A stretch of 54,144 nt of DNA from an uncultured Alcanivoracaceae bacterium (GTDB lineage: Bacteria > Pseudomonadota > Gammaproteobacteria > Xanthomonadales > Marinicellaceae): NCBI GenBank assembly GCA_913061105.1, contig CAJXVJ010000002.1, forward strand, positions 1 to 54,144, in the 5' to 3' direction. Below the pieces are notes generated by a model that saw nothing but the letters and a program-made list of their open reading frames with translations, did not search any database and was not told where the DNA came from. Position 1 is the stretch's first letter. Each line of letters opens with the position of its first letter. Shown one piece after another: positions 1 through 54,144 of this stretch. A program made the position numbers and the translations under genes.

Positions 1-48
1 CGAGATTTCTGCCTGTCTCGTGGGCTCGGAGATGTGTATAAGAGACAG
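1..48. other. Nextera (Tn5) sequencing adapter at left contig end
   Basis: Positions 30-48 are the 19-base Tn5 mosaic end and 15-29 the Illumina Nextera read-2 tail. Positions 7-14 (TTCTGCCT) match the N703 i7 index as I remember it, and 1-6 match the end of the P7 primer. This is library adapter, not genome, so biological sequence starts at about 49. The same sequence is inverted at the right end. Confidence 0.97.
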
Positions 49-1310
49 TATTTAACCAGCTTTTTTGAAAAATAATAGTACAAACTAATAACAAACATAA
101 TAACCACAAAGGGAATAGCAGAAATGATGACTCCATCCCAACCGTAATTGAATAATACCCAACCTGCCATCAATGATGAAGCACCTTGGAAACTGAAGAC
201 GCTAAAATCGTTGACCGCTTGAACCTTATGTTTTTCATGGTCATGGTAACTGTGGTGCAACAATGAGGTTCCTGAAAAGAATAAAAAATTCCAGGCAATT
301 CCCAAAATAATTAATGCCCACCAATAATGCAAGACTGAATGGCCTTGTGTGGCAATGACCAGAACCAAAGCAAACATTGCAGAACCAATCAGCAATATGT
401 TTTTTATGCCGATTTTATTGCTTAACCAAGTGGTCAATAATGATGGCAGAAACATGGCGGCAATGTGAGATTGAATCACAAATTTAGTCGATTCTAATGA
501 ATGGCTGTGAATTTGGTGCATGCTCAATGGAGTAGATGTCATGATAAAACTCATCAGCCCATAACTCAAAGCTGCTGCCAATAATGCCACGATGAATATG
601 GGCTGTTTTATGATAATCAATAAACTTCTTGCAGGTAGATTTTGTTCTTCAACTGACATCACAGGGTTTTTAAACCACAACATAATGACCATGGAGATAA
701 CACTGAGTGCTGCTAAACCAAAAAACGCACCTGCAAATCCAATTGTATTGGCAAATAAATTATTGCCCAGCATCGCCACTTCAGGACCAATGATGGCTGA
801 AAAAATTCCTGCAAACATCAGAATGGACAAAGATTTGTTTACGTCTTTTTCGCTCACACTTTCAATCGCTGCAAATCTGAGTTGTTGAGAAAAAGCAGTG
901 CTAAGACCAACCAGGAAGGCACCTATGCAAAACAACATAAAGGAATTATTTAATATGGCAAAACCTGACAATATTGCACCAAACAAAACATTCAAAAAAC
1001 CCATAATACTGGCATTTCTACGGCCAAATTTTTTCGCTAACATGGCAGCTGGGATAGTAGCACTGGCAGTTCCTGCCACCATTAATCCCAATGGCAATGT
1101 TGATAAAGATGCATCATCCATCATTTGGCTGGAAACAATTGAGCCAATAAAAACCATAATGGGAGCGGATGATGATACCAATGGCCCTGCCAAAAACAGG
1201 ACAGTGATGTTTTCTGATAAATTTGCAAACTTTCGAATTAATAGTGCAACAATAACAAACAAAGTCAGCACAATAACCACAGGCGTTAGAAAGCCAATTG
1301 TATTGATCAT
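49..1310 (-). CDS. MFS transporter, 3' end missing at contig edge
   Basis: A 420-codon open frame reads on the minus strand from ATG at 1310 and runs into the adapter without a stop, so the C-terminus is lost. The protein is very hydrophobic, with about 12 predicted membrane spans, and has a motif-A-like loop with KKFGRR at residues 93-98, typical of major facilitator proteins. Substrate is unknown. The start lies 4 bases after the dcd stop with no clear Shine-Dalgarno, suggesting translational coupling in the pgi-mrp-dcd operon. An extra hydrophobic stretch at residues 7-25 precedes what looks like the usual first span, so a later non-ATG start is possible. Forward-strand frames here are shadows. 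Confidence 0.8.
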
Positions 1311-1314
1311 ATAA

Positions 1315-1884
1315 TTATTTCATGCGAGGCAATGTAACACCTTGCTGGCCTTGGTATTTGCCCTTTTTATCTTTGTAGGACACGGCACATTCTTCATCTG
1401 ATTCGAAAAATAAAAATTGTGCCACACCTTCATTGGCATAAATTTTTGCAGGTAAGGGTGTGGTGTTTGAAAATTCTAAGGTTACGTGCCCTTCCCATTC
1501 AGGTTCCAGTGGGGTGACATTAACTATAATGCCACATCGGGCATAAGTAGATTTACCTAAACAAATGGTTAGTACATTGCGTGGAATTTTGATGTATTCT
1601 ACCGTACGTGCCAAACAAAACGAATTGGGTGGAATAATACAAACATCGGATTTAATGTCCACAAAACTTTCTGGGTCGAAATTTTTAGGATCAACTATTG
1701 ATGAATTGATATTGGTAAAAATCTTAAATTCATCTGCACAACGCACATCATAACCATAACTGGATGTACCGTATGAAATTCTTTTATTCACATCATCTGA
1801 TGTGACTTGGCCTTCTTCGAAAGGGTTAATCATGCCATGCTCTAATGACATGCGGCGGATCCATTTGTCTGATTTTATGCTCAT
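1315..1884 (-). CDS. dcd: dCTP deaminase
   Basis: Converts dCTP to dUTP plus ammonia in the cytosol, feeding dUTPase and thymidylate synthesis. The 189-aa length matches the family (about 190 aa). Visible motifs are SSYGYDVR (residues 41-48), the KSTYAR segment (111-116) carrying the phosphate-binding Ser and Arg, and [10 protein letters not shown] (131-140) with the catalytic Glu at about 137. The N-terminus ([12 protein letters not shown]) is the form common in Pseudomonas and Xanthomonas relatives. Its ATG overlaps the mrp stop in an ATGA arrangement, so the two are probably translationally coupled. No dut gene is nearby. Confidence 0.95.
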
Positions 1885-2924
1885 AAGTTATGTAATTGTA
1901 ATGATGGGTTGTTTAAATTTAGGTTAACTGGCAACTTGGCCAATAATTGTGCGGTTTTTAAAGCAATCTTTAAACCAGTATCTGATACTTCTGAATTTGT
2001 TCCCCAAACATTTTCTGGGTGGCCTTCATCCATGTTTTGTCTGATATTAATATTCAATGGTAATTGACCCAATAAATTTGTGTCAAATTTTTTGAGCATT
2101 TTATCTGCTGCTCCTTGACCAAATATATGCGATTCATGCTGACAGTTTGGACACTGAAAAACACTCATGTTTTCGATAACTCCTAATACAGGTATGTCTA
2201 CTTTTTTAAACATGGCAAAGGCTTTTTGTGCATCTATCATCGATATATCTTGTGGAGTTGTTACCACAACAGTTGCCGTTACTGGTACTTTTTGTACCAT
2301 GGTTAATTGAATGTCACCTGTTCCTGGTGGTAAATCAATGAGTAAGTAATCAACATTGTCCCATCGGGTTTCACCGACCATTTGCATTAAGGCTTTTGTT
2401 ATCATTGATCCACGCCAGATTGCTGGTGCTTCTTCATCAATCATATATCCAAGTGACATACTTTGAATACCATCGGCATTAACTGGAGTGAAACTCTTAT
2501 TATCAGGCGATCCTGGCTTGCCATAATCACCTAACATTCTTGGCATGCTGGGTCCATAAATATCAGCATCCAATATGGCCACACTAGCGCCTAATTTTTG
2601 TAATGTCTTGGCCAACATGACTGTCACAGTGGATTTGCCAACACCACCTTTTCCTGAAGCCACTGCAATAATATTTTTAACGCCTTTTATGGGCTCAATT
2701 CCTTTCTTGTTTTTATGGGTTTTAATAACACTGTTTATTTTTAAATTGTCAATACCTACAATGTCTTGAATTGATTGAGTGATTTCGTTTTCAAATCCTT
2801 CAAAAGGAAACCTGAGTTTTACATTGTGTGGTGCATCATCTTTTGCTTCAACAACAGATTGATAGGATAATCCTGTTAGTGGGTTTGTTATGCCTTCAAT
2901 GCTTTGTTTTAATTCACTGCTCAT
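1881..2924 (-). CDS. apbC: Mrp/ApbC iron-sulfur cluster carrier ATPase
   Basis: A cytosolic P-loop ATPase of the Mrp/NBP35 class that binds and transfers Fe-S clusters. It has a short N-terminal DUF59-like region (residues 1-70), the deviant Walker [10 protein letters not shown] (90-98), the [11 protein letters not shown] segment (194-204) and the cluster-binding CPNC (Cys258 and Cys261). Length 347 aa is normal. It overlaps the pgi stop upstream by 11 bases and dcd downstream by 4. It is an isolated Fe-S gene here, with the SUF operon about 31 kb away. Confidence 0.93.
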
Positions 2925-4467
2925 TATTTAATACTCTTGATAGTAATGCTTGTGTAGATTTGTCTAAGTTCATTGTGTCAATACTGTTATTTTGCATGTG
3001 ATCGAAAATATCCCTTGCGACTTTTTTTCCTAATTCAACGCCTGGCTGATCAAAGCAGTTAATATTCCATATCACTGATTGAACAAACACCATGTGTTCA
3101 TATAAAGCCAATAATTGGCCCAGCGATGATGGGGTCAGATTGTTCATTAGAAAGGTGGTACTGGGACGGTTACCAGGACAATGGTTGCTTACTTCGCCAT
3201 CAGTACTACCCGCCATTAGTGCTGCCGATTGTGCCAACATGTTAATCAAAAGAAAATCCTGATTGTCGTCTTGTTTTTCCAAGACACCGATAAAATCAAT
3301 TGGCAATATATCTTTGCCTTGATGAAATGCTTGAAAAAAAGCATGCTGAGACAATTGCCCATGGTCGCCAAATATCCAGGGTGATGTTGAACATTTCATG
3401 GCCTCAGCATTCACATCAATCATTTTTCCATTGCTTTCCATCATTAGTTGTTGCAGCCATGCAGGAAAGTTCTTCAAACGCATGTCATACGGTATAGCAG
3501 CATATGCAGGTAATTGCATAAAATTTCTGTACCAAACAGATATCATTGCCATGATGACTGGTAGGTTTTTATCTAAATCAGTCAATTCAAAATGTAAATC
3601 AATTTTCTCTGCGCCTGATAAAAACTCTAAAAACCTCTCTTTCCCGATTGCCATTAATACGGGAAAACCAATAGAAGACCAAACAGAAAATCGTCCCCCA
3701 GTGGCAGCATCAAACGGCATGATATGTGATTCTGGTATATTTAAATCAGCTGCTTTTTCCAAATTGGCAGTTGCAGCAACAAATGATTGATTGGTTGGCG
3801 TTGGTTGATAACCTTCTAAATCATTTAAAATTTTCAATACTGTTTCTGTATTGCGTGCTGTTTCAATGGTGCCTAAACTTTTAGAACCCACACAAAAAAG
3901 TGTAGAAGTGATATCAGCAGCTTGGAGAATTGAACGCATTACAACTGAATCAACGCTTGGATAAAACAACACTTTAATGTCGTTATTGGTTTGTAACTCA
4001 CTCAAGGCTTCAACAGCCAATTTTGGCCCAAGAAATGAACCTCCTATACCTATGTTGACTACGGTGGTTATTTTTTTTCCAAATGCAGAAAGCCATTGTC
4101 CTGATTGATAATTATCAGCCACCTTAAACATTTTGTTTCGGTCTGCCATAATATCATTTCTGCTGTTTAATTTTCTTTGAACCGTGTGTGTGGCTGCTTT
4201 ATTCTCAGAAAAATTAAGCACTTCTCCAGCAAATAAAGCTTTTATTTTATCTTTAAGCTGAGCGGTTTTAGACAAATGTATCAGGTTTGATAACACCTCT
4301 TGATTTATCCAGTTTTTTGAAAAATCAACTAAAATGTCTCCTGCTTTAAAACACAAGTTATTGTGCCTATCAACCTCATGCTCAAACAAAAACTGTAAAT
4401 CTGTCAGTTTTGGATCTTGTGCATCAAGTTGTAATTTTTCCCAATGTTTAATAAAGCGTTGGTTCAT
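2914..4467 (-). CDS. pgi: Glucose-6-phosphate isomerase
   Basis: Interconverts glucose 6-phosphate and fructose 6-phosphate (glycolysis and gluconeogenesis). At 517 aa it is slightly shorter than E. coli Pgi (549 aa). Visible motifs are the sugar-phosphate-binding GIGGSFLGP, GGRFSVWSSIGFPV, the MESNGK active-site segment, and the C-terminal family signature with FDQPGVELGKK. It is the first gene of the pgi-mrp-dcd-MFS run, and its 3' end overlaps the mrp start. No strong promoter was picked out in the 360 bases upstream. Confidence 0.95.
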   Translation of the reverse strand: MNQRFIKHWEKLQLDAQDPKLTDLQFLFEHEVDRHNNLCFKAGDILVDFSKNWINQEVLSNLIHLSKTAQLKDKIKALFAGEVLNFSENKAATHTVQRKLNSRNDIMADRNKMFKVADNYQSGQWLSAFGKKITTVVNIGIGGSFLGPKLAVEALSELQTNNDIKVLFYPSVDSVVMRSILQAADITSTLFCVGSKSLGTIETARNTETVLKILNDLEGYQPTPTNQSFVAATANLEKAADLNIPESHIMPFDAATGGRFSVWSSIGFPVLMAIGKERFLEFLSGAEKIDLHFELTDLDKNLPVIMAMISVWYRNFMQLPAYAAIPYDMRLKNFPAWLQQLMMESNGKMIDVNAEAMKCSTSPWIFGDHGQLSQHAFFQAFHQGKDILPIDFIGVLEKQDDNQDFLLINMLAQSAALMAGSTDGEVSNHCPGNRPSTTFLMNNLTPSSLGQLLALYEHMVFVQSVIWNINCFDQPGVELGKKVARDIFDHMQNNSIDTMNLDKSTQALLSRVLNNEQ

Positions 4468-4611
4468 TTATGCGGTATATGAGTTGAGTTTATATTAAGA
4501 ACAAGCATTGTATGCAATCGTTGATTGTAGGTCAATTATATCAATCAAATCCCAATATAGAATCACATTTGATGACAGATATGAACATATCAGAATCGAT
4601 AAATCATAAAC

Positions 4612-4642
4612 AAAAAAAAACCCATCCAATCCTGGATGGGTT
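4612..4642 (-). terminator. Rho-independent terminator after folK or the 37-aa ORF
   Basis: A perfect 10-bp stem (4619-4628 with 4633-4642) and a 4-base loop are followed, on the minus strand, by a run of nine T. Read on the plus strand there is no T tail, so it serves the pcnB-folK transcript. It lies about 185 bases beyond the folK stop but only 17 beyond the stop of the small ORF at 4660-4773. Confidence 0.85.
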
Positions 4643-4659
4643 AAGTAAGCTATATTTTG

Positions 4660-4773
4660 TTATTTGCCCTGCATATGTTTTGTAGATGGAAATGAAAAGT
4701 AACCTGCTTCAAAACTTGTGACCATATTAACAACAAACCAGTGTTTAGGCAAATTATGTTTTACTTTTAACAC
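4660..4773 (-). CDS. Possible 37-aa protein of unknown function
   Basis: A short frame starts at GTG (4773) and ends at TAA (4660), giving a basic, aromatic-containing peptide (begins VLKVKHNLPKHWFVV, ends STKHMQGK). It sits between the folK stop and the terminator on the same strand, which is why I list it. Against it: no clear Shine-Dalgarno, a GTG start, an in-frame stop just upstream, and no family I recognise. The rest of the 4468-4827 interval (the longest gene-free stretch nearby) holds only the terminator and AT-rich sequence. Confidence 0.25.
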   Translation of the reverse strand: MLKVKHNLPKHWFVVNMVTSFEAGYFSFPSTKHMQGK

Positions 4774-4827
4774 TATTTACGTTGATTTTGTAGCATAAAT
4801 GCGACTTTTTTGTTGTTTGTTGCATTT

Positions 4828-5319
4828 TTACAACACATATTTTTTTAAAACTTCATTCCTTATCGCTTCATTATCAATAAAATTTTCTAGTTTGCCTAGT
4901 TCCGGAAGTGACATTTTGGGATTTAATTCATGTAATGGAGCCAAAACAAAGCTTCTTTCTACAATATGGGGATGAGGGATTTTCAAATGTGGTTTATCTA
5001 TCACCTGATTGTTATAAGTTAATATATCTATATCTATGATACGTGGCCCCCATTTTTCTTTTCTCAGTCGACCCATATTAACTTCAATTTGTTGGAAAGA
5101 TTGTAATAATTCTTCAGGGGTTATTTCACAGCGTATTTCTATGACTGTATTTACAAAATCATTTTGGTCTGTCTTACCCCAAGCTTTGCTTAAATAAAAG
5201 CTGGCAGATTGAATGAGTTGTACACTTTCAATGGCTGCAATTAATTGTATGGCTTTGATAATGTTTTGATTGCTGTCACCCATATTGCTACCTAAGCCAA
5301 TGTAACTTAAATTAGACAT
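4828..5319 (-). CDS. folK: 2-amino-4-hydroxy-6-hydroxymethyldihydropteridine pyrophosphokinase
   Basis: Transfers pyrophosphate from ATP to 6-hydroxymethyl-7,8-dihydropterin in folate synthesis. The 163-aa protein has the N-terminal GLGSNMGD loop, the W-GPR-IDIDIL signature (KWGPRIIDIDIL) and IPHPHIVERSFVLAPL, all typical of HPPK. It starts 5 bases after the pcnB stop, matching the common gammaproteobacterial pcnB-folK pair. panB and panC, often next, are absent. Confidence 0.95.
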   Translation of the reverse strand: MSNLSYIGLGSNMGDSNQNIIKAIQLIAAIESVQLIQSASFYLSKAWGKTDQNDFVNTVIEIRCEITPEELLQSFQQIEVNMGRLRKEKWGPRIIDIDILTYNNQVIDKPHLKIPHPHIVERSFVLAPLHELNPKMSLPELGKLENFIDNEAIRNEVLKKYVL

Positions 5320-5324
5320 GGGTT

Positions 5325-6590
5325 TTAGTGTGCTTTTTTTTTGGGAGGTTTTTTGGATGGCTTTTTATTTGGAAACACCATGTCTCTTTGTTTGTTTTTA
5401 GACAAGGTTTGTATGTTTGTCCACCAATCGCCCAATTCTTTAATTTCAATACTTTCGTGTTTACGCAACAATAAAAAATCATAAGCCGCTCTGAACCTTT
5501 GATGATCTAAGGTGAAGAATACTTTCTTGCCACGGGTAAAGTTAAAACGGTTTTGCAATAACCAAATATTGCGAATACCTATTTGAATGATTTTGGGTAT
5601 GGCCAATTGCTTTCTTGATATAGCAAAAACTTCATTGGCAGCTTTATTCATGGCTTCGTATTGATTACTGCCTTTTTGTTGTAATTTTTTGGATTTTTCT
5701 AGCGCCAAAGGCCACAGAAAACAGGCGAATAAAAAGATAGGTGTGACACTTTTATTTTGTTTGATTCTACTGTCAGTGCTTTTCAGGGCATTGTGTATGA
5801 GAGTCACATTGTTTTTATGACCATTGATGGCTTTAATTGCTTGAGGAAAAATGTGTTTAAATAGATTTAATTCATTCATTAATTCAAAAGCTTTAAAGGC
5901 ATTACCACAATGAAACAGTTTAACCAATTCGTCAAACAAACGTGCTACAGATACTGTTTCAATGGTATTGTGATAGTTTTGAATGGCCTGACACAAATCA
6001 TCAGTCATTATTAAACCCAGTTTTGCTTGAAACCTGATGGCCCTAATCATGCGAACTGGATCTTCAACAATCCTTTTAGGTGCCTCTCCTATAAACTGAA
6101 GCTTGTTTTTATTTATGTCATCAAAACCACCGCAAAAATCCAAGACATTGTTATTTTCTATGTCAAAATACAAGGCATTACAGGTAAAATCCCTGCGTAT
6201 CGCATCCTGATCAATTTCACCAAAGACATTGTCTCTTAAAATATGGCCTTTATTGATTACTCGGTCGCCTTCTTGGGCTACGCCCCTGAAAGTTGCTACC
6301 TCATACATTTCACGATTGTGGTATACGTGCGCCAATCGAAACCTTCGGCCAATTAAACGGCATTTGTTTTGAAAGATATTTTTAATTTGTTCTGGGGTTG
6401 CATCAGTAGCAATATCAAAATCTTTGGGGTGCTGGCCTAACAATAAATCTCTAACTGCACCACCAACAATATACGCCTTATAATTGTGGTCTAACAATTT
6501 AGTCATTATTGCACGGGCAGAAGGAAAAATATCTTCGCAGCTAATACCGTGCTGTGATTGGTTATATGTCTGAAGATTACTAATTGTCAA
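5325..6590 (-). CDS. pcnB: Poly(A) polymerase I
   Basis: Adds poly(A) tails to RNA 3' ends, marking them for decay. The nucleotidyltransferase head has GGAVRDLLLG, then the DFDIATDATPEQI segment carrying the metal-binding Asp residues, followed by the tRNA-NT/PAP RNA-binding region. The C-terminal tail is strongly basic (KKPSKKPPKKK), as in other PcnB proteins. Length is 421 aa against about 450-465 in E. coli. I keep the TTG start at 6590 because the family's HGIS segment lies before the first internal ATG (residue 29). A weak AAAGAG lies 5' of it. Confidence 0.9.
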   Translation of the reverse strand: MTISNLQTYNQSQHGISCEDIFPSARAIMTKLLDHNYKAYIVGGAVRDLLLGQHPKDFDIATDATPEQIKNIFQNKCRLIGRRFRLAHVYHNREMYEVATFRGVAQEGDRVINKGHILRDNVFGEIDQDAIRRDFTCNALYFDIENNNVLDFCGGFDDINKNKLQFIGEAPKRIVEDPVRMIRAIRFQAKLGLIMTDDLCQAIQNYHNTIETVSVARLFDELVKLFHCGNAFKAFELMNELNLFKHIFPQAIKAINGHKNNVTLIHNALKSTDSRIKQNKSVTPIFLFACFLWPLALEKSKKLQQKGSNQYEAMNKAANEVFAISRKQLAIPKIIQIGIRNIWLLQNRFNFTRGKKVFFTLDHQRFRAAYDFLLLRKHESIEIKELGDWWTNIQTLSKNKQRDMVFPNKKPSKKPPKKKAH

Positions 6591-6610
6591 TTTTTGTTTA
6601 AACTCTTTAC

Positions 6611-6640
6611 TTGAATTACTTTACCCTAAACAATTATAAG
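6611..6640 (+). promoter_or_regulatory. Candidate sigma-70 promoter for fdxA
   Basis: TTGAAT (6611-6616) is separated by 18 bases from TATAAG (6635-6640), about 80 bases before the fdxA ATG. An AGGAG Shine-Dalgarno lies just before the ATG at 6721. Confidence 0.4.
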
Positions 6641-6720
6641 GCGATAATATCGCACTTTATTGAATGAGCTGTTAAAATTAACGCAAGTTTAACATTTCTA
6701 AACATGAATAGGAGAAATAA

Positions 6721-7044
6721 ATGACATTTGTGGTCACTGAAGCCTGTATAAAATGCAAATATACTGACTGCGTAGAAGTTTGCCCTGTGGATTGTTTCCA
6801 CGTTGGCCCAAACTTTTTAGTTATCGATCCAGACGAGTGTATTGATTGTACATTGTGCGAACCTGAATGTCCTATTGAAGCCATTTATCCAGAGGATGAT
6901 TTGCCTGAAGGACAAGAGAAATTTATTCAGATTAATGCTGATTTATCTGCAAAATGGCCAGTTATTACTGAAATGGTTGATGCACCAGAAGATGCCGAAC
7001 AATGGGAAGATGTTGTCGACAAGCTGCATTTATTAGAAGAGTAA
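6721..7044 (+). CDS. fdxA: 7Fe ferredoxin of the FdxA type
   Basis: A small electron carrier with one [3Fe-4S] and one [4Fe-4S] cluster. The Cys pattern matches Azotobacter vinelandii ferredoxin I with a one-residue offset: Cys9, Cys17 and Cys50 for the 3Fe cluster, Cys21, Cys40, Cys43 and Cys46 for the 4Fe cluster, plus free Cys12 and Cys25. The C-terminal acidic half after residue 55 is also family-typical. Length is 107 aa. It is monocistronic and converges on the DUF924 gene with no base between the two stop codons. Confidence 0.95.
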
Positions 7045-7587
7045 TTAGAAAGAAGAATTGGGCTGGTTTAAAAACTCCAGTTCCTGTTCTGTAGAAATCC
7101 TGCCCAATATTTCATTTCTGTGTGGGTAACGTCCAAATTTATCGATAATGGCTTTGTGCTTTAATTCAAATTCTTTGTTACCTAAAACTTCAGGTTCTGA
7201 AAACAACTTTTCTGCAATTTTGTGAATGCTTTTTGATTCACTGTGCATAAAAGGCATATAAAGAAAACTTATTTGCTTGCCTTTCAATGATTTTTGAGCC
7301 TCGCTTTCAATGGCAGTTTGTGCCAAGCACAATGCCAAAGCATCACTGGCAAAAGATTCTGGTTCGCCTCTAAACATATTGCGTGAAAATTGATCCAGCA
7401 CGATAATCTCTGCCAATCGACCTAGGGGCGTTGTTCTCCATTGATACAATTCACCTTGCATGGCTTGTTGATGGGTACTCAAAAACCTGTCACGAATCAT
7501 GGCATCAAAAGCTTCATCTTTAATCCACCAGTTTTTAGGCTCTATTTCTTCAAACCAAAATTGAATAATGTCATTCGATTTAACCAT
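7045..7587 (-). CDS. DUF924 family protein
   Basis: A 180-aa protein with the family's opening IQFWFEE, a W-x-K-D stretch, and LDQFSRNMFRGEPESFASDALAL, the hallmark of DUF924 (all-helical, TPR-like fold). Function is not established. It overlaps the GMC oxidoreductase by 8 bases and is co-transcribed with it. Its stop abuts the convergent fdxA stop, so transcripts from the two probably read into each other. Confidence 0.85.
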   Translation of the reverse strand: MVKSNDIIQFWFEEIEPKNWWIKDEAFDAMIRDRFLSTHQQAMQGELYQWRTTPLGRLAEIIVLDQFSRNMFRGEPESFASDALALCLAQTAIESEAQKSLKGKQISFLYMPFMHSESKSIHKIAEKLFSEPEVLGNKEFELKHKAIIDKFGRYPHRNEILGRISTEQELEFLNQPNSSF

Positions 7588-9175
7588 TTTTTATCATTTC
7601 ACTGACTTTTTCTGCAATCATTATGGTAGGTGCATTGGTGTTGCCTGATACTAAATGAGGCATGATTGATGCATCGATGACACGCAGGTTTTTAACTCCA
7701 TGGACTTTCAAGTGATCATCCACTACTGCACTTTCATCATGGCCCATTTTACATGTGCCTACTGGATGATAGATTGATTCTGCTTTATTGCGAATAAAGG
7801 CCTCAATTTCAGCATCAGATTGTACTTTTTCACCAGGGAAAATTTCACTGTCTCTGAATTCATCAAAGGCCGTATTTGAGAATATTTCTCTCTGTATCTC
7901 AAAACCTTTTTTCATTTGCGCCAAGTCATTGGGTTCAGATAAGTAGTTGGCAAATATTTTTATTGGCTGCATGGGGTCATTGGAGGACAACTGTAAATGT
8001 CCTCTGGACTCTGGGCGCAAGTAACACATGTGTAATGTATAGCCATTGCCTTCTATTCTATTTCTGCCATGGTCATCTAATATGGCTGGTACAAAATGAA
8101 ATTGTAGATCGGGCCATTGCCCTTGGGTACCTGCAGTAGAAGGATTGATATCTAAAAACCCCCCAGATTCAGCTACGTTTGATGTCCCTGGCCCTTCTTT
8201 AAACAAATAATACTGTAAACCTGTTTTAATTTCACTGATTTTGTCATAGGTAATATTTTGATTACAAGCTTGAACCAAGCAGATATCTAAATGGTCTTGT
8301 AAATTTTTTCCAACGCCTTTTAAATCATGCTTGACCTTAATATTATGCGATTCTAAATCCTGTGCATCACCTATGCCCGATAACATCAATAAATGCGGTG
8401 AATTTAAAGCGCCGCCACTTAATAACACCTCTTTATTAGCATAAACTTTATTTAGCTTTCCTGATTTAATTACTTCAACACCTTGAGCCTGATTGTTTTC
8501 AATCATAACTTTCTGGCAATAACTTTTTGTCCAAATTGTTAAGTTGTCTCTCCCTTTAACAGGGCTTAAATAGGCTTGTGCTGATGAATTACGACTGCCA
8601 TTGTTTTGTGTCACTTGATACTGGCCAAAACCTTGTTGCTTTGCACCATTGAAATCATCCGTTTGATCATATCCTTGTTGCACACAGGCTTTTAAAAATG
8701 TATCTGTAAGTGTGTTGTGGTGTTTTAAATCGCTGACAAACAATGGACCACTGTTGCCATGAAACTCATTGTTGATGCGTTGGTTGTTTTCACTTTTTAT
8801 AAAATACGGCAAAACATCGTCATATGACCAGCCTTTGTTGCCCAATGATGCCCACAAATCATAATCCAACTTGTGTCCACGGCAATAACACATGGCATTG
8901 ATTGAACTTGAACCACCCAATACCTTGCCTCTGGGCCAATACAATTTGCGGTTGTTTAATTGTGCTTCAGGTTCGGTGTTGTAATTCCAGTTCAGAGATT
9001 TAACATTCACCAATTTAGCTAAACCTGCAGGCATGTGTATAAACGGATGCCAATCCTTACTGCCTGCTTCAACCAATAATACGGTACATTCAGGATTTTC
9101 AGACAATCTATTAGCCAATACACATCCAGCTGAACCTGCACCAACGATTATGTAATCAAATGTATATTTTTGCAT
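7580..9175 (-). CDS. GMC-family FAD oxidoreductase (choline/alcohol dehydrogenase-like)
   Basis: A flavoprotein that oxidises an alcohol group; the true substrate cannot be read from sequence. Visible are the N-terminal FAD-binding VGAGSAGCVLANRL (residues 11-24), an E-A-G strand end, the GMC signature PRGKVLGGSSSINAM, and a C-terminal HPVGTCKMG plus NTNAPTIMIAEK carrying the family's active-site His and Asn. At 531 aa it fits BetA/AlkJ-like enzymes. No betaine genes (betB, betI) are nearby, so BetA itself is not assumed. No signal peptide. Confidence 0.9.
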   Translation of the reverse strand: MQKYTFDYIIVGAGSAGCVLANRLSENPECTVLLVEAGSKDWHPFIHMPAGLAKLVNVKSLNWNYNTEPEAQLNNRKLYWPRGKVLGGSSSINAMCYCRGHKLDYDLWASLGNKGWSYDDVLPYFIKSENNQRINNEFHGNSGPLFVSDLKHHNTLTDTFLKACVQQGYDQTDDFNGAKQQGFGQYQVTQNNGSRNSSAQAYLSPVKGRDNLTIWTKSYCQKVMIENNQAQGVEVIKSGKLNKVYANKEVLLSGGALNSPHLLMLSGIGDAQDLESHNIKVKHDLKGVGKNLQDHLDICLVQACNQNITYDKISEIKTGLQYYLFKEGPGTSNVAESGGFLDINPSTAGTQGQWPDLQFHFVPAILDDHGRNRIEGNGYTLHMCYLRPESRGHLQLSSNDPMQPIKIFANYLSEPNDLAQMKKGFEIQREIFSNTAFDEFRDSEIFPGEKVQSDAEIEAFIRNKAESIYHPVGTCKMGHDESAVVDDHLKVHGVKNLRVIDASIMPHLVSGNTNAPTIMIAEKVSEMIKNG

Positions 9176-9253
9176 TCAAATAGTTACAATTAAAGGACCA
9201 CCATTCTATTGCGTATGGTAGATGAATGCAAGCACCATGAACCCTACAACAGA

Positions 9254-9361
9254 TTACTTGTTTTCAGAGTGGTTTCTGGGTTTAGAAAACAGCGCAATAG
9301 GGACATCATATCTTACCCAATTATCATTATTCATTTGATCATCAGGATAAAAGATATCCAT
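9254..9361 (-). other. Possible small ORF or gene remnant (35 aa)
   Basis: A minus-strand frame from ATG 9361 gives a peptide starting MDIFYPDDQMNNDNW and ending NHSENK. The reading frame stays open and protein-like upstream of that ATG for about 13 more codons (...GSFVQAGNLS), then meets a stop. That looks more like the tail of a decayed gene than a new small gene. No Shine-Dalgarno and no family recognised. The remainder of 9176-9439 shows nothing else. Confidence 0.25.
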
Positions 9362-9439
9362 ACTCAAGTTGCCAGCTTGTACAAAAGAACCTAACTGCTG
9401 TTAAAACATTATACTAATATGTAATCCGTTAACAAAATG

Positions 9440-10213
9440 TTAAAGACAAAAGAATTTTGTAGATGTCTCAGTGGTCATTTTTTTAAATGAATTTAACTCT
9501 TCATTTCTTAATTGTGCAATCACTTGGGCTATGTGTGGTAAATGCTTGGGTTCGTTTCTGCGGGTTTTTAATTTTAAATCGCGGGGAATTAAATAAGGTG
9601 AATCGGTTTCAATCATCAAACGGTCACCAGGAATATTAGCCACCAACTCACGTAAATGCAAACCGCGCCTTTCATCACAGACCCAACCTGTAATGCCAAT
9701 GTGACAATCTAAATCAATGTAATCAAACAGGGCTTGTTTTGAATCGGTAAAACAATGCACAACTAAATTTGATAATTGATCTCGGTGTTCTTTGATAATG
9801 GGGTAAAAATCTTTGTGTGCATCTCGCTGGTGTAAGAACAAAGGCATTTTAGTTTCTATGGCCAGTTTAATGTGTTGCTCAAATGAAAATACCTGGGCTT
9901 CGCGGGGAGAAATATCACGAAAATAATCCAAGCCAGTTTCGCCAATGGCAACCACTTTATTGTGTTTAATCAATTCAAGAATCAAATCTTCAGTTTCACC
10001 GGTATAGTCTACAGCATGGTGCGGATGAATGCCCACAGTTGAGAATAGTTGATCTGGATATTCCTGTGTTAATTCAAAGGCTTGACGAGAACAAGTCATA
10101 TTAGAACCAGTCACAATCATGGCCTCAACACCGCTTTCTACAGCCGCCTGAATGACCTCCGACCGGTCTTTGTTAAAACTCTCATGGGTTAAATTTGCAC
10201 CAATATCTATCAT
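9440..10213 (-). CDS. tatD: TatD family metal-dependent DNase
   Basis: A cytosolic TIM-barrel metallohydrolase with 3'-5' exonuclease activity implicated in DNA repair and quality control. It aligns by eye along its whole length to E. coli TatD: MIDIGANLT at the start, GIHPHHA, VAIGETGLDYFRD, the H-x-R-D-A-H region, VVHCFTD, GITGWVCDERRGL and IETDSPYLIPRD. Length 257 aa is normal. It stands alone, divergent from the secreted-protein gene at 10280 across 66 bases. Confidence 0.93.
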   Translation of the reverse strand: MIDIGANLTHESFNKDRSEVIQAAVESGVEAMIVTGSNMTCSRQAFELTQEYPDQLFSTVGIHPHHAVDYTGETEDLILELIKHNKVVAIGETGLDYFRDISPREAQVFSFEQHIKLAIETKMPLFLHQRDAHKDFYPIIKEHRDQLSNLVVHCFTDSKQALFDYIDLDCHIGITGWVCDERRGLHLRELVANIPGDRLMIETDSPYLIPRDLKLKTRRNEPKHLPHIAQVIAQLRNEELNSFKKMTTETSTKFFCL

Positions 10214-10279
10214 TTGTTCATTATTTATTCAGCAAAAATGGCATAATATACCAATAACTTATTAATACGGAGAAAAAAC

Positions 10280-11293
10280 ATGCGTTTTTTTCATAAAATT
10301 CTTTTAGCATTGACATTAATGATGGCTTCACAGGCCAAAGCCTTTACGCCTGAATCTGGATTTTGGTGGAACCCAAATGAACCCGGATCAGGTTATACCA
10401 TAGAGATTCAAGACAACTTTCTTTTTATTATTGCTTATGTTTATGATGATTTAGGCAATCCAATTTGGTATACCGCTGCACAAACAATGGAAGGAAATGC
10501 AATATTTGATAGCGAATTAGATTATACCTATAATGGCCCTTGTATAGATTGTAATTACACACAGCCCATCACTATTGAAGGTGAGAGGGGCCCAATTACC
10601 ATTACGTTTATATCTGAATCCACAGCCGAATTACAATTTCAAGGTGCGGTTAAAAACATTCAAAGGTTTAATTTTATTTTGGGCGATGAATTAAACAAGA
10701 TGCGTGGTGAATGGCAAATCGTTATCGACCAATCAAATTTAGTTAGTGGTTATCCGTATTTTGCTGATGCCTTGATATTTGATGATGCGGGTTATGATTC
10801 AGATATTGATTTAGATGTGGTTATTGGATGTCGATCTGAATCTACCTACTTTTACTACTATTGTACTGATGATGCCTATGATAATAGTGTTTATGCCTAT
10901 TATGATGCCGATGATGATTTGTTGTATGCTGTCGTAGAACATGATAGCAATAATTTTTTAACTTATAAAGTTAGAGTTGGCTTACAGCAATTTGATGGTG
11001 ATGCCTATTTTTATCAAAGGGGTACAACTCCAAATTTTAATGTAGAAGGATTCTTGGTTAGAGGCTTTCGCACTGCCAGTCGAACATTTACTGAAACAGG
11101 CACAGGTCCTTCAAGAGCTGCTCCTACAAAAGACGATGGCGGTTTTAAATCGGCACAAGCCATACCATTGGCTTATACTAAAACACTCAGCCAAGAAGAA
11201 TATGCACAACTTGAGAATAAAAAACAAAACCAAATTGTGAAACAGTTAGAATTGTTTTTAGAAATGAATAAAAAACTTAAAGCTCTAAAATAA
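10280..11293 (+). CDS. Secreted protein of unknown function with W-N-P-x-E-P-G-x-G repeat-like opening
   Basis: Residues 1-21 form a signal peptide ending in AKA. The mature protein opens with SGFWWNPNEPGSGYTIE followed by an aromatic strand ending NPIWYTAA. I have seen this pattern (W-x-P-x-E-x-G-x-G ... G-x-P-x-W-Y) in exported proteins of gammaproteobacteria, but I know of no assigned function. Around residues 163-215 the chain is extremely rich in Tyr and Asp, with three Cys. The C-terminus is a Lys/Glu-rich helix. ATG 10280 follows a GGAG at 10268-10271. A bidirectional terminator follows. Confidence 0.75.
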   Translation: MRFFHKILLALTLMMASQAKAFTPESGFWWNPNEPGSGYTIEIQDNFLFIIAYVYDDLGNPIWYTAAQTMEGNAIFDSELDYTYNGPCIDCNYTQPITIEGERGPITITFISESTAELQFQGAVKNIQRFNFILGDELNKMRGEWQIVIDQSNLVSGYPYFADALIFDDAGYDSDIDLDVVIGCRSESTYFYYYCTDDAYDNSVYAYYDADDDLLYAVVEHDSNNFLTYKVRVGLQQFDGDAYFYQRGTTPNFNVEGFLVRGFRTASRTFTETGTGPSRAAPTKDDGGFKSAQAIPLAYTKTLSQEEYAQLENKKQNQIVKQLELFLEMNKKLKALK

Positions 11294-11304
11294 ACAACTT
11301 ACTC

Positions 11305-11340
11305 AAAAAAAAACAGCTTGGACAATCCAAGCTGTTTTTA
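11305..11340. terminator. Bidirectional Rho-independent terminator
   Basis: A 12-bp perfect stem (11311-11322 with 11326-11337) and 3-base loop is flanked by A-run on the left and T-run on the right. It lies between the convergent genes ending at 11293 (+) and 11403 (-). Confidence 0.88.
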
Positions 11341-11402
11341 TTGCCATTAATACACAATGGCTATTAAATTGATAATATCATTAGAAATATTTTAAATTGG
11401 CA

Positions 11403-14400
11403 CTATCGAAATCTACTATTTGCAATAGGCTTATCTGTTCCTAATGCGCCTTGTGGAAATATTTCAAGAGGCACAGCATAACCAAATTGACTCTGAAAGA
11501 TAATAAAGCGGTTTCCATGGCCATCAGAATTTGAACGCCAATAACCTATGTCATCTTTGCCATCTCCATCATAATCACCAGTGACAAAAACATCACTGTC
11601 ATCCATATTAATCAACGCATCAATAGTAGGTGAACCGCCATCCCAATCTTCCGCATGTAAAATTGTGGCGTTATTGAACGGATCAATGAGTGAACTTAAT
11701 CCTGCATTACCATTGTCAAAAAATACACCAGGAACTTGTAAACGGGCTGTACTGGTGCTTTCATGCCTTATTGAGCCAAGAATACCAATAAACCCTGTAT
11801 AAACAGTCTCTTGAAATTGACCGTTGACATTCAAATCTGTCACAAGCAAGAAATCTGCAAATCCGTCACCATCATGATCAAAACCTCCTGCTGGTTGAAA
11901 ATCACTGGTTATGCCCACTTTGGTATTAAATTGCACCACTGGGGTATTTGAATTATAATTCAAAATTATAAAACGAGCGACTTCTGCCGAGTCTTTATTG
12001 CTTACAAAAAACGCCAATTCATCCATTCCGTCGCCATTATAATCCCCAAATTGTGGATCAATACTTAAATCAGTATTAGAACTCTCTTCAAAAAATAGCG
12101 GTACATCATTGGGTCGGCTTGATCTTCTAATCAAATACTTAATTGAATTTGCATTATCGACGTCTAATTCAATCGCAATATCATCGATACCATCGCCGTC
12201 AAAATCACCACCACTGGATGGTTTTGCTGTGCTACCAAAAGTTGGCATATTGACAATGGTTTCTTCTCCCTGGACCGTGGCATCATTTTCTTTAATCAAG
12301 TGGGTTAGATAGGATGCTCCACCAATTTCCGTGGGATAGGTTAACACATAGTCACTTAATCCTGTCCCAGTAAAATCAAATTGAGCTTTCTTGCAATTTC
12401 CTTTCATATATGATGCTTGAAACGCTAAAGGTTGGGCACTTTTCAACTCAAAATCAGAATTGAATATCACATCATTCGATAATTCTGGTCCTTGCCTGAC
12501 AATCAATTCAACTTTTTCAATGACACCTGTATCTCCTGCCAAGTGGTCACTGACTGATAGCGTCCATATTCCATTGGCTTGTTCTGGTGTTAATCCTGCA
12601 AAAGCCCCATTTAATAATGTATTACAACCTCCATTGCGGCTGTAATCGTTGCCACGGGTGCTGGTTCTATAACCACCAGATGGTAATGTTGATCCGATAG
12701 CTTGCAATGATCCTTGCCACCAATCTAATTCACTGTGGTCATTAAATAAATAAGTTCCAAACAGTATTGAATTGCCTCCAGGTGGATTAACACTGTTCAC
12801 TCCTGTTCTGGCAAATATTACCAGCTTAGCTAAACCATCAGGCGATTTTAATACCATATCCACATCTCCAATCCATGTGTGACTCATGGTGATTGAGATA
12901 TCCAAATCTTCAATATTACCAGATATCAGTTGTTCCATATCTAATGGAATTTCAATTCCAACAGGGTTGTTATCAGGAATGGGTAATGAGACTGGAAAAG
13001 ATTTGGTGATTAAATTGACATCATTAAAAACATAAGCTGCCCCTGATTCTGGTTTGTTGTTATTATCAACAATTCCATCTAGATTTGTCACCCCTGTCAA
13101 ATCACTGTCTTCATGGTGGGCACCAACAGCAATATAATCACCAGATACTCCCACACCAATAGAAAATTCATCTCCGGCTTCGGCTTCGGCTGCCTTCAAA
13201 TAACCTTGTTCACTCCAAGTAGAACCATTTTTATGAAAAACAAAGGCCGCTCCGGAATCTATTTCATCATTATCAAACCTAATAGCACTACTGTCTTCAC
13301 CAACTGCAGCGATAACTGCTATATTTCCAGAAATCGCTACACTACTACCAAAATCATCTCGTATATCTGTCTCGGAGGCTTTGACATAAGCTTGTTGAAA
13401 CCAGAATGAATTGCCACCAGTAGAATTGCGTTTAAAGATATAAGCAGCCCCTGAATCTGTTAGGCCGTTATTATTTTGATCACCATTAATTACTGTCGCA
13501 TTACTGTCTTCACCAATGGCACCAACAACAATGGTGTCTCCTGAAATTGCCACATCAAATCCAAATAAATCGGTGGCTTCGGTATTTGATGCTTTGATAA
13601 AGTGAGTTTGTGGCCAATTACCACCCGTTTTAGTAAAAACATAAGCGGCTCCAGAACTTATGGCATTGTCGTTAAATCCATCACCGCTATTTACACCAAC
13701 AAAATCTGAGCTTTCACCATACGCACCCACAACAATGGTGTCTCCTGAAATGGCTACTGAGTATCCAAATCTATCATCTTCGCCAAAATTTATCGCTTTT
13801 AATTGGGTATCATAGACCCAATTAGAACCACTTTTTTTATAAATATGAGCGGCGCCCGAAGAGTTCAATTGATTAGCCTGATGCGGAACGCCGACTACAA
13901 CTGTATCTCCTGAAACAGCCACATCATGACCAAATTCTCCTCCTGGTGTTTCAAATAAATTTTTTAAATAAGCTTCTTGTATCCAATTGCCGTTTAATCG
14001 AATAAAAACATAGGCCGCACCAGAATCTGGACTGCCATCGTTTCCACTGCCTGAATTAACCGTAGTGGAATCACTGTCTTCATAGGGCGCACCCACAACA
14101 ATAGTATTTCCTGAAATACTTACCGAAGCTCCAAAACCATCAAACAACCCTTCGTTGGAGGCTTTCAGGATAGCTTGTTGACTCCATCCATTATTGTCTC
14201 GCACAAAAACATAAGCCGCTCCACCATCTGATTGATTAGGAGCCCCAACTACCATCGTATCACCAGATATTGCCACGTCTCTTCCGAACTGATCATTTGC
14301 AGTTACGGCATCTGCTTTGATGTAAGCATGTTGTACATAACTGGAGTCAACAACATTGCCTGATTTTGAATAATCATCAATTTGATTTTCGATGGATCCC

Positions 14401-14510
14401 CAATCTTTAGACGATAGCCCAAATGGACCTTTTTCTATTGTTGGTTCAATGGCATATGTGCTTGTACATGTCAGTACTAAAATTAAAAACATTCTGAACT
14501 GGTTATTCAT
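11403..14510 (-). CDS. Secreted FG-GAP propeller, P-domain and VCBS-like repeat protein
   Basis: 1035 aa. A signal peptide (residues 1-20, ending STYA) is followed by seven FG-GAP units with a repeated pattern (D-x-F-G-x-x-V-A-I-S-G-D-T-x-V-V-G-A), enough for one seven-bladed beta-propeller. A proprotein-convertase P domain (about residues 500-670) follows, recognised from ITMSHTWIGDVDMVLKSPDG, SGGYRTSTRGNDYSRNG and NGIWTLSVSDHLAGDTG. Next comes DVIFNSDFE (680-688), then VCBS-like Ca-binding repeats (DFDGDGIDD, DYNGDGMDE, DHDGDGFAD, DYDGDGKDD) to the end. No protease catalytic domain is present, so a surface or adhesive role is likely. It lies 108 bases downstream of an ECF sigma gene on the same strand. 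Confidence 0.88.
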   Translation of the reverse strand: MNNQFRMFLILVLTCTSTYAIEPTIEKGPFGLSSKDWGSIENQIDDYSKSGNVVDSSYVQHAYIKADAVTANDQFGRDVAISGDTMVVGAPNQSDGGAAYVFVRDNNGWSQQAILKASNEGLFDGFGASVSISGNTIVVGAPYEDSDSTTVNSGSGNDGSPDSGAAYVFIRLNGNWIQEAYLKNLFETPGGEFGHDVAVSGDTVVVGVPHQANQLNSSGAAHIYKKSGSNWVYDTQLKAINFGEDDRFGYSVAISGDTIVVGAYGESSDFVGVNSGDGFNDNAISSGAAYVFTKTGGNWPQTHFIKASNTEATDLFGFDVAISGDTIVVGAIGEDSNATVINGDQNNNGLTDSGAAYIFKRNSTGGNSFWFQQAYVKASETDIRDDFGSSVAISGNIAVIAAVGEDSSAIRFDNDEIDSGAAFVFHKNGSTWSEQGYLKAAEAEAGDEFSIGVGVSGDYIAVGAHHEDSDLTGVTNLDGIVDNNNKPESGAAYVFNDVNLITKSFPVSLPIPDNNPVGIEIPLDMEQLISGNIEDLDISITMSHTWIGDVDMVLKSPDGLAKLVIFARTGVNSVNPPGGNSILFGTYLFNDHSELDWWQGSLQAIGSTLPSGGYRTSTRGNDYSRNGGCNTLLNGAFAGLTPEQANGIWTLSVSDHLAGDTGVIEKVELIVRQGPELSNDVIFNSDFELKSAQPLAFQASYMKGNCKKAQFDFTGTGLSDYVLTYPTEIGGASYLTHLIKENDATVQGEETIVNMPTFGSTAKPSSGGDFDGDGIDDIAIELDVDNANSIKYLIRRSSRPNDVPLFFEESSNTDLSIDPQFGDYNGDGMDELAFFVSNKDSAEVARFIILNYNSNTPVVQFNTKVGITSDFQPAGGFDHDGDGFADFLLVTDLNVNGQFQETVYTGFIGILGSIRHESTSTARLQVPGVFFDNGNAGLSSLIDPFNNATILHAEDWDGGSPTIDALINMDDSDVFVTGDYDGDGKDDIGYWRSNSDGHGNRFIIFQSQFGYAVPLEIFPQGALGTDKPIANSRFR

Positions 14511-14515
14511 AATTT

Positions 14516-14544
14516 ACTCTAAAAATAAGTGTCTTATTTAGAGT
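14516..14544 (-). promoter_or_regulatory. Dyad directly upstream of the 1035-aa protein gene
   Basis: Arms 14516-14529 and 14533-14544 pair over 12 bases with a 2-base bulge and a 3-base loop. The dyad ends 5 bases before the ATG, so as RNA it would occlude the ribosome site (AGAGT); as DNA it could be an operator. It is not followed by a T-run, so it is not a terminator. Confidence 0.4.
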
Positions 14545-14618
14545 ATGCGTATTATCTGAATTATCATGGACATTTAAATTTAAAATTTGTAATTGAGTTA
14601 GAAATTGAAACTGCCGAA

Positions 14619-15173
14619 TTAATTCAATTCTTTGAATAACCACAACCGAGAAACAGACCAGTCACGTTGAACTGTTTTACTTGAAACAGATAAAATTTCT
14701 GCGATTTCTTCATTATTTAGCCCGCCAAAAAACCGCAAAGTCACAATTTCTGCTTGTCTTGGGTTGAGTGCCTCAAGTTTTATTAAGGCTTGTTCAAGTC
14801 CATCTAAATCTATTGCTTGTTTAAAGCCTGATTGTATGTCTTCCTTAAGGGTTAATAATGTTTGATTGTTACCGCGTTTATCGGCATTGTCTTTTCTAAA
14901 TTTATCCACCAAAACTCGCCGCATGGTTCGAGCGGCCATTGAAAAAAAGTGGGTGCGGTTTTTCCAATCAACGGAATTGGCATCTATCAATCTAAGATAA
15001 GCCTCAGATACCAGTTCAGTACACTGTATGCTGTTTTTTTTATTTCTGTTAAGTTGCGCTGTAGCCAGTTCTCGAAGTTGTTGATAAACCTCTTCAATGA
15101 GTTGATCCAATGCCGCTTGATCGCCTTCTTGCCAGCGATTTAATAAAACCGTGACTTGAACTTTAGTTTTCAT
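14619..15173 (-). CDS. ECF-type sigma factor (Sigma70_ECF, kinase-associated type)
   Basis: 184 aa with region 2 (about residues 20-95, including VDWKNRTHFFSMAARTMRRVLVD) and region 4 with a helix-turn-helix (LNPRQAEIVTLRFFGGLNNEEIAEIL, then VSSKTVQRDW). It resembles the ECF group found beside Ser/Thr kinases. The region-2.2 segment that is normally acidic (DAED-like) reads QCTELVSEAYLRL, with Thr52. It overlaps the kinase stop by 11 bases, so the two are translated together. No anti-sigma gene is present. Likely control is by the adjacent kinase (inference). Confidence 0.9.
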   Translation of the reverse strand: MKTKVQVTVLLNRWQEGDQAALDQLIEEVYQQLRELATAQLNRNKKNSIQCTELVSEAYLRLIDANSVDWKNRTHFFSMAARTMRRVLVDKFRKDNADKRGNNQTLLTLKEDIQSGFKQAIDLDGLEQALIKLEALNPRQAEIVTLRFFGGLNNEEIAEILSVSSKTVQRDWSVSRLWLFKELN

Positions 15174-17502
15174 CGTTTTGTTTTAGATTGTTTTTTTGAG
15201 CTTCTTCAAATCCTCTGAGTATGGCATAGTAGCGATTTTTATCTTGTAAATCAATGTTCTTACTTTGTAAGAAATCAGCGGCTTCTCGTGCTTTCTCAAG
15301 TTTTCCAAGGTACATACTGGCTATGAGTAAATGTTGGATATACAACACATCTTTGCTGTATTGTGTAATCGGAAGAATAATATCATAGGCTTCTTGGAAC
15401 ACCACTTTGCTTTTTTCAAATTCATCATTTGACCAAAACAAATAGGCTTTGGTAAATAATGCTCGTACCAAATTGTTCTGAGTACTGATGTTTGATGCAT
15501 CCCACTTAAGCAAACTCCTTTGTTGCTCAATGGCTTTGTTGCCCATTGATAAAGATTTATCATAATCACCAAGCACACGATAAATATCAGCCAGTAATCC
15601 CAAAACATTGGCATAATTAATTTTCGCCTCATAGTCATTTGGGTTTTCAACCAGTAATTCTTGATCGTACTGTTTTGATAACAAACAAGTATCAAGTGTT
15701 TCTGCATTAATGCCATTGACAAATTTCAAACCACATATTTCAAATTGAATACTGGCCAAAACTTCTAATAATTCAGGCACTTCATCGATGATGCTGATGG
15801 TTTTTTGATGCGCCATATCCAGTAATTGCTCAGCTTTTTCAAATTCTCTTTTCTCAAGGTAACTGTTGGCAGTTAAATAGATCGACTTAAGATACAGCGA
15901 CCAACGTTTTTCTTCATTGACTTGGTTCATGTTCAATGGAGTATCATTTTGTTGATTGACCAATTTTTCACCCAAATGCATAGTGGATGTGGTCACTTTA
16001 ATTGACTCATCAAAATCTCCCATATATCGATACAAATCGCCCAAAGCAATCTGAGTGATGCCCAATCTGTAATTTAACAAGGGGTTGTTCGGGTCTTTTT
16101 GTTGTATTTCTTTTAGCGATTCATAAGCTTGTTCAAGCAATTTTATGCTTTGTTTTTCCTCACCTTTGTCTTTTAAAACTTGTGCCACATAAACCATTGC
16201 TATTACAGATTGACCTTGCGAGTCTTGAATGAGTTCTGGTGATAGGTTGTTATAATATGACAGAGCTTGATTCGCCACTGATTCCAATAACTCAATCTTC
16301 CCCAATTCTTGCAATCCTGAATGTAAGTCATCCAGCATAAAACTGATTAATTTTTCCGCATCAGACCTGGCTGCCAGAGCATGGTTGCGCTCTAATTGCA
16401 GGTCTGTTGTATATTTCCAAGCAGCCAATAAAATTAAAAGGGTAATGGTCATAGCCATGGCCCACAATACATGGCGTTTTGTTCGGCTTTGTAATTGTTT
16501 AATCCTTTCTTGTACAGCACGTGCTGTAGGCCTTTTATTGGCATCGGCTGATAACAATTGTTTTAATAGGTTTGTTTCTGTTCTCGGTAAATTTTTGGGA
16601 ACTTCAAACTGAGCTTGTTTAGACTTTTCCATTAACTCAACATTGGATGCGATTTTTGAAAATGGCATCTGATTGGTTAACAACTCACTTAATATTAATC
16701 CAAAACTCCATAAATCTGTGGCCGTGTTAGACTTTTCGCCTCTGGCTTGCTCTGGAGACATGTATCCTGGTGTGCCAGAAACTTGGGTTAATTTTGGATC
16801 AGCTTTAGTATTGGGTTGTGCCCCTTCAATACCTGAACGGGCAAGACCAAAATCTAAAATTTTAACCGTGCCATCATCTGTCATCATGATATTATCAGGC
16901 TTTAAGTCTCTATGAACAATGCCACGTTCATGAGCAACAGTCAAGGCAGAAATAATTTGATGTGCTACTTCAATGGGGTTGTTTAAATTATCATCATCAA
17001 GAATTTGTCTCAGAGTTTTTCCTTGTATTAATTCTAAGACCAATACATCTTTCTGATCATCAACAAAAAAATCATAGACTTGACAGATGTTAGGGTGATG
17101 CAAACTGGATAAAACTTGTGCTTCGTTTAAAAATTCAGCACGGCGTGTCTCTGACATTTGCAATTGACTGTTCATGACCTTAATCGCGACTTTACGTTTA
17201 AGTACCTGATCAACACCTGCATAAACTTGGCCCATTCCACCACGAGCAATCAATCCATCAATTTTAATGCGGCCAATTTTGCCCTTTATGACTTCTTCTT
17301 TATCTTCATGCTGAGGAAATTCAATAGGGGTTTGATCTAGAAAAGAATCTTCAACATCCAAATTGAGTAATTCTTGAACATCTGCTCGCAATGACACATC
17401 ATCAGCACACAACTGATTTAACAAATCTCCTGCCTGGTCTTTTGGAGCTTCTAGAACCTCAGCAACAATGTCACTGACTAATTTATAACGTTCAGGATTC
17501 AC
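15163..17502 (-). CDS. Membrane Ser/Thr protein kinase with TPR-like C-terminal domain
   Basis: 779 aa. The kinase domain spans about residues 78-340: glycine loop ARGGMGQVY (86-94), Lys108, Glu127, HRDLKPDN (197-204), DFG (217-219) and GTPGYMSPE (243-251), so all catalytic elements are intact. A membrane span at 344-363 is followed by an about 400-residue helical, TPR-like region, presumably periplasmic or sensory. Residues 1-70 are a short helical N-terminal extension. The start is GTG. It lies 78 bases after the LPS operon and overlaps the sigma gene by 11 bases. Kinase-first order is the reverse of the pair at 51092. Confidence 0.92.
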   Translation of the reverse strand: MNPERYKLVSDIVAEVLEAPKDQAGDLLNQLCADDVSLRADVQELLNLDVEDSFLDQTPIEFPQHEDKEEVIKGKIGRIKIDGLIARGGMGQVYAGVDQVLKRKVAIKVMNSQLQMSETRRAEFLNEAQVLSSLHHPNICQVYDFFVDDQKDVLVLELIQGKTLRQILDDDNLNNPIEVAHQIISALTVAHERGIVHRDLKPDNIMMTDDGTVKILDFGLARSGIEGAQPNTKADPKLTQVSGTPGYMSPEQARGEKSNTATDLWSFGLILSELLTNQMPFSKIASNVELMEKSKQAQFEVPKNLPRTETNLLKQLLSADANKRPTARAVQERIKQLQSRTKRHVLWAMAMTITLLILLAAWKYTTDLQLERNHALAARSDAEKLISFMLDDLHSGLQELGKIELLESVANQALSYYNNLSPELIQDSQGQSVIAMVYVAQVLKDKGEEKQSIKLLEQAYESLKEIQQKDPNNPLLNYRLGITQIALGDLYRYMGDFDESIKVTTSTMHLGEKLVNQQNDTPLNMNQVNEEKRWSLYLKSIYLTANSYLEKREFEKAEQLLDMAHQKTISIIDEVPELLEVLASIQFEICGLKFVNGINAETLDTCLLSKQYDQELLVENPNDYEAKINYANVLGLLADIYRVLGDYDKSLSMGNKAIEQQRSLLKWDASNISTQNNLVRALFTKAYLFWSNDEFEKSKVVFQEAYDIILPITQYSKDVLYIQHLLIASMYLGKLEKAREAADFLQSKNIDLQDKNRYYAILRGFEEAQKNNLKQNDEN

Positions 17503-17534
17503 AATTCACTATCTTGTCTGACTTTGTATGAGAT

Positions 17535-17563
17535 ATTTAATGTTATCATAATCATGTTATCAA
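17535..17563 (-). promoter_or_regulatory. Candidate promoter with direct repeats before the kinase gene
   Basis: On the minus strand TTGATA (17563-17558), a 17-base spacer, then TTAAAT (17540-17535) lies about 33 bases before the GTG. Two exact 9-base direct repeats (ATGTTATCA on the plus strand, at 17540-17548 and 17554-17562) overlap the -35 and spacer at 14-base spacing, a possible operator. Confidence 0.35.
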
Positions 17564-17580
17564 CAGTAAATATAATGTCC

Positions 17581-18486
17581 CTACAAATCTTTGTATAAAT
17601 AGTTTTTGCCTTTTGGGTGGTTTTTAAACCGGCGGTGAACCCATAGGTATTGTTCTGGATGTGTTCTGATCTGTTGTTCAAACAGTTGGTTCATTTTGGT
17701 TAAACTGGCTTGAATGTCTTTGTCTTGAAAGTAATCTAGAGGCTTATGAAAGTGTATTTTCCAACAGGTTTTGCCTTCTGCATTTTTTTCACGAAAACCG
17801 AACCATGGTATGACTGGGGTTTTACTGACTTGTGCCAATCGCACTGGGCCAATGACTGTGGCAGCCGGCTGTTTAAAAAAATCAATGTATTCGCACTGAT
17901 AAGAAAAGTTCTGATCTGGAATATAATAGACAGGATTGTTGCCTTTCAATGATTTAAGCACAGATTTAATGTCTTTCTTATCGATGGTTTTTTCACAATG
18001 GGAACGCCTTGCTTTATCTATGTGTTTTTCAAAAACCTTATTATTGTGTTGTCTTGCCAACATGTGGCCTTTTTTTTCTATGGCATCATTTATGCCTCTG
18101 ATAGTGATTTCTATCGGGTGTAAATGGCACCCCAATAATAAACAGCCTTTATTTCCAGATAAAGCCTTGTGTAAGTTTTCTAGCCCAGAAAATTCAAATC
18201 GGTTGGCTAGCTTTTCTTTTTTGGACCAAAAGGCCACCATCATTTCAGCAAACCCAATGCCAGTTGATACTAAGTTCTTTTTAAGCAATACTTTTTGCTC
18301 GGTTGCTGACATCTCAGGGAAGCACAATTCAATATTTCTCGCAGCAATTTTTTTTCTTTTATTGGGAATAATCCATGTTAAGAAGCCTAAAGTTCCACCA
18401 CCTTTTAAAACAACTGCCAAAGGTAACTTAACAAACAAGCGTGCCAAACCAATAAGAAAGTCTGTTTTTATTTTCTGGAAATTCAA
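17581..18486 (-). CDS. LpxL/HtrB-family lipid A acyltransferase
   Basis: An inner-membrane enzyme adding a secondary acyl chain to the lipid A precursor. At 301 aa it has an N-terminal hydrophobic anchor, the catalytic H-x4-E motif (HLHPIE), a YYIPDQNF segment (the family's Y-x-x-D-Q) and the C-terminal EQYLWVHRRFK stretch. It is shorter and more divergent than E. coli LpxL, so which acyl position it modifies is not clear. It is last in the run GT4, O-antigen ligase, GT2, acyltransferase. Confidence 0.85.
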   Translation of the reverse strand: MNFQKIKTDFLIGLARLFVKLPLAVVLKGGGTLGFLTWIIPNKRKKIAARNIELCFPEMSATEQKVLLKKNLVSTGIGFAEMMVAFWSKKEKLANRFEFSGLENLHKALSGNKGCLLLGCHLHPIEITIRGINDAIEKKGHMLARQHNNKVFEKHIDKARRSHCEKTIDKKDIKSVLKSLKGNNPVYYIPDQNFSYQCEYIDFFKQPAATVIGPVRLAQVSKTPVIPWFGFREKNAEGKTCWKIHFHKPLDYFQDKDIQASLTKMNQLFEQQIRTHPEQYLWVHRRFKNHPKGKNYLYKDL

Positions 18487-18489
18487 AAC

Positions 18490-19242
18490 TTAGCCTTTGT
18501 TATTGCGTTGAATTTCATAAAGTTTTGCGTATTTTAAATAAGCATAACGGCTATTAAGGCTCGCATTGATTAAACCCGCCCATCCATTAAATATTTGTCT
18601 GCGAAACAAATACTGTTTGATAAAATAAAACGGCGGATAAATAATTAGTTTTAAAGGGGAAACCCTCACTCCTTTCTGGTATTTTTGTTCTGCGGATTTT
18701 TGAGAATAAGCATTGATCTTTTCAATTTTTTTGGAGATAGATGTTTCTCCAAAATGGTTGATTACCGCATTTAACTGAGATATTGGGCCGTTTGATTTAA
18801 TTGATTCATGAATCAAATCTTTACTGACGTGAGCCTTAGATTTATCAAATAAGCGCACAAACCTGTTATTCCTAACCCATTTGTGTGACCATTGCCAAAA
18901 AACCCATTCACGCCTGGGCATGTCATAGGCATCGGCTTTTGGTGTGCTTTTTTTCCAATTTGATAACACCGATTCAGATGCTTGCGAAAGAAACTCATCA
19001 GAGTCCAACAACAATACCCAATCATTGTTAGCCAAGTCTATTGCGTCTTGTTTTTGTTGTGAGTAACCTTTAAATTTTTGTTGGTGGATGACACAATTGT
19101 AATGTTTTAACACTTCAACAGTCTTATCTGTGCTGAAACTATCTAGGGCAATTATTTCATCGACAAACTGCAGGCTTTGCAAACATTTTTCAATGGTTTC
19201 TTGGTTGTTAAAACAAGTTATTACAGCTGATATTTTAATCAT
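18490..19242 (-). CDS. Family 2 glycosyltransferase (WaaE/KdtX-like, LPS core)
   Basis: 250 aa, GT-A fold. The N-terminal ISAVITCFNNQETIEKCL nucleotide-sugar region and DSD (residues 80-82) for metal binding are visible. The sequence resembles WaaE-type transferases (ALDSFSTD, then KFKGYSQQKQDAI, and a basic C-terminal half with FYFIKQYLFRR). It overlaps the upstream ligase gene by 8 bases and is 3 bases from the acyltransferase, indicating one operon for lipopolysaccharide assembly. Sugar specificity is unknown. Confidence 0.82.
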   Translation of the reverse strand: MIKISAVITCFNNQETIEKCLQSLQFVDEIIALDSFSTDKTVEVLKHYNCVIHQQKFKGYSQQKQDAIDLANNDWVLLLDSDEFLSQASESVLSNWKKSTPKADAYDMPRREWVFWQWSHKWVRNNRFVRLFDKSKAHVSKDLIHESIKSNGPISQLNAVINHFGETSISKKIEKINAYSQKSAEQKYQKGVRVSPLKLIIYPPFYFIKQYLFRRQIFNGWAGLINASLNSRYAYLKYAKLYEIQRNNKG

Positions 19243-20434
19243 CGCTTTGACTCACAACAATAAGACCTGCTCCACAAAACCAAATACAAATTGACCAGAA
19301 TGAAGCGAAAATTGAATAGGTACTGACGATGGGCAAAAAGGCACTGGCAATGGCAATGATATAAGCCCAAGAATAATCACCATTGTAATGAGTACGTATA
19401 AATTTGATTAGTTTTACTATGGCAAAAATAAACAACAATAATCCGATGATACCTGTATCGGATAAAACTTCTAAAAACCAGTGATGGGCATGCATCCCTA
19501 CTCCATCATTTTTTTGCCAGACATCATCTTCACTGGCAAACTGAGGATAAGCTTTGCGAAATGCATGTGCACCCACACCATTTATTGGGTGCTGTTGAAT
19601 CATTGCCAATGATGTATTCCAAATAGGCAACCTATCTGCTAAGGCAAAGTCCAGGCCAGCTTGTGAACCATCGAAGGCTGAAACGGTGCGATCAATTCTT
19701 TGTTGGAACTCAGGAGATATAAACCACAATGATGTCACCAATATCAAAGTTACTATACCAGTTTTTAACAACAAAACAAAACGCCTTTGTTTGACATGAT
19801 GAAACCAATAAGCTGTTAAGGTAAATAACATCATGATCCATGCAGAACGCGTTCCTGATAAAATAATGGTAATAATGACAGCCAATATAACTACCCACCT
19901 TATGATTGGTTTGTGGTTTTTTAAAAACACCATAACCATTGGTAAAAACAAAGCCAGTACAGGGCCAAGTTTTGCGTGGTGTTCTCCAAATATTCCATTC
20001 AATCTGCCTACATAGCTGCTTCTTCCGATCAAATCAAAGCCAACAAAATATTGAAAAATGGCATCAAATGACCAAAACGTTATTAACACTGCGATGCCTT
20101 TAATAATCCATGGAAGGTGTTTTTTTTCTAAATACAATAACAGTGCTATAGATGATAAATAGAAACGCAAACTGGCAACTCCAACAATCAATGTTTTGTT
20201 CTGCCAATAAGAATCAAACGCAGATAACATGACCATCCCGAAATAACAGAGAAACATGACAGATAACAATTTAAAGCGTTCATTTTTAAGCAGTTGTTTA
20301 CTGTGTTTTATCAAACCAATTAGCCCCATAATTGATAAAATAAGTATGGGTAATTCTGAGTAGCGTGAAAATGGCAAAAGAACCAAGACCATCAGAAACA
20401 ATCCTAAGACAATATTGGATGTTTTATTTTTCAT
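19235..20434 (-). CDS. O-antigen ligase/polymerase-like membrane protein (Wzy_C family)
   Basis: 399 aa with about ten membrane spans. The conserved periplasmic loop has LPIWNTSLAMIQQHPINGVG followed by HAHHWFLEVLSDTGIIGLL, and a GTRSAW motif lies before it; all are typical of the WaaL/RfaL and Wzy_C family. It probably joins O-polysaccharide to lipid A core, or polymerises glycan; the sequence alone does not decide between these. It overlaps both neighbours (11 bases with the GT4, 8 with the GT2). Confidence 0.82.
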   Translation of the reverse strand: MKNKTSNIVLGLFLMVLVLLPFSRYSELPILILSIMGLIGLIKHSKQLLKNERFKLLSVMFLCYFGMVMLSAFDSYWQNKTLIVGVASLRFYLSSIALLLYLEKKHLPWIIKGIAVLITFWSFDAIFQYFVGFDLIGRSSYVGRLNGIFGEHHAKLGPVLALFLPMVMVFLKNHKPIIRWVVILAVIITIILSGTRSAWIMMLFTLTAYWFHHVKQRRFVLLLKTGIVTLILVTSLWFISPEFQQRIDRTVSAFDGSQAGLDFALADRLPIWNTSLAMIQQHPINGVGAHAFRKAYPQFASEDDVWQKNDGVGMHAHHWFLEVLSDTGIIGLLLFIFAIVKLIKFIRTHYNGDYSWAYIIAIASAFLPIVSTYSIFASFWSICIWFCGAGLIVVSQSDD

Positions 20435-21521
20435 GCATTAACTCTTGGTAAACATTTGCGGTTTTTTGTAACATGTCTTTCAATAGATAAGGTTGAGTAT
20501 TTTCAACTATTGGATGGGTTTTTAAAACGGTGTTAATCGTAGCTGACAGTTGTTTTTTATTGCCCAATTCAACTTTTCCATCTGGAAAAATGGCACTCAA
20601 TATTTCTCCCACTCCACCATGATTATAAGCCACAGTTGGTGTGCCAACAGCCAAAGATTCTGCAACAGTTCTACCAAAGGACTCAGGGCGAATTGAGATA
20701 TTTAACACCACATCGACCAAAGCATATAAATCTGTCATTTGTGATTGCAAGCCTATCCATACAACCTTGTTTGCTACACCTTGTTGCTTAAACCATTGGT
20801 GTAATTTTTTTGTATAAGCGTCATTTTCAGGATCTGCGGTTAAAATTAACTTTGCGTTATTATCTGAATTTTTAAGCCAAACAATCAGCTCCTTTGCGCC
20901 TTTTAATGCCGTTAATCGTCCTGCTAATAAAACCAATTGCTGCCCTTGAAGCTGTGGGTGCTTTTCAATTAATGCCTTCATCCAAGTCTCATTGGGTTTG
21001 TGTCCGAATATAAAATCCTTAGTATCTATACCACGATTAATGATGATTGGATTGGATTTTAAATCCTCTGGATAGTTTTTCAGAACATAATCGGCAGCTG
21101 TTTGTGAAACAGCGATAACGCGGTCTCCACGTGCCATAATTGATGAATACTTTTTAACCGAATATAAACCGTGGATTGTTGTCACAAATTTAGGTTGGTT
21201 GGTTTTAATTTTTGCTATGGCTTTATAGGCTAGCCATGCAGGCAATCTTGAGCGAGCATGTACGATGTCTGCCTTTTCTTTAATAATAATATTTCTTAAT
21301 GTCTTGATTTTAAACAGTGTCATTAATGACTTTTTACCAGTCTCTAAACTGATATGCAATACTCTATCTGATAGTCTTTTCTGCATTGCACCACCTGCTG
21401 AGATCACAATAGATTTGTGACCCAACTCCGCTAAGTGGTTAGCAACTTCAATGGTTCCTCGTTCAACTCCACCATTGTTTAGTGCGGGCAATATTTGTAT
21501 GACAATCAAAGATTGTATCAT
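20424..21521 (-). CDS. Family 4 glycosyltransferase
   Basis: 365 aa, GT-B fold. The N-terminus has ILPALNNGGVERGTIEVANHL (glycine-rich acceptor side). The C-terminal domain has VLLAGRLTALKGAKELI and the family E-x7-E motif in PESFGRTVAESLAVGTPTVA. It probably adds a sugar to the LPS core. It starts 11 bases after the zf-CHCC gene and overlaps the ligase gene. Confidence 0.87.
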   Translation of the reverse strand: MIQSLIVIQILPALNNGGVERGTIEVANHLAELGHKSIVISAGGAMQKRLSDRVLHISLETGKKSLMTLFKIKTLRNIIIKEKADIVHARSRLPAWLAYKAIAKIKTNQPKFVTTIHGLYSVKKYSSIMARGDRVIAVSQTAADYVLKNYPEDLKSNPIIINRGIDTKDFIFGHKPNETWMKALIEKHPQLQGQQLVLLAGRLTALKGAKELIVWLKNSDNNAKLILTADPENDAYTKKLHQWFKQQGVANKVVWIGLQSQMTDLYALVDVVLNISIRPESFGRTVAESLAVGTPTVAYNHGGVGEILSAIFPDGKVELGNKKQLSATINTVLKTHPIVENTQPYLLKDMLQKTANVYQELMHEK

Positions 21522-21532
21522 TTACAATAGTA

Positions 21533-21730
21533 TTACTGGTTATCAAGTAAGTATTTTGAACCGCAGTATTGACAACTGGCCTCACCTTTATCATTAAATT
21601 CTAAATAAACTTTTGGGTGCAAATTCCAAGTTTCATTTTCTTTTGTTGGGCACGATAATGGCAATTCATTGGTTTTTACTGATTGAGGCTTTTGTGTGTT
21701 TGAAGATTTTGTTGCTGTTGATTGATTCAT
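21533..21730 (-). CDS. Small zf-CHCC zinc-finger protein
   Basis: 65 aa. A Ser/Thr/Lys-rich N-terminus is followed by the CHCC zinc finger with Cys27, His38, Cys53 and Cys56 and the LSCP...WNLHPKVYL...CQYCGSKY pattern, related to the mitochondrial complex I subunit NDUFS6. Its bacterial role is unknown. It is first in the LPS operon and divergent from the ELM1-like gene across 69 bases; this kind of link to LPS genes occurs in other proteobacteria. Confidence 0.85.
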   Translation of the reverse strand: MNQSTATKSSNTQKPQSVKTNELPLSCPTKENETWNLHPKVYLEFNDKGEASCQYCGSKYLLDNQ

Positions 21731-21799
21731 TTTTCATCTCATTCATTATTTTGGTGTATTATATGAGTTAATTAACCAATCAGCAAGAATTCAAATTCA

Positions 21800-22729
21800 T
21801 TGAAAAAGTTAAATCACATTTGGATATTTAGCGATAGCATTTTAGGCCATGAAATTCAATCGCAGGCATTGGCATCAAAAATCGCCAATATTACCCTGTT
21901 GTTTCATTGCGGGTTACGTCAACCTTGGCTAAGTTTTGCTCCCAGAATCCTGCCAAGATTTGGAAAGAATATTTTATGGGAAAACCAAAAGCCGGATTGC
22001 AATAACCCACCCGATGCCATAATTACATGCGGCCGACGCATGGCTGCTGTTGGTAAGTATTATACAAACCTCACTGGTTGCAAACACATTCAAATTTTAA
22101 ACCCGGCAGATAATCCTAAAAATTATGATGTGATTGTCAGTCCTGAACACGATAACATGCAAGCCAGAAATGTCATTATATCTAAAGGAAGTTTACATGG
22201 TATTGGCCCATCAAGCTTGGCACAGCAAAAGATGATTTGTGAAAATAATTCACGGTATGCTAACAAAAAAATAATCAGTTTATTGATTGGTTGTCCAGCT
22301 AAGCCATTTTTTAATCAATTGGACCAGTTATACAATCAAATTAGACAACATTACCCCAATCATGAATTGCATGTTTGTGGTTCTAGAAGAACAGCAGGTA
22401 AATTTCACAATAAAATACGCCTATCTTTCAAAAATGCCCAGTATTGTTGGTTAAATGAAACCGATGGTGAAAATCCATACCTGTGTTTATTGTCTTGTAG
22501 CGATGTGTTATTGGTAACCTCTGACAGTATCAATATGGTGTCTGAGGCCTGTGCTACTGAGAAAACTGTGATTGCATTGGCACAGAATAACGTTTCTCCA
22601 AAACACAAAAGATTTGTTCATTCTATGCAAAACCGTTTATCTGAGTTTGGTAACAATCAAGGAAAACCCATTCCATTTGACACGCTCACTCATGTGTCGC
22701 AACAAGTCATTTTGGCTTTAAAAGATTAG
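21800..22729 (+). CDS. ELM1-family protein (GT-B-like, LPS-cluster associated)
   Basis: 309 aa, matching the family named after plant mitochondrial fission protein ELM1: IWIFSDSILGHEIQSQALA at the start, CGRRMAAVGKYY, ILNPADNPKNYDVIVSPEHD, a conserved GSLHGI, and SDSINMVSEACATEK near the end. The layout is that of a GT-B glycosyltransferase, and a cell-envelope role is likely in bacteria. The start is TTG at 21800, since no ATG exists upstream in frame and the sequence opens with the conserved N-terminus. Divergent from the LPS operon. Confidence 0.82.
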   Translation: MKKLNHIWIFSDSILGHEIQSQALASKIANITLLFHCGLRQPWLSFAPRILPRFGKNILWENQKPDCNNPPDAIITCGRRMAAVGKYYTNLTGCKHIQILNPADNPKNYDVIVSPEHDNMQARNVIISKGSLHGIGPSSLAQQKMICENNSRYANKKIISLLIGCPAKPFFNQLDQLYNQIRQHYPNHELHVCGSRRTAGKFHNKIRLSFKNAQYCWLNETDGENPYLCLLSCSDVLLVTSDSINMVSEACATEKTVIALAQNNVSPKHKRFVHSMQNRLSEFGNNQGKPIPFDTLTHVSQQVILALKD

Positions 22730-22755
22730 CCCTATTTTTTCATAAAAATTTTTGC

Positions 22756-22789
22756 AAAAAAAAAGCCTGTGAAAACACAGGCTTTTTTT
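22756..22789. terminator. Bidirectional Rho-independent terminator
   Basis: A GC-cored stem (GCCTGTG/CACAGGC, extended by A/T pairs) with a 4-A loop at 22772-22775 has an A-run before it and a T-run after it. It separates the convergent ELM1-like gene (stop 22729, +) and pnp (stop 22808, -). Confidence 0.88.
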
Positions 22790-22807
22790 ATTGAGACTTT
22801 TTAAGTC

Positions 22808-24916
22808 CTATTTCTCATTTTCATCTAAAAGCGCTTTGATTGATAATCTAACACGATTTTGCTTGTCGATTTCCAATACTTTAACTTTAACCATGTCACC
22901 TTCTGTTAATACATCAGTTACATTGGCTACGCGTTCATTTGATATTTGTGAAATGTGTACCATTCCGTCTTTACCAGGCAATAAGTTAACAAATGCACCG
23001 AAGTCCATGATTTTAACAATTTTACCTTCGTAAACAGCACCAACTTCTACATCAGCTGTGATTTCTTCAATGCGTTTAACAGCATTTCTTGCATCATCGC
23101 CATTCACAGCAGCAATAGTAACAATACCATCATCATTGATTTCGATAACTGTGTTTGTCTCTTCAGTTAATGCACGAATAGTTGCACCACCTTTACCAAT
23201 CACATCACGAATTTTGTCAGGATGAACCGTAACTGTAATCAATTTTGGTGCATAGTCTGACATTTCATCACGTGTCGAGCTTAAGACTTTGTTCATTTCA
23301 TCTAAGATATAATCACGTCCACCTTTGGCTTGTGATAAAGCTTTTTGCATGATTTCTGCAGTGATGCCTTCTATTTTAATGTCCATTTGTAAAGCAGTAA
23401 TGCCTTCAGCAGTACCAGCTACTTTAAAGTCCATATCGCCTAGGTGATCTTCATCACCTAAGATATCAGATAAAACAGCGTAATCATCACCTTCTTTAAT
23501 CAAACCCATTGCAATACCAGCTACAGGTGCTTTTAAAGGAACACCTGCATCCATCAATGATAATGATGAACCACAAACTGAGGCCATTGAACTTGAACCA
23601 TTTGATTCAGTGATTTCTGAAACCACACGGATTACATATGGAAAATCATCTTCAGATGGCATGACTGCCATCAAACCACGTTTGGCTAATTTACCGTGAC
23701 CAATTTCTCTTCTTTTTGGTCCACTCATGAAACCAGCTTCACCCACACAATAAGGAGGGAAGTTGTAATGCAACATAAATTTATCTTTGTCCTCACCGTC
23801 CAATGAGTCAATTAATTGAGCATCACGACCAGTTCCTAATGTAGTCACAACGATGGCTTGTGTTTCTCCACGTGTGAACAATGCTGAACCATGTGTTCTT
23901 GGTAACATGCCAGTTTGAACTGAGATATCACGAACATCAGCCAATCCACGGCCATCAATTCTTGGTTGTCCTGAGATAACCTTTTTACGAACATGGGCTT
24001 TTTCAATTAATGAAATGATGTCTTTAACTTCGCCTGCAGATGGTGAATCATCACTATCAGTAACCAATTCGTCAACAGCGGTGTTACGCATGTCATTTAA
24101 TGCATCATATCGAGCGGCTTTATCGTGTGTATTATAAGCTGCAACCAATGGTTTAGCTATGGCACCTTTTACTTGATTAACCAATTCTTGATCTAAAGCT
24201 GGAGCTTCCCATTTCCATTGTTTAACACCCAAGTCTGATACCATTTCATTAATGGCATTAATAACAACTTGTTGTTGTTCATGACCATAACTTACTGCGC
24301 CTAACATGATGTCTTCTGATAATAAATCAGCTTCTGATTCAACCATTAATACAGCTGATTCTGTTCCTGCAACAACCAATTCTAATTGAGATTCTTTTAG
24401 TTCTTCGTTGCTAGGATTAAGTAAATAATCACCATCTTTATAACCCACTTTTGCAGCAGCAATAGGGCCATGAAAAGGAGCACCAGATAGACTCATGGCT
24501 GCTGAAGCACCAATTAATGCTGGAATATCCGCATCGATGTCTTCTGAATATGAAATCACAGTTGCAACAATTTGCACTTCATTTTTAAAACCTTTAGGAA
24601 ACAAAGGTCTTATTGGTCTATCGATTAAACGACAGATTAAAATTTCTTTTTCTGTTGGACGCCCTTCACGTTTGAAGAATCCACCAGGAATTTTACCAGC
24701 AGCATATGCTTTTTCTTGGTAATTTACTGTTAGCGGGAAAAAACTCTGCCCAGGTTTTGCTTCCTTCTTAGCTACGACTGCTACTAAAACAACCGTATCT
24801 CCCATTGTTACTTTAACTGTTGCACTTGCTTGACGTGCTATTTCACCAGTCTCCAACTCTACAGTATGATTACCATACTCAAATTTCTTTATATATTTAG
24901 CCACTGCTATTTTCAC
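22808..24916 (-). CDS. pnp: Polynucleotide phosphorylase
   Basis: A phosphorolytic 3'-5' exoribonuclease of RNA decay. 702 aa with two RNase PH cores, KH domain ([16 protein letters not shown], about residues 555-575) and S1 domain ([19 protein letters not shown], about 620-690). It ends shortly after S1 (LLDENEK), without the long acidic tail of some homologues. It follows rpsO on the same strand, the conserved order, with an attenuator-like hairpin between. Confidence 0.96.
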
Positions 24917-24963
24917 CTATAATTAATTTACTTGTTTTTAATTTATTATTTCATTTCCAATAT

Positions 24964-24995
24964 AAAAAAAGGCACTTAAAAAGTACCTTTTTTTG
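24964..24995 (-). terminator. Terminator or attenuator between rpsO and pnp
   Basis: A 14-base stem (24964-24977 with 24981-24994, one G-U type mismatch) with a 3-base loop and a T-run on the minus strand. It sits just after the rpsO stop and could end rpsO transcripts while letting some read into pnp, as in E. coli. Confidence 0.7.
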
Positions 24996-25004
24996 GTTTC
25001 AAAT

Positions 25005-25271
25005 TTATCTACGTAATCCCAAACGTTTGATTAGTTTTTGGTAACGTTCCGAATCAGCCGACTTCAAATATTTCTGAAGCTTACGACGTTGGTTTACCAA
25101 CTTCAATAATCCTCTTCTTGAATGAAGGTCTTTATTATGTGATTTGAAATGTTCTGTAAGATATGTAATCCTTGCAGTTAATAACGCGATTTGAACATCA
25201 GCAGATCCTGTGTCATTTTCGGTTATTTTATAATCGTTGATAATTTCTTGTGTTTGTTCTACAGTCAACAT
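25005..25271 (-). CDS. rpsO: 30S ribosomal protein S15
   Basis: 88 aa, the full family length, binding the central domain of 16S rRNA. Signatures visible include [38 protein letters not shown] and a basic C-terminus with [13 protein letters not shown] lies 8 bases before the ATG. An upstream hairpin (25291-25308) may belong to an S15-binding leader. Confidence 0.97.
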
Positions 25272-25290
25272 GACTTTTCTCCAAATTTAT

Positions 25291-25308
25291 GGTGTTAAAA
25301 TACACCAA
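25291..25308 (-). promoter_or_regulatory. Hairpin in the rpsO 5' leader, just upstream of its ribosome site
   Basis: On the minus strand a short perfect stem, TGGTGT paired with ACACCA around an ATTTTA loop, lies 20 bases before the rpsO ATG, just 5' of the GGAG. S15 autoregulates through mRNA structures in many bacteria; that this is one is inference. The longer leader (25309-25400) is more GC-rich than its surroundings. Confidence 0.35.
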
Positions 25309-25488
25309 AGTTAATAGTACCAATCGGGCGTTGAACATTCGCTTCGATCAGATTTGTTGCAGAGCCTTGTCCGCAAGCCGGCGTATTTTAAGTGATAAGC
25401 CCCAACATTGCCAATGAAAAAGATGAATTTAGTTGAAAAGCGTGGGATTATTAGATATTGTCTACAACCGAAACTAGAAACGTGTTTT

Positions 25489-25896
25489 ATGATAAACAAC
25501 AAAGAGACAGAAGCCAACTTAATCAAACATGCTCAAGAAGCCATGGAAAAGGCTTATGCGCCCTATTCAAATTTTTCTGTAGGCGCTGCTATACTTGATG
25601 ATCACAATACTATTCATGCAGGATGCAATGTGGAAAATGCGGCTTACCCACTGGGTGTGTGTGCTGAAGGTTCTGCCATTTCTAATATGGTTTTATCTGG
25701 TGGAACAATCATTAAAAAAATACTGTTAGTCAGCACTGGTGAAAAATTAGTCACGCCTTGTGGTGGATGCCGTCAAAAAATCAAAGAATTCAGCAATGAT
25801 GACACCCAAATCATAGTCTTTCATAACCAAAAAACCACCACTTTTAGCATTGAAGAATTGTTACCAGAATCCTTCTCTGGTAAATTTTTACTTTAA
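25489..25896 (+). CDS. cdd: Cytidine deaminase
   Basis: Deaminates cytidine and deoxycytidine in pyrimidine salvage. It has YAPYSNFSVGAAI, the zinc motif G-C-N-V-E-N-A-A-Y-P-L-G-V-C-A-E, and the second zinc pair in TPCGGCRQ, giving a three-cysteine tetrameric-type enzyme. I chose ATG 25489 (135 aa) because the frame extends to 25408 but the extra 27 residues match nothing in the family, whose usual length is about 130. It starts a short run with the SURF1 gene, 8 bases after which it begins. Confidence 0.9.
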   Translation: MINNKETEANLIKHAQEAMEKAYAPYSNFSVGAAILDDHNTIHAGCNVENAAYPLGVCAEGSAISNMVLSGGTIIKKILLVSTGEKLVTPCGGCRQKIKEFSNDDTQIIVFHNQKTTTFSIEELLPESFSGKFLL

Positions 25897-25904
25897 ATAA
25901 TACC

Positions 25905-26618
25905 ATGAAAAAACCACCGTTAATTCCTCTACTGATTGTTCTTGCCTTTGTTGTGTTAATGACTAATTTGGGATTTTGGCAACTCAATAGAGCAGAAGAA
26001 AAAGAAGGTTTATTGTTGTTACTTGCCGATGACAAAGTCACCTTAGTTGATAACGCTAACCAAATTAAAACTTTACCACAATATGCTAATATAAAAATAA
26101 CAGGGCGCTTTTTAGATGCGCCACAATTGTTGTTAGACAACCAGATTAATAACCAAAAAGTGGGTTATCATGTCTTTACGCCGTTTATTATCGATGAAAT
26201 GAACCTGTATCTGATGATAAATCGGGGCTGGATACCAAAAGAGGGTTATGACCAAAACAGCTTGGCCATCAGTACCGAAGCTTTGACTTTGCAGGGAAAA
26301 TTAAATCATTCACCACAGGTTGGTATGCAATTAGGTGAAATTGAATTGGACCCAAATAAAAAACAACAAATCATGACTTATTTTGATAGACCAATCGTTT
26401 CTAGATTCTTACACGAAAACTTATGCAAAGATCTAAATTGTATTGTTAGTAATCGGGTAATGTTACTTGAAAAAAACCAACCACAAGGTTTTAAACGTGA
26501 ATGGAACCCTATCATCATGCCTCCAGCAAAACACACTGGATATGCGGTGCAATGGTTTTCGATGACCATTGTGTTGATTCTTTTATTTGTTTATTGGGTC
26601 AGTAAGCTAAAAGATTAA
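25905..26618 (+). CDS. SURF1-family cytochrome oxidase assembly protein
   Basis: 237 aa with an N-terminal membrane span (about residues 6-24), a periplasmic domain and a C-terminal span (about 213-232), the SURF1 layout. Motifs are LGFWQLNRAEEK, MINRGWIP and HTGYAVQWFSM. SURF1 proteins help insert haem a into cytochrome c oxidase. No cox genes are in the window, so this gene is separated from its usual neighbours. It starts 8 bases after cdd and converges on the SPOR gene with 9 bases between stops. Confidence 0.88.
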   Translation: MKKPPLIPLLIVLAFVVLMTNLGFWQLNRAEEKEGLLLLLADDKVTLVDNANQIKTLPQYANIKITGRFLDAPQLLLDNQINNQKVGYHVFTPFIIDEMNLYLMINRGWIPKEGYDQNSLAISTEALTLQGKLNHSPQVGMQLGEIELDPNKKQQIMTYFDRPIVSRFLHENLCKDLNCIVSNRVMLLEKNQPQGFKREWNPIIMPPAKHTGYAVQWFSMTIVLILLFVYWVSKLKD

Positions 26619-26627
26619 GTATTACAA

Positions 26628-27206
26628 TTATTTGCCTTTAATAATAAGCGGATTAAAGCCGTTCTTTTCAAGATTTTTTAATACAACTTCTGCTTTTCTA
26701 CCACTGGTAAAGGGCCCTATTCTTACCCTTTGCCATTGGGTATTGTTTTTATCAATAATCGCTTCGATATAAGATGTTTGTCCAATAAATGCCACTTGAG
26801 CTTTTAATGCTTCTGCATCGTTGATGCTTTTAAACGCACCTAACTGAATGGTATAACTCTTGGGTGCACGAGAATCGGTTTGTTTTAGTTCCGATTCATC
26901 TACCACAACTTCCATTTCCTGTAAGGTGGTATAAAAATCATAATCCTTTTTTGGTTTAATGCCCAATTCGTCACTTTTGTCTTCAACTTCACTGTTATTA
27001 GTACTTTGAGCTGATTGTGCAACAGGGATTTCATTTGGGTTATCAGGTTTTGGAACCCAGCCTTTTACATAACCAAAAACAGCAATGGCCAATCCAAATA
27101 ACATGCCTATCAGCAGAACAATCCATCCAGGCATCTTTTGTTTAGGTGCTGAGCGACCTGCTTTACGCCTGGTTTTTTTCTTGGTGGTTTTCTTTTTAGT
27201 AGCCAT
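26628..27206 (-). CDS. SPOR-domain inner-membrane protein (FtsN-like)
   Basis: 192 aa: a basic cytoplasmic tail (KKKTTKKKTRRKAGR), one membrane span (about residues 28-47, IVLLIGMLFGLAIAVFGYV), a linker, then a C-terminal SPOR domain (SYTIQLGAFKSINDAEALKAQV...RVRIGPFTSGRKAEVVLKNL) that binds denuded septal peptidoglycan. It lies 3 bases after argS, the conserved argS-SPOR order; in such genomes this protein often acts as FtsN in division. It lacks obvious FtsN-specific features, so I do not assign ftsN. Confidence 0.88.
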   Translation of the reverse strand: MATKKKTTKKKTRRKAGRSAPKQKMPGWIVLLIGMLFGLAIAVFGYVKGWVPKPDNPNEIPVAQSAQSTNNSEVEDKSDELGIKPKKDYDFYTTLQEMEVVVDESELKQTDSRAPKSYTIQLGAFKSINDAEALKAQVAFIGQTSYIEAIIDKNNTQWQRVRIGPFTSGRKAEVVLKNLEKNGFNPLIIKGK

Positions 27207-27209
27207 AAG

Positions 27210-28997
27210 TTATTGTGTTTGTTTGATATCTTCGGAAAACATTGACGTTGGAGCCGAAGCACCCAATAATTTCAACCCATCAGCAATGATAATTTTGGTT
27301 GCTTTTGAAAGGTTTAATCTGGCATTTCGTAAATTTTCATCGTCCACACTGACTTGATGGGCATTATAATAGCTGTGGAAATTCTGTGCCAATTCTCTGA
27401 GAAAATTTGCCACTAAATGTGGAGAACGCGTTCTTGCAGCCGCTGTTAATATCTCAGGATAAGATGAAATGCTACGAAATAAATCTTGTTCTTGATCTTC
27501 GGTCAACAATGCCAAACTGGCATTGCCTATTTCTTTATTGTGTTGTAAGCCTTGTTGTTCTAATTTATCAAAGATACTACAAATACGTGCATGTGCATAT
27601 TGAATGTAAAAAACTGGGTTTTCAGAATTTTGTGATTTGGCCAGATCCAAATCAAAATCCAAGTGTTGATCATGGCTGCGCATCACATAAAAGAAACGAG
27701 CAGCATCAACACCCACATCATCTACCAATTGTGACAAAGTCACAAACAGTCCTTTTCTTGTGCCCATTTGTACTTTTTTTCCATCTTTAATCAAGTTTGC
27801 AAATTGAATAAGCACAATTTCAATATCATCAGGGTTTATATCCAACCCTTTTGCTGCTGCTTTTAATCTGGGTATGTATCCATGGTGGTCAGCACCAAAA
27901 GCATACAATGCCCCTTCGAAACCACGCTCAAACTTATTCATTAAATAGGCAATATCTGAAGCAAAATAGGTTTTTTGGCCATTTTCTCTTTGTACAACAC
28001 GATCTAAATCATCTCCAAAATGTGTCGCCATAAACCACAGAGCGCCATCTTTTTCATACAGATAACCTTTATCTTTGAGAATTTTTAAAACACGATCAAT
28101 GGTATCTCCTTCGTGTAATTGCTTTTCTGAAAACCATGTATCAAATTCTACATTAAACTTTTCCAAATCTTGTTTAATGCCTTTCAATATGTTTTTTAAT
28201 GCAATTTGAAAAACTTTATCATAGCTCTCCTTGCCCAATAAATGTTTAGCGTTTGCTATTAAGCCATCAATATGTAATTCTTTATCACCGCCGTCTTTTT
28301 CATCTGCAGGAACCCCTTCAAATAACTCTTGGCCAGTAAATAAAAATTTATCACCATATTTCTTGCGTACTTTTCTAGCAATATCCACAATGTAATCACC
28401 TTGGTATCCATTGCTGGGGAAAACCACAGGGTTACCACACAATTCAATGTAACGCAGCCAAACAGAAGTAGCCAAAATATCCATTTGTCTTCCATTGTCA
28501 TTAACATAATACTCCCTATGAACCTTGTATCCACATTTTTCTAAAATATTAGACAATGAGGCACCATAGGCCGCACCGCGACCATGACCTACATGAAGTG
28601 GTCCTGTTGGGTTCGCTGATACATATTCAACTGTCACATGTTTATTGTTACCAAAATCATTTTCACCAAACGAATCGCCTAATTTTAAGATTTGTTTTAC
28701 GATTTGACGGCGACAGTTCTCGGTTAAGAAAAAATTTAAAAATCCAGGTCCAGCAATTTCAACTTTCGCAACATGCAATGATTCTATTAATTCATCAGCA
28801 ATTAATTGTGCGATTTCACGTGGATTTTTTTTCAAAGGTTTGGCCAGGGTTAATGCCATATTTGTAGCAAAGTCACCATGTTCTTTTGAGCGTGTACGCT
28901 CAAAGAAAATCTGTGGCTCTAACTCCTTTGGAAATATTCCTTTCCTCTGTAAATCATCAACTGCTTTTTCTAATAATTCCTGTAAATGTCTAATCAT
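27210..28997 (-). CDS. argS: Arginyl-tRNA synthetase
   Basis: A class I aminoacyl-tRNA synthetase charging tRNA-Arg. 595 aa with the N-terminal Add1 domain, VSANPTGPLHVGHGRGA (HIGH motif as HVGH), VNDNGRQMDILATSV, the MGTRKG segment in place of KMSKS, and a C-terminal anticodon-binding domain. It is divergent from oppB. A candidate promoter lies just upstream. Confidence 0.96.
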   Translation of the reverse strand: MIRHLQELLEKAVDDLQRKGIFPKELEPQIFFERTRSKEHGDFATNMALTLAKPLKKNPREIAQLIADELIESLHVAKVEIAGPGFLNFFLTENCRRQIVKQILKLGDSFGENDFGNNKHVTVEYVSANPTGPLHVGHGRGAAYGASLSNILEKCGYKVHREYYVNDNGRQMDILATSVWLRYIELCGNPVVFPSNGYQGDYIVDIARKVRKKYGDKFLFTGQELFEGVPADEKDGGDKELHIDGLIANAKHLLGKESYDKVFQIALKNILKGIKQDLEKFNVEFDTWFSEKQLHEGDTIDRVLKILKDKGYLYEKDGALWFMATHFGDDLDRVVQRENGQKTYFASDIAYLMNKFERGFEGALYAFGADHHGYIPRLKAAAKGLDINPDDIEIVLIQFANLIKDGKKVQMGTRKGLFVTLSQLVDDVGVDAARFFYVMRSHDQHLDFDLDLAKSQNSENPVFYIQYAHARICSIFDKLEQQGLQHNKEIGNASLALLTEDQEQDLFRSISSYPEILTAAARTRSPHLVANFLRELAQNFHSYYNAHQVSVDDENLRNARLNLSKATKIIIADGLKLLGASAPTSMFSEDIKQTQ

Positions 28998-29028
28998 TCT
29001 GTGTTGTCTTGTAGCGGGTAAACCGCTT

Positions 29029-29057
29029 GTATAATTCTAAAGGCGTGATTTTAGCAA
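29029..29057 (-). promoter_or_regulatory. Candidate argS promoter
   Basis: On the minus strand TTGCTA (29057-29052), 17 bases, then TTATAC (29034-29029), about 30 bases before the argS start. The argS-oppB interval (28998-29265) shows nothing else clear. Confidence 0.35.
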
Positions 29058-29224
29058 AAAACCATTTGTTTTATGTGAATATGGGGGAAATATCATTGAT
29101 AATTCATTTTTCTTCGTGTGAAAAAATTTTCTGAAGCCCATAATGGCCTGTTTTATAGCCATATAATTATCGAAACCCAATAAAAAATTCAATATTTATT
29201 AATTCAGATATTTAGATTGTACTC

Positions 29225-29233
29225 TGCTATACT
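29225..29233 (+). promoter_or_regulatory. Extended -10 promoter before oppB
   Basis: TGCTATACT (29225-29233) is an extended -10 element (TGnTATACT) 32 bases before the oppB ATG. A GGAG at 29251-29254 is the ribosome site. The -35 region is poor. Confidence 0.4.
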
Positions 29234-29265
29234 GATTTATTTTTACTCTTGGAGTTGGATTTAAC

Positions 29266-30195
29266 ATGCTGAGATATATGCTCAAACGCATAATGGGTGC
29301 AATACCAACTTTGTTTCTTCTAATCACCATCTCATTTTTTATGATTCGCGTGGCACCTGGCGGTCCATTTGATTCGGAAAAAGACTTACCTCCACAAATA
29401 CAAAAAAACTTAGAAGCCAAATACCATTTGGATGAACCGTTGCACCAGCAGTATTTTCGTTATTTGGGTAACATTGTTCAAGGTGATTTTGGCCCATCAT
29501 TTCAGTACAAAGACTTTACAGTCACAGAATTGATTGTAAAAGGGTTTCCAGTATCATTAACCATAGGAGGCGTTGCACTTTTATTCGCCTTAATTATGGG
29601 CGTTACATTAGGTACTTTGGCTGCAGTTAGGCAAAACTCTTGGGTGGATTATGTCTTGATGTCAACTGCCATGACAGGTATCTCAATTCCAAATTTTGTT
29701 ATCGCACCTTTGTTAATATTGTATTTTGCTGTTTATCGAGACTGGTTTCCTGCCGGTGGCTGGGGCGATGGACAATGGCGTTATTTAGTTCTACCCGTGT
29801 TGGCATTGTCTCTGCGCTATATTGCCTATATTGCGCGATTAATGCGCGGTTCAATGATTGAAATATTACAATCAGATTATATCCGAACGGCCAAAGCAAA
29901 AGGCTTGTCCATGACTCAAACTGTACTTAAACATGCGCTAAAACCTGCACTGATGCCAATTGTTTCATACCTTGGGCCAGCCGCAGCAGGAATTATTACG
30001 GGATCTGTTGTCATTGAAAAAATATTTGGTGTGCCAGGGCTTGGTCAATATTTTGTTCAAGGGGCATTAAACCGCGATTACACATTGGTCATGGGAGTGA
30101 TTATTTTTATTGGTGTTTTAATTGTGGTATTCAATTTGATAGTGGATATTTTGTATGCATATCTTGACCCTAAAATTAGATTGGAGCAGACATAA
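29266..30195 (+). CDS. oppB: Oligopeptide ABC transporter permease, OppB type
   Basis: Inner-membrane permease of a peptide or nickel importer, 309 aa with about six spans. It shows LLITISFFMIRVAPGGPF and the EAA-type cytoplasmic loop contacting the ATPase (YIRTAKAKGLSMTQTVLKHA). It overlaps oppC by one base (TAATG). Opp and Dpp types cannot be separated from sequence alone. No substrate-binding protein gene is in the window. Confidence 0.9.
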   Translation: MLRYMLKRIMGAIPTLFLLITISFFMIRVAPGGPFDSEKDLPPQIQKNLEAKYHLDEPLHQQYFRYLGNIVQGDFGPSFQYKDFTVTELIVKGFPVSLTIGGVALLFALIMGVTLGTLAAVRQNSWVDYVLMSTAMTGISIPNFVIAPLLILYFAVYRDWFPAGGWGDGQWRYLVLPVLALSLRYIAYIARLMRGSMIEILQSDYIRTAKAKGLSMTQTVLKHALKPALMPIVSYLGPAAAGIITGSVVIEKIFGVPGLGQYFVQGALNRDYTLVMGVIIFIGVLIVVFNLIVDILYAYLDPKIRLEQT

Positions 30196-31106
30196 TGCAC
30201 AATCAAAAAATCGAATCCTTAGAAAAAGCCAGCGCACTTTCGCACCAAAAAGACGAACATGGAAAAAGCCTGTGGTTCTTTGCCTGGCAAAGATTAAAAC
30301 AAAACAAGTTGGCCTTAAGTAGCGTCATAGTATTAACATTAATGGTGCTTTTGATATTAATTGGACCGTTTTTTTCACCCTATGAATTTGATTTTATAGA
30401 TTGGGAAAATATGTCTACTCCTCCAGATTATTCTACCCAACATTATTTTGGAACTGATGCCATGGGCAGGGACCTATTTGTTCGAACCTTGCAAGGTGGA
30501 AGGATCTCATTGATGGTTGGCTTTGTGGCAACATTTGTTAGCCTAATTATAGGTGTAACCTATGGTGCGATCGCAGGCTATATGGGTGGACGAATTGACA
30601 ACATTATGATGCGCATAGTCGATATCATGTACGCACTGCCATTTATGTTTTTAGTTATTATGCTGATGGTGGTATTTGGTCAGCATATTTTTCTAATTTT
30701 TGCAGCCATTGGTGGTTATATTTGGCTTGATATGGCACGCATTGTTCGCGGTCAAACCATGAGTTTAAAAGGCAAAGAGTTCGTCGAATCAGCCATTGCC
30801 GTTGGCGCAACAACCCCTGCCATTATATTTAAACACATCGTGCCAAATTTGCTCGGCATTGTATGCGTATATGTGACCTTAACCATTCCTCAAGTTATCT
30901 TGGTTGAATCCTTTTTAAGCTTTTTGGGGTTGGGCGTTCAAGAACCGTTTACCTCTTGGGGTGCACTGGTCAATGAAGGCGCACAAGACATGGAAATTGC
31001 ACCTTGGTCACTTATATATCCTGCAACATTCTTAGCCACCACCTTGTTTTGTTTTAATTTTATCGGTGATGGATTAAGAGATGCATTGGACCCTAAGGAT
31101 AATTGA
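30195..31106 (+). CDS. oppC: Oligopeptide ABC transporter permease, OppC type
   Basis: Second permease, 303 aa with an N-terminal OppC_N-like segment, about six spans and the EAA loop (FVESAIAVGATTPAIIFKHI). It partners OppB. The operon is interrupted after this gene by a minus-strand regulator, so the ATPase gene is not contiguous. A hairpin lies just after the stop. Confidence 0.9.
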   Translation: MHNQKIESLEKASALSHQKDEHGKSLWFFAWQRLKQNKLALSSVIVLTLMVLLILIGPFFSPYEFDFIDWENMSTPPDYSTQHYFGTDAMGRDLFVRTLQGGRISLMVGFVATFVSLIIGVTYGAIAGYMGGRIDNIMMRIVDIMYALPFMFLVIMLMVVFGQHIFLIFAAIGGYIWLDMARIVRGQTMSLKGKEFVESAIAVGATTPAIIFKHIVPNLLGIVCVYVTLTIPQVILVESFLSFLGLGVQEPFTSWGALVNEGAQDMEIAPWSLIYPATFLATTLFCFNFIGDGLRDALDPKDN

Positions 31107-31114
31107 TCACTCTA

Positions 31115-31135
31115 ACCTAAAATTACATTTTAGGT
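31115..31135. terminator. Hairpin between oppC and the XRE regulator
   Basis: A perfect 9-bp stem (31115-31123 with 31127-31135) and TAC loop overlaps the regulator's stop. There is no long T-run on either strand, so it may be a weak terminator. If effective, it separates oppBC from the downstream ATPase gene. Confidence 0.4.
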
Positions 31136-31785
31136 CTTAACAAAGGTACCTGCTTCCTTTTTATATAGAACAATATCAAAACTAATATGAATACTATTGG
31201 TGCAAGTATTGTTGATGATAGCAAGAACAATAAGGAAGAAAAAAGGATTGAGGATTTAACCCATGAACTTTGATATTCATAATGACCTATAGCGATAGCA
31301 AATATCACAATAGCAGGTAATAATGTAAAATAAGCTAAATGTGTATATTGAAATAACAAAAATAATGTGGACGGTGATGAAATGGTTTTCATAGATCCAT
31401 TAATCTCTTGTACATCAAATCTTAAATATGTACCTGTTAAAAGTGTAAAAAGCCAGATACCAGGTATTATTATCATCAATAGAAACCCCAAGCTTACCAG
31501 GTACTTTCCTCCATTTGCGTTATTATCTACTTTAACATTTAGTGATTCGAATTTTGGCGCTTTTTTAATTGACTCATCTTTTGTTTCATCGTAAATCAAT
31601 TCTTCAATTGAAATCTCGAATACCGAAGCCAGTGCTTTAATGGTTTCATGAGAGGCCACACCTGTTTTCTCGATGCGTTGAATGGTGCGTAAACTGAGTC
31701 CACACACTTCTGCTAAGTGTCCTTGGGTCCACGCCCTTTTGTTTTTTTCTGATATGAGTTTGTTTAAATTGATTATCATTTCCAT
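31123..31785 (-). CDS. Membrane-bound XRE-type regulator
   Basis: 220 aa: an N-terminal helix-turn-helix (about residues 15-60, WTQGHLAEVCGLSLRTIQRIE), a linker, and about four membrane spans (around 95-117, 147-172, and two in 185-215). A DNA-binding head tethered to a membrane tail implies sensing at the membrane. It lies on the opposite strand between oppC and oppDF and is divergent from oppDF across a repeat-rich 219-base region, so it is the prime candidate to regulate oppDF. I do not recognise a named family. Confidence 0.8.
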   Translation of the reverse strand: MEMIINLNKLISEKNKRAWTQGHLAEVCGLSLRTIQRIEKTGVASHETIKALASVFEISIEELIYDETKDESIKKAPKFESLNVKVDNNANGGKYLVSLGFLLMIIIPGIWLFTLLTGTYLRFDVQEINGSMKTISSPSTLFLLFQYTHLAYFTLLPAIVIFAIAIGHYEYQSSWVKSSILFSSLLFLLSSTILAPIVFILVLILFYIKRKQVPLLRPKM

Positions 31786-31855
31786 TGTGTTTCTGCCTGT
31801 GCTTTAAAAAAATTCTATGTTAGCAACAAAACAAAAATATACCTACGTCAAAAAT

Positions 31856-31937
31856 ATGACAGTATTATGACATGACAATGACAAGGTGGTCAAACGGTAT
31901 GGCATGACGGTGTTAATAACCTTGCAAGGCCATGACT
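31856..31937. promoter_or_regulatory. Cluster of ATGAC boxes upstream of oppDF and the XRE gene
   Basis: ATGACA occurs at 31856, 31867, 31872 and 31878, ATGACG at 31904 and ATGACT at 31932. Six copies of ATGAC in 82 bases of one intergenic region is far beyond chance. The last falls inside the oppDF promoter spacer. Probable binding sites for the divergent XRE protein or another regulator (inference). Confidence 0.4.
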
Positions 31938-31950
31938 ATTACACTATAAT
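31922..31950 (+). promoter_or_regulatory. Strong sigma-70 promoter for oppDF
   Basis: TTGCAA (31922-31927), exactly 17 bases, then consensus TATAAT (31945-31950), 55 bases before the oppDF ATG. This gives the ATPase gene its own promoter, separate from oppBC. Confidence 0.65.
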
Positions 31951-32004
31951 TACTTTTTTTAATAATCTACCACCACCCTGCACAACCTGCGGATACAATA
32001 AAAT

Positions 32005-33741
32005 ATGCAATCAAAAGACGACTCATTATTACTCAGCATTCAAGATCTAACGGTCAAATTTAAAACCCAAGAAGAACTCATCACCGCGGTGAATAACGTC
32101 TCATTTGATATCCCAAAAGGAAAAACTGTTGGTTTAGTGGGTGAGTCAGGTTCAGGCAAAAGTGTCACGTCTTTGGCAACTATGGGCCTGATTCCTATGC
32201 CTCCTGGGCAAATCACATCTGGCAAAATTTTATATCACGGAGAAGATTTATTACAAAAAACTGAAAAGGAAATGCGTGAAATTCGTGGCAATAAAATTTC
32301 CATGATTTTTCAAGAACCCATGACAGCATTGAATCCTGTTTTTAGGATTGGTTCTCAAATTTCTGAAGTCTTGCGCCTACACAAAGGCATGACAAAAAAA
32401 CAAGCTTGGAATTATTCTATAGATTTACTTGATCAAGTTGGTATACCCGATCCAAAAACCAAAATTAAAGCCTATCCACATGAAATGTCTGGTGGTCAAA
32501 AACAGCGTGTGATGATTGCCATGGCCATTGCTTGTGAACCAGATTTGTTGATTTGTGATGAACCAACCACTGCGTTGGATGTTACCATTCAAAAACAAGT
32601 ATTAGAGTTAATGTTGGATTTACAAGAGAAATACCACATGGGCATGTTGTTTATTACACATGACTTAGGAGTTATTGCAGATTTGGCTGATGATGTGGTT
32701 GTAATGTACAGATCCAATATTGTCGAACAAAACCATGTACACACCATATTTAAAAATGCAAAACACCCATATACAAAAGGGTTAATTGCCTGTAGACCGA
32801 TGCTTGATGGCAATCCAAAGCGTTTATTAACTGTGTCTGATTATATGGAAGAAGATGGAACGGAAATAGAAGTACCTGCAGAAAAATTTGAACCCATGAT
32901 TAAACCAGACAAATCTGATATTGACAGTCATCCAGTATTGCTTGAAGTGAACAATTTAAAGACATGGTTTCCTGTAAAAGGAGGCTTGTTTGGTCGAACA
33001 CAAAGCCATGTAAAAGCCGTAGACGATGTCAGTTTTGTAGTCCACAAGGGCGAAACATTGGGTTTGGTTGGTGAATCTGGATGTGGAAAAACCACTTTAG
33101 GTAGAACCATATTAAGACTGCAAAAAGCCACTTCAGGAAATGTGGTTTTTGATGGTGTCGACATAATGAAACAAGACAAAGAGTCTATGCGGAAATTACG
33201 TTCGCGTATGCAAATTATATTTCAAGACCCCTACTCATCACTAAATCCACGTATGACTGTGGGTGATATAATCACTGAGCCCATGGCCATTCATGGCAAA
33301 GGCGAAAATCAAAAAGAACGTTTCTTGATGGCTCAAGCTTTAATGGATAAAGTCGATTTAAAACCACAACACCTTAACCGTTATCCACATGAGTTTTCTG
33401 GTGGTCAAAGACAACGTATCTGTATTGCGCGTGCTATTGGTATTGAACCTGATTTTATTATCTGTGATGAGTCGGTCTCCGCACTCGATGTTTCTGTTCA
33501 AGCCCAAGTATTAAACTTGCTTCAAGATCTACAACAAGAAATGGGCCTAACTTATATCTTCATTTCACATGATTTATCAGTAGTTAACTACATTTCAGAT
33601 CGTGTGGGTGTTATGAACCAAGGCAAAATTGTGGAACTAGAAACAGCCAAAGAAATTTATGAAAACCCACAAAGAAACTACACCCAACGTTTGTTAGATG
33701 CCATTCCTAAAGGCGTACCAAAAGACCTTCTTTTAAACTAA
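32005..33741 (+). CDS. Fused dual ATPase of a peptide ABC transporter (OppD-OppF)
   Basis: 578 aa carrying two ATPase domains in one chain. The first has Walker A GESGSGKS (residues 46-53), signature SGGQKQR and Walker [13 protein letters not shown]. The second has Walker A GESGCGKT (from residue 356), signature SGGQRQR and [12 protein letters not shown]. The linker contains an oligopeptide-transporter C-terminal-like segment (KRLLTV). The arrangement resembles YejF and GsiA. It powers OppB/OppC import. It is driven by its own promoter and separated from oppC by the XRE gene. Confidence 0.92.
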
Positions 33742-33769
33742 TATTACACAATAAGTTTTACTAAAATCT

Positions 33770-33791
33770 GATTTAATTAATCAATTAAATC
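33770..33791. other. AT-rich dyad after oppDF
   Basis: A perfect 9-bp stem, GATTTAATT paired with AATTAAATC around a 4-base AATC loop, lies between oppDF and the suf regulator. There is no T-run, so a terminator is doubtful; an operator is possible. Confidence 0.35.
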
Positions 33792-33816
33792 GTTGTGCTA
33801 TGGTATTTACATATAA

Positions 33817-33849
33817 AGTGTACCTTTTTGGTACTGTTTGATTTATAAT
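33817..33849 (+). promoter_or_regulatory. suf operon promoter with palindromic operator
   Basis: TATAAT at 33844-33849 ends 6 bases before the regulator's ATG (33856). A palindrome GTACC-TTTTT-GGTAC (33820-33834) covers the -35 position, the right place for autorepression by the Rrf2 regulator. The transcription start would fall at or near the ATG, so the mRNA may be leaderless. Confidence 0.5.
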
Positions 33850-33855
33850 GCGCGA

Positions 33856-34302
33856 ATGTTGAAGATATCACGATTAACAGATTATGCCACGGCAGTAGTT
33901 TTGTTCTTACAAGAAGACAAGAAAATGCACTCATCTGAGCAGATTGCATTGGGTGTTGGCTTGGAAACTCCTACTGTCAGTAAAGTATTAAAATTATTAA
34001 CCAAAGCAGGAATCTTAAATTCAATTCGTGGGGCCAATGGCGGGTATAAATTGGCTAAGCACATAGCAGATGTGACATTGTATGATGTCATTGCTGCCAT
34101 TGAGGGCGATACCGCAATCACAGAATGCACCAAAACTGAAAGCTTGTGCTCACAGGAAAAAGATTGCGATACACGCACAGGTTGGCAACAAGTGAATGAT
34201 GATATCAAGAACATCTTATTAAAGATGACAATAAAACGCATGGCAGAACTCAATGGTACGAGTGAGCCTGATATAAAAGTAATGGTAAGAGATTATGTCT
34301 GA
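33856..34302 (+). CDS. Rrf2-family regulator of the SUF Fe-S operon
   Basis: 148 aa with a winged helix-turn-helix ([14 protein letters not shown], then [22 protein letters not shown]) and three conserved Cys in the [14 protein letters not shown] segment that can bind an Fe-S cluster. This matches the SUF-system regulator subgroup known from Xanthomonads. I chose ATG 33856 over the in-frame TTG at 33838 because the family begins [10 protein letters not shown]. Its stop overlaps the sufB ATG by 8 bases. Confidence 0.9.
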
Positions 34303-35794
34303 ACAAGTAATAGAAACGAAACAAGCGCAGGTCCAACAAGAGAATGCAGAAGTTCATAAACGTGTGGCACAAACTTACAAAGATGGTTTTGTAACCGATA
34401 TTGAATCAGATACATTCCCACCTGGTTTAAACGAAGATGTTATTCGTGCCATTTCAGCCAAAAAAAATGAACCACAATGGATGCTCGATTGGCGTTTAAA
34501 AGCCTACGAAAAGTGGTTAACCATGGAGCAACCTAACTGGGCAAAATTAAAAATTCCTGAAATTGATTTCAATGCCATCTCTTATTTCTCATCACCAAAG
34601 AGTGATGAAAACGCACCCGAAACATTAGCAGATGTTGATCCAAAATTATTAGAAACTTATGCTAAACTGGGTGTTCCACTGCATGAGCAAGAGATCCTAG
34701 CAGGCGTTAAAAAAACCAAAGTGGCTGTTGATGTGGTTTTTGATTCAGTGTCTGTGACCACAACATTTAAAAAGGAACTCAAAGCAGCTGGTGTTATTTT
34801 TTGCTCTTTTTCTGAAGCCGTTCAAGACCATCCAGAATTGGTCAAGCAATATTTAGGCCAAGTTGTGCCCATTGGTGATAATTACTTTTCAGCATTAAAT
34901 GCCGCTGTATTTAGTGATGGTTCATTTGTCTATATTCCGAAAAACACCCGTTGTCCAATGGAGTTGTCGACTTATTTCCGAATTAATGAAATGAACACAG
35001 GACAATTCGAACGCACTTTAATTATTGCCGATGATGGTGCCGAGGTCAGTTATTTAGAAGGGTGTACCGCACCAATGCGTGATGAAAATCAATTGCATGC
35101 AGCTGTGGTTGAATTGTTTATTTTAGACAATGCCAAGATTAAATATTCAACCGTTCAAAACTGGTATCCTGGTGATGAAGAAGGCAAAGGCGGTATCTAT
35201 AATTTCGTCACAAAACGTGCGGCTTGTAATGGCGTTAATGCCAAAGTCTCATGGACACAAGTTGAAACTGGATCAGCAATCACATGGAAATACCCGAGTT
35301 GTGTTTTGCGTGGAGATAATTCTCGAGGTGAGTTTTATTCAGTTGCACTAACCAACAATTACCAACAAGCCGATACTGGAACAAAAATGATCCATTTGGG
35401 CAAAAACACAAAAAGCACCATCATATCTAAAGGTATTTCGGCAGGTAAAAGTCACAATACATACCGTGGATTGGTGCGGATTTCTAAAAAAGCCGAAGGC
35501 GCAAGAAACCACACCCAATGTGATTCTTTGTTAATCGGCAAAAATTGTGGTGCGCATACTTTCCCCTATATTGAGTGTTCAAATAATAGCGCCCAGTTAG
35601 AGCACGAGGCAACCACTTCAAAAATTTCTGAAGACCAACTTTTCTACTGTAAGCAAAGAGGCATAACAGAAGAAGATGCCACCTCAATGATAGTTGATGG
35701 GTTTTGCAAAGAAGTTTTTAAAGAATTACCGATGGAATTTGCTGTGGAAGCCAAAGCTTTACTGGATATCAGCTTAGAAGGTGCTGTTGGATAA
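34295..35794 (+). CDS. sufB: SUF Fe-S scaffold subunit SufB
   Basis: Core subunit of the SufBC2D scaffold on which Fe-S clusters are built in the cytosol. 499 aa, normal for SufB, with the C-terminal beta-helix core ending in [13 protein letters not shown] segment with [22 protein letters not shown] carries the cluster and sulfur-handling Cys. It overlaps the regulator gene by 8 bases. The stop at 35794 is followed after 2 bases by the left arm of the inverted-repeat element. Confidence 0.95.
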
Positions 35795-35796
35795 TA

Positions 35797-35886
35797 TTTT
35801 GTTAAAGGGGTCAGTACCCTTTAATATAAACATTTTTAATTAAATTATTAAATGAGAAACAAAGGGTACTGACCCCTTTAACAAAA
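35797..35886. repeat. REP/MITE-like inverted-repeat element filling the sufB-sufC gap
   Basis: A perfect 26-bp inverted repeat (35797-35822 and 35861-35886) flanks a 38-base AT-rich spacer, total 90 bases. Each arm contains its own small palindrome (AAAGGG-7-CCCTTT). The whole gap is this element: 2 bases after the sufB stop and 2 before the sufC ATG. The motif AAAGGGGTCAG-x-GTACCCTTT resembles repeats I associate with REP-type and RAYT-linked elements in gammaproteobacteria. The ribosome site of sufC must lie in or beside the right arm. Confidence 0.8.
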
Positions 35887-35888
35887 CT

Positions 35889-36629
35889 ATGCTAAATATA
35901 AAAAACATACACGCTCAAGTTGGCGAAAACAAAATACTCAAAGGATTAAACCTAAACATAAAGCCAGGAGAAGTTCATGCCATTATGGGCCCAAATGGTT
36001 CTGGAAAATCGACCTTAGGCAATGTCTTAGCAGGCATGGAAAAAGTTGAAGTCACTGATGGATCAGTTGATTTTCTGGGTAAGAATTTGTTAGATTTGGA
36101 AATTGAAGAACGCGCTGCAGAAGGTGTATTTATGGCATTCCAATACCCCGTTGAGATTCCTGGTGTTAATAATATGTATTTCTTACGTGCGGCTTTAAAT
36201 GCTCAGCTAAAATACCGCGGTGAACCAGAAATAAACTCATCTGTATTTCTCAAACTTGTTCGAGAAAAAATAAAAATGATGAACATGCGTGATGATTTAC
36301 TACGCAGGCCTGTGAATGAAGGATTTTCAGGTGGCGAGAAAAAACGCAATGAAATTTTTCAAATGAGTATTTTAGAACCAAAACTGGCCATATTGGATGA
36401 GACTGATTCAGGATTAGACATTGATGCTTTAAAAATTGTTTCAGATGGAGTGAACCAACTGAGAAATGAAGACCGTTCATTTATAGTTATTACCCATTAC
36501 CAACGCTTATTAGATTATATTGTTCCTGATTATGTACATGTTTTATCTGATGGCAAAATTGTCCGCACCGGTGATAAATCCTTAGCACTCGAGCTTGAAG
36601 AAACAGGATACGGATGGTTGGAAAAGTAA
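35889..36629 (+). CDS. sufC: SUF ATPase SufC
   Basis: ABC-type ATPase of SufBC2D, 246 aa. It has Walker A GPNGSGKS, the signature SGGEKKRNE and Walker B LAILDETDSGLDIDALK. The ATG follows the right arm of the inverted repeat by 2 bases, with no ordinary Shine-Dalgarno visible, so its translation may depend on sufB or on the hairpin. One base separates its stop from the sufD start. Confidence 0.95.
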   Translation: MLNIKNIHAQVGENKILKGLNLNIKPGEVHAIMGPNGSGKSTLGNVLAGMEKVEVTDGSVDFLGKNLLDLEIEERAAEGVFMAFQYPVEIPGVNNMYFLRAALNAQLKYRGEPEINSSVFLKLVREKIKMMNMRDDLLRRPVNEGFSGGEKKRNEIFQMSILEPKLAILDETDSGLDIDALKIVSDGVNQLRNEDRSFIVITHYQRLLDYIVPDYVHVLSDGKIVRTGDKSLALELEETGYGWLEK

Positions 36630-36630
36630 C

Positions 36631-37776
36631 ATGTTTAAAAACCCTATAAATTTGGCATTTGATAAACTCACCCAAGGGCTAAACCAGGCTTCTTGGTTGC
36701 AGCAAAAGCGCCAGTCTGCATTAAAAAACTTTCAGGAAATGGGGATACCCACCCGTAAATCTGAACTTTGGAAATACACAGATTGTAAAAGGTTAGAAAA
36801 ATTAGCAGATGTTACAGACATTGCTGATGGTAACGAACACTTTGTATTTACCATTAAAAGTGATTTGCCTGAAGGCACTGACATGCAAAATATTACCGAT
36901 GTTGACGAAAACCAATGGGCAGATATTAAAGCAGATAAAGAACGTGTATTTGTAGAACTCAACACAGCCATGCTCAATGGTGGTTTTAGTTTAAATATTC
37001 CAGCCAACTCTGAACTAAAACTGCACATCCAATACCAACAAATCTCTGATAATTGGGAAAACATACGCACCCAAATCAATGTGGGTGAAAATACCCATTT
37101 GGATTTAACTGAGTCTTATGATTATGATTGCCGCATTAATCATGTATCGGTTATTAATGCTGAAAAGAATGCACGCTTAAAACTTCAATCACATAAGTTG
37201 TTGGCAAAAACAGCTGCCTTAATACATTACAGTAAGATTACTTGTGCTGAGAATGTAGAAATTGAAAAATGCACCAGTAATAATAATGCCAATTTATCGC
37301 ACACCATTGAAGATGTGGATTTTTGTGGTGAGCGCTGTAATTTTAAAGCATCATCAATTAATGTGACCCATTCCAATTGCCACATTTCAGAAAACATACA
37401 AACCAACCATTTGGTTGGCAATTGTAAGAGTGAAATTATTAAACGTTCACTGGCTACCGATAAAGGTCAGGTAGCAGTTAATGCAAAAGCTGTGGTCAGT
37501 GTCGCTGCAGATGGCAGTGATGTGGCGCAAAGTTTAAAAAATGTATTGCTCAGTGATGATGCAAAAATCTATTCTCGCCCAGAATTGGAAATCAATACCG
37601 ATGACGTGATTGCCGCACATGGTTCAACCATTGGTGAGTTAGATGAAACTGCACTGACGTATCTGCGTTCACGTGGAATACCAAAGGACCAAGCAAAAAT
37701 TATGTTGATTGAATCTTTCTTACAAGATGCCAATCTATTTAAAACAGAAGATTTTTTAGACCAAATAGAATTATAG
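36631..37776 (+). CDS. sufD: SUF scaffold subunit SufD
   Basis: Partner of SufB, 381 aa from ATG 36631. The frame extends 12 codons upstream into sufC, but those residues do not match the family, so I take the first ATG after the sufC stop. The C-terminal beta-helix region is recognisable (SDDAKIYSRPELEI, then the conserved His in AAHGSTIGELDETALTYLRSRG). The N-terminal half is divergent, as usual for SufD. Confidence 0.92.
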   Translation: MFKNPINLAFDKLTQGLNQASWLQQKRQSALKNFQEMGIPTRKSELWKYTDCKRLEKLADVTDIADGNEHFVFTIKSDLPEGTDMQNITDVDENQWADIKADKERVFVELNTAMLNGGFSLNIPANSELKLHIQYQQISDNWENIRTQINVGENTHLDLTESYDYDCRINHVSVINAEKNARLKLQSHKLLAKTAALIHYSKITCAENVEIEKCTSNNNANLSHTIEDVDFCGERCNFKASSINVTHSNCHISENIQTNHLVGNCKSEIIKRSLATDKGQVAVNAKAVVSVAADGSDVAQSLKNVLLSDDAKIYSRPELEINTDDVIAAHGSTIGELDETALTYLRSRGIPKDQAKIMLIESFLQDANLFKTEDFLDQIEL

Positions 37777-37785
37777 AGATATACA

Positions 37786-38988
37786 GTGAACAGAAACGAT
37801 TTTCCATGCCTAGATGTCAAAGTACACAACAAACCACTGGTCTATTTTGATAATGCAGCAACTGCCCAACGCCCACAATCTGTAATAGATGCCGTTGCCA
37901 ATTATTACACGAAAACCAATGCCAATGTTCATCGTGGGGTGCATACCCTAAGTGGCGAAGCCACCGATCAGTTTGAAGCAGCCCGTGAGTCTATGGCAAA
38001 ATTATTGAACTCACCCAGTGAAAAAAATATTATTTTTACTCGTGGTTGTACAGAAGGAGTCAATCTAGTTGCCCAAACATTTGTGCGTTCAAGAATATCA
38101 CATGGTGATGAAATCATTGTCTCAGAAATGGAACACCACTCCAATATCGTTCCTTGGCAATTACTGTGTGAGCAAACCGGAGCACAATTAAAAGTATTGC
38201 CATTTAATGATGATGGCGAACTTCAGATTGAATTACTCAATGACTTAATAACGAATAAAACCAAATTCCTATCTGTGGTACACGCATCAAACTCATTGGG
38301 AACAATTAACCCAATTAAACAAATAGTGAAAATGGCACACGCTAAAAATGTTCCTGTTCTTGTTGATGGTGCGCAGGCCGCCGCGCATTTAACTATAGAT
38401 GTTCAAGATCTTGATTGTGATTTTTACACCACCTCAGGTCACAAAATGTACGGCCCAACTGGCATCGGTACATTGTATGGCAAGATGGAACATTTAGAAG
38501 CCATGCCGCCTTACCACGGTGGCGGTGAAATGATTAGTCATGTGACATTTGAAAAGACAGTTTATAGCCCAGTTCCTGCCAAATTTGAAGCCGGCACTCC
38601 CAACATTGCTGGAGCCATTGGATTGGGAGCAGCGGCTGATTATATTCTAAAACATGGCATAGAAAACATAAACAAAGCAGACACCGAATTACTAGATTAT
38701 GCCACCAAGAAAATGTTGCAAGTCGATGGCTTGCGTATCATCGGAACAGCCAGTCACAAAGTTTCAGTGGTTTCATTCACACTCAAAGGTGTTCATCCAC
38801 ATGATTTAGGAACAATCCTAGATCACTATGGCATTGCTATCCGCACTGGACACCATTGCACTATGCCTGCGATTAAACATTTCAATGTTCCAGCCACAGC
38901 AAGAGCTTCATTTGCGTTCTATAACAGCAAAGATGAAATTGATTACTTTATAGAATGCCTAGAAAAAGCCAGAGAGATGTTTGTTTAA
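37786..38988 (+). CDS. sufS: Cysteine desulfurase SufS
   Basis: A PLP enzyme that takes sulfur from cysteine as a persulfide and hands it to the SUF scaffold. 400 aa with PLP Lys220 in TTSGHKMYG and catalytic Cys358 in RTGHHCTMP, both at the expected spacing. The GTG start at 37786 follows an AGAGAT. The usual partners SufE or SufU and the carrier SufA are not in the window, so they lie elsewhere or the gene set differs. Confidence 0.95.
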   Translation: MNRNDFPCLDVKVHNKPLVYFDNAATAQRPQSVIDAVANYYTKTNANVHRGVHTLSGEATDQFEAARESMAKLLNSPSEKNIIFTRGCTEGVNLVAQTFVRSRISHGDEIIVSEMEHHSNIVPWQLLCEQTGAQLKVLPFNDDGELQIELLNDLITNKTKFLSVVHASNSLGTINPIKQIVKMAHAKNVPVLVDGAQAAAHLTIDVQDLDCDFYTTSGHKMYGPTGIGTLYGKMEHLEAMPPYHGGGEMISHVTFEKTVYSPVPAKFEAGTPNIAGAIGLGAAADYILKHGIENINKADTELLDYATKKMLQVDGLRIIGTASHKVSVVSFTLKGVHPHDLGTILDHYGIAIRTGHHCTMPAIKHFNVPATARASFAFYNSKDEIDYFIECLEKAREMFV

Positions 38989-39032
38989 TAATGTAGTTGA
39001 TTATTTAAACAAAAAAACAGTATTGTTGAACT

Positions 39033-39041
39033 TGTTATAAT
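39033..39041 (+). promoter_or_regulatory. Extended -10 promoter of the DUF2007 gene
   Basis: TGTTATAAT (TGn plus consensus TATAAT) 39 bases before the ATG at 39081, with AAGAGA as ribosome site. No good -35. It makes the DUF2007-FAH pair independent of suf. Confidence 0.5.
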
Positions 39042-39080
39042 GATACCCATATATTTAATTATTACCAAGAGAAAATTAAT

Positions 39081-39317
39081 ATGATCAAAGTCTACGAAGC
39101 ACCACATGGGGCACAAGCCAAACTGATACTTGACCTTTTAACACAAGCAGATTTAGATGCCCGTATAGATGGAGAATATTTACAAGGTGGAATTGGCTCG
39201 TTACAAGCATCAGGATTAGTTAAAGTTATGATTAAAGAATCAGATTATGACCAAGGCAGAAAAATCATCAAAGATTGGGAAAATCAAGAAATTGAAGATG
39301 AAATTAACACTGATTGA
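39081..39317 (+). CDS. DUF2007 domain protein
   Basis: 78 aa, the small alpha-beta fold of DUF2007 (putative signal-transducing, P-II-like), with IKVYEAPHGAQAKLILDLL, GGIGSL and LVKVMIKESDYDQGRKII. Function is unknown. The acidic tail ends at a stop that overlaps the next gene's alternative TTG start. Confidence 0.85.
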   Translation: MIKVYEAPHGAQAKLILDLLTQADLDARIDGEYLQGGIGSLQASGLVKVMIKESDYDQGRKIIKDWENQEIEDEINTD

Positions 39318-39940
39318 ATGTTGAAAACAATATGAACCGCATAAAAACCAATAACAAAACAATCCACCCAACAAAGGTCATCTGTATTGGCAGAAATTAT
39401 GTTGATCACATCAAAGAATTAAACAACGAAACACCCAGCGAACCGGTGATATTTATGAAGCCAAACTCTGCTATATCTGAAGATATTAATTTTGACGATA
39501 ATGATGCCATTCATTACGAAGGAGAAATTTCATTTGTGGTCAATAAGGGCAAACTTGATGCCGTTGGATTTGGATTAGACTTAACAAAGCGTGAAATTCA
39601 AACTAAATTAAAAAACAAAGGATTGCCATGGGAACGGGCCAAAGCATTTGATGGATCTGCTGTTTTTAGTGAGTTTGCTCCAGTTGATGGAAACATGGAA
39701 GAACTGAGATTGGAGTTATGGATAAATGGTGAATTAATTCAATCAGGTGGTGTAGATTTAATGCTGTATAAACCTGATGAAATATTGACCGAAATTTCAA
39801 CATTCTCAACACCAGAAGATGGTGACATCATCATGACGGGAACACCAAAAGGCGTAGGTGTCATCAATAAAAATGATGTGTTTATTGGAAAAATCTATAA
39901 CAACAAGTCTCTTCTAATTGAAAATACTTGGATAGTTTAG
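39314..39940 (+). CDS. Fumarylacetoacetate hydrolase family protein
   Basis: 208 aa, FAH/YcgM-like: VICIGRNYVDHIKEL at the N-terminus, EPVIFMKP, HYEGEISFVV (with metal-binding Glu) and the family-end MTGTPKGVGV. These enzymes split acylpyruvates or decarboxylate keto acids; the substrate is not evident. The start is ambiguous: TTG at 39314, overlapping the previous stop, or ATG at 39332; the ATG gives 202 aa and is preferred on codon grounds. Confidence 0.88.
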   Translation: MNVENNMNRIKTNNKTIHPTKVICIGRNYVDHIKELNNETPSEPVIFMKPNSAISEDINFDDNDAIHYEGEISFVVNKGKLDAVGFGLDLTKREIQTKLKNKGLPWERAKAFDGSAVFSEFAPVDGNMEELRLELWINGELIQSGGVDLMLYKPDEILTEISTFSTPEDGDIIMTGTPKGVGVINKNDVFIGKIYNNKSLLIENTWIV

Positions 39941-39958
39941 AAACCCAGTAAATAATTT

Positions 39959-40927
39959 TTAATGAGGATAAACTCCCTTAAACCTTAAATCCCTGACTTC
40001 TTTACCCCAAATAACATTGCCTGAAGCCAGCGATACGGCTTGTAATGTTAACGGCGTATCAACTAATTTGTTGCTTTTAATTTTGGTGTTTGGTTGACTG
40101 ACAAATACGATTGTTTGTCCACTAACAATGAATGGGCTGTATGAACTTGAGTGATCAAAAGCACCTATTTTTATACCGTTGATGTCGTAGATATCCCATG
40201 TATATTTATCCCATTGAGATGGATCTGATTTAAGATTGCTAACCAGTATATGTTGCGCATTGGCACTTTTAAATTGGCGTGAATTGGCATCGAATTGTAA
40301 ATTTGTTAAATATTCTCCAACAACGGCTTTGTTTGTGTTTCTGTGAGCTTGTTGTGTTATTTGCATAGTCATATTATTAACTGACCGTGAATTATCCCTG
40401 GTTATAATACCATAGGATTTTATAGGATCAGGTGCATCTTCAGATACCATTCCTTGAGCCAGTTTATAATTATAAGTCCATAATATTTCGCCATTAGGAT
40501 TGTTATCAAAAGTTGATTTTATTTTAAACTGATGCTCAAGTCCATCGGCAATCGGTGCAGATATATCATTTGGTAATGCAAATACTTTGGAATGTATTTG
40601 TTCCCCATTATCAGTACCAAGAGCTTTTAGAGAAAGAATTCCGTTGGTACTGTTTTCTTCTTGTGCCAGCAATTGCCCATCACTAACCATAATTGGCAGT
40701 GCCGCACCATCACTGTGCCAATTGACCAATCCTGTTTGCAATGATACAGAATCTAAACCGCTATTTGGATTGATGACATAAATATTTTCAATATTTTTGT
40801 CAACTATCACACCATCCAACAACTGGAAACTTGACTGTTCTTGAGCCATAACTGTGCCAGAGGCAGAACAAATGGATAATAAAATCAAACCATGGATAAA
40901 AGATTTATTGTTGGTTTTTAATAACAT
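39959..40927 (-). CDS. Secreted PQQ-like beta-propeller protein, function unknown
   Basis: 322 aa from ATG 40927, chosen because AGGA lies just before it and the sequence then opens with a signal peptide (ending VMAQ); the frame could also begin 12 codons upstream. The mature part has repeated D-G-x-x-x...Y-V-I-N and L-x-A-x-x-L-x-x-G-x-x-x-W-x strands (IYVINPNSGLD, LQAVSLASGNVIW), as in quinoprotein-like propellers. No Trp-docking repeats are obvious, so the fold is inferred. It diverges from the 1335-aa gene across 145 bases. Confidence 0.6.
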   Translation of the reverse strand: MLLKTNNKSFIHGLILLSICSASGTVMAQEQSSFQLLDGVIVDKNIENIYVINPNSGLDSVSLQTGLVNWHSDGAALPIMVSDGQLLAQEENSTNGILSLKALGTDNGEQIHSKVFALPNDISAPIADGLEHQFKIKSTFDNNPNGEILWTYNYKLAQGMVSEDAPDPIKSYGIITRDNSRSVNNMTMQITQQAHRNTNKAVVGEYLTNLQFDANSRQFKSANAQHILVSNLKSDPSQWDKYTWDIYDINGIKIGAFDHSSSYSPFIVSGQTIVFVSQPNTKIKSNKLVDTPLTLQAVSLASGNVIWGKEVRDLRFKGVYPH

Positions 40928-41072
40928 TGTGGTTCCTGTAAGATAACAAACTTTAATTAGCATATCTTTGAACTATAGTATTTGCAAATATTTTATTCTT
41001 TAGTGTGAAAAATATATAGGCAATTCAAAAAGGTTTAAGGTATTATAAAATAAAACTTAAGAGGAGACACTG

Positions 41073-44000
41073 GTGAGAAACAATAACCATTTCAACAATT
41101 CCATCATAAAAATTTCAATATCTTTGATAATTTCATTGTTAATAAGCCCAATAGTTATGGCACAAACATGGCAACCCATTGGACCTGGTCCACTGCATGG
41201 TGGCCAAAATGAAGGCATGACAAATAGTCCAGTTATTGGTGCCATTCACGGGATTGCCCCTCATCCAACAAACCCTGATATTATTTATGTTGCCGCTGTT
41301 AATGGTGGCGTTTGGAAAACCAGCAATGCCACAGCATCAAGCCCTACGTGGACACCACAAACCGATGATAAATCGTCTATGTCAATGGGTGATGTTGAGT
41401 TTGATCTACTTGACCCTACTTTTCAAACTTTGGTAGCAGGTTCTGGTCGATTTAGTAGCTTAATAAGCACAGGTGGAGACCGAGCTGGAGTATTTAGAAC
41501 AACTGACGGTGGCGCTACTTGGACAGATCTTAATGGTGGAATGGATGATCGCAATATTACCAGTGTTGAAGCCAGAGGTGCAACATTATTAGCTGCAGTA
41601 ACTTCTGCAGACAATAATACATGTAGTAACATCGGTATTTTTCGATCAACGAATACTGGAACAAGCTGGACTCAGTTAACAACCACTCAAGGAATACCAA
41701 GAGGAGCGGCCTCATCTCTAGTAGCAGATCCTCTAGACAACAATACGTTTTTTGCTGGTGTCAGTACTTTTAATGGTGTATGTTCTGCGTTGGCATCAGG
41801 CATTTATAAAACAATTGATGCTGGAGTAAGCTGGACTAAAGTCAGCAATGCAGCAATGGAGACTGTCATTGGCACCAGTAGTTGCCATTTCGAAATTGCT
41901 GTGGGTAAAAATGTTGGCACTAATGTTGGTGAAACAGGCAATGTATTTGTCTCCATGGTTTGTGGTGGTGGCAATCTTAGCGCTGTATTTCGTTCAGGTA
42001 ATGCCGGCAGTACATGGACAGCAATGGATATTCCAGAAACAACTGAAACCAGCGGAACAGTAGGACTACATCCAGGTGGACAAGGTACTTTACACTCTTC
42101 AATAGCCGCTGACCCAACGAATGATAACATTGTCTATGTAGGTGGTGACAGACAACCTGATGGTTTACCAGGGGCACAATTTCCAAATTCAATTGGTGCC
42201 AATACCTATTCTGGCCGTTTATTTCGTGGAGATTTCTCTCAAGCCTCTGGCTCACAATGGACACCATTAACCCATAACGGAACTGCCAGCAACTCATCTC
42301 CACATGCGGACTCTCGTGATTTGCAATTTGATGCCAATGGCAATCTACTAGAAGGTGATGATGGTGGGATATTTAGACGTTCAACTCCTCTGTCTACCTC
42401 TGGAGACTGGTTTAGTGTTAATGGTGATTTACAAGTCACCGAACAACATGATACTGTTTATGATGCCAATTCTGAAATAGTCCTCAGTGGTAATCAGGAC
42501 AATGGTACCAGTAGACAAAACTTATTTGCCAGTACTACTTGGAACAATGTACGTGGTGGTGATGGCGGTGATGTTGTTGTCGATGTGCTGTCATTAGCCG
42601 GCTCCAATCGTTCTGTTAGATATGACAGTTTTCAAAATCTACAAGCCTTTAGACGTTTAACTTATGATCAAAACAATGGCTTTATCAGCCAAAGTTCTGT
42701 TGCACTGAACGTTATCAATGGAGGCAGTTCATTGTCAGCCCAATTTGTTACTCCTTTAGCGATTAACAACACCAATGGCAATCGGTTAATTATTGGAGGT
42801 GGCAATTCTGTTTATGAATCTGCCGATCAAGGTGATAATATCTCTGAGATAGGCGCTGGAATAGTTGTAGCTGGTTTTGGCCGTAACAATATCGCTTATG
42901 GTGCATCTGATAATGCTGACATCTTATATGTTGGTGCATGTCAGGGCAGCTGCTTCAGTGGGTCAAACGATGGTGTGTTTGTGCGAACAACTGCAGCGGG
43001 TGCTTTAACACTTTCTCAAGCGCCAAGCTCAGGTGTTATTCAGGGAGTCACCGTTAATCCCGGAGATTCAACCGAGGCCTTTTTTATTGAGTCTGCCAAA
43101 GTATTTCATACCACTAATTCAGGCACGAATTGGACTGAAATCACAGGAAATCTCACTAACTTTGGCGAATTACGTTCAGTCGCCTTTATGCCCGATGCCA
43201 GCAACAGCCAGTTGGTTGTAGGCACAAATCGAGGCGTATTTAAAGCCGAACAAGCAGATGCATTTAATATGTGGTCAATAATAGCACCAGGTATGCCAAA
43301 TACACCAGTGTTTGAATTACAATACGATGCAGCCAGCGATCGCTTAATTGCAGGCACCATGGGGCGTGGATCGTTTGTACTCACCTCTATGATGGGCAGT
43401 AACTCGCCTCCGGTCATTGGAGCAGAAACCATTAGTGTGACCAAAGGTGGCACAGCAACTACAGTAGATGGTGGTGCCACTTCATTAATTGTCAATGATA
43501 CTGATCCTGATGCTGGTGATACATTAACCATGTCAACCACTGCTGTAACAGAACCCATGAATGGCTTGTTATCATTAAGTGCCAATGGAACATTTAGTTA
43601 TCAACACGATGATTCATTTACTGATACAGACCAATTTTTCTACCGAGTTTGTGATGACGGTACACCGGAAATGTGTGCTGATGGGCAAGTTGATATTACT
43701 GTTGATTTAGGTGGAGCAGTGTGTAGTGCACCCAATCTGAATATACCAGACGATGAACCGGTTACAGGAGTTTCAGACACATTGGCCGTAGCAACAAGTG
43801 GCAACTTAACAGATCTAAATGTATTTCTTGAAATTAACCATACATGGGTAGGTGATGTTACAGTCAGCCTGACTCATGTGAGTTCAGGTACTGAAGTTGT
43901 ATTATTAGAAAGACCGGGAAATCCAGCTTCAACTAATGGTTGTTCTGCAAATGATATATCTACTACTCTGGATGATGACTCCGCTACTCCAGCAGAAGAT

Positions 44001-45080
44001 CAATGTGCTACGCCAATAGCCATCACTGGTATATTGTCACCAACTGAAGCATTATCAGGGTTTAATGGACAAGAATTATCAGGAAATTGGACCTTGAAGG
44101 TAACTGATTCTGTTGGAGGCGATGATGGTGCTCTTATTTCATGGTGCTTAAGCCCAACAATAGGAGCTGGCCCTATGCCTCCAGTGCTAGCCAGTATTGG
44201 TAATAAAGATGTTAATGAGTTGGTCAACTTGGCTTTCACAGCCACAGCAACTGATGATGATACGGCGCAAAACGATTTGGTCTTTAGTCTATCTGGGGAA
44301 CCTACAGGTGCGAGTATTACCAGTGGTGGAGCATTCAGTTTCACACCAACTGAAGCCCAGGGTCCAGGAACTTATACATTTGACGTTGTTGTCAGTGATG
44401 ATACATTGCCTACCGCATTAACTGACAGTGAAGAGATCACTGTGACCGTTGCAGAGGTTAATCAAAATCCTGTACTTGGTGTTATTGGCAATCAGAATGT
44501 TGATGAATTATCATTATTAACATTCAATGCCAGCGCAACAGATGCTGATTTACCAGCACAATCATTAACTTATACCTTATCAGGTGAACCTTCTGGTGCG
44601 AGTATCACCAGTGGTGGAGTATTCAGTTTTACGCCAACTGAAGCCCAAGGTCCAGGTGATTATACGTTTGATGTGATTGTTACTGACAATGGCAATGGAA
44701 GCTTAGCCGATAGTGAAGAGATTACTGTCACAGTTGCTGAATTAAATGTGCCGCCAAGTCTTAATGGTATTGGTAACCAAATTGTCGAAGTATTAGAAAC
44801 CTTGAGTTTTACAGTCAGTGCGACAGATACAGATTTGCCAGCACAAAACTTGACCTTTTCTTTATTAGGTGAACCAGCAGGTGCTAGTATTACTAGTGGT
44901 GGTGATTTCAGTTTTACGCCAACTTTTGATCAAGGACCAGGAATGTATACCTTTGATGTGATTGTAAATGACAATTTTGTAATAACAAATGAAGCTTTGT
45001 CCGACAGTGAAACCATCACTGTTGAAGTAACCAACGGTGATCTTATATTTAAAAATGCTTTTGAAGCTCCGCCACCGTGA
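41073..45080 (+). CDS. Large secreted Asp-box propeller protein with P domain and Ig-type repeats
   Basis: 1335 aa. Signal peptide to about residue 30 (ending VMAQ). Residues 35-770 hold many Asp-box (BNR)-like strands (TDGGATWTD, NTGTSWTQL, DAGVSWTKV, NSGTNWTEI), a sialidase/VPS10-like propeller. A cadherin-like Ig module follows (about 785-880), then a P domain (about 885-1030, NHTWVGDVTVSLTH, NWTLKVTDSVGGDDG), then three near-identical putative-Ig repeats (about 1035-1320). The chain ends DLIFKNAFEAPPP, carrying the motif discussed in findings. GTG start with AAGAGGAG. Likely a cell-surface or secreted adhesin or hydrolase-like protein; no catalytic residues are assigned. Confidence 0.88.
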   Translation: MRNNNHFNNSIIKISISLIISLLISPIVMAQTWQPIGPGPLHGGQNEGMTNSPVIGAIHGIAPHPTNPDIIYVAAVNGGVWKTSNATASSPTWTPQTDDKSSMSMGDVEFDLLDPTFQTLVAGSGRFSSLISTGGDRAGVFRTTDGGATWTDLNGGMDDRNITSVEARGATLLAAVTSADNNTCSNIGIFRSTNTGTSWTQLTTTQGIPRGAASSLVADPLDNNTFFAGVSTFNGVCSALASGIYKTIDAGVSWTKVSNAAMETVIGTSSCHFEIAVGKNVGTNVGETGNVFVSMVCGGGNLSAVFRSGNAGSTWTAMDIPETTETSGTVGLHPGGQGTLHSSIAADPTNDNIVYVGGDRQPDGLPGAQFPNSIGANTYSGRLFRGDFSQASGSQWTPLTHNGTASNSSPHADSRDLQFDANGNLLEGDDGGIFRRSTPLSTSGDWFSVNGDLQVTEQHDTVYDANSEIVLSGNQDNGTSRQNLFASTTWNNVRGGDGGDVVVDVLSLAGSNRSVRYDSFQNLQAFRRLTYDQNNGFISQSSVALNVINGGSSLSAQFVTPLAINNTNGNRLIIGGGNSVYESADQGDNISEIGAGIVVAGFGRNNIAYGASDNADILYVGACQGSCFSGSNDGVFVRTTAAGALTLSQAPSSGVIQGVTVNPGDSTEAFFIESAKVFHTTNSGTNWTEITGNLTNFGELRSVAFMPDASNSQLVVGTNRGVFKAEQADAFNMWSIIAPGMPNTPVFELQYDAASDRLIAGTMGRGSFVLTSMMGSNSPPVIGAETISVTKGGTATTVDGGATSLIVNDTDPDAGDTLTMSTTAVTEPMNGLLSLSANGTFSYQHDDSFTDTDQFFYRVCDDGTPEMCADGQVDITVDLGGAVCSAPNLNIPDDEPVTGVSDTLAVATSGNLTDLNVFLEINHTWVGDVTVSLTHVSSGTEVVLLERPGNPASTNGCSANDISTTLDDDSATPAEDQCATPIAITGILSPTEALSGFNGQELSGNWTLKVTDSVGGDDGALISWCLSPTIGAGPMPPVLASIGNKDVNELVNLAFTATATDDDTAQNDLVFSLSGEPTGASITSGGAFSFTPTEAQGPGTYTFDVVVSDDTLPTALTDSEEITVTVAEVNQNPVLGVIGNQNVDELSLLTFNASATDADLPAQSLTYTLSGEPSGASITSGGVFSFTPTEAQGPGDYTFDVIVTDNGNGSLADSEEITVTVAELNVPPSLNGIGNQIVEVLETLSFTVSATDTDLPAQNLTFSLLGEPAGASITSGGDFSFTPTFDQGPGMYTFDVIVNDNFVITNEALSDSETITVEVTNGDLIFKNAFEAPPP
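44160..45040 (+). repeat. Three DNA-level tandem repeats within the 1335-aa gene
   Basis: Three units at about 288 and 285 bases spacing (landmarks 44307, 44595, 44880) encode the Ig-type repeats, each with GASITSGG-x-FSFTPT. The first two share long identical nucleotide runs, so they probably arose by recent duplication or gene conversion. Confidence 0.85.
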
Positions 45081-45517
45081 ACCATTTGGCACAAATAAAC
45101 ATCGCACAAGCTCAGGATTCCATGGATTCTGAGCACATGCGTGGTTTTGTTGAACGCTTAGATGAAATCAATGCTTTGGCTGATCAGGCGCCTGGTTTTG
45201 TCTGGCGGTTACAATCTGATGACGGAGATGCATCTTCAATTCGCGTTTTTGATGATCCAATGATGATGATTAATATGAGTGTTTGGAAAGACATAGAATC
45301 GCTTAAAAACTATGTTTATCGTAGTATTCATGTAGAGCTCATACAAAACCGTGATGCTTGGTTTAATAAAATTACCAGCAAACACCAAGCTTTGTGGTGG
45401 ATTCCTAAAGGCCACATCCCAACTGAGCAGGAAGGAAAAGAAAGGCTTGAATACTTAGAAAAACATGGACCAACACAACAGGCCTTTACCTTCGCGAAAT
45501 CATTTAACCATCAATAG
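45077..45517 (+). CDS. DUF3291 protein
   Basis: 146 aa with the DUF3291 pattern: LAQINIAQAQDSMDSEHMRGFVERLDEINALAD, APGFVWRLQ, MNMSVWKDIESLKNYVYRSIH and WWIPKG. The fold resembles small monooxygenase-like (ABM) domains; function unproven. The GTG start overlaps the upstream TGA (GTGA). The 3' end overlaps the convergent nucleosidase gene by 18 bases. Confidence 0.85.
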   Translation: MNHLAQINIAQAQDSMDSEHMRGFVERLDEINALADQAPGFVWRLQSDDGDASSIRVFDDPMMMINMSVWKDIESLKNYVYRSIHVELIQNRDAWFNKITSKHQALWWIPKGHIPTEQEGKERLEYLEKHGPTQQAFTFAKSFNHQ

Positions 45518-46069
45518 AGAAGATTTTCCGAGTTTTTGTTTAATCAATTCTGCAAACAAATGGGTGCCACTTTTAACGGCATCTTTCCAATCATCTCCAG
45601 CGTCTTCATTGGCATCATCGCTGATAAATTTATACGCTTCAAAATCAACATTGTGGTGTTCGCAGACTTTTTTCAAAGCATATCCTTCCATGTCCACCAA
45701 ATCAATTTCAATATCTAAACCTTCCAACTGTTTATCTGCATTGGTGATAAAGCTATCTCCAGTTCCTAAAACCAGGCCTGTTTTTTCAGGTAAAACCTCA
45801 TTCATCAAAGGGGTAATGCCTCGTGGAAAATCTAATCCTCGCACATCCATGTCAACTTGAACAAAATGGGCTATCTTGTGTAAGCCTACCAATTTTGCAA
45901 TGCCACCGGCCGTTCCATAGTTTATCACCATCTCTGGTTGGTATTTCAAAATGGCTTCGTACAATTTTATACAAGCATTGACCTTGCCTATGCCCGTATG
46001 GATAACGGGGGCAAATTGATCTAATTCTTCAGCTTCATCAGCCAAGGCGGTTACTATTATGTATTTCAT
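45500..46069 (-). CDS. Nucleosidase of the MTA/SAH nucleosidase (PNP_UDP_1) superfamily
   Basis: 189 aa with phosphorylase-superfamily features: VINYGTAGGIAKL, LGTGDSFI and DLVDMEGYAL with the catalytic Asp/Glu neighbourhood. It is shorter than MTA/SAH nucleosidase (about 230 aa), and the exact substrate is uncertain. It is convergent on DUF3291, with an 18-base overlap of coding ends. Confidence 0.8.
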   Translation of the reverse strand: MKYIIVTALADEAEELDQFAPVIHTGIGKVNACIKLYEAILKYQPEMVINYGTAGGIAKLVGLHKIAHFVQVDMDVRGLDFPRGITPLMNEVLPEKTGLVLGTGDSFITNADKQLEGLDIEIDLVDMEGYALKKVCEHHNVDFEAYKFISDDANEDAGDDWKDAVKSGTHLFAELIKQKLGKSSLLMVK

Positions 46070-46135
46070 ACTTTTATTATTTACAGATATTTGGCGACAT
46101 AATACAATAGTTGTTTAAACCATGTAAAGAATCTT

Positions 46136-46795
46136 ATGAAAACAGCTTTAATCACAGGTGCTAACCGAGGCATTGGCCTTGAATTGGCCAAACAATTACA
46201 AGACAAAAATTACAACGTCATTGTTGCTTGTAGAAGCAGCAGCTCTGAACTGGAAGCCTTAGGTTGTCAAGTAGAAAAAAACTTTGATGTTGGCAATCAA
46301 GAATCTGTCCAAGCCTTGGCCTCAAAATTAAGTGATATTAATTTGGATTTACTCATAAACAATGCAGGTATTTTAGACAGCATGGGTATAGACAATCTAG
46401 ATTATGATTCAATCAGACAACAATTTGAAATCAATACGCTAGGTCCATTGCGGGTCAGTGAAAATTTCCTGCCAAATTTAACAAAAGGTTCAAAAATTGC
46501 CATCATCACCAGTCGTATGGGTTCGATAGCCGATGGATCTGGTGGCCAATATGGTTACAGAATCAGCAAAACAGCCGTGAATATGGTAGGCAGTTGCTTG
46601 GCCCATGACCTAAAGGACCAAGGAATATCTGTTGCATTACTACACCCAGGTTATGTGCGCACCGGCATGACAGGCAACAACGGACTGATAAATGCTGATG
46701 AATCTGCCAATGGGCTGATCCAACGCATAGATGAGCTGAACATCGGCAATACCGGTGGCTTCTGGCACACCGATGGCACCGAGTTAACTTGGTAA
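46136..46795 (+). CDS. Short-chain dehydrogenase/reductase
   Basis: 219 aa, a compact classical SDR: ITGANRGIGLELA (cofactor loop), DLLINNAG, and YGYRISK with catalytic Tyr and Lys, preceded by a catalytic Ser in ITSRMGS. The substrate is unknown. It forms a two-gene run with the HAD gene 4 bases downstream, both on the plus strand. Confidence 0.88.
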   Translation: MKTALITGANRGIGLELAKQLQDKNYNVIVACRSSSSELEALGCQVEKNFDVGNQESVQALASKLSDINLDLLINNAGILDSMGIDNLDYDSIRQQFEINTLGPLRVSENFLPNLTKGSKIAIITSRMGSIADGSGGQYGYRISKTAVNMVGSCLAHDLKDQGISVALLHPGYVRTGMTGNNGLINADESANGLIQRIDELNIGNTGGFWHTDGTELTW

Positions 46796-46799
46796 TACA

Positions 46800-47492
46800 A
46801 TGTACAAAAATATTAAAGTGATTGGATTCGATGCAGATGATACACTGTGGGTGAATGAAACTTATTTTCGGGAAGCTGAGCTTGAATTTGGGAAGCTGAT
46901 GCAGCAGTATGAAACCATCAATCAAATTGATCAAGAATTGTTTAAGATTGAAATAGAAAACCTGCCTATTTATGGTTATGGGGTGAAAGGTTTTGTCTTA
47001 TCCATGATGGAAACAGCTTTGAAATTATCCAACATGTCAGTCAGTCATGAAACTATGAATGCCATTGTTAACATCGGCAAGAACATGTTAAATAAGCCAG
47101 TGGAGTTACTTGATGGTGTGGAAGAAGTTTTAAAAACACTGTCACAATCACATCGATTAATCATGGCAACCAAGGGTGATTTGTTGGATCAAGAACGCAA
47201 ATTAGAAAAATCGGGATTGAATAAATACTTTCATCACATTGAGGTCATGAGTGATAAAAAAGAATCGGATTATCAAAAATTACTCAGCCATTTAGACATT
47301 AATCCTCAAGAATTTTTGATGATAGGAAATTCGCTTAAATCTGATATTCTGCCTTTAGTCTCTATAGGTGCGAATGCAATTCATGTGCCTTTTCATACGA
47401 CTTGGCAGCATGAAATGATTGATGATAATTCTCTAAATAACAACGACTATACAACAGTTGAAAGTGCTCTAGCGATACTGAAGTTAATCTAA
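46800..47492 (+). CDS. HAD-family hydrolase
   Basis: 230 aa. Motif I is GFDADDTLW (nucleophile Asp), motif II TKGDL, the motif III Lys lies in SDKKESDYQK, and motif IV is MIGNSLKSDILP. The inserted cap makes it a phosphoglycolate-phosphatase-like or haloacid-type phosphatase. The substrate is unknown. Confidence 0.85.
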   Translation: MYKNIKVIGFDADDTLWVNETYFREAELEFGKLMQQYETINQIDQELFKIEIENLPIYGYGVKGFVLSMMETALKLSNMSVSHETMNAIVNIGKNMLNKPVELLDGVEEVLKTLSQSHRLIMATKGDLLDQERKLEKSGLNKYFHHIEVMSDKKESDYQKLLSHLDINPQEFLMIGNSLKSDILPLVSIGANAIHVPFHTTWQHEMIDDNSLNNNDYTTVESALAILKLI

Positions 47493-47500
47493 GTAAAAAG

Positions 47501-47541
47501 TGTTCCATGGTGAATTGAATAAATAATTTCACCATGGAACA
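47501..47541. terminator. Hairpin between HAD gene and FG-GAP gene
   Basis: A perfect 14-bp stem (47501-47514 with 47528-47541) and 13-base loop separates convergent genes. The minus strand then reads CTTTTT, so it best serves the FG-GAP gene; plus-strand T-run is weak. Confidence 0.7.
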
Positions 47542-47575
47542 AACTTTCTATCATACTTATTTTAATAATTCTGAA

Positions 47576-49234
47576 TCACCCTTCAAAATCATCTTTAAAT
47601 ATGACATCAGGGTTTTCAAACTCATAGACTTTAACAGCACCAGAATCATTTTCATCATCGACAGAGTCATTGCCTGGCATGCCAACAACCAATTCAGGCC
47701 CATTACCAAAATTACCCACAGTCATAGAATAAGTCATTTCATCAAGGTCATCACCTATAAAATTTGTGACGTAGTCGTTATCATCTATCGTTATACCACC
47801 TACCGATCCATAGAGAACATGAAAAGCGCCTGACGAATCATTTTCACGAGGAACACCAACCACTAGATCAGCTATCGAATCATAGTTCAAATCAGCGCTG
47901 GTTAATGTGTCGCCAAACCTGTCTGAATTTTCAGCAACAGCACCACCACTCATCCCATCAGTGTTTTGGGTAAATATTTGATTGCCATTTGTTGTTAAAC
48001 CCGTGTCACTTCCATAGATTATATGAACGGCTCCAGCATCGTTTATGCCATCTGCATTTAAACTCTCTCGTTCTGCTGAAACTGCTAAATCCATTGATAA
48101 ATCGCCATTGAATCTTCCTGTGGTTAAGGCAGAACCAAAATTATCATTGGCTTCAACCACTCCATTTATCGCTCCTGATTGAGACCAAATGAAACTGGTA
48201 TCCGTTGCATCCAGTCCTGAAAGTCCACCATTAAACACCTGAACTGCTCCTGCACCATTCTGGCCATCAACGTCCTGACCAGGAATACCTACAGCCAAAT
48301 CCCATACTGGTCCTGGCAATACACCTGAACGAAACATACCTGCAGCTAAGCTTAATCCGAATTGATCATTATCTTCAGAAGCTGAACCTGGTATGTCATC
48401 TGACTGTTGACTCAAAGAATCTCTATCATCTGCTGACAAACCATCGGTATGGCCATAATACACTTCGACTTGCCCACCATCAGATATTTGATCCATATTG
48501 CCAAAATCTTCAAATGGTGCAGAAACAGCCAAATCATCACAGGTGTTACCATTATCTGAGTCGCCATTGAAATTTCCCACAGTCATACTCCAACCAAATC
48601 TATCACCAGCACTCAACCCACCTTCAAAAGAAATATTGGCAGGGGAACCTTGATGGATAAAAGTCGAACCTGCTCCAAGGTCAGCAAAACCTGAATTTGA
48701 CCCATAAAATATATTAATTGCACCAACAGCATTTCTTAATCCTCCGCTGCCATTAAATGTCACATCTTCCTCTGGCGTTCCTACCGCTAAATCAGAAATT
48801 CCATCACAATTGAAATCTCCACTGGCCAATGTTTGACCAAAAAAATCATTCGCTTCTAAGCCTTCGTTGTTTTCAAAATTTGGCGGGTCTGTTTCTAAAG
48901 ATTGAAACAACAACTGTGAATCTACTGGGGTTAATCCATTGGGTGATCCATATATTATTTGAACCGCCCCTGTGTTCAGTACAGTTGCAAAGAAAAAGTC
49001 ATAATTGGGAATACCTATAGCCAAATCATCCCAACCATCGTTATTAAAATCTCCATGTGCCACTGCTTCACCGTAACGATCTATGGGATCAGTATCATCA
49101 GAAAATCCAGACACATCAAAGTCCCAAATTTCTACATCTGTAATGGCGTTGAACAGATTGACTAGATTTCCGACATCTGATTTAACCACTGTTGTGAACG
49201 TTCCCATTAATAGTATTATTAGTAAATTTTTCAT
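47576..49234 (-). CDS. Secreted seven-repeat FG-GAP protein
   Basis: 552 aa from ATG 49234, chosen because AGGAG lies just before it and a signal peptide (ending VVKS) follows; the frame extends 15 codons further up. Seven FG-GAP units are visible, with D-x-F-G-x-x-x-A-x-G-D-F-N-x-D-x-x-x-D-L-A-V-G-x-P patterns, a complete integrin-alpha-like propeller. It has no P domain and ends DVIFKDDFEG, the motif shared with two other secreted proteins here. Likely calcium-dependent surface or secreted role. Confidence 0.87.
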   Translation of the reverse strand: MKNLLIILLMGTFTTVVKSDVGNLVNLFNAITDVEIWDFDVSGFSDDTDPIDRYGEAVAHGDFNNDGWDDLAIGIPNYDFFFATVLNTGAVQIIYGSPNGLTPVDSQLLFQSLETDPPNFENNEGLEANDFFGQTLASGDFNCDGISDLAVGTPEEDVTFNGSGGLRNAVGAINIFYGSNSGFADLGAGSTFIHQGSPANISFEGGLSAGDRFGWSMTVGNFNGDSDNGNTCDDLAVSAPFEDFGNMDQISDGGQVEVYYGHTDGLSADDRDSLSQQSDDIPGSASEDNDQFGLSLAAGMFRSGVLPGPVWDLAVGIPGQDVDGQNGAGAVQVFNGGLSGLDATDTSFIWSQSGAINGVVEANDNFGSALTTGRFNGDLSMDLAVSAERESLNADGINDAGAVHIIYGSDTGLTTNGNQIFTQNTDGMSGGAVAENSDRFGDTLTSADLNYDSIADLVVGVPRENDSSGAFHVLYGSVGGITIDDNDYVTNFIGDDLDEMTYSMTVGNFGNGPELVVGMPGNDSVDDENDSGAVKVYEFENPDVIFKDDFEG

Positions 49235-49556
49235 ATTTTTCTCCTGTTTAAAAATTATTTTCCAATTGAGATAAGCCATAGATGTGCTATCTCTTACTAA
49301 TAATTCGTTGGCATTTGATTTCTATTCCAAAATTTATGTGTTTTATGCAAATGAATAATAAAAATCACAACTGCGTCACGTTTTTATGCATATTTGGAGA
49401 ATGAATTGAATGTAAAAACTCTTTTTAAGTTGTGATAGAGCGAATTAATTCACCCAATCCTGGCAAGTTATTGACAGGAATGATTATTAAAAAAGTTAAG
49501 ACCCGAACAAGTCTTTAGATAAATGTTTGTAGTTGTCGCATGAGGGTACTGCTAAG
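49235..49556. other. 322-base gap between the FG-GAP and DUF1329 genes
   Basis: It holds the DUF1329 terminator and, nearer the FG-GAP gene, AT-rich sequence with a small dyad GAGATA/TATCTC (14-base gap) upstream of the ATG. No gene or RNA recognised. Confidence 0.5.
49489..49515 (-). terminator. Terminator after the DUF1329 gene
   Basis: On the minus strand AAGACTT pairs with GGGTCTT (five Watson-Crick and two G-U pairs) around a GTTC loop, followed by AAC and six T. It lies about 40 bases past the stop. Confidence 0.6.
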
Positions 49557-50849
49557 TTATTGCATATAGCGCTTAAATCCAGCAGGGGTAAACAAGCTGT
49601 TTTTGGCAATTTCACCATTGAATTTATTCGTGCTGCTTTCCTCATTTTGCAAACCCATAACATGGTATTTTTTGCTTATTAAGTCATGAAAGACGTTGAT
49701 AACTGGAAATATACCAGGCATATCAGCAAAGAATTTTGTGTAGGACAAACTAACACGCCATAGTTTGCCTTGTTTATTGTATTGATCAACTGCCATCACC
49801 TGCCATGAATCTTCATCAATATAAAATGTGCGTTTTGAATAGACATGGCGCCATTTTTCTTTTAGTGTCGCTTCGATGACCCAGACCCGATGTAATTCAT
49901 ACCGTGTCAAATCAGAGTTGATGTGCCCTTCTTTTAGTATATCTTTGTACTTTAAGTCTTTGCTACTTAATGCCTCATTGTTGTACGGAATATAAATTTC
50001 TCTCTTATCAAGCATCTTCCAATCAAACCGATCTGGGGAGCCATTGATTAAGTCCGTGTCATCTACAGTTCTTAGCGATGAAGAAGTTTGAACAGGATTA
50101 TCATAGGCCACATTAGGTGCCCTAACAACGCGGCGGCGGCCTTTGTCCCATAACCAAGCGGCTCGTTTTTCATTGAGTTGATCAAGTGGTTCAAGCACCA
50201 GTACTCCACCGCCAGATTTGGTTGCTGGTGCCAAAATTTTTGCGATGAGTGAAACAAAATAATTAGATTCTAGATCAGCGATATAACCATCAAACCTAAC
50301 CAGGGTATCTCGGGTATTCAATGTGAATTTACCATTTTTAAATACCACAGCATCACTGGCTCTGTTTTCTAATTGCAGTCCACGCCAACGGCTCACATGA
50401 TTAAAATACACTTCAAGTGCTGATTGAGGAATTGGAAATGGAATGCCTGCTTTGTTATTTGAAAAGCCAGCTTGATCTTCGTTTAATGTTGCATTCAAAG
50501 CATTGTACGCGGTATTTTCATAAACCCATTCTGGCGCAATCGCACTGCGTTGAGTAGAATAAATTGGCATGCTAAAAGAATCTGGGTACTTCTCAAATAG
50601 TGCCAATTGTCCCAGAGTTAAGTTGTTTTTGTATTCATTTGCATTATTGCTGTTAATTGTAAAATTTGGCTTTGCATCTTGTGCTGTTGATACTTTTCCA
50701 TCCCATGCAGGTATAACACTTCCATTACCAATCTTTACTGCTCCAAATGGGGTGAGTTCTGATGACAATTTAGAATGCTCTGATTGCTCGACTTTAGTAC
50801 TCAGACTAAAAGAAAAAACCAATGTAATGGAAATAAATAGCTTAAGCAT
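49557..50849 (-). CDS. DUF1329 exported protein
   Basis: 430 aa with a signal peptide (about residues 1-18) and the DUF1329 pattern (ALFEKYPDSFSMPIYSTQRSAIAPEW, GIPFPIPQSALEVYFNHVSRWRG, YIDEDSWQVMAVDQYNKQG). These are periplasmic or outer-membrane-associated proteins, often beside DUF1302 and RND genes. No such partner is present here, so its role is open. It is divergent from the sigma gene at 51092. Confidence 0.85.
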   Translation of the reverse strand: MLKLFISITLVFSFSLSTKVEQSEHSKLSSELTPFGAVKIGNGSVIPAWDGKVSTAQDAKPNFTINSNNANEYKNNLTLGQLALFEKYPDSFSMPIYSTQRSAIAPEWVYENTAYNALNATLNEDQAGFSNNKAGIPFPIPQSALEVYFNHVSRWRGLQLENRASDAVVFKNGKFTLNTRDTLVRFDGYIADLESNYFVSLIAKILAPATKSGGGVLVLEPLDQLNEKRAAWLWDKGRRRVVRAPNVAYDNPVQTSSSLRTVDDTDLINGSPDRFDWKMLDKREIYIPYNNEALSSKDLKYKDILKEGHINSDLTRYELHRVWVIEATLKEKWRHVYSKRTFYIDEDSWQVMAVDQYNKQGKLWRVSLSYTKFFADMPGIFPVINVFHDLISKKYHVMGLQNEESSTNKFNGEIAKNSLFTPAGFKRYMQ

Positions 50850-51091
50850 TAATACACATCTTTAAAATGAAGTACTTATTATCTTACTGCCATGCTAAAT
50901 AGCAGTCAAGCCATAATAAATACAACTATTTTTATTAATACACATTTTCCACATACTAAACCCGATGATATATTTAATACTTCCCAATATAGATTTTTTT
51001 ATAGATTAAAACGTGTACTAAATCACATTAATCGATGATCTATCGAGTTCCGATTCTCAAATTATTAGAACTGTGCAATAATCAATAAAAT

Positions 51092-51658
51092 ATGAATACC
51101 ATCAATGACATCACTGAATTTTTAAATAGCGAAACAGACATCAATCAAGTTAAATTGGACAAGCTGTTTGAAATGTTATATCCAGAAGTAAAAAAGATAG
51201 CCAATATGCAGTTATCAAAAATCCTAAAAACATCTGAAGTCACTCCCACTCTATTGGTAAACGAATGTTATCTGAAGCTGAATAATTCATCTAATGTGAA
51301 CTTACAGAATAGAAAGCATTTCTTTTGCTTGGTTTCTCGCTGCATGCGTTTTCACTTGATAGACCTGATTCGCAAACAATACAAAAATAATAATCAAGTT
51401 AACAACACACAATTTAGTATTACCCAAATTTCTGCCGATGACTCTACAGGTATTGATTTACTAGAACTCAATCATGCCCTAGAAAGACTAGAAACAATGG
51501 ACAAAGAGTTATTGAAGATTGTTGAGTTGCGGTTTTTTGGAGGGTTTTCACTTGATGAAATTTCTGAATTGCTAGAAACCAATAAAGCAAAAGTATACCG
51601 ACAATGGCTGCTGGCCAAATCAATCTTGGTTAATCTAATTGATGAAGAAAATGAATGA
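51092..51658 (+). CDS. ECF-type sigma factor, second pair
   Basis: 188 aa, same type as the factor at 14619: region 2 (FEMLYPEVKKIANMQL, then NRKHFFCLVSRCMRFHLIDLIRKQ) and region 4 (MDKELLKIVELRFFGGFSLDEISELL, then NKAKVYRQW). The region-2.2 segment reads TPTLLVNECYLKL with Thr51 and Thr53 and no DAED-like acidic run. It overlaps the kinase gene by 8 bases. The upstream 242 bases show no clear promoter. Confidence 0.9.
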   Translation: MNTINDITEFLNSETDINQVKLDKLFEMLYPEVKKIANMQLSKILKTSEVTPTLLVNECYLKLNNSSNVNLQNRKHFFCLVSRCMRFHLIDLIRKQYKNNNQVNNTQFSITQISADDSTGIDLLELNHALERLETMDKELLKIVELRFFGGFSLDEISELLETNKAKVYRQWLLAKSILVNLIDEENE

Positions 51659-54100
51659 TAACAGAACAAACCACGATTGGAAAAAAGCCATTGAGATTTG
51701 CAAAGACTTAGATCAACTGAGTCATGAAGAAGCCCTTGCAAAAATAAACGAATTAAATCTAAGTGACAGCATAACAGCCAAAGCCAATAGCATCATGTCG
51801 CGCCTAAATGAAGAACATGAAGTATTTGACAATAATCCATCCAAAATACTAAACAAAGCACAAACCAATGATTTCAACAATCTTATTGGCAATACCATAG
51901 ACTCTTATAAAATAATCGCATTGATAGCAAAAGGAGGCATGTCATCGGTCTTCAAAGCAGAAAAAGTTTTATTGGGTGTTCACAAACCAGTGGCTTTAAA
52001 AATACTTTCACCCTATGTGTTTTCAGATAAATCTGTAGAATTGTTTAATCGTGAACAGCTTATATTGTCTCAATTAGAGCACCCCAATATTGTCTCTTTT
52101 CATCACAGCGGTCGAACTGAAGATGGAACCCGTTATTTAGTGATGGAATACATTGATGAAGCACAGACCATAACTGACTATAGCCAAAACCATCAATTAT
52201 CAACCAATGCAATCATTGAACTGGTCTATAAATTGGCCAAAGTTTTTATCTATGCACACAATAACCTCATCATACACAGAGACATAAAACCGACCAACAT
52301 CCTTGTAGACAATCAGGGCACACTAAAAGTGATCGATTTTGGCATTGGTCAAATCATTTCAAAACACGACAAAACATCTACCCAAGTCTATACTAAAAAT
52401 TCAGCATCGCCAGAACAAATTTTGGGCCAAAACGTGAGCATACAAACCGATGTATTTTCATTAGGGGCTGTGATGTTGGAGTTGTTGGTCAATAAAAACC
52501 CATTACCAGAAACAAATATCACCAATTATAACCCCCAAAACGATGTTAAACACATTAACAAATTACTTAAAGACTCATCTTTGGATTCTGATTTAAAAAA
52601 CATCATTCGTACCGCCATGCACATAGATACAGCAAAACGTTATGCCAGCATGGACTCTTTTTCACAGGACTTAAATAATTGGATGAATAAAAGACCTGTC
52701 AATGCCTCATCTGACACTAAGATTTATAAAATTAAGAAATTCGTGATTCGAAACCCGCTGACCTTTGCACTCAGCCTGATTATTTTTGTTTCGATGTTAA
52801 CAGGGATAGTTGTCGTAAATAATTACGCATCTAAAGCCCAAAAAGAAGCCGAGAAGGCCAAAACCACTTTAAGTTTAATTACCCAAGTTTTCAATCCAAC
52901 TGACTCATGGAATCCTCCAGAACCAAATAAATCATTGCAACAAGCCTTAGACGAATTTAGTGAAAATAAACTGCCTTCATTAGACCTTGATAAAGACATA
53001 AGAACAAACCTACACAAAACCTTAGGAGAGATATACATTAACTACGGTTTATATAAAAAATCTCATACCCAGTTTCAGGCAGCTTTATCGTTATTTACGC
53101 CAAGTGAATTAAACAACTCAGAATCTGCGTTATACATTCAGTATCTTTTAGGTACCAATCAAAGAATTTTAGGCCAGAACACAGATGCATCTACATTATT
53201 AAGGAAAACACATGATAGTTTAGTAGCTAAATTCCCTAACAATTATAACCTTAGACTTGAAATTTTAACCAGTCTAATGGATAGCTATTACGGCGTGTCA
53301 AACTATCAATCAGATGCTGCACATAATGTTGAAAAAGAAATTCTGGAAACCATAGCATCAGGAAAAGTAGACGATAAACTTGAAATCTCAAGTGCTTATG
53401 ATGCATTGGCAGTTAAGGCGCAATTTCAACAACCGAAAGATTTCAAATTAGCAAAACAGTACTTAAACAAAGCTTTGAATATTGTCAACATTCCACAATA
53501 TACTCAAACATTTGAATATTATAATCTACAACGGACACTGGCTCACATAGAAATAAGGCAAGACAATTATCAACTTGGCGGAGATATTTTATTAAAATTA
53601 ATTAATAAAATTAAGAATACCAATCCCGATAACACACTTTTAAATCGATTATATGAGGATTATTCAACTGTTTTATTCAAAATGGGGAAATATAAACAAT
53701 CGATTAATGCCCTAACACAAGCAATAGAAATTTCTAATCTAGCAAATAGTGAATCGTGGTTATATTTTCCATTATCAAAAAGAGCCATGTACCACATTCG
53801 CTTAAATGACTTTAAGTCTGGACTAGTAGATCAAATGAATTTAATTCCAATTGCTGCAAAATATAAAACCAACAACCTTGCAGATAGCTTTAATAATTTA
53901 TCTTTGATCATGCATTCGTTAGGGCATACAGACATTGGAAAACAATTGACTAAACTGGCCATAGCAAACCTTGACCAGGATGGTCCATACTATATAGGCT
54001 TTATTGAGTATTATTATTTAGCCTCTGGCATAAATAATTGGTTTGCTAAAGATACAGTAGCGGCGAAATCTGACCATGCTAATTCAATAGAATACATAGG
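51651..54100 (+). CDS. Membrane Ser/Thr kinase with TPR-like tail, 3' end missing at contig edge
   Basis: At least 816 residues; no stop before the adapter. Kinase domain about residues 85-345: glycine loop AKGGMSSVF (93-101), Lys117, HRDIKPTN (209-216), DFG (229-231) and SPEQ (253-256) in place of APE. The segment between DFG and SPE lacks the usual GTPxYM and reads KTSTQVYTKNSA. A membrane span (about 370-389) precedes a long helical, repeat-rich tail. The start ATG 51651 overlaps the sigma stop. Sigma-first order is opposite to the pair at 14619-17502. Confidence 0.9.
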
Positions 54101-54144
54101 CTGTCTCTTATACACATCTCCGAGCCCACGAGACAGGCAGAAAT
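54101..54144. other. Nextera (Tn5) sequencing adapter at right contig end
   Basis: The reverse complement of positions 5-48: mosaic end at 54101-54119, read-2 tail to 54134, then the N703 index AGGCAGAA (54135-54142). Not genomic. Any protein read through it (the kinase tail) is artefactual after residue 816. Confidence 0.97.

Follow-up and report, generated by a model that had tools for sequence, protein, structure and literature searches.

A second sigma factor–kinase pair with a region 2.2 threonine in a Marinicellaceae contig: a likely ECF43-type phospho-switch

The window analysed here (the whole stretch of 54,144 nucleotides) is contig C2 in the genome assembly of a Marinicellaceae bacterium, which comprises 3.59 Mb in 371 contigs. 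It carries two pairs of an ECF sigma factor and a Hanks-type Ser/Thr kinase, called pair A and pair B. The motif of the sigma factor and its linkage to a kinase gene make it likely that pair B is an ECF43-type phospho-switch. There is nothing unusual about pair B within this recently described signalling mode, in which a receptor kinase directly controls a sigma factor; the mechanism has been published, with examples from Vibrio and Xanthomonas. In both pairs, the sigma factor belongs to the same family and bears a threonine at a conserved column of region 2.2, the kinase has intact catalytic residues, and the partners have diversified together.

Pair B and the threonine of region 2.2

Sigma B (51092–51658, plus strand) is a 188-residue ECF sigma factor of the TIGR02999 (Sig-70_X6)/PF07638 type. 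It scores 99.7 bits against PF07638 (cut-off 21.1) and barely clears the TIGR02999 cut-off (127.8 versus 126.15 bits). The segment TPTLLVNECYLKL holds Thr51 and Thr53. In the alignment, the codons of Thr51-Pro52-Thr53 (51242–51250, plus strand) lie at the start of region 2.2, with Thr53 as the candidate phosphosite, and a candidate second site, Ser109-Ile-Thr111 (51416–51424, plus strand), was located in the σ2–σ4 linker through alignment column 234. Kinase B follows on the same strand (51639–54100). It is a Hanks-type Ser/Thr kinase with a membrane helix and TPRs, whose 3′ end is missing at the contig end. Pfam detected PF00069 (150.6 bits) and TPR repeats, and a hydropathy scan placed one transmembrane helix behind the kinase domain, at residues 369–387. 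Three starts can be chosen, TTG 51639, ATG 51642 or ATG 51651, giving an overlap with the sigma B gene of 20, 17 or 8 bp respectively. Counted from TTG 51639, 86 residues precede the kinase domain (residues 87–334; 51897–52640, plus strand), in which the catalytic Lys, Asp, Asn and Asp are intact.

The contig stops before any gene downstream of pair B. Positions 54101–54119 are an exact match to what we take to be the Nextera mosaic-end adapter (0 matches expected in shuffled sequences), and the region 54101–54144 is adapter read-through, an artefact without strand assignment. Since the adapter starts at 54101, the last genomic position is 54100; kinase B is cut short, and the final 14 residues of its translation are artefactual. 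Untrimmed adapter was seen at both window ends (30–48 and 54101–54119) and at the ends of many other contigs of this genome, where genes bear false terminal residues such as CLLYTSPSPRD.

Pair A is encoded on the minus strand. Sigma A (14619–15173) is a 184-residue ECF sigma factor with the motif QCTE (Thr52 codon, 15018–15020); it scores 163.6 bits with PF07638 (cut-off 21.1) and 207.7 bits with TIGR02999 (cut-off 126.15). Kinase A (15163–17502) is again a Hanks-type Ser/Thr kinase with a membrane helix and TPRs (PF00069 190.6 bits, TPR repeats); 74 residues precede its kinase domain and the hydropathy scan found one transmembrane helix (residues 344–362). Kinase A lies upstream and overlaps sigma A by 11 bp (15163–15173). 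The statement of an earlier note on this DNA that each sigma gene overlaps its kinase gene in opposite order was hence borne out: kinase then sigma in pair A (11 bp), sigma then kinase in pair B (8–20 bp).

The same note had placed Thr51 and Thr53 in sigma B and aligned Thr53 with Thr52 of sigma A, and our alignment agrees. According to excerpts of two reports, ECF43 sigma factors have QTTA-like motifs in place of the DAED-type acids of region 2.2, and the third residue is phosphorylated; the phosphothreonine is T51 in EcfK, whose motif is QATE, and the second Thr of the STTA motif in EcfP (PMC13147305, PMC8999054). As the motif is QCTE in sigma A (one Glu kept) and TPTL in sigma B (no acid), Thr52 and Thr53 occupy this position. 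At the positions of the Thr and the residue after it, SigW (5wuq) has Glu-Asp, and a canonical ECF sigma factor of the genome studied here has Asp-Asp.

A Thr at this column is found in 100 of 114 related sigma factors from 17 genomes. This conservation is far from chance and close to the 88% reported for ECF43 in the excerpts of PMC13147305. In the clade of sigma B, all 44 members have the Thr and none has an acid at +1; in the clade of sigma A, the following residue is Glu in 5/6 and Leu in 1/6. The earlier note had called the Thr of sigma B independent. Given its frequency in the family, the shared Thr is most simply an inherited family state, and no independent gain would be needed.

Thr51 stands at the first motif position, which is Thr or Ser in 43/44 B-clade sigma factors. 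When sigma B is modelled with AlphaFold2 (mean pLDDT 78), a helix spanning residues 52–65 begins right after Thr51, so that this residue is most simply a helix N-cap, and probably not a switch residue. A Foldseek search of the PDB with this model, used as a fold check only, placed ECF sigma factors on top and SigW first, with an E-value of only 0.003 and a TM-score of about 0.37.

In the excerpts describing PknS–EcfK of Xanthomonas citri, an ECF43 system, PknS consists of an 83-residue extension, the kinase, a transmembrane helix and periplasmic TPRs (PMC13147305). Kinases A and B have the same layout, with 74 and 86 residues in front, a kinase domain, one transmembrane helix and TPR matches, and by analogy their TPR side may be periplasmic. 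Among PDB structures, PknS (9EED) matched kinase A with E = 5.3e-27 and kinase B with E = 1.1e-23, behind StkP, PknA, PknB and others; that both kinases have several closer matches than PknS weighs against the ECF43-type reading. In X. citri as here, a transmembrane receptor kinase with N-terminal extension and TPRs stands beside an ECF sigma factor bearing a Thr at the same place of region 2.2. EcfK shares Thr-Glu with sigma A (QATE versus QCTE), which like EcfK keeps one Glu, but differs from sigma B, whose TPTL motif is free of DAED acids. Another ECF43 system, PknT–EcfP of Vibrio parahaemolyticus, resembles pair B in its acid-free motif with the phospho-Thr in third place (STTA versus TPTL) and in its adjacent kinase. 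The excerpts assign EcfP to a polymyxin response and give it one phosphosite, whereas sigma B additionally has Ser/Thr at the conserved linker column. Groups ECF59, 61, 62, 217 and 283 also have a Ser/Thr kinase beside the sigma factor; in the excerpts of PMC8999054 they are said to keep a DAED-like motif, unlike sigma A and sigma B, which lack the full set of acids. As both sigma factors have an adjacent Hanks-type kinase and a Thr as third motif residue, these features appear best explained by an ECF43-type assignment, one based on motif and kinase linkage. A literature search on Marinicella combined with sigma factor returned nothing relevant.

Two other sigma–kinase pairs of this genome (L057, 1328–4470 on C52; L059, 4797–7950 on C61) keep their acids (ETDD) and belong to another ECF type. 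The genome thus holds two classes of kinase-linked sigma factor, the acid-keeping ETDD class and the TIGR02999 type.

In the proposed switch, kinase B would sit in the inner membrane as a receptor, its kinase domain facing the cytoplasm and its TPR repeats outside. Sigma B lacks the DAED-type acids by which ECF sigma factors grip the β′ subunit of RNA polymerase; upon a signal, kinase B would phosphorylate Thr53 at the start of region 2.2, and the phosphothreonine would supply the charge that allows sigma B to bind the polymerase and its targets to be transcribed. Thr51 would cap the helix, the linker residues Ser109/Thr111 may form a second site comparable to T106 of EcfK, and pair A would be a separate EcfK-like circuit in which Thr is followed by Glu.

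Linker column 234 is Ser, Thr, Asp or Glu in 74% of the 114 sigma factors. Sigma B has Thr111 there, with Ser109 two residues before; sigma A has Lys, with Thr108 two residues before. The linker is the lowest-confidence part of the AlphaFold2 model of sigma B. Column 234 may be the counterpart of EcfK T106. In the excerpts on X. citri, EcfK is also phosphorylated in the σ2–σ4 linker, T51 or T106 suffices and the T51A variant still works (PMC13147305). That T51A works via T106 counts against a Thr53 switch in pair B. It is conceivable, though improbable, that Ser109/Thr111 would be the main switch of sigma B and that Thr53 would be kept for polymerase contact or helix structure. Such a role of the linker would fit the Ser/Thr found at column 234 in 37/44 B-clade sigma factors, the linker Thr-Thr-Leu retained by another clade nearly devoid of the region 2.2 Thr, and the need of EcfK for only one of its two sites (PMC13147305, excerpts). 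However, the Thr53 position is invariant in the B clade (44/44) and the linker column is not, and the sole phosphosite found in EcfP of V. parahaemolyticus, according to the same excerpts, is this very Thr.

Separate lineages, gene arrangement and kinase linkage

The earlier note had read the two pairs as parallel circuits instead of one duplicated operon and had proposed phylogenies of both partners as a check. The trees uphold this reading: no recent tandem duplication was seen, and A and B fall into separate clades in the sigma tree and into the matching clades in the kinase tree. The trees are "quick" trees supported by SH-aLRT values alone, and flags were raised for several long branches. 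In the sigma tree, the clade of sigma A has 6 members (support 98) and that of sigma B has 44 (support 99). The kinase tree, built from 96 full-domain partners, mirrors these sigma clades (A 5/5, B 41/41, and 6/6 for the Thr-poor clade described below). Across the 96 pairs, sigma and kinase distances correlate with r = 0.81, and 999 reshuffles of partners within genomes averaged 0.05 and reached 0.154 at most; nearest-neighbour agreement of the partners was weaker (only 56/96).

A recent tandem or operon duplication with rearranged copies could be invoked from the identical domain content of the two pairs, which lie 36 kb apart. We rejected it on identities and trees and consider it extremely unlikely: the sigma factors share about 34% and the kinase domains 29% identity, the sigma factors and likewise the kinases belong to different clades, and the closest relatives of each are in other genomes (72% for sigma A, in G007; 51% for sigma B, in G023). 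The spacing of the pairs, within about 40 kb, is not special either. When ten positions were drawn at random on a 3.585-Mb line (20,000 trials), neighbours within 35.9 kb occurred in 61% of trials, so that proximity means little, and we rejected it as a signal.

With the TIGR02999 profile, ten sigma factors of at least 89 bits were found in this genome. The window accounts for two, and eight score over the cut-off. Nine are full-length: seven are adjacent to a kinase, another sits on a short contig that shows no kinase, and the last is at a contig edge. Such sigma factors are present in 94 of 121 genomes sampled across the order (E 1e-25 or better), many of which carry 10 to at least 25 of the TIGR02999 type. 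With about ten such sigma factors here and at least 25 matches in several genomes of the order, a single cell would run many parallel sigma–kinase circuits, which makes partner specificity testable.

The catalogue used for all family counts comprises 114 sigma factors of this genome and of 16 relatives, a selection from the profile hits and not all of them; a sigma factor cut by a contig end (L023, 3758–4216), a hit on L180 and four other ECF sigma factors of at most 40 bits were left out. Some relatives are near-identical or identical (112 different rows of 114), and counts are therefore counts of sequences and not of events. Two unusual clusters were noticed among these loci. On contig C280 (L023, 1–4216), a sigma–kinase pair is accompanied, about 1.3 kb away, by a second TIGR02999-like sigma factor, which the end of the contig truncates. 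A four-gene cluster, shared by two closely related genomes, has two TIGR02999-type sigma factors back to back with a kinase on each far side (L200, 2279–3579; L125, 4053–5354).

The sigma gene is followed by the kinase in 67 of the 114 cases and preceded by it in 23, and 6 pairs are divergent and 6 convergent; 8 sigma factors have no kinase within 600 bp and 4 are at contig edges. The genes overlap in 55 of the 90 same-strand pairs. Clade A is kinase-first in 6/6, and clade B contains 39 sigma-first pairs, 4 tail-to-tail pairs and 1 sigma factor without a kinase. With four arrangements in the family, gene order alone does not indicate parallelism, contrary to what the earlier note had suggested. 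As 102 of 114 sigma factors are linked to a kinase through all four arrangements, order and strand have changed and linkage has mostly stayed. The opposite order seen in the window reflects two old lineages.

An initial count of 25 sigma factors with no kinase (20 with more than 600 bp on both sides, 5 at edges) was discarded, being partly an artefact of a rule that asked for the same strand and a distance within 400 bp; 12 of them have a divergent or convergent kinase and one has a kinase 578 bp away. The catalytic Lys, HRD Asp, Asn and DFG Asp are present in all 96 partner domains longer than 200 residues, the kinases of the window included.

A simple link between Thr and kinase was also rejected: 11 of the 102 kinase-linked sigma factors are without Thr and 6 of the 8 kinase-free ones have it. 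The latter count speaks against a phospho-switch. Nine of the 11 Thr-less sigma factors adjoin their kinase on the same strand, and the Thr is thus not required for pairing. One could suppose that the adjacent kinase acts on another protein and that sigma B is controlled by expression only, the Asp/Glu contacts being possibly replaced by other residues; intact kinases beside Thr-less sigma factors point in this direction. We regard it as very unlikely, since linkage has persisted through the four arrangements, the partners have co-diversified and, in the excerpts of PMC13147305 and PMC8999054, direct phosphorylation is reported for two relatives.

A clade that has all but lost the threonine

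Nine of the 114 sigma factors form one clade (support 100) with Asn, Gln or Ala in place of the Thr and Asp/Glu at +1 in 9/9. Six have an intact kinase on the same strand, two have no kinase and one is at a contig edge. The genome of the window has its own member, L025 (7897–8457, contig C155), with SPNE in place of the Thr motif; the genomic sequence ends 26 bp behind this sigma gene, so that a downstream kinase cannot be seen.

Six further members were added from other genomes, including M. pacifica and M. gelatinilytica. The scan used two patterns, one of which required Asn, Gln or Ala in the position of the Thr, and retained 80 of 124 loci. Fourteen of these had at least 50% identity: seven (L222, L223, L225–L229) appear to come from genomes already catalogued and were not recounted, L251 is cut and without region 2.2, and six (L224, L230–L234) joined the clade after a check by tree. 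The 66 weaker loci were excluded from the clade counts. All 15 members of the enlarged clade lie on one side of a branch with support 99. Of the added sigma factors, L224 still has the Thr, two have Ala and three have His, and the Thr is lost overall in 14/15 (Asn, Gln, Ala or His). All 15 have Asp/Glu at +1 and Thr-Thr-Leu in the linker, and the Ser/Thr after Thr-Thr-Leu becomes Gly in three. The M. litoralis member (L210/L225) reads SAND and adjoins an intact kinase. A kinase stands beside 10/15, with catalytic residues confirmed by alignment in six and catalytic motifs by pattern in four; for four members no kinase was found in the stretch read.

These features raise the tentative suggestion that the phosphosite has been relocated in this clade, the polymerase-binding charge being built in and the kinase acting via the linker alone. 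Such a relocated switch, possible on the evidence of this one clade, would put the two-site model of EcfK to a test set up by nature, and the nearly Thr-less clade as a whole offers a natural comparison of which phosphosite matters. Linker Thr and Leu are common outside the clade too, and their conservation may be partly structural. Each of the other five Thr-less sigma factors adjoins a kinase and lacks an acid at +1, which means that a built-in acid is no general rule.

Genes next to the pairs

Downstream of sigma A lies a gene for an FG-GAP-repeat protein (11403–14510, minus strand; PF14312, 240.7 bits), a candidate target gene that may be driven by pair A. An FG-GAP gene follows the sigma gene on the same strand in four of the six clade-A loci; in the other two, the genes that follow are on the opposite strand, and in each case the one scanned had no match to FG-GAP. 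ECF43 sigma genes are expected to have no anti-sigma gene beside them; the three neighbours examined with Pfam around the window pairs, a set that includes neither the gene preceding kinase A nor anything 3′ of pair B, proved to be FG-GAP and DUF1329 proteins. EcfK controls a T6SS according to the excerpts on X. citri, whereas no T6SS part is present among these three neighbours.

A crude signal-peptide rule called 15 of 26 genes downstream of pairs, against 144 of 563 in the background, and was not relied on; it does not pick out the FG-GAP protein encoded after sigma A, although by eye the start of this protein resembles a signal. The motif [IVL]Fxx[GADS]FE, possibly an unnamed sorting or anchoring tail, is not named as such by NCBIfam in the four proteins scanned. 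Among 667 complete ORFs of at least 150 residues from the window and related loci, 45 have it no more than 20 residues from the C-terminal end and 50 have it anywhere, against 2 anywhere in one shuffled set. In the window, it is found in the ORFs at 11403–14510 (where it is internal), 41073–45080 and 47576–49279.
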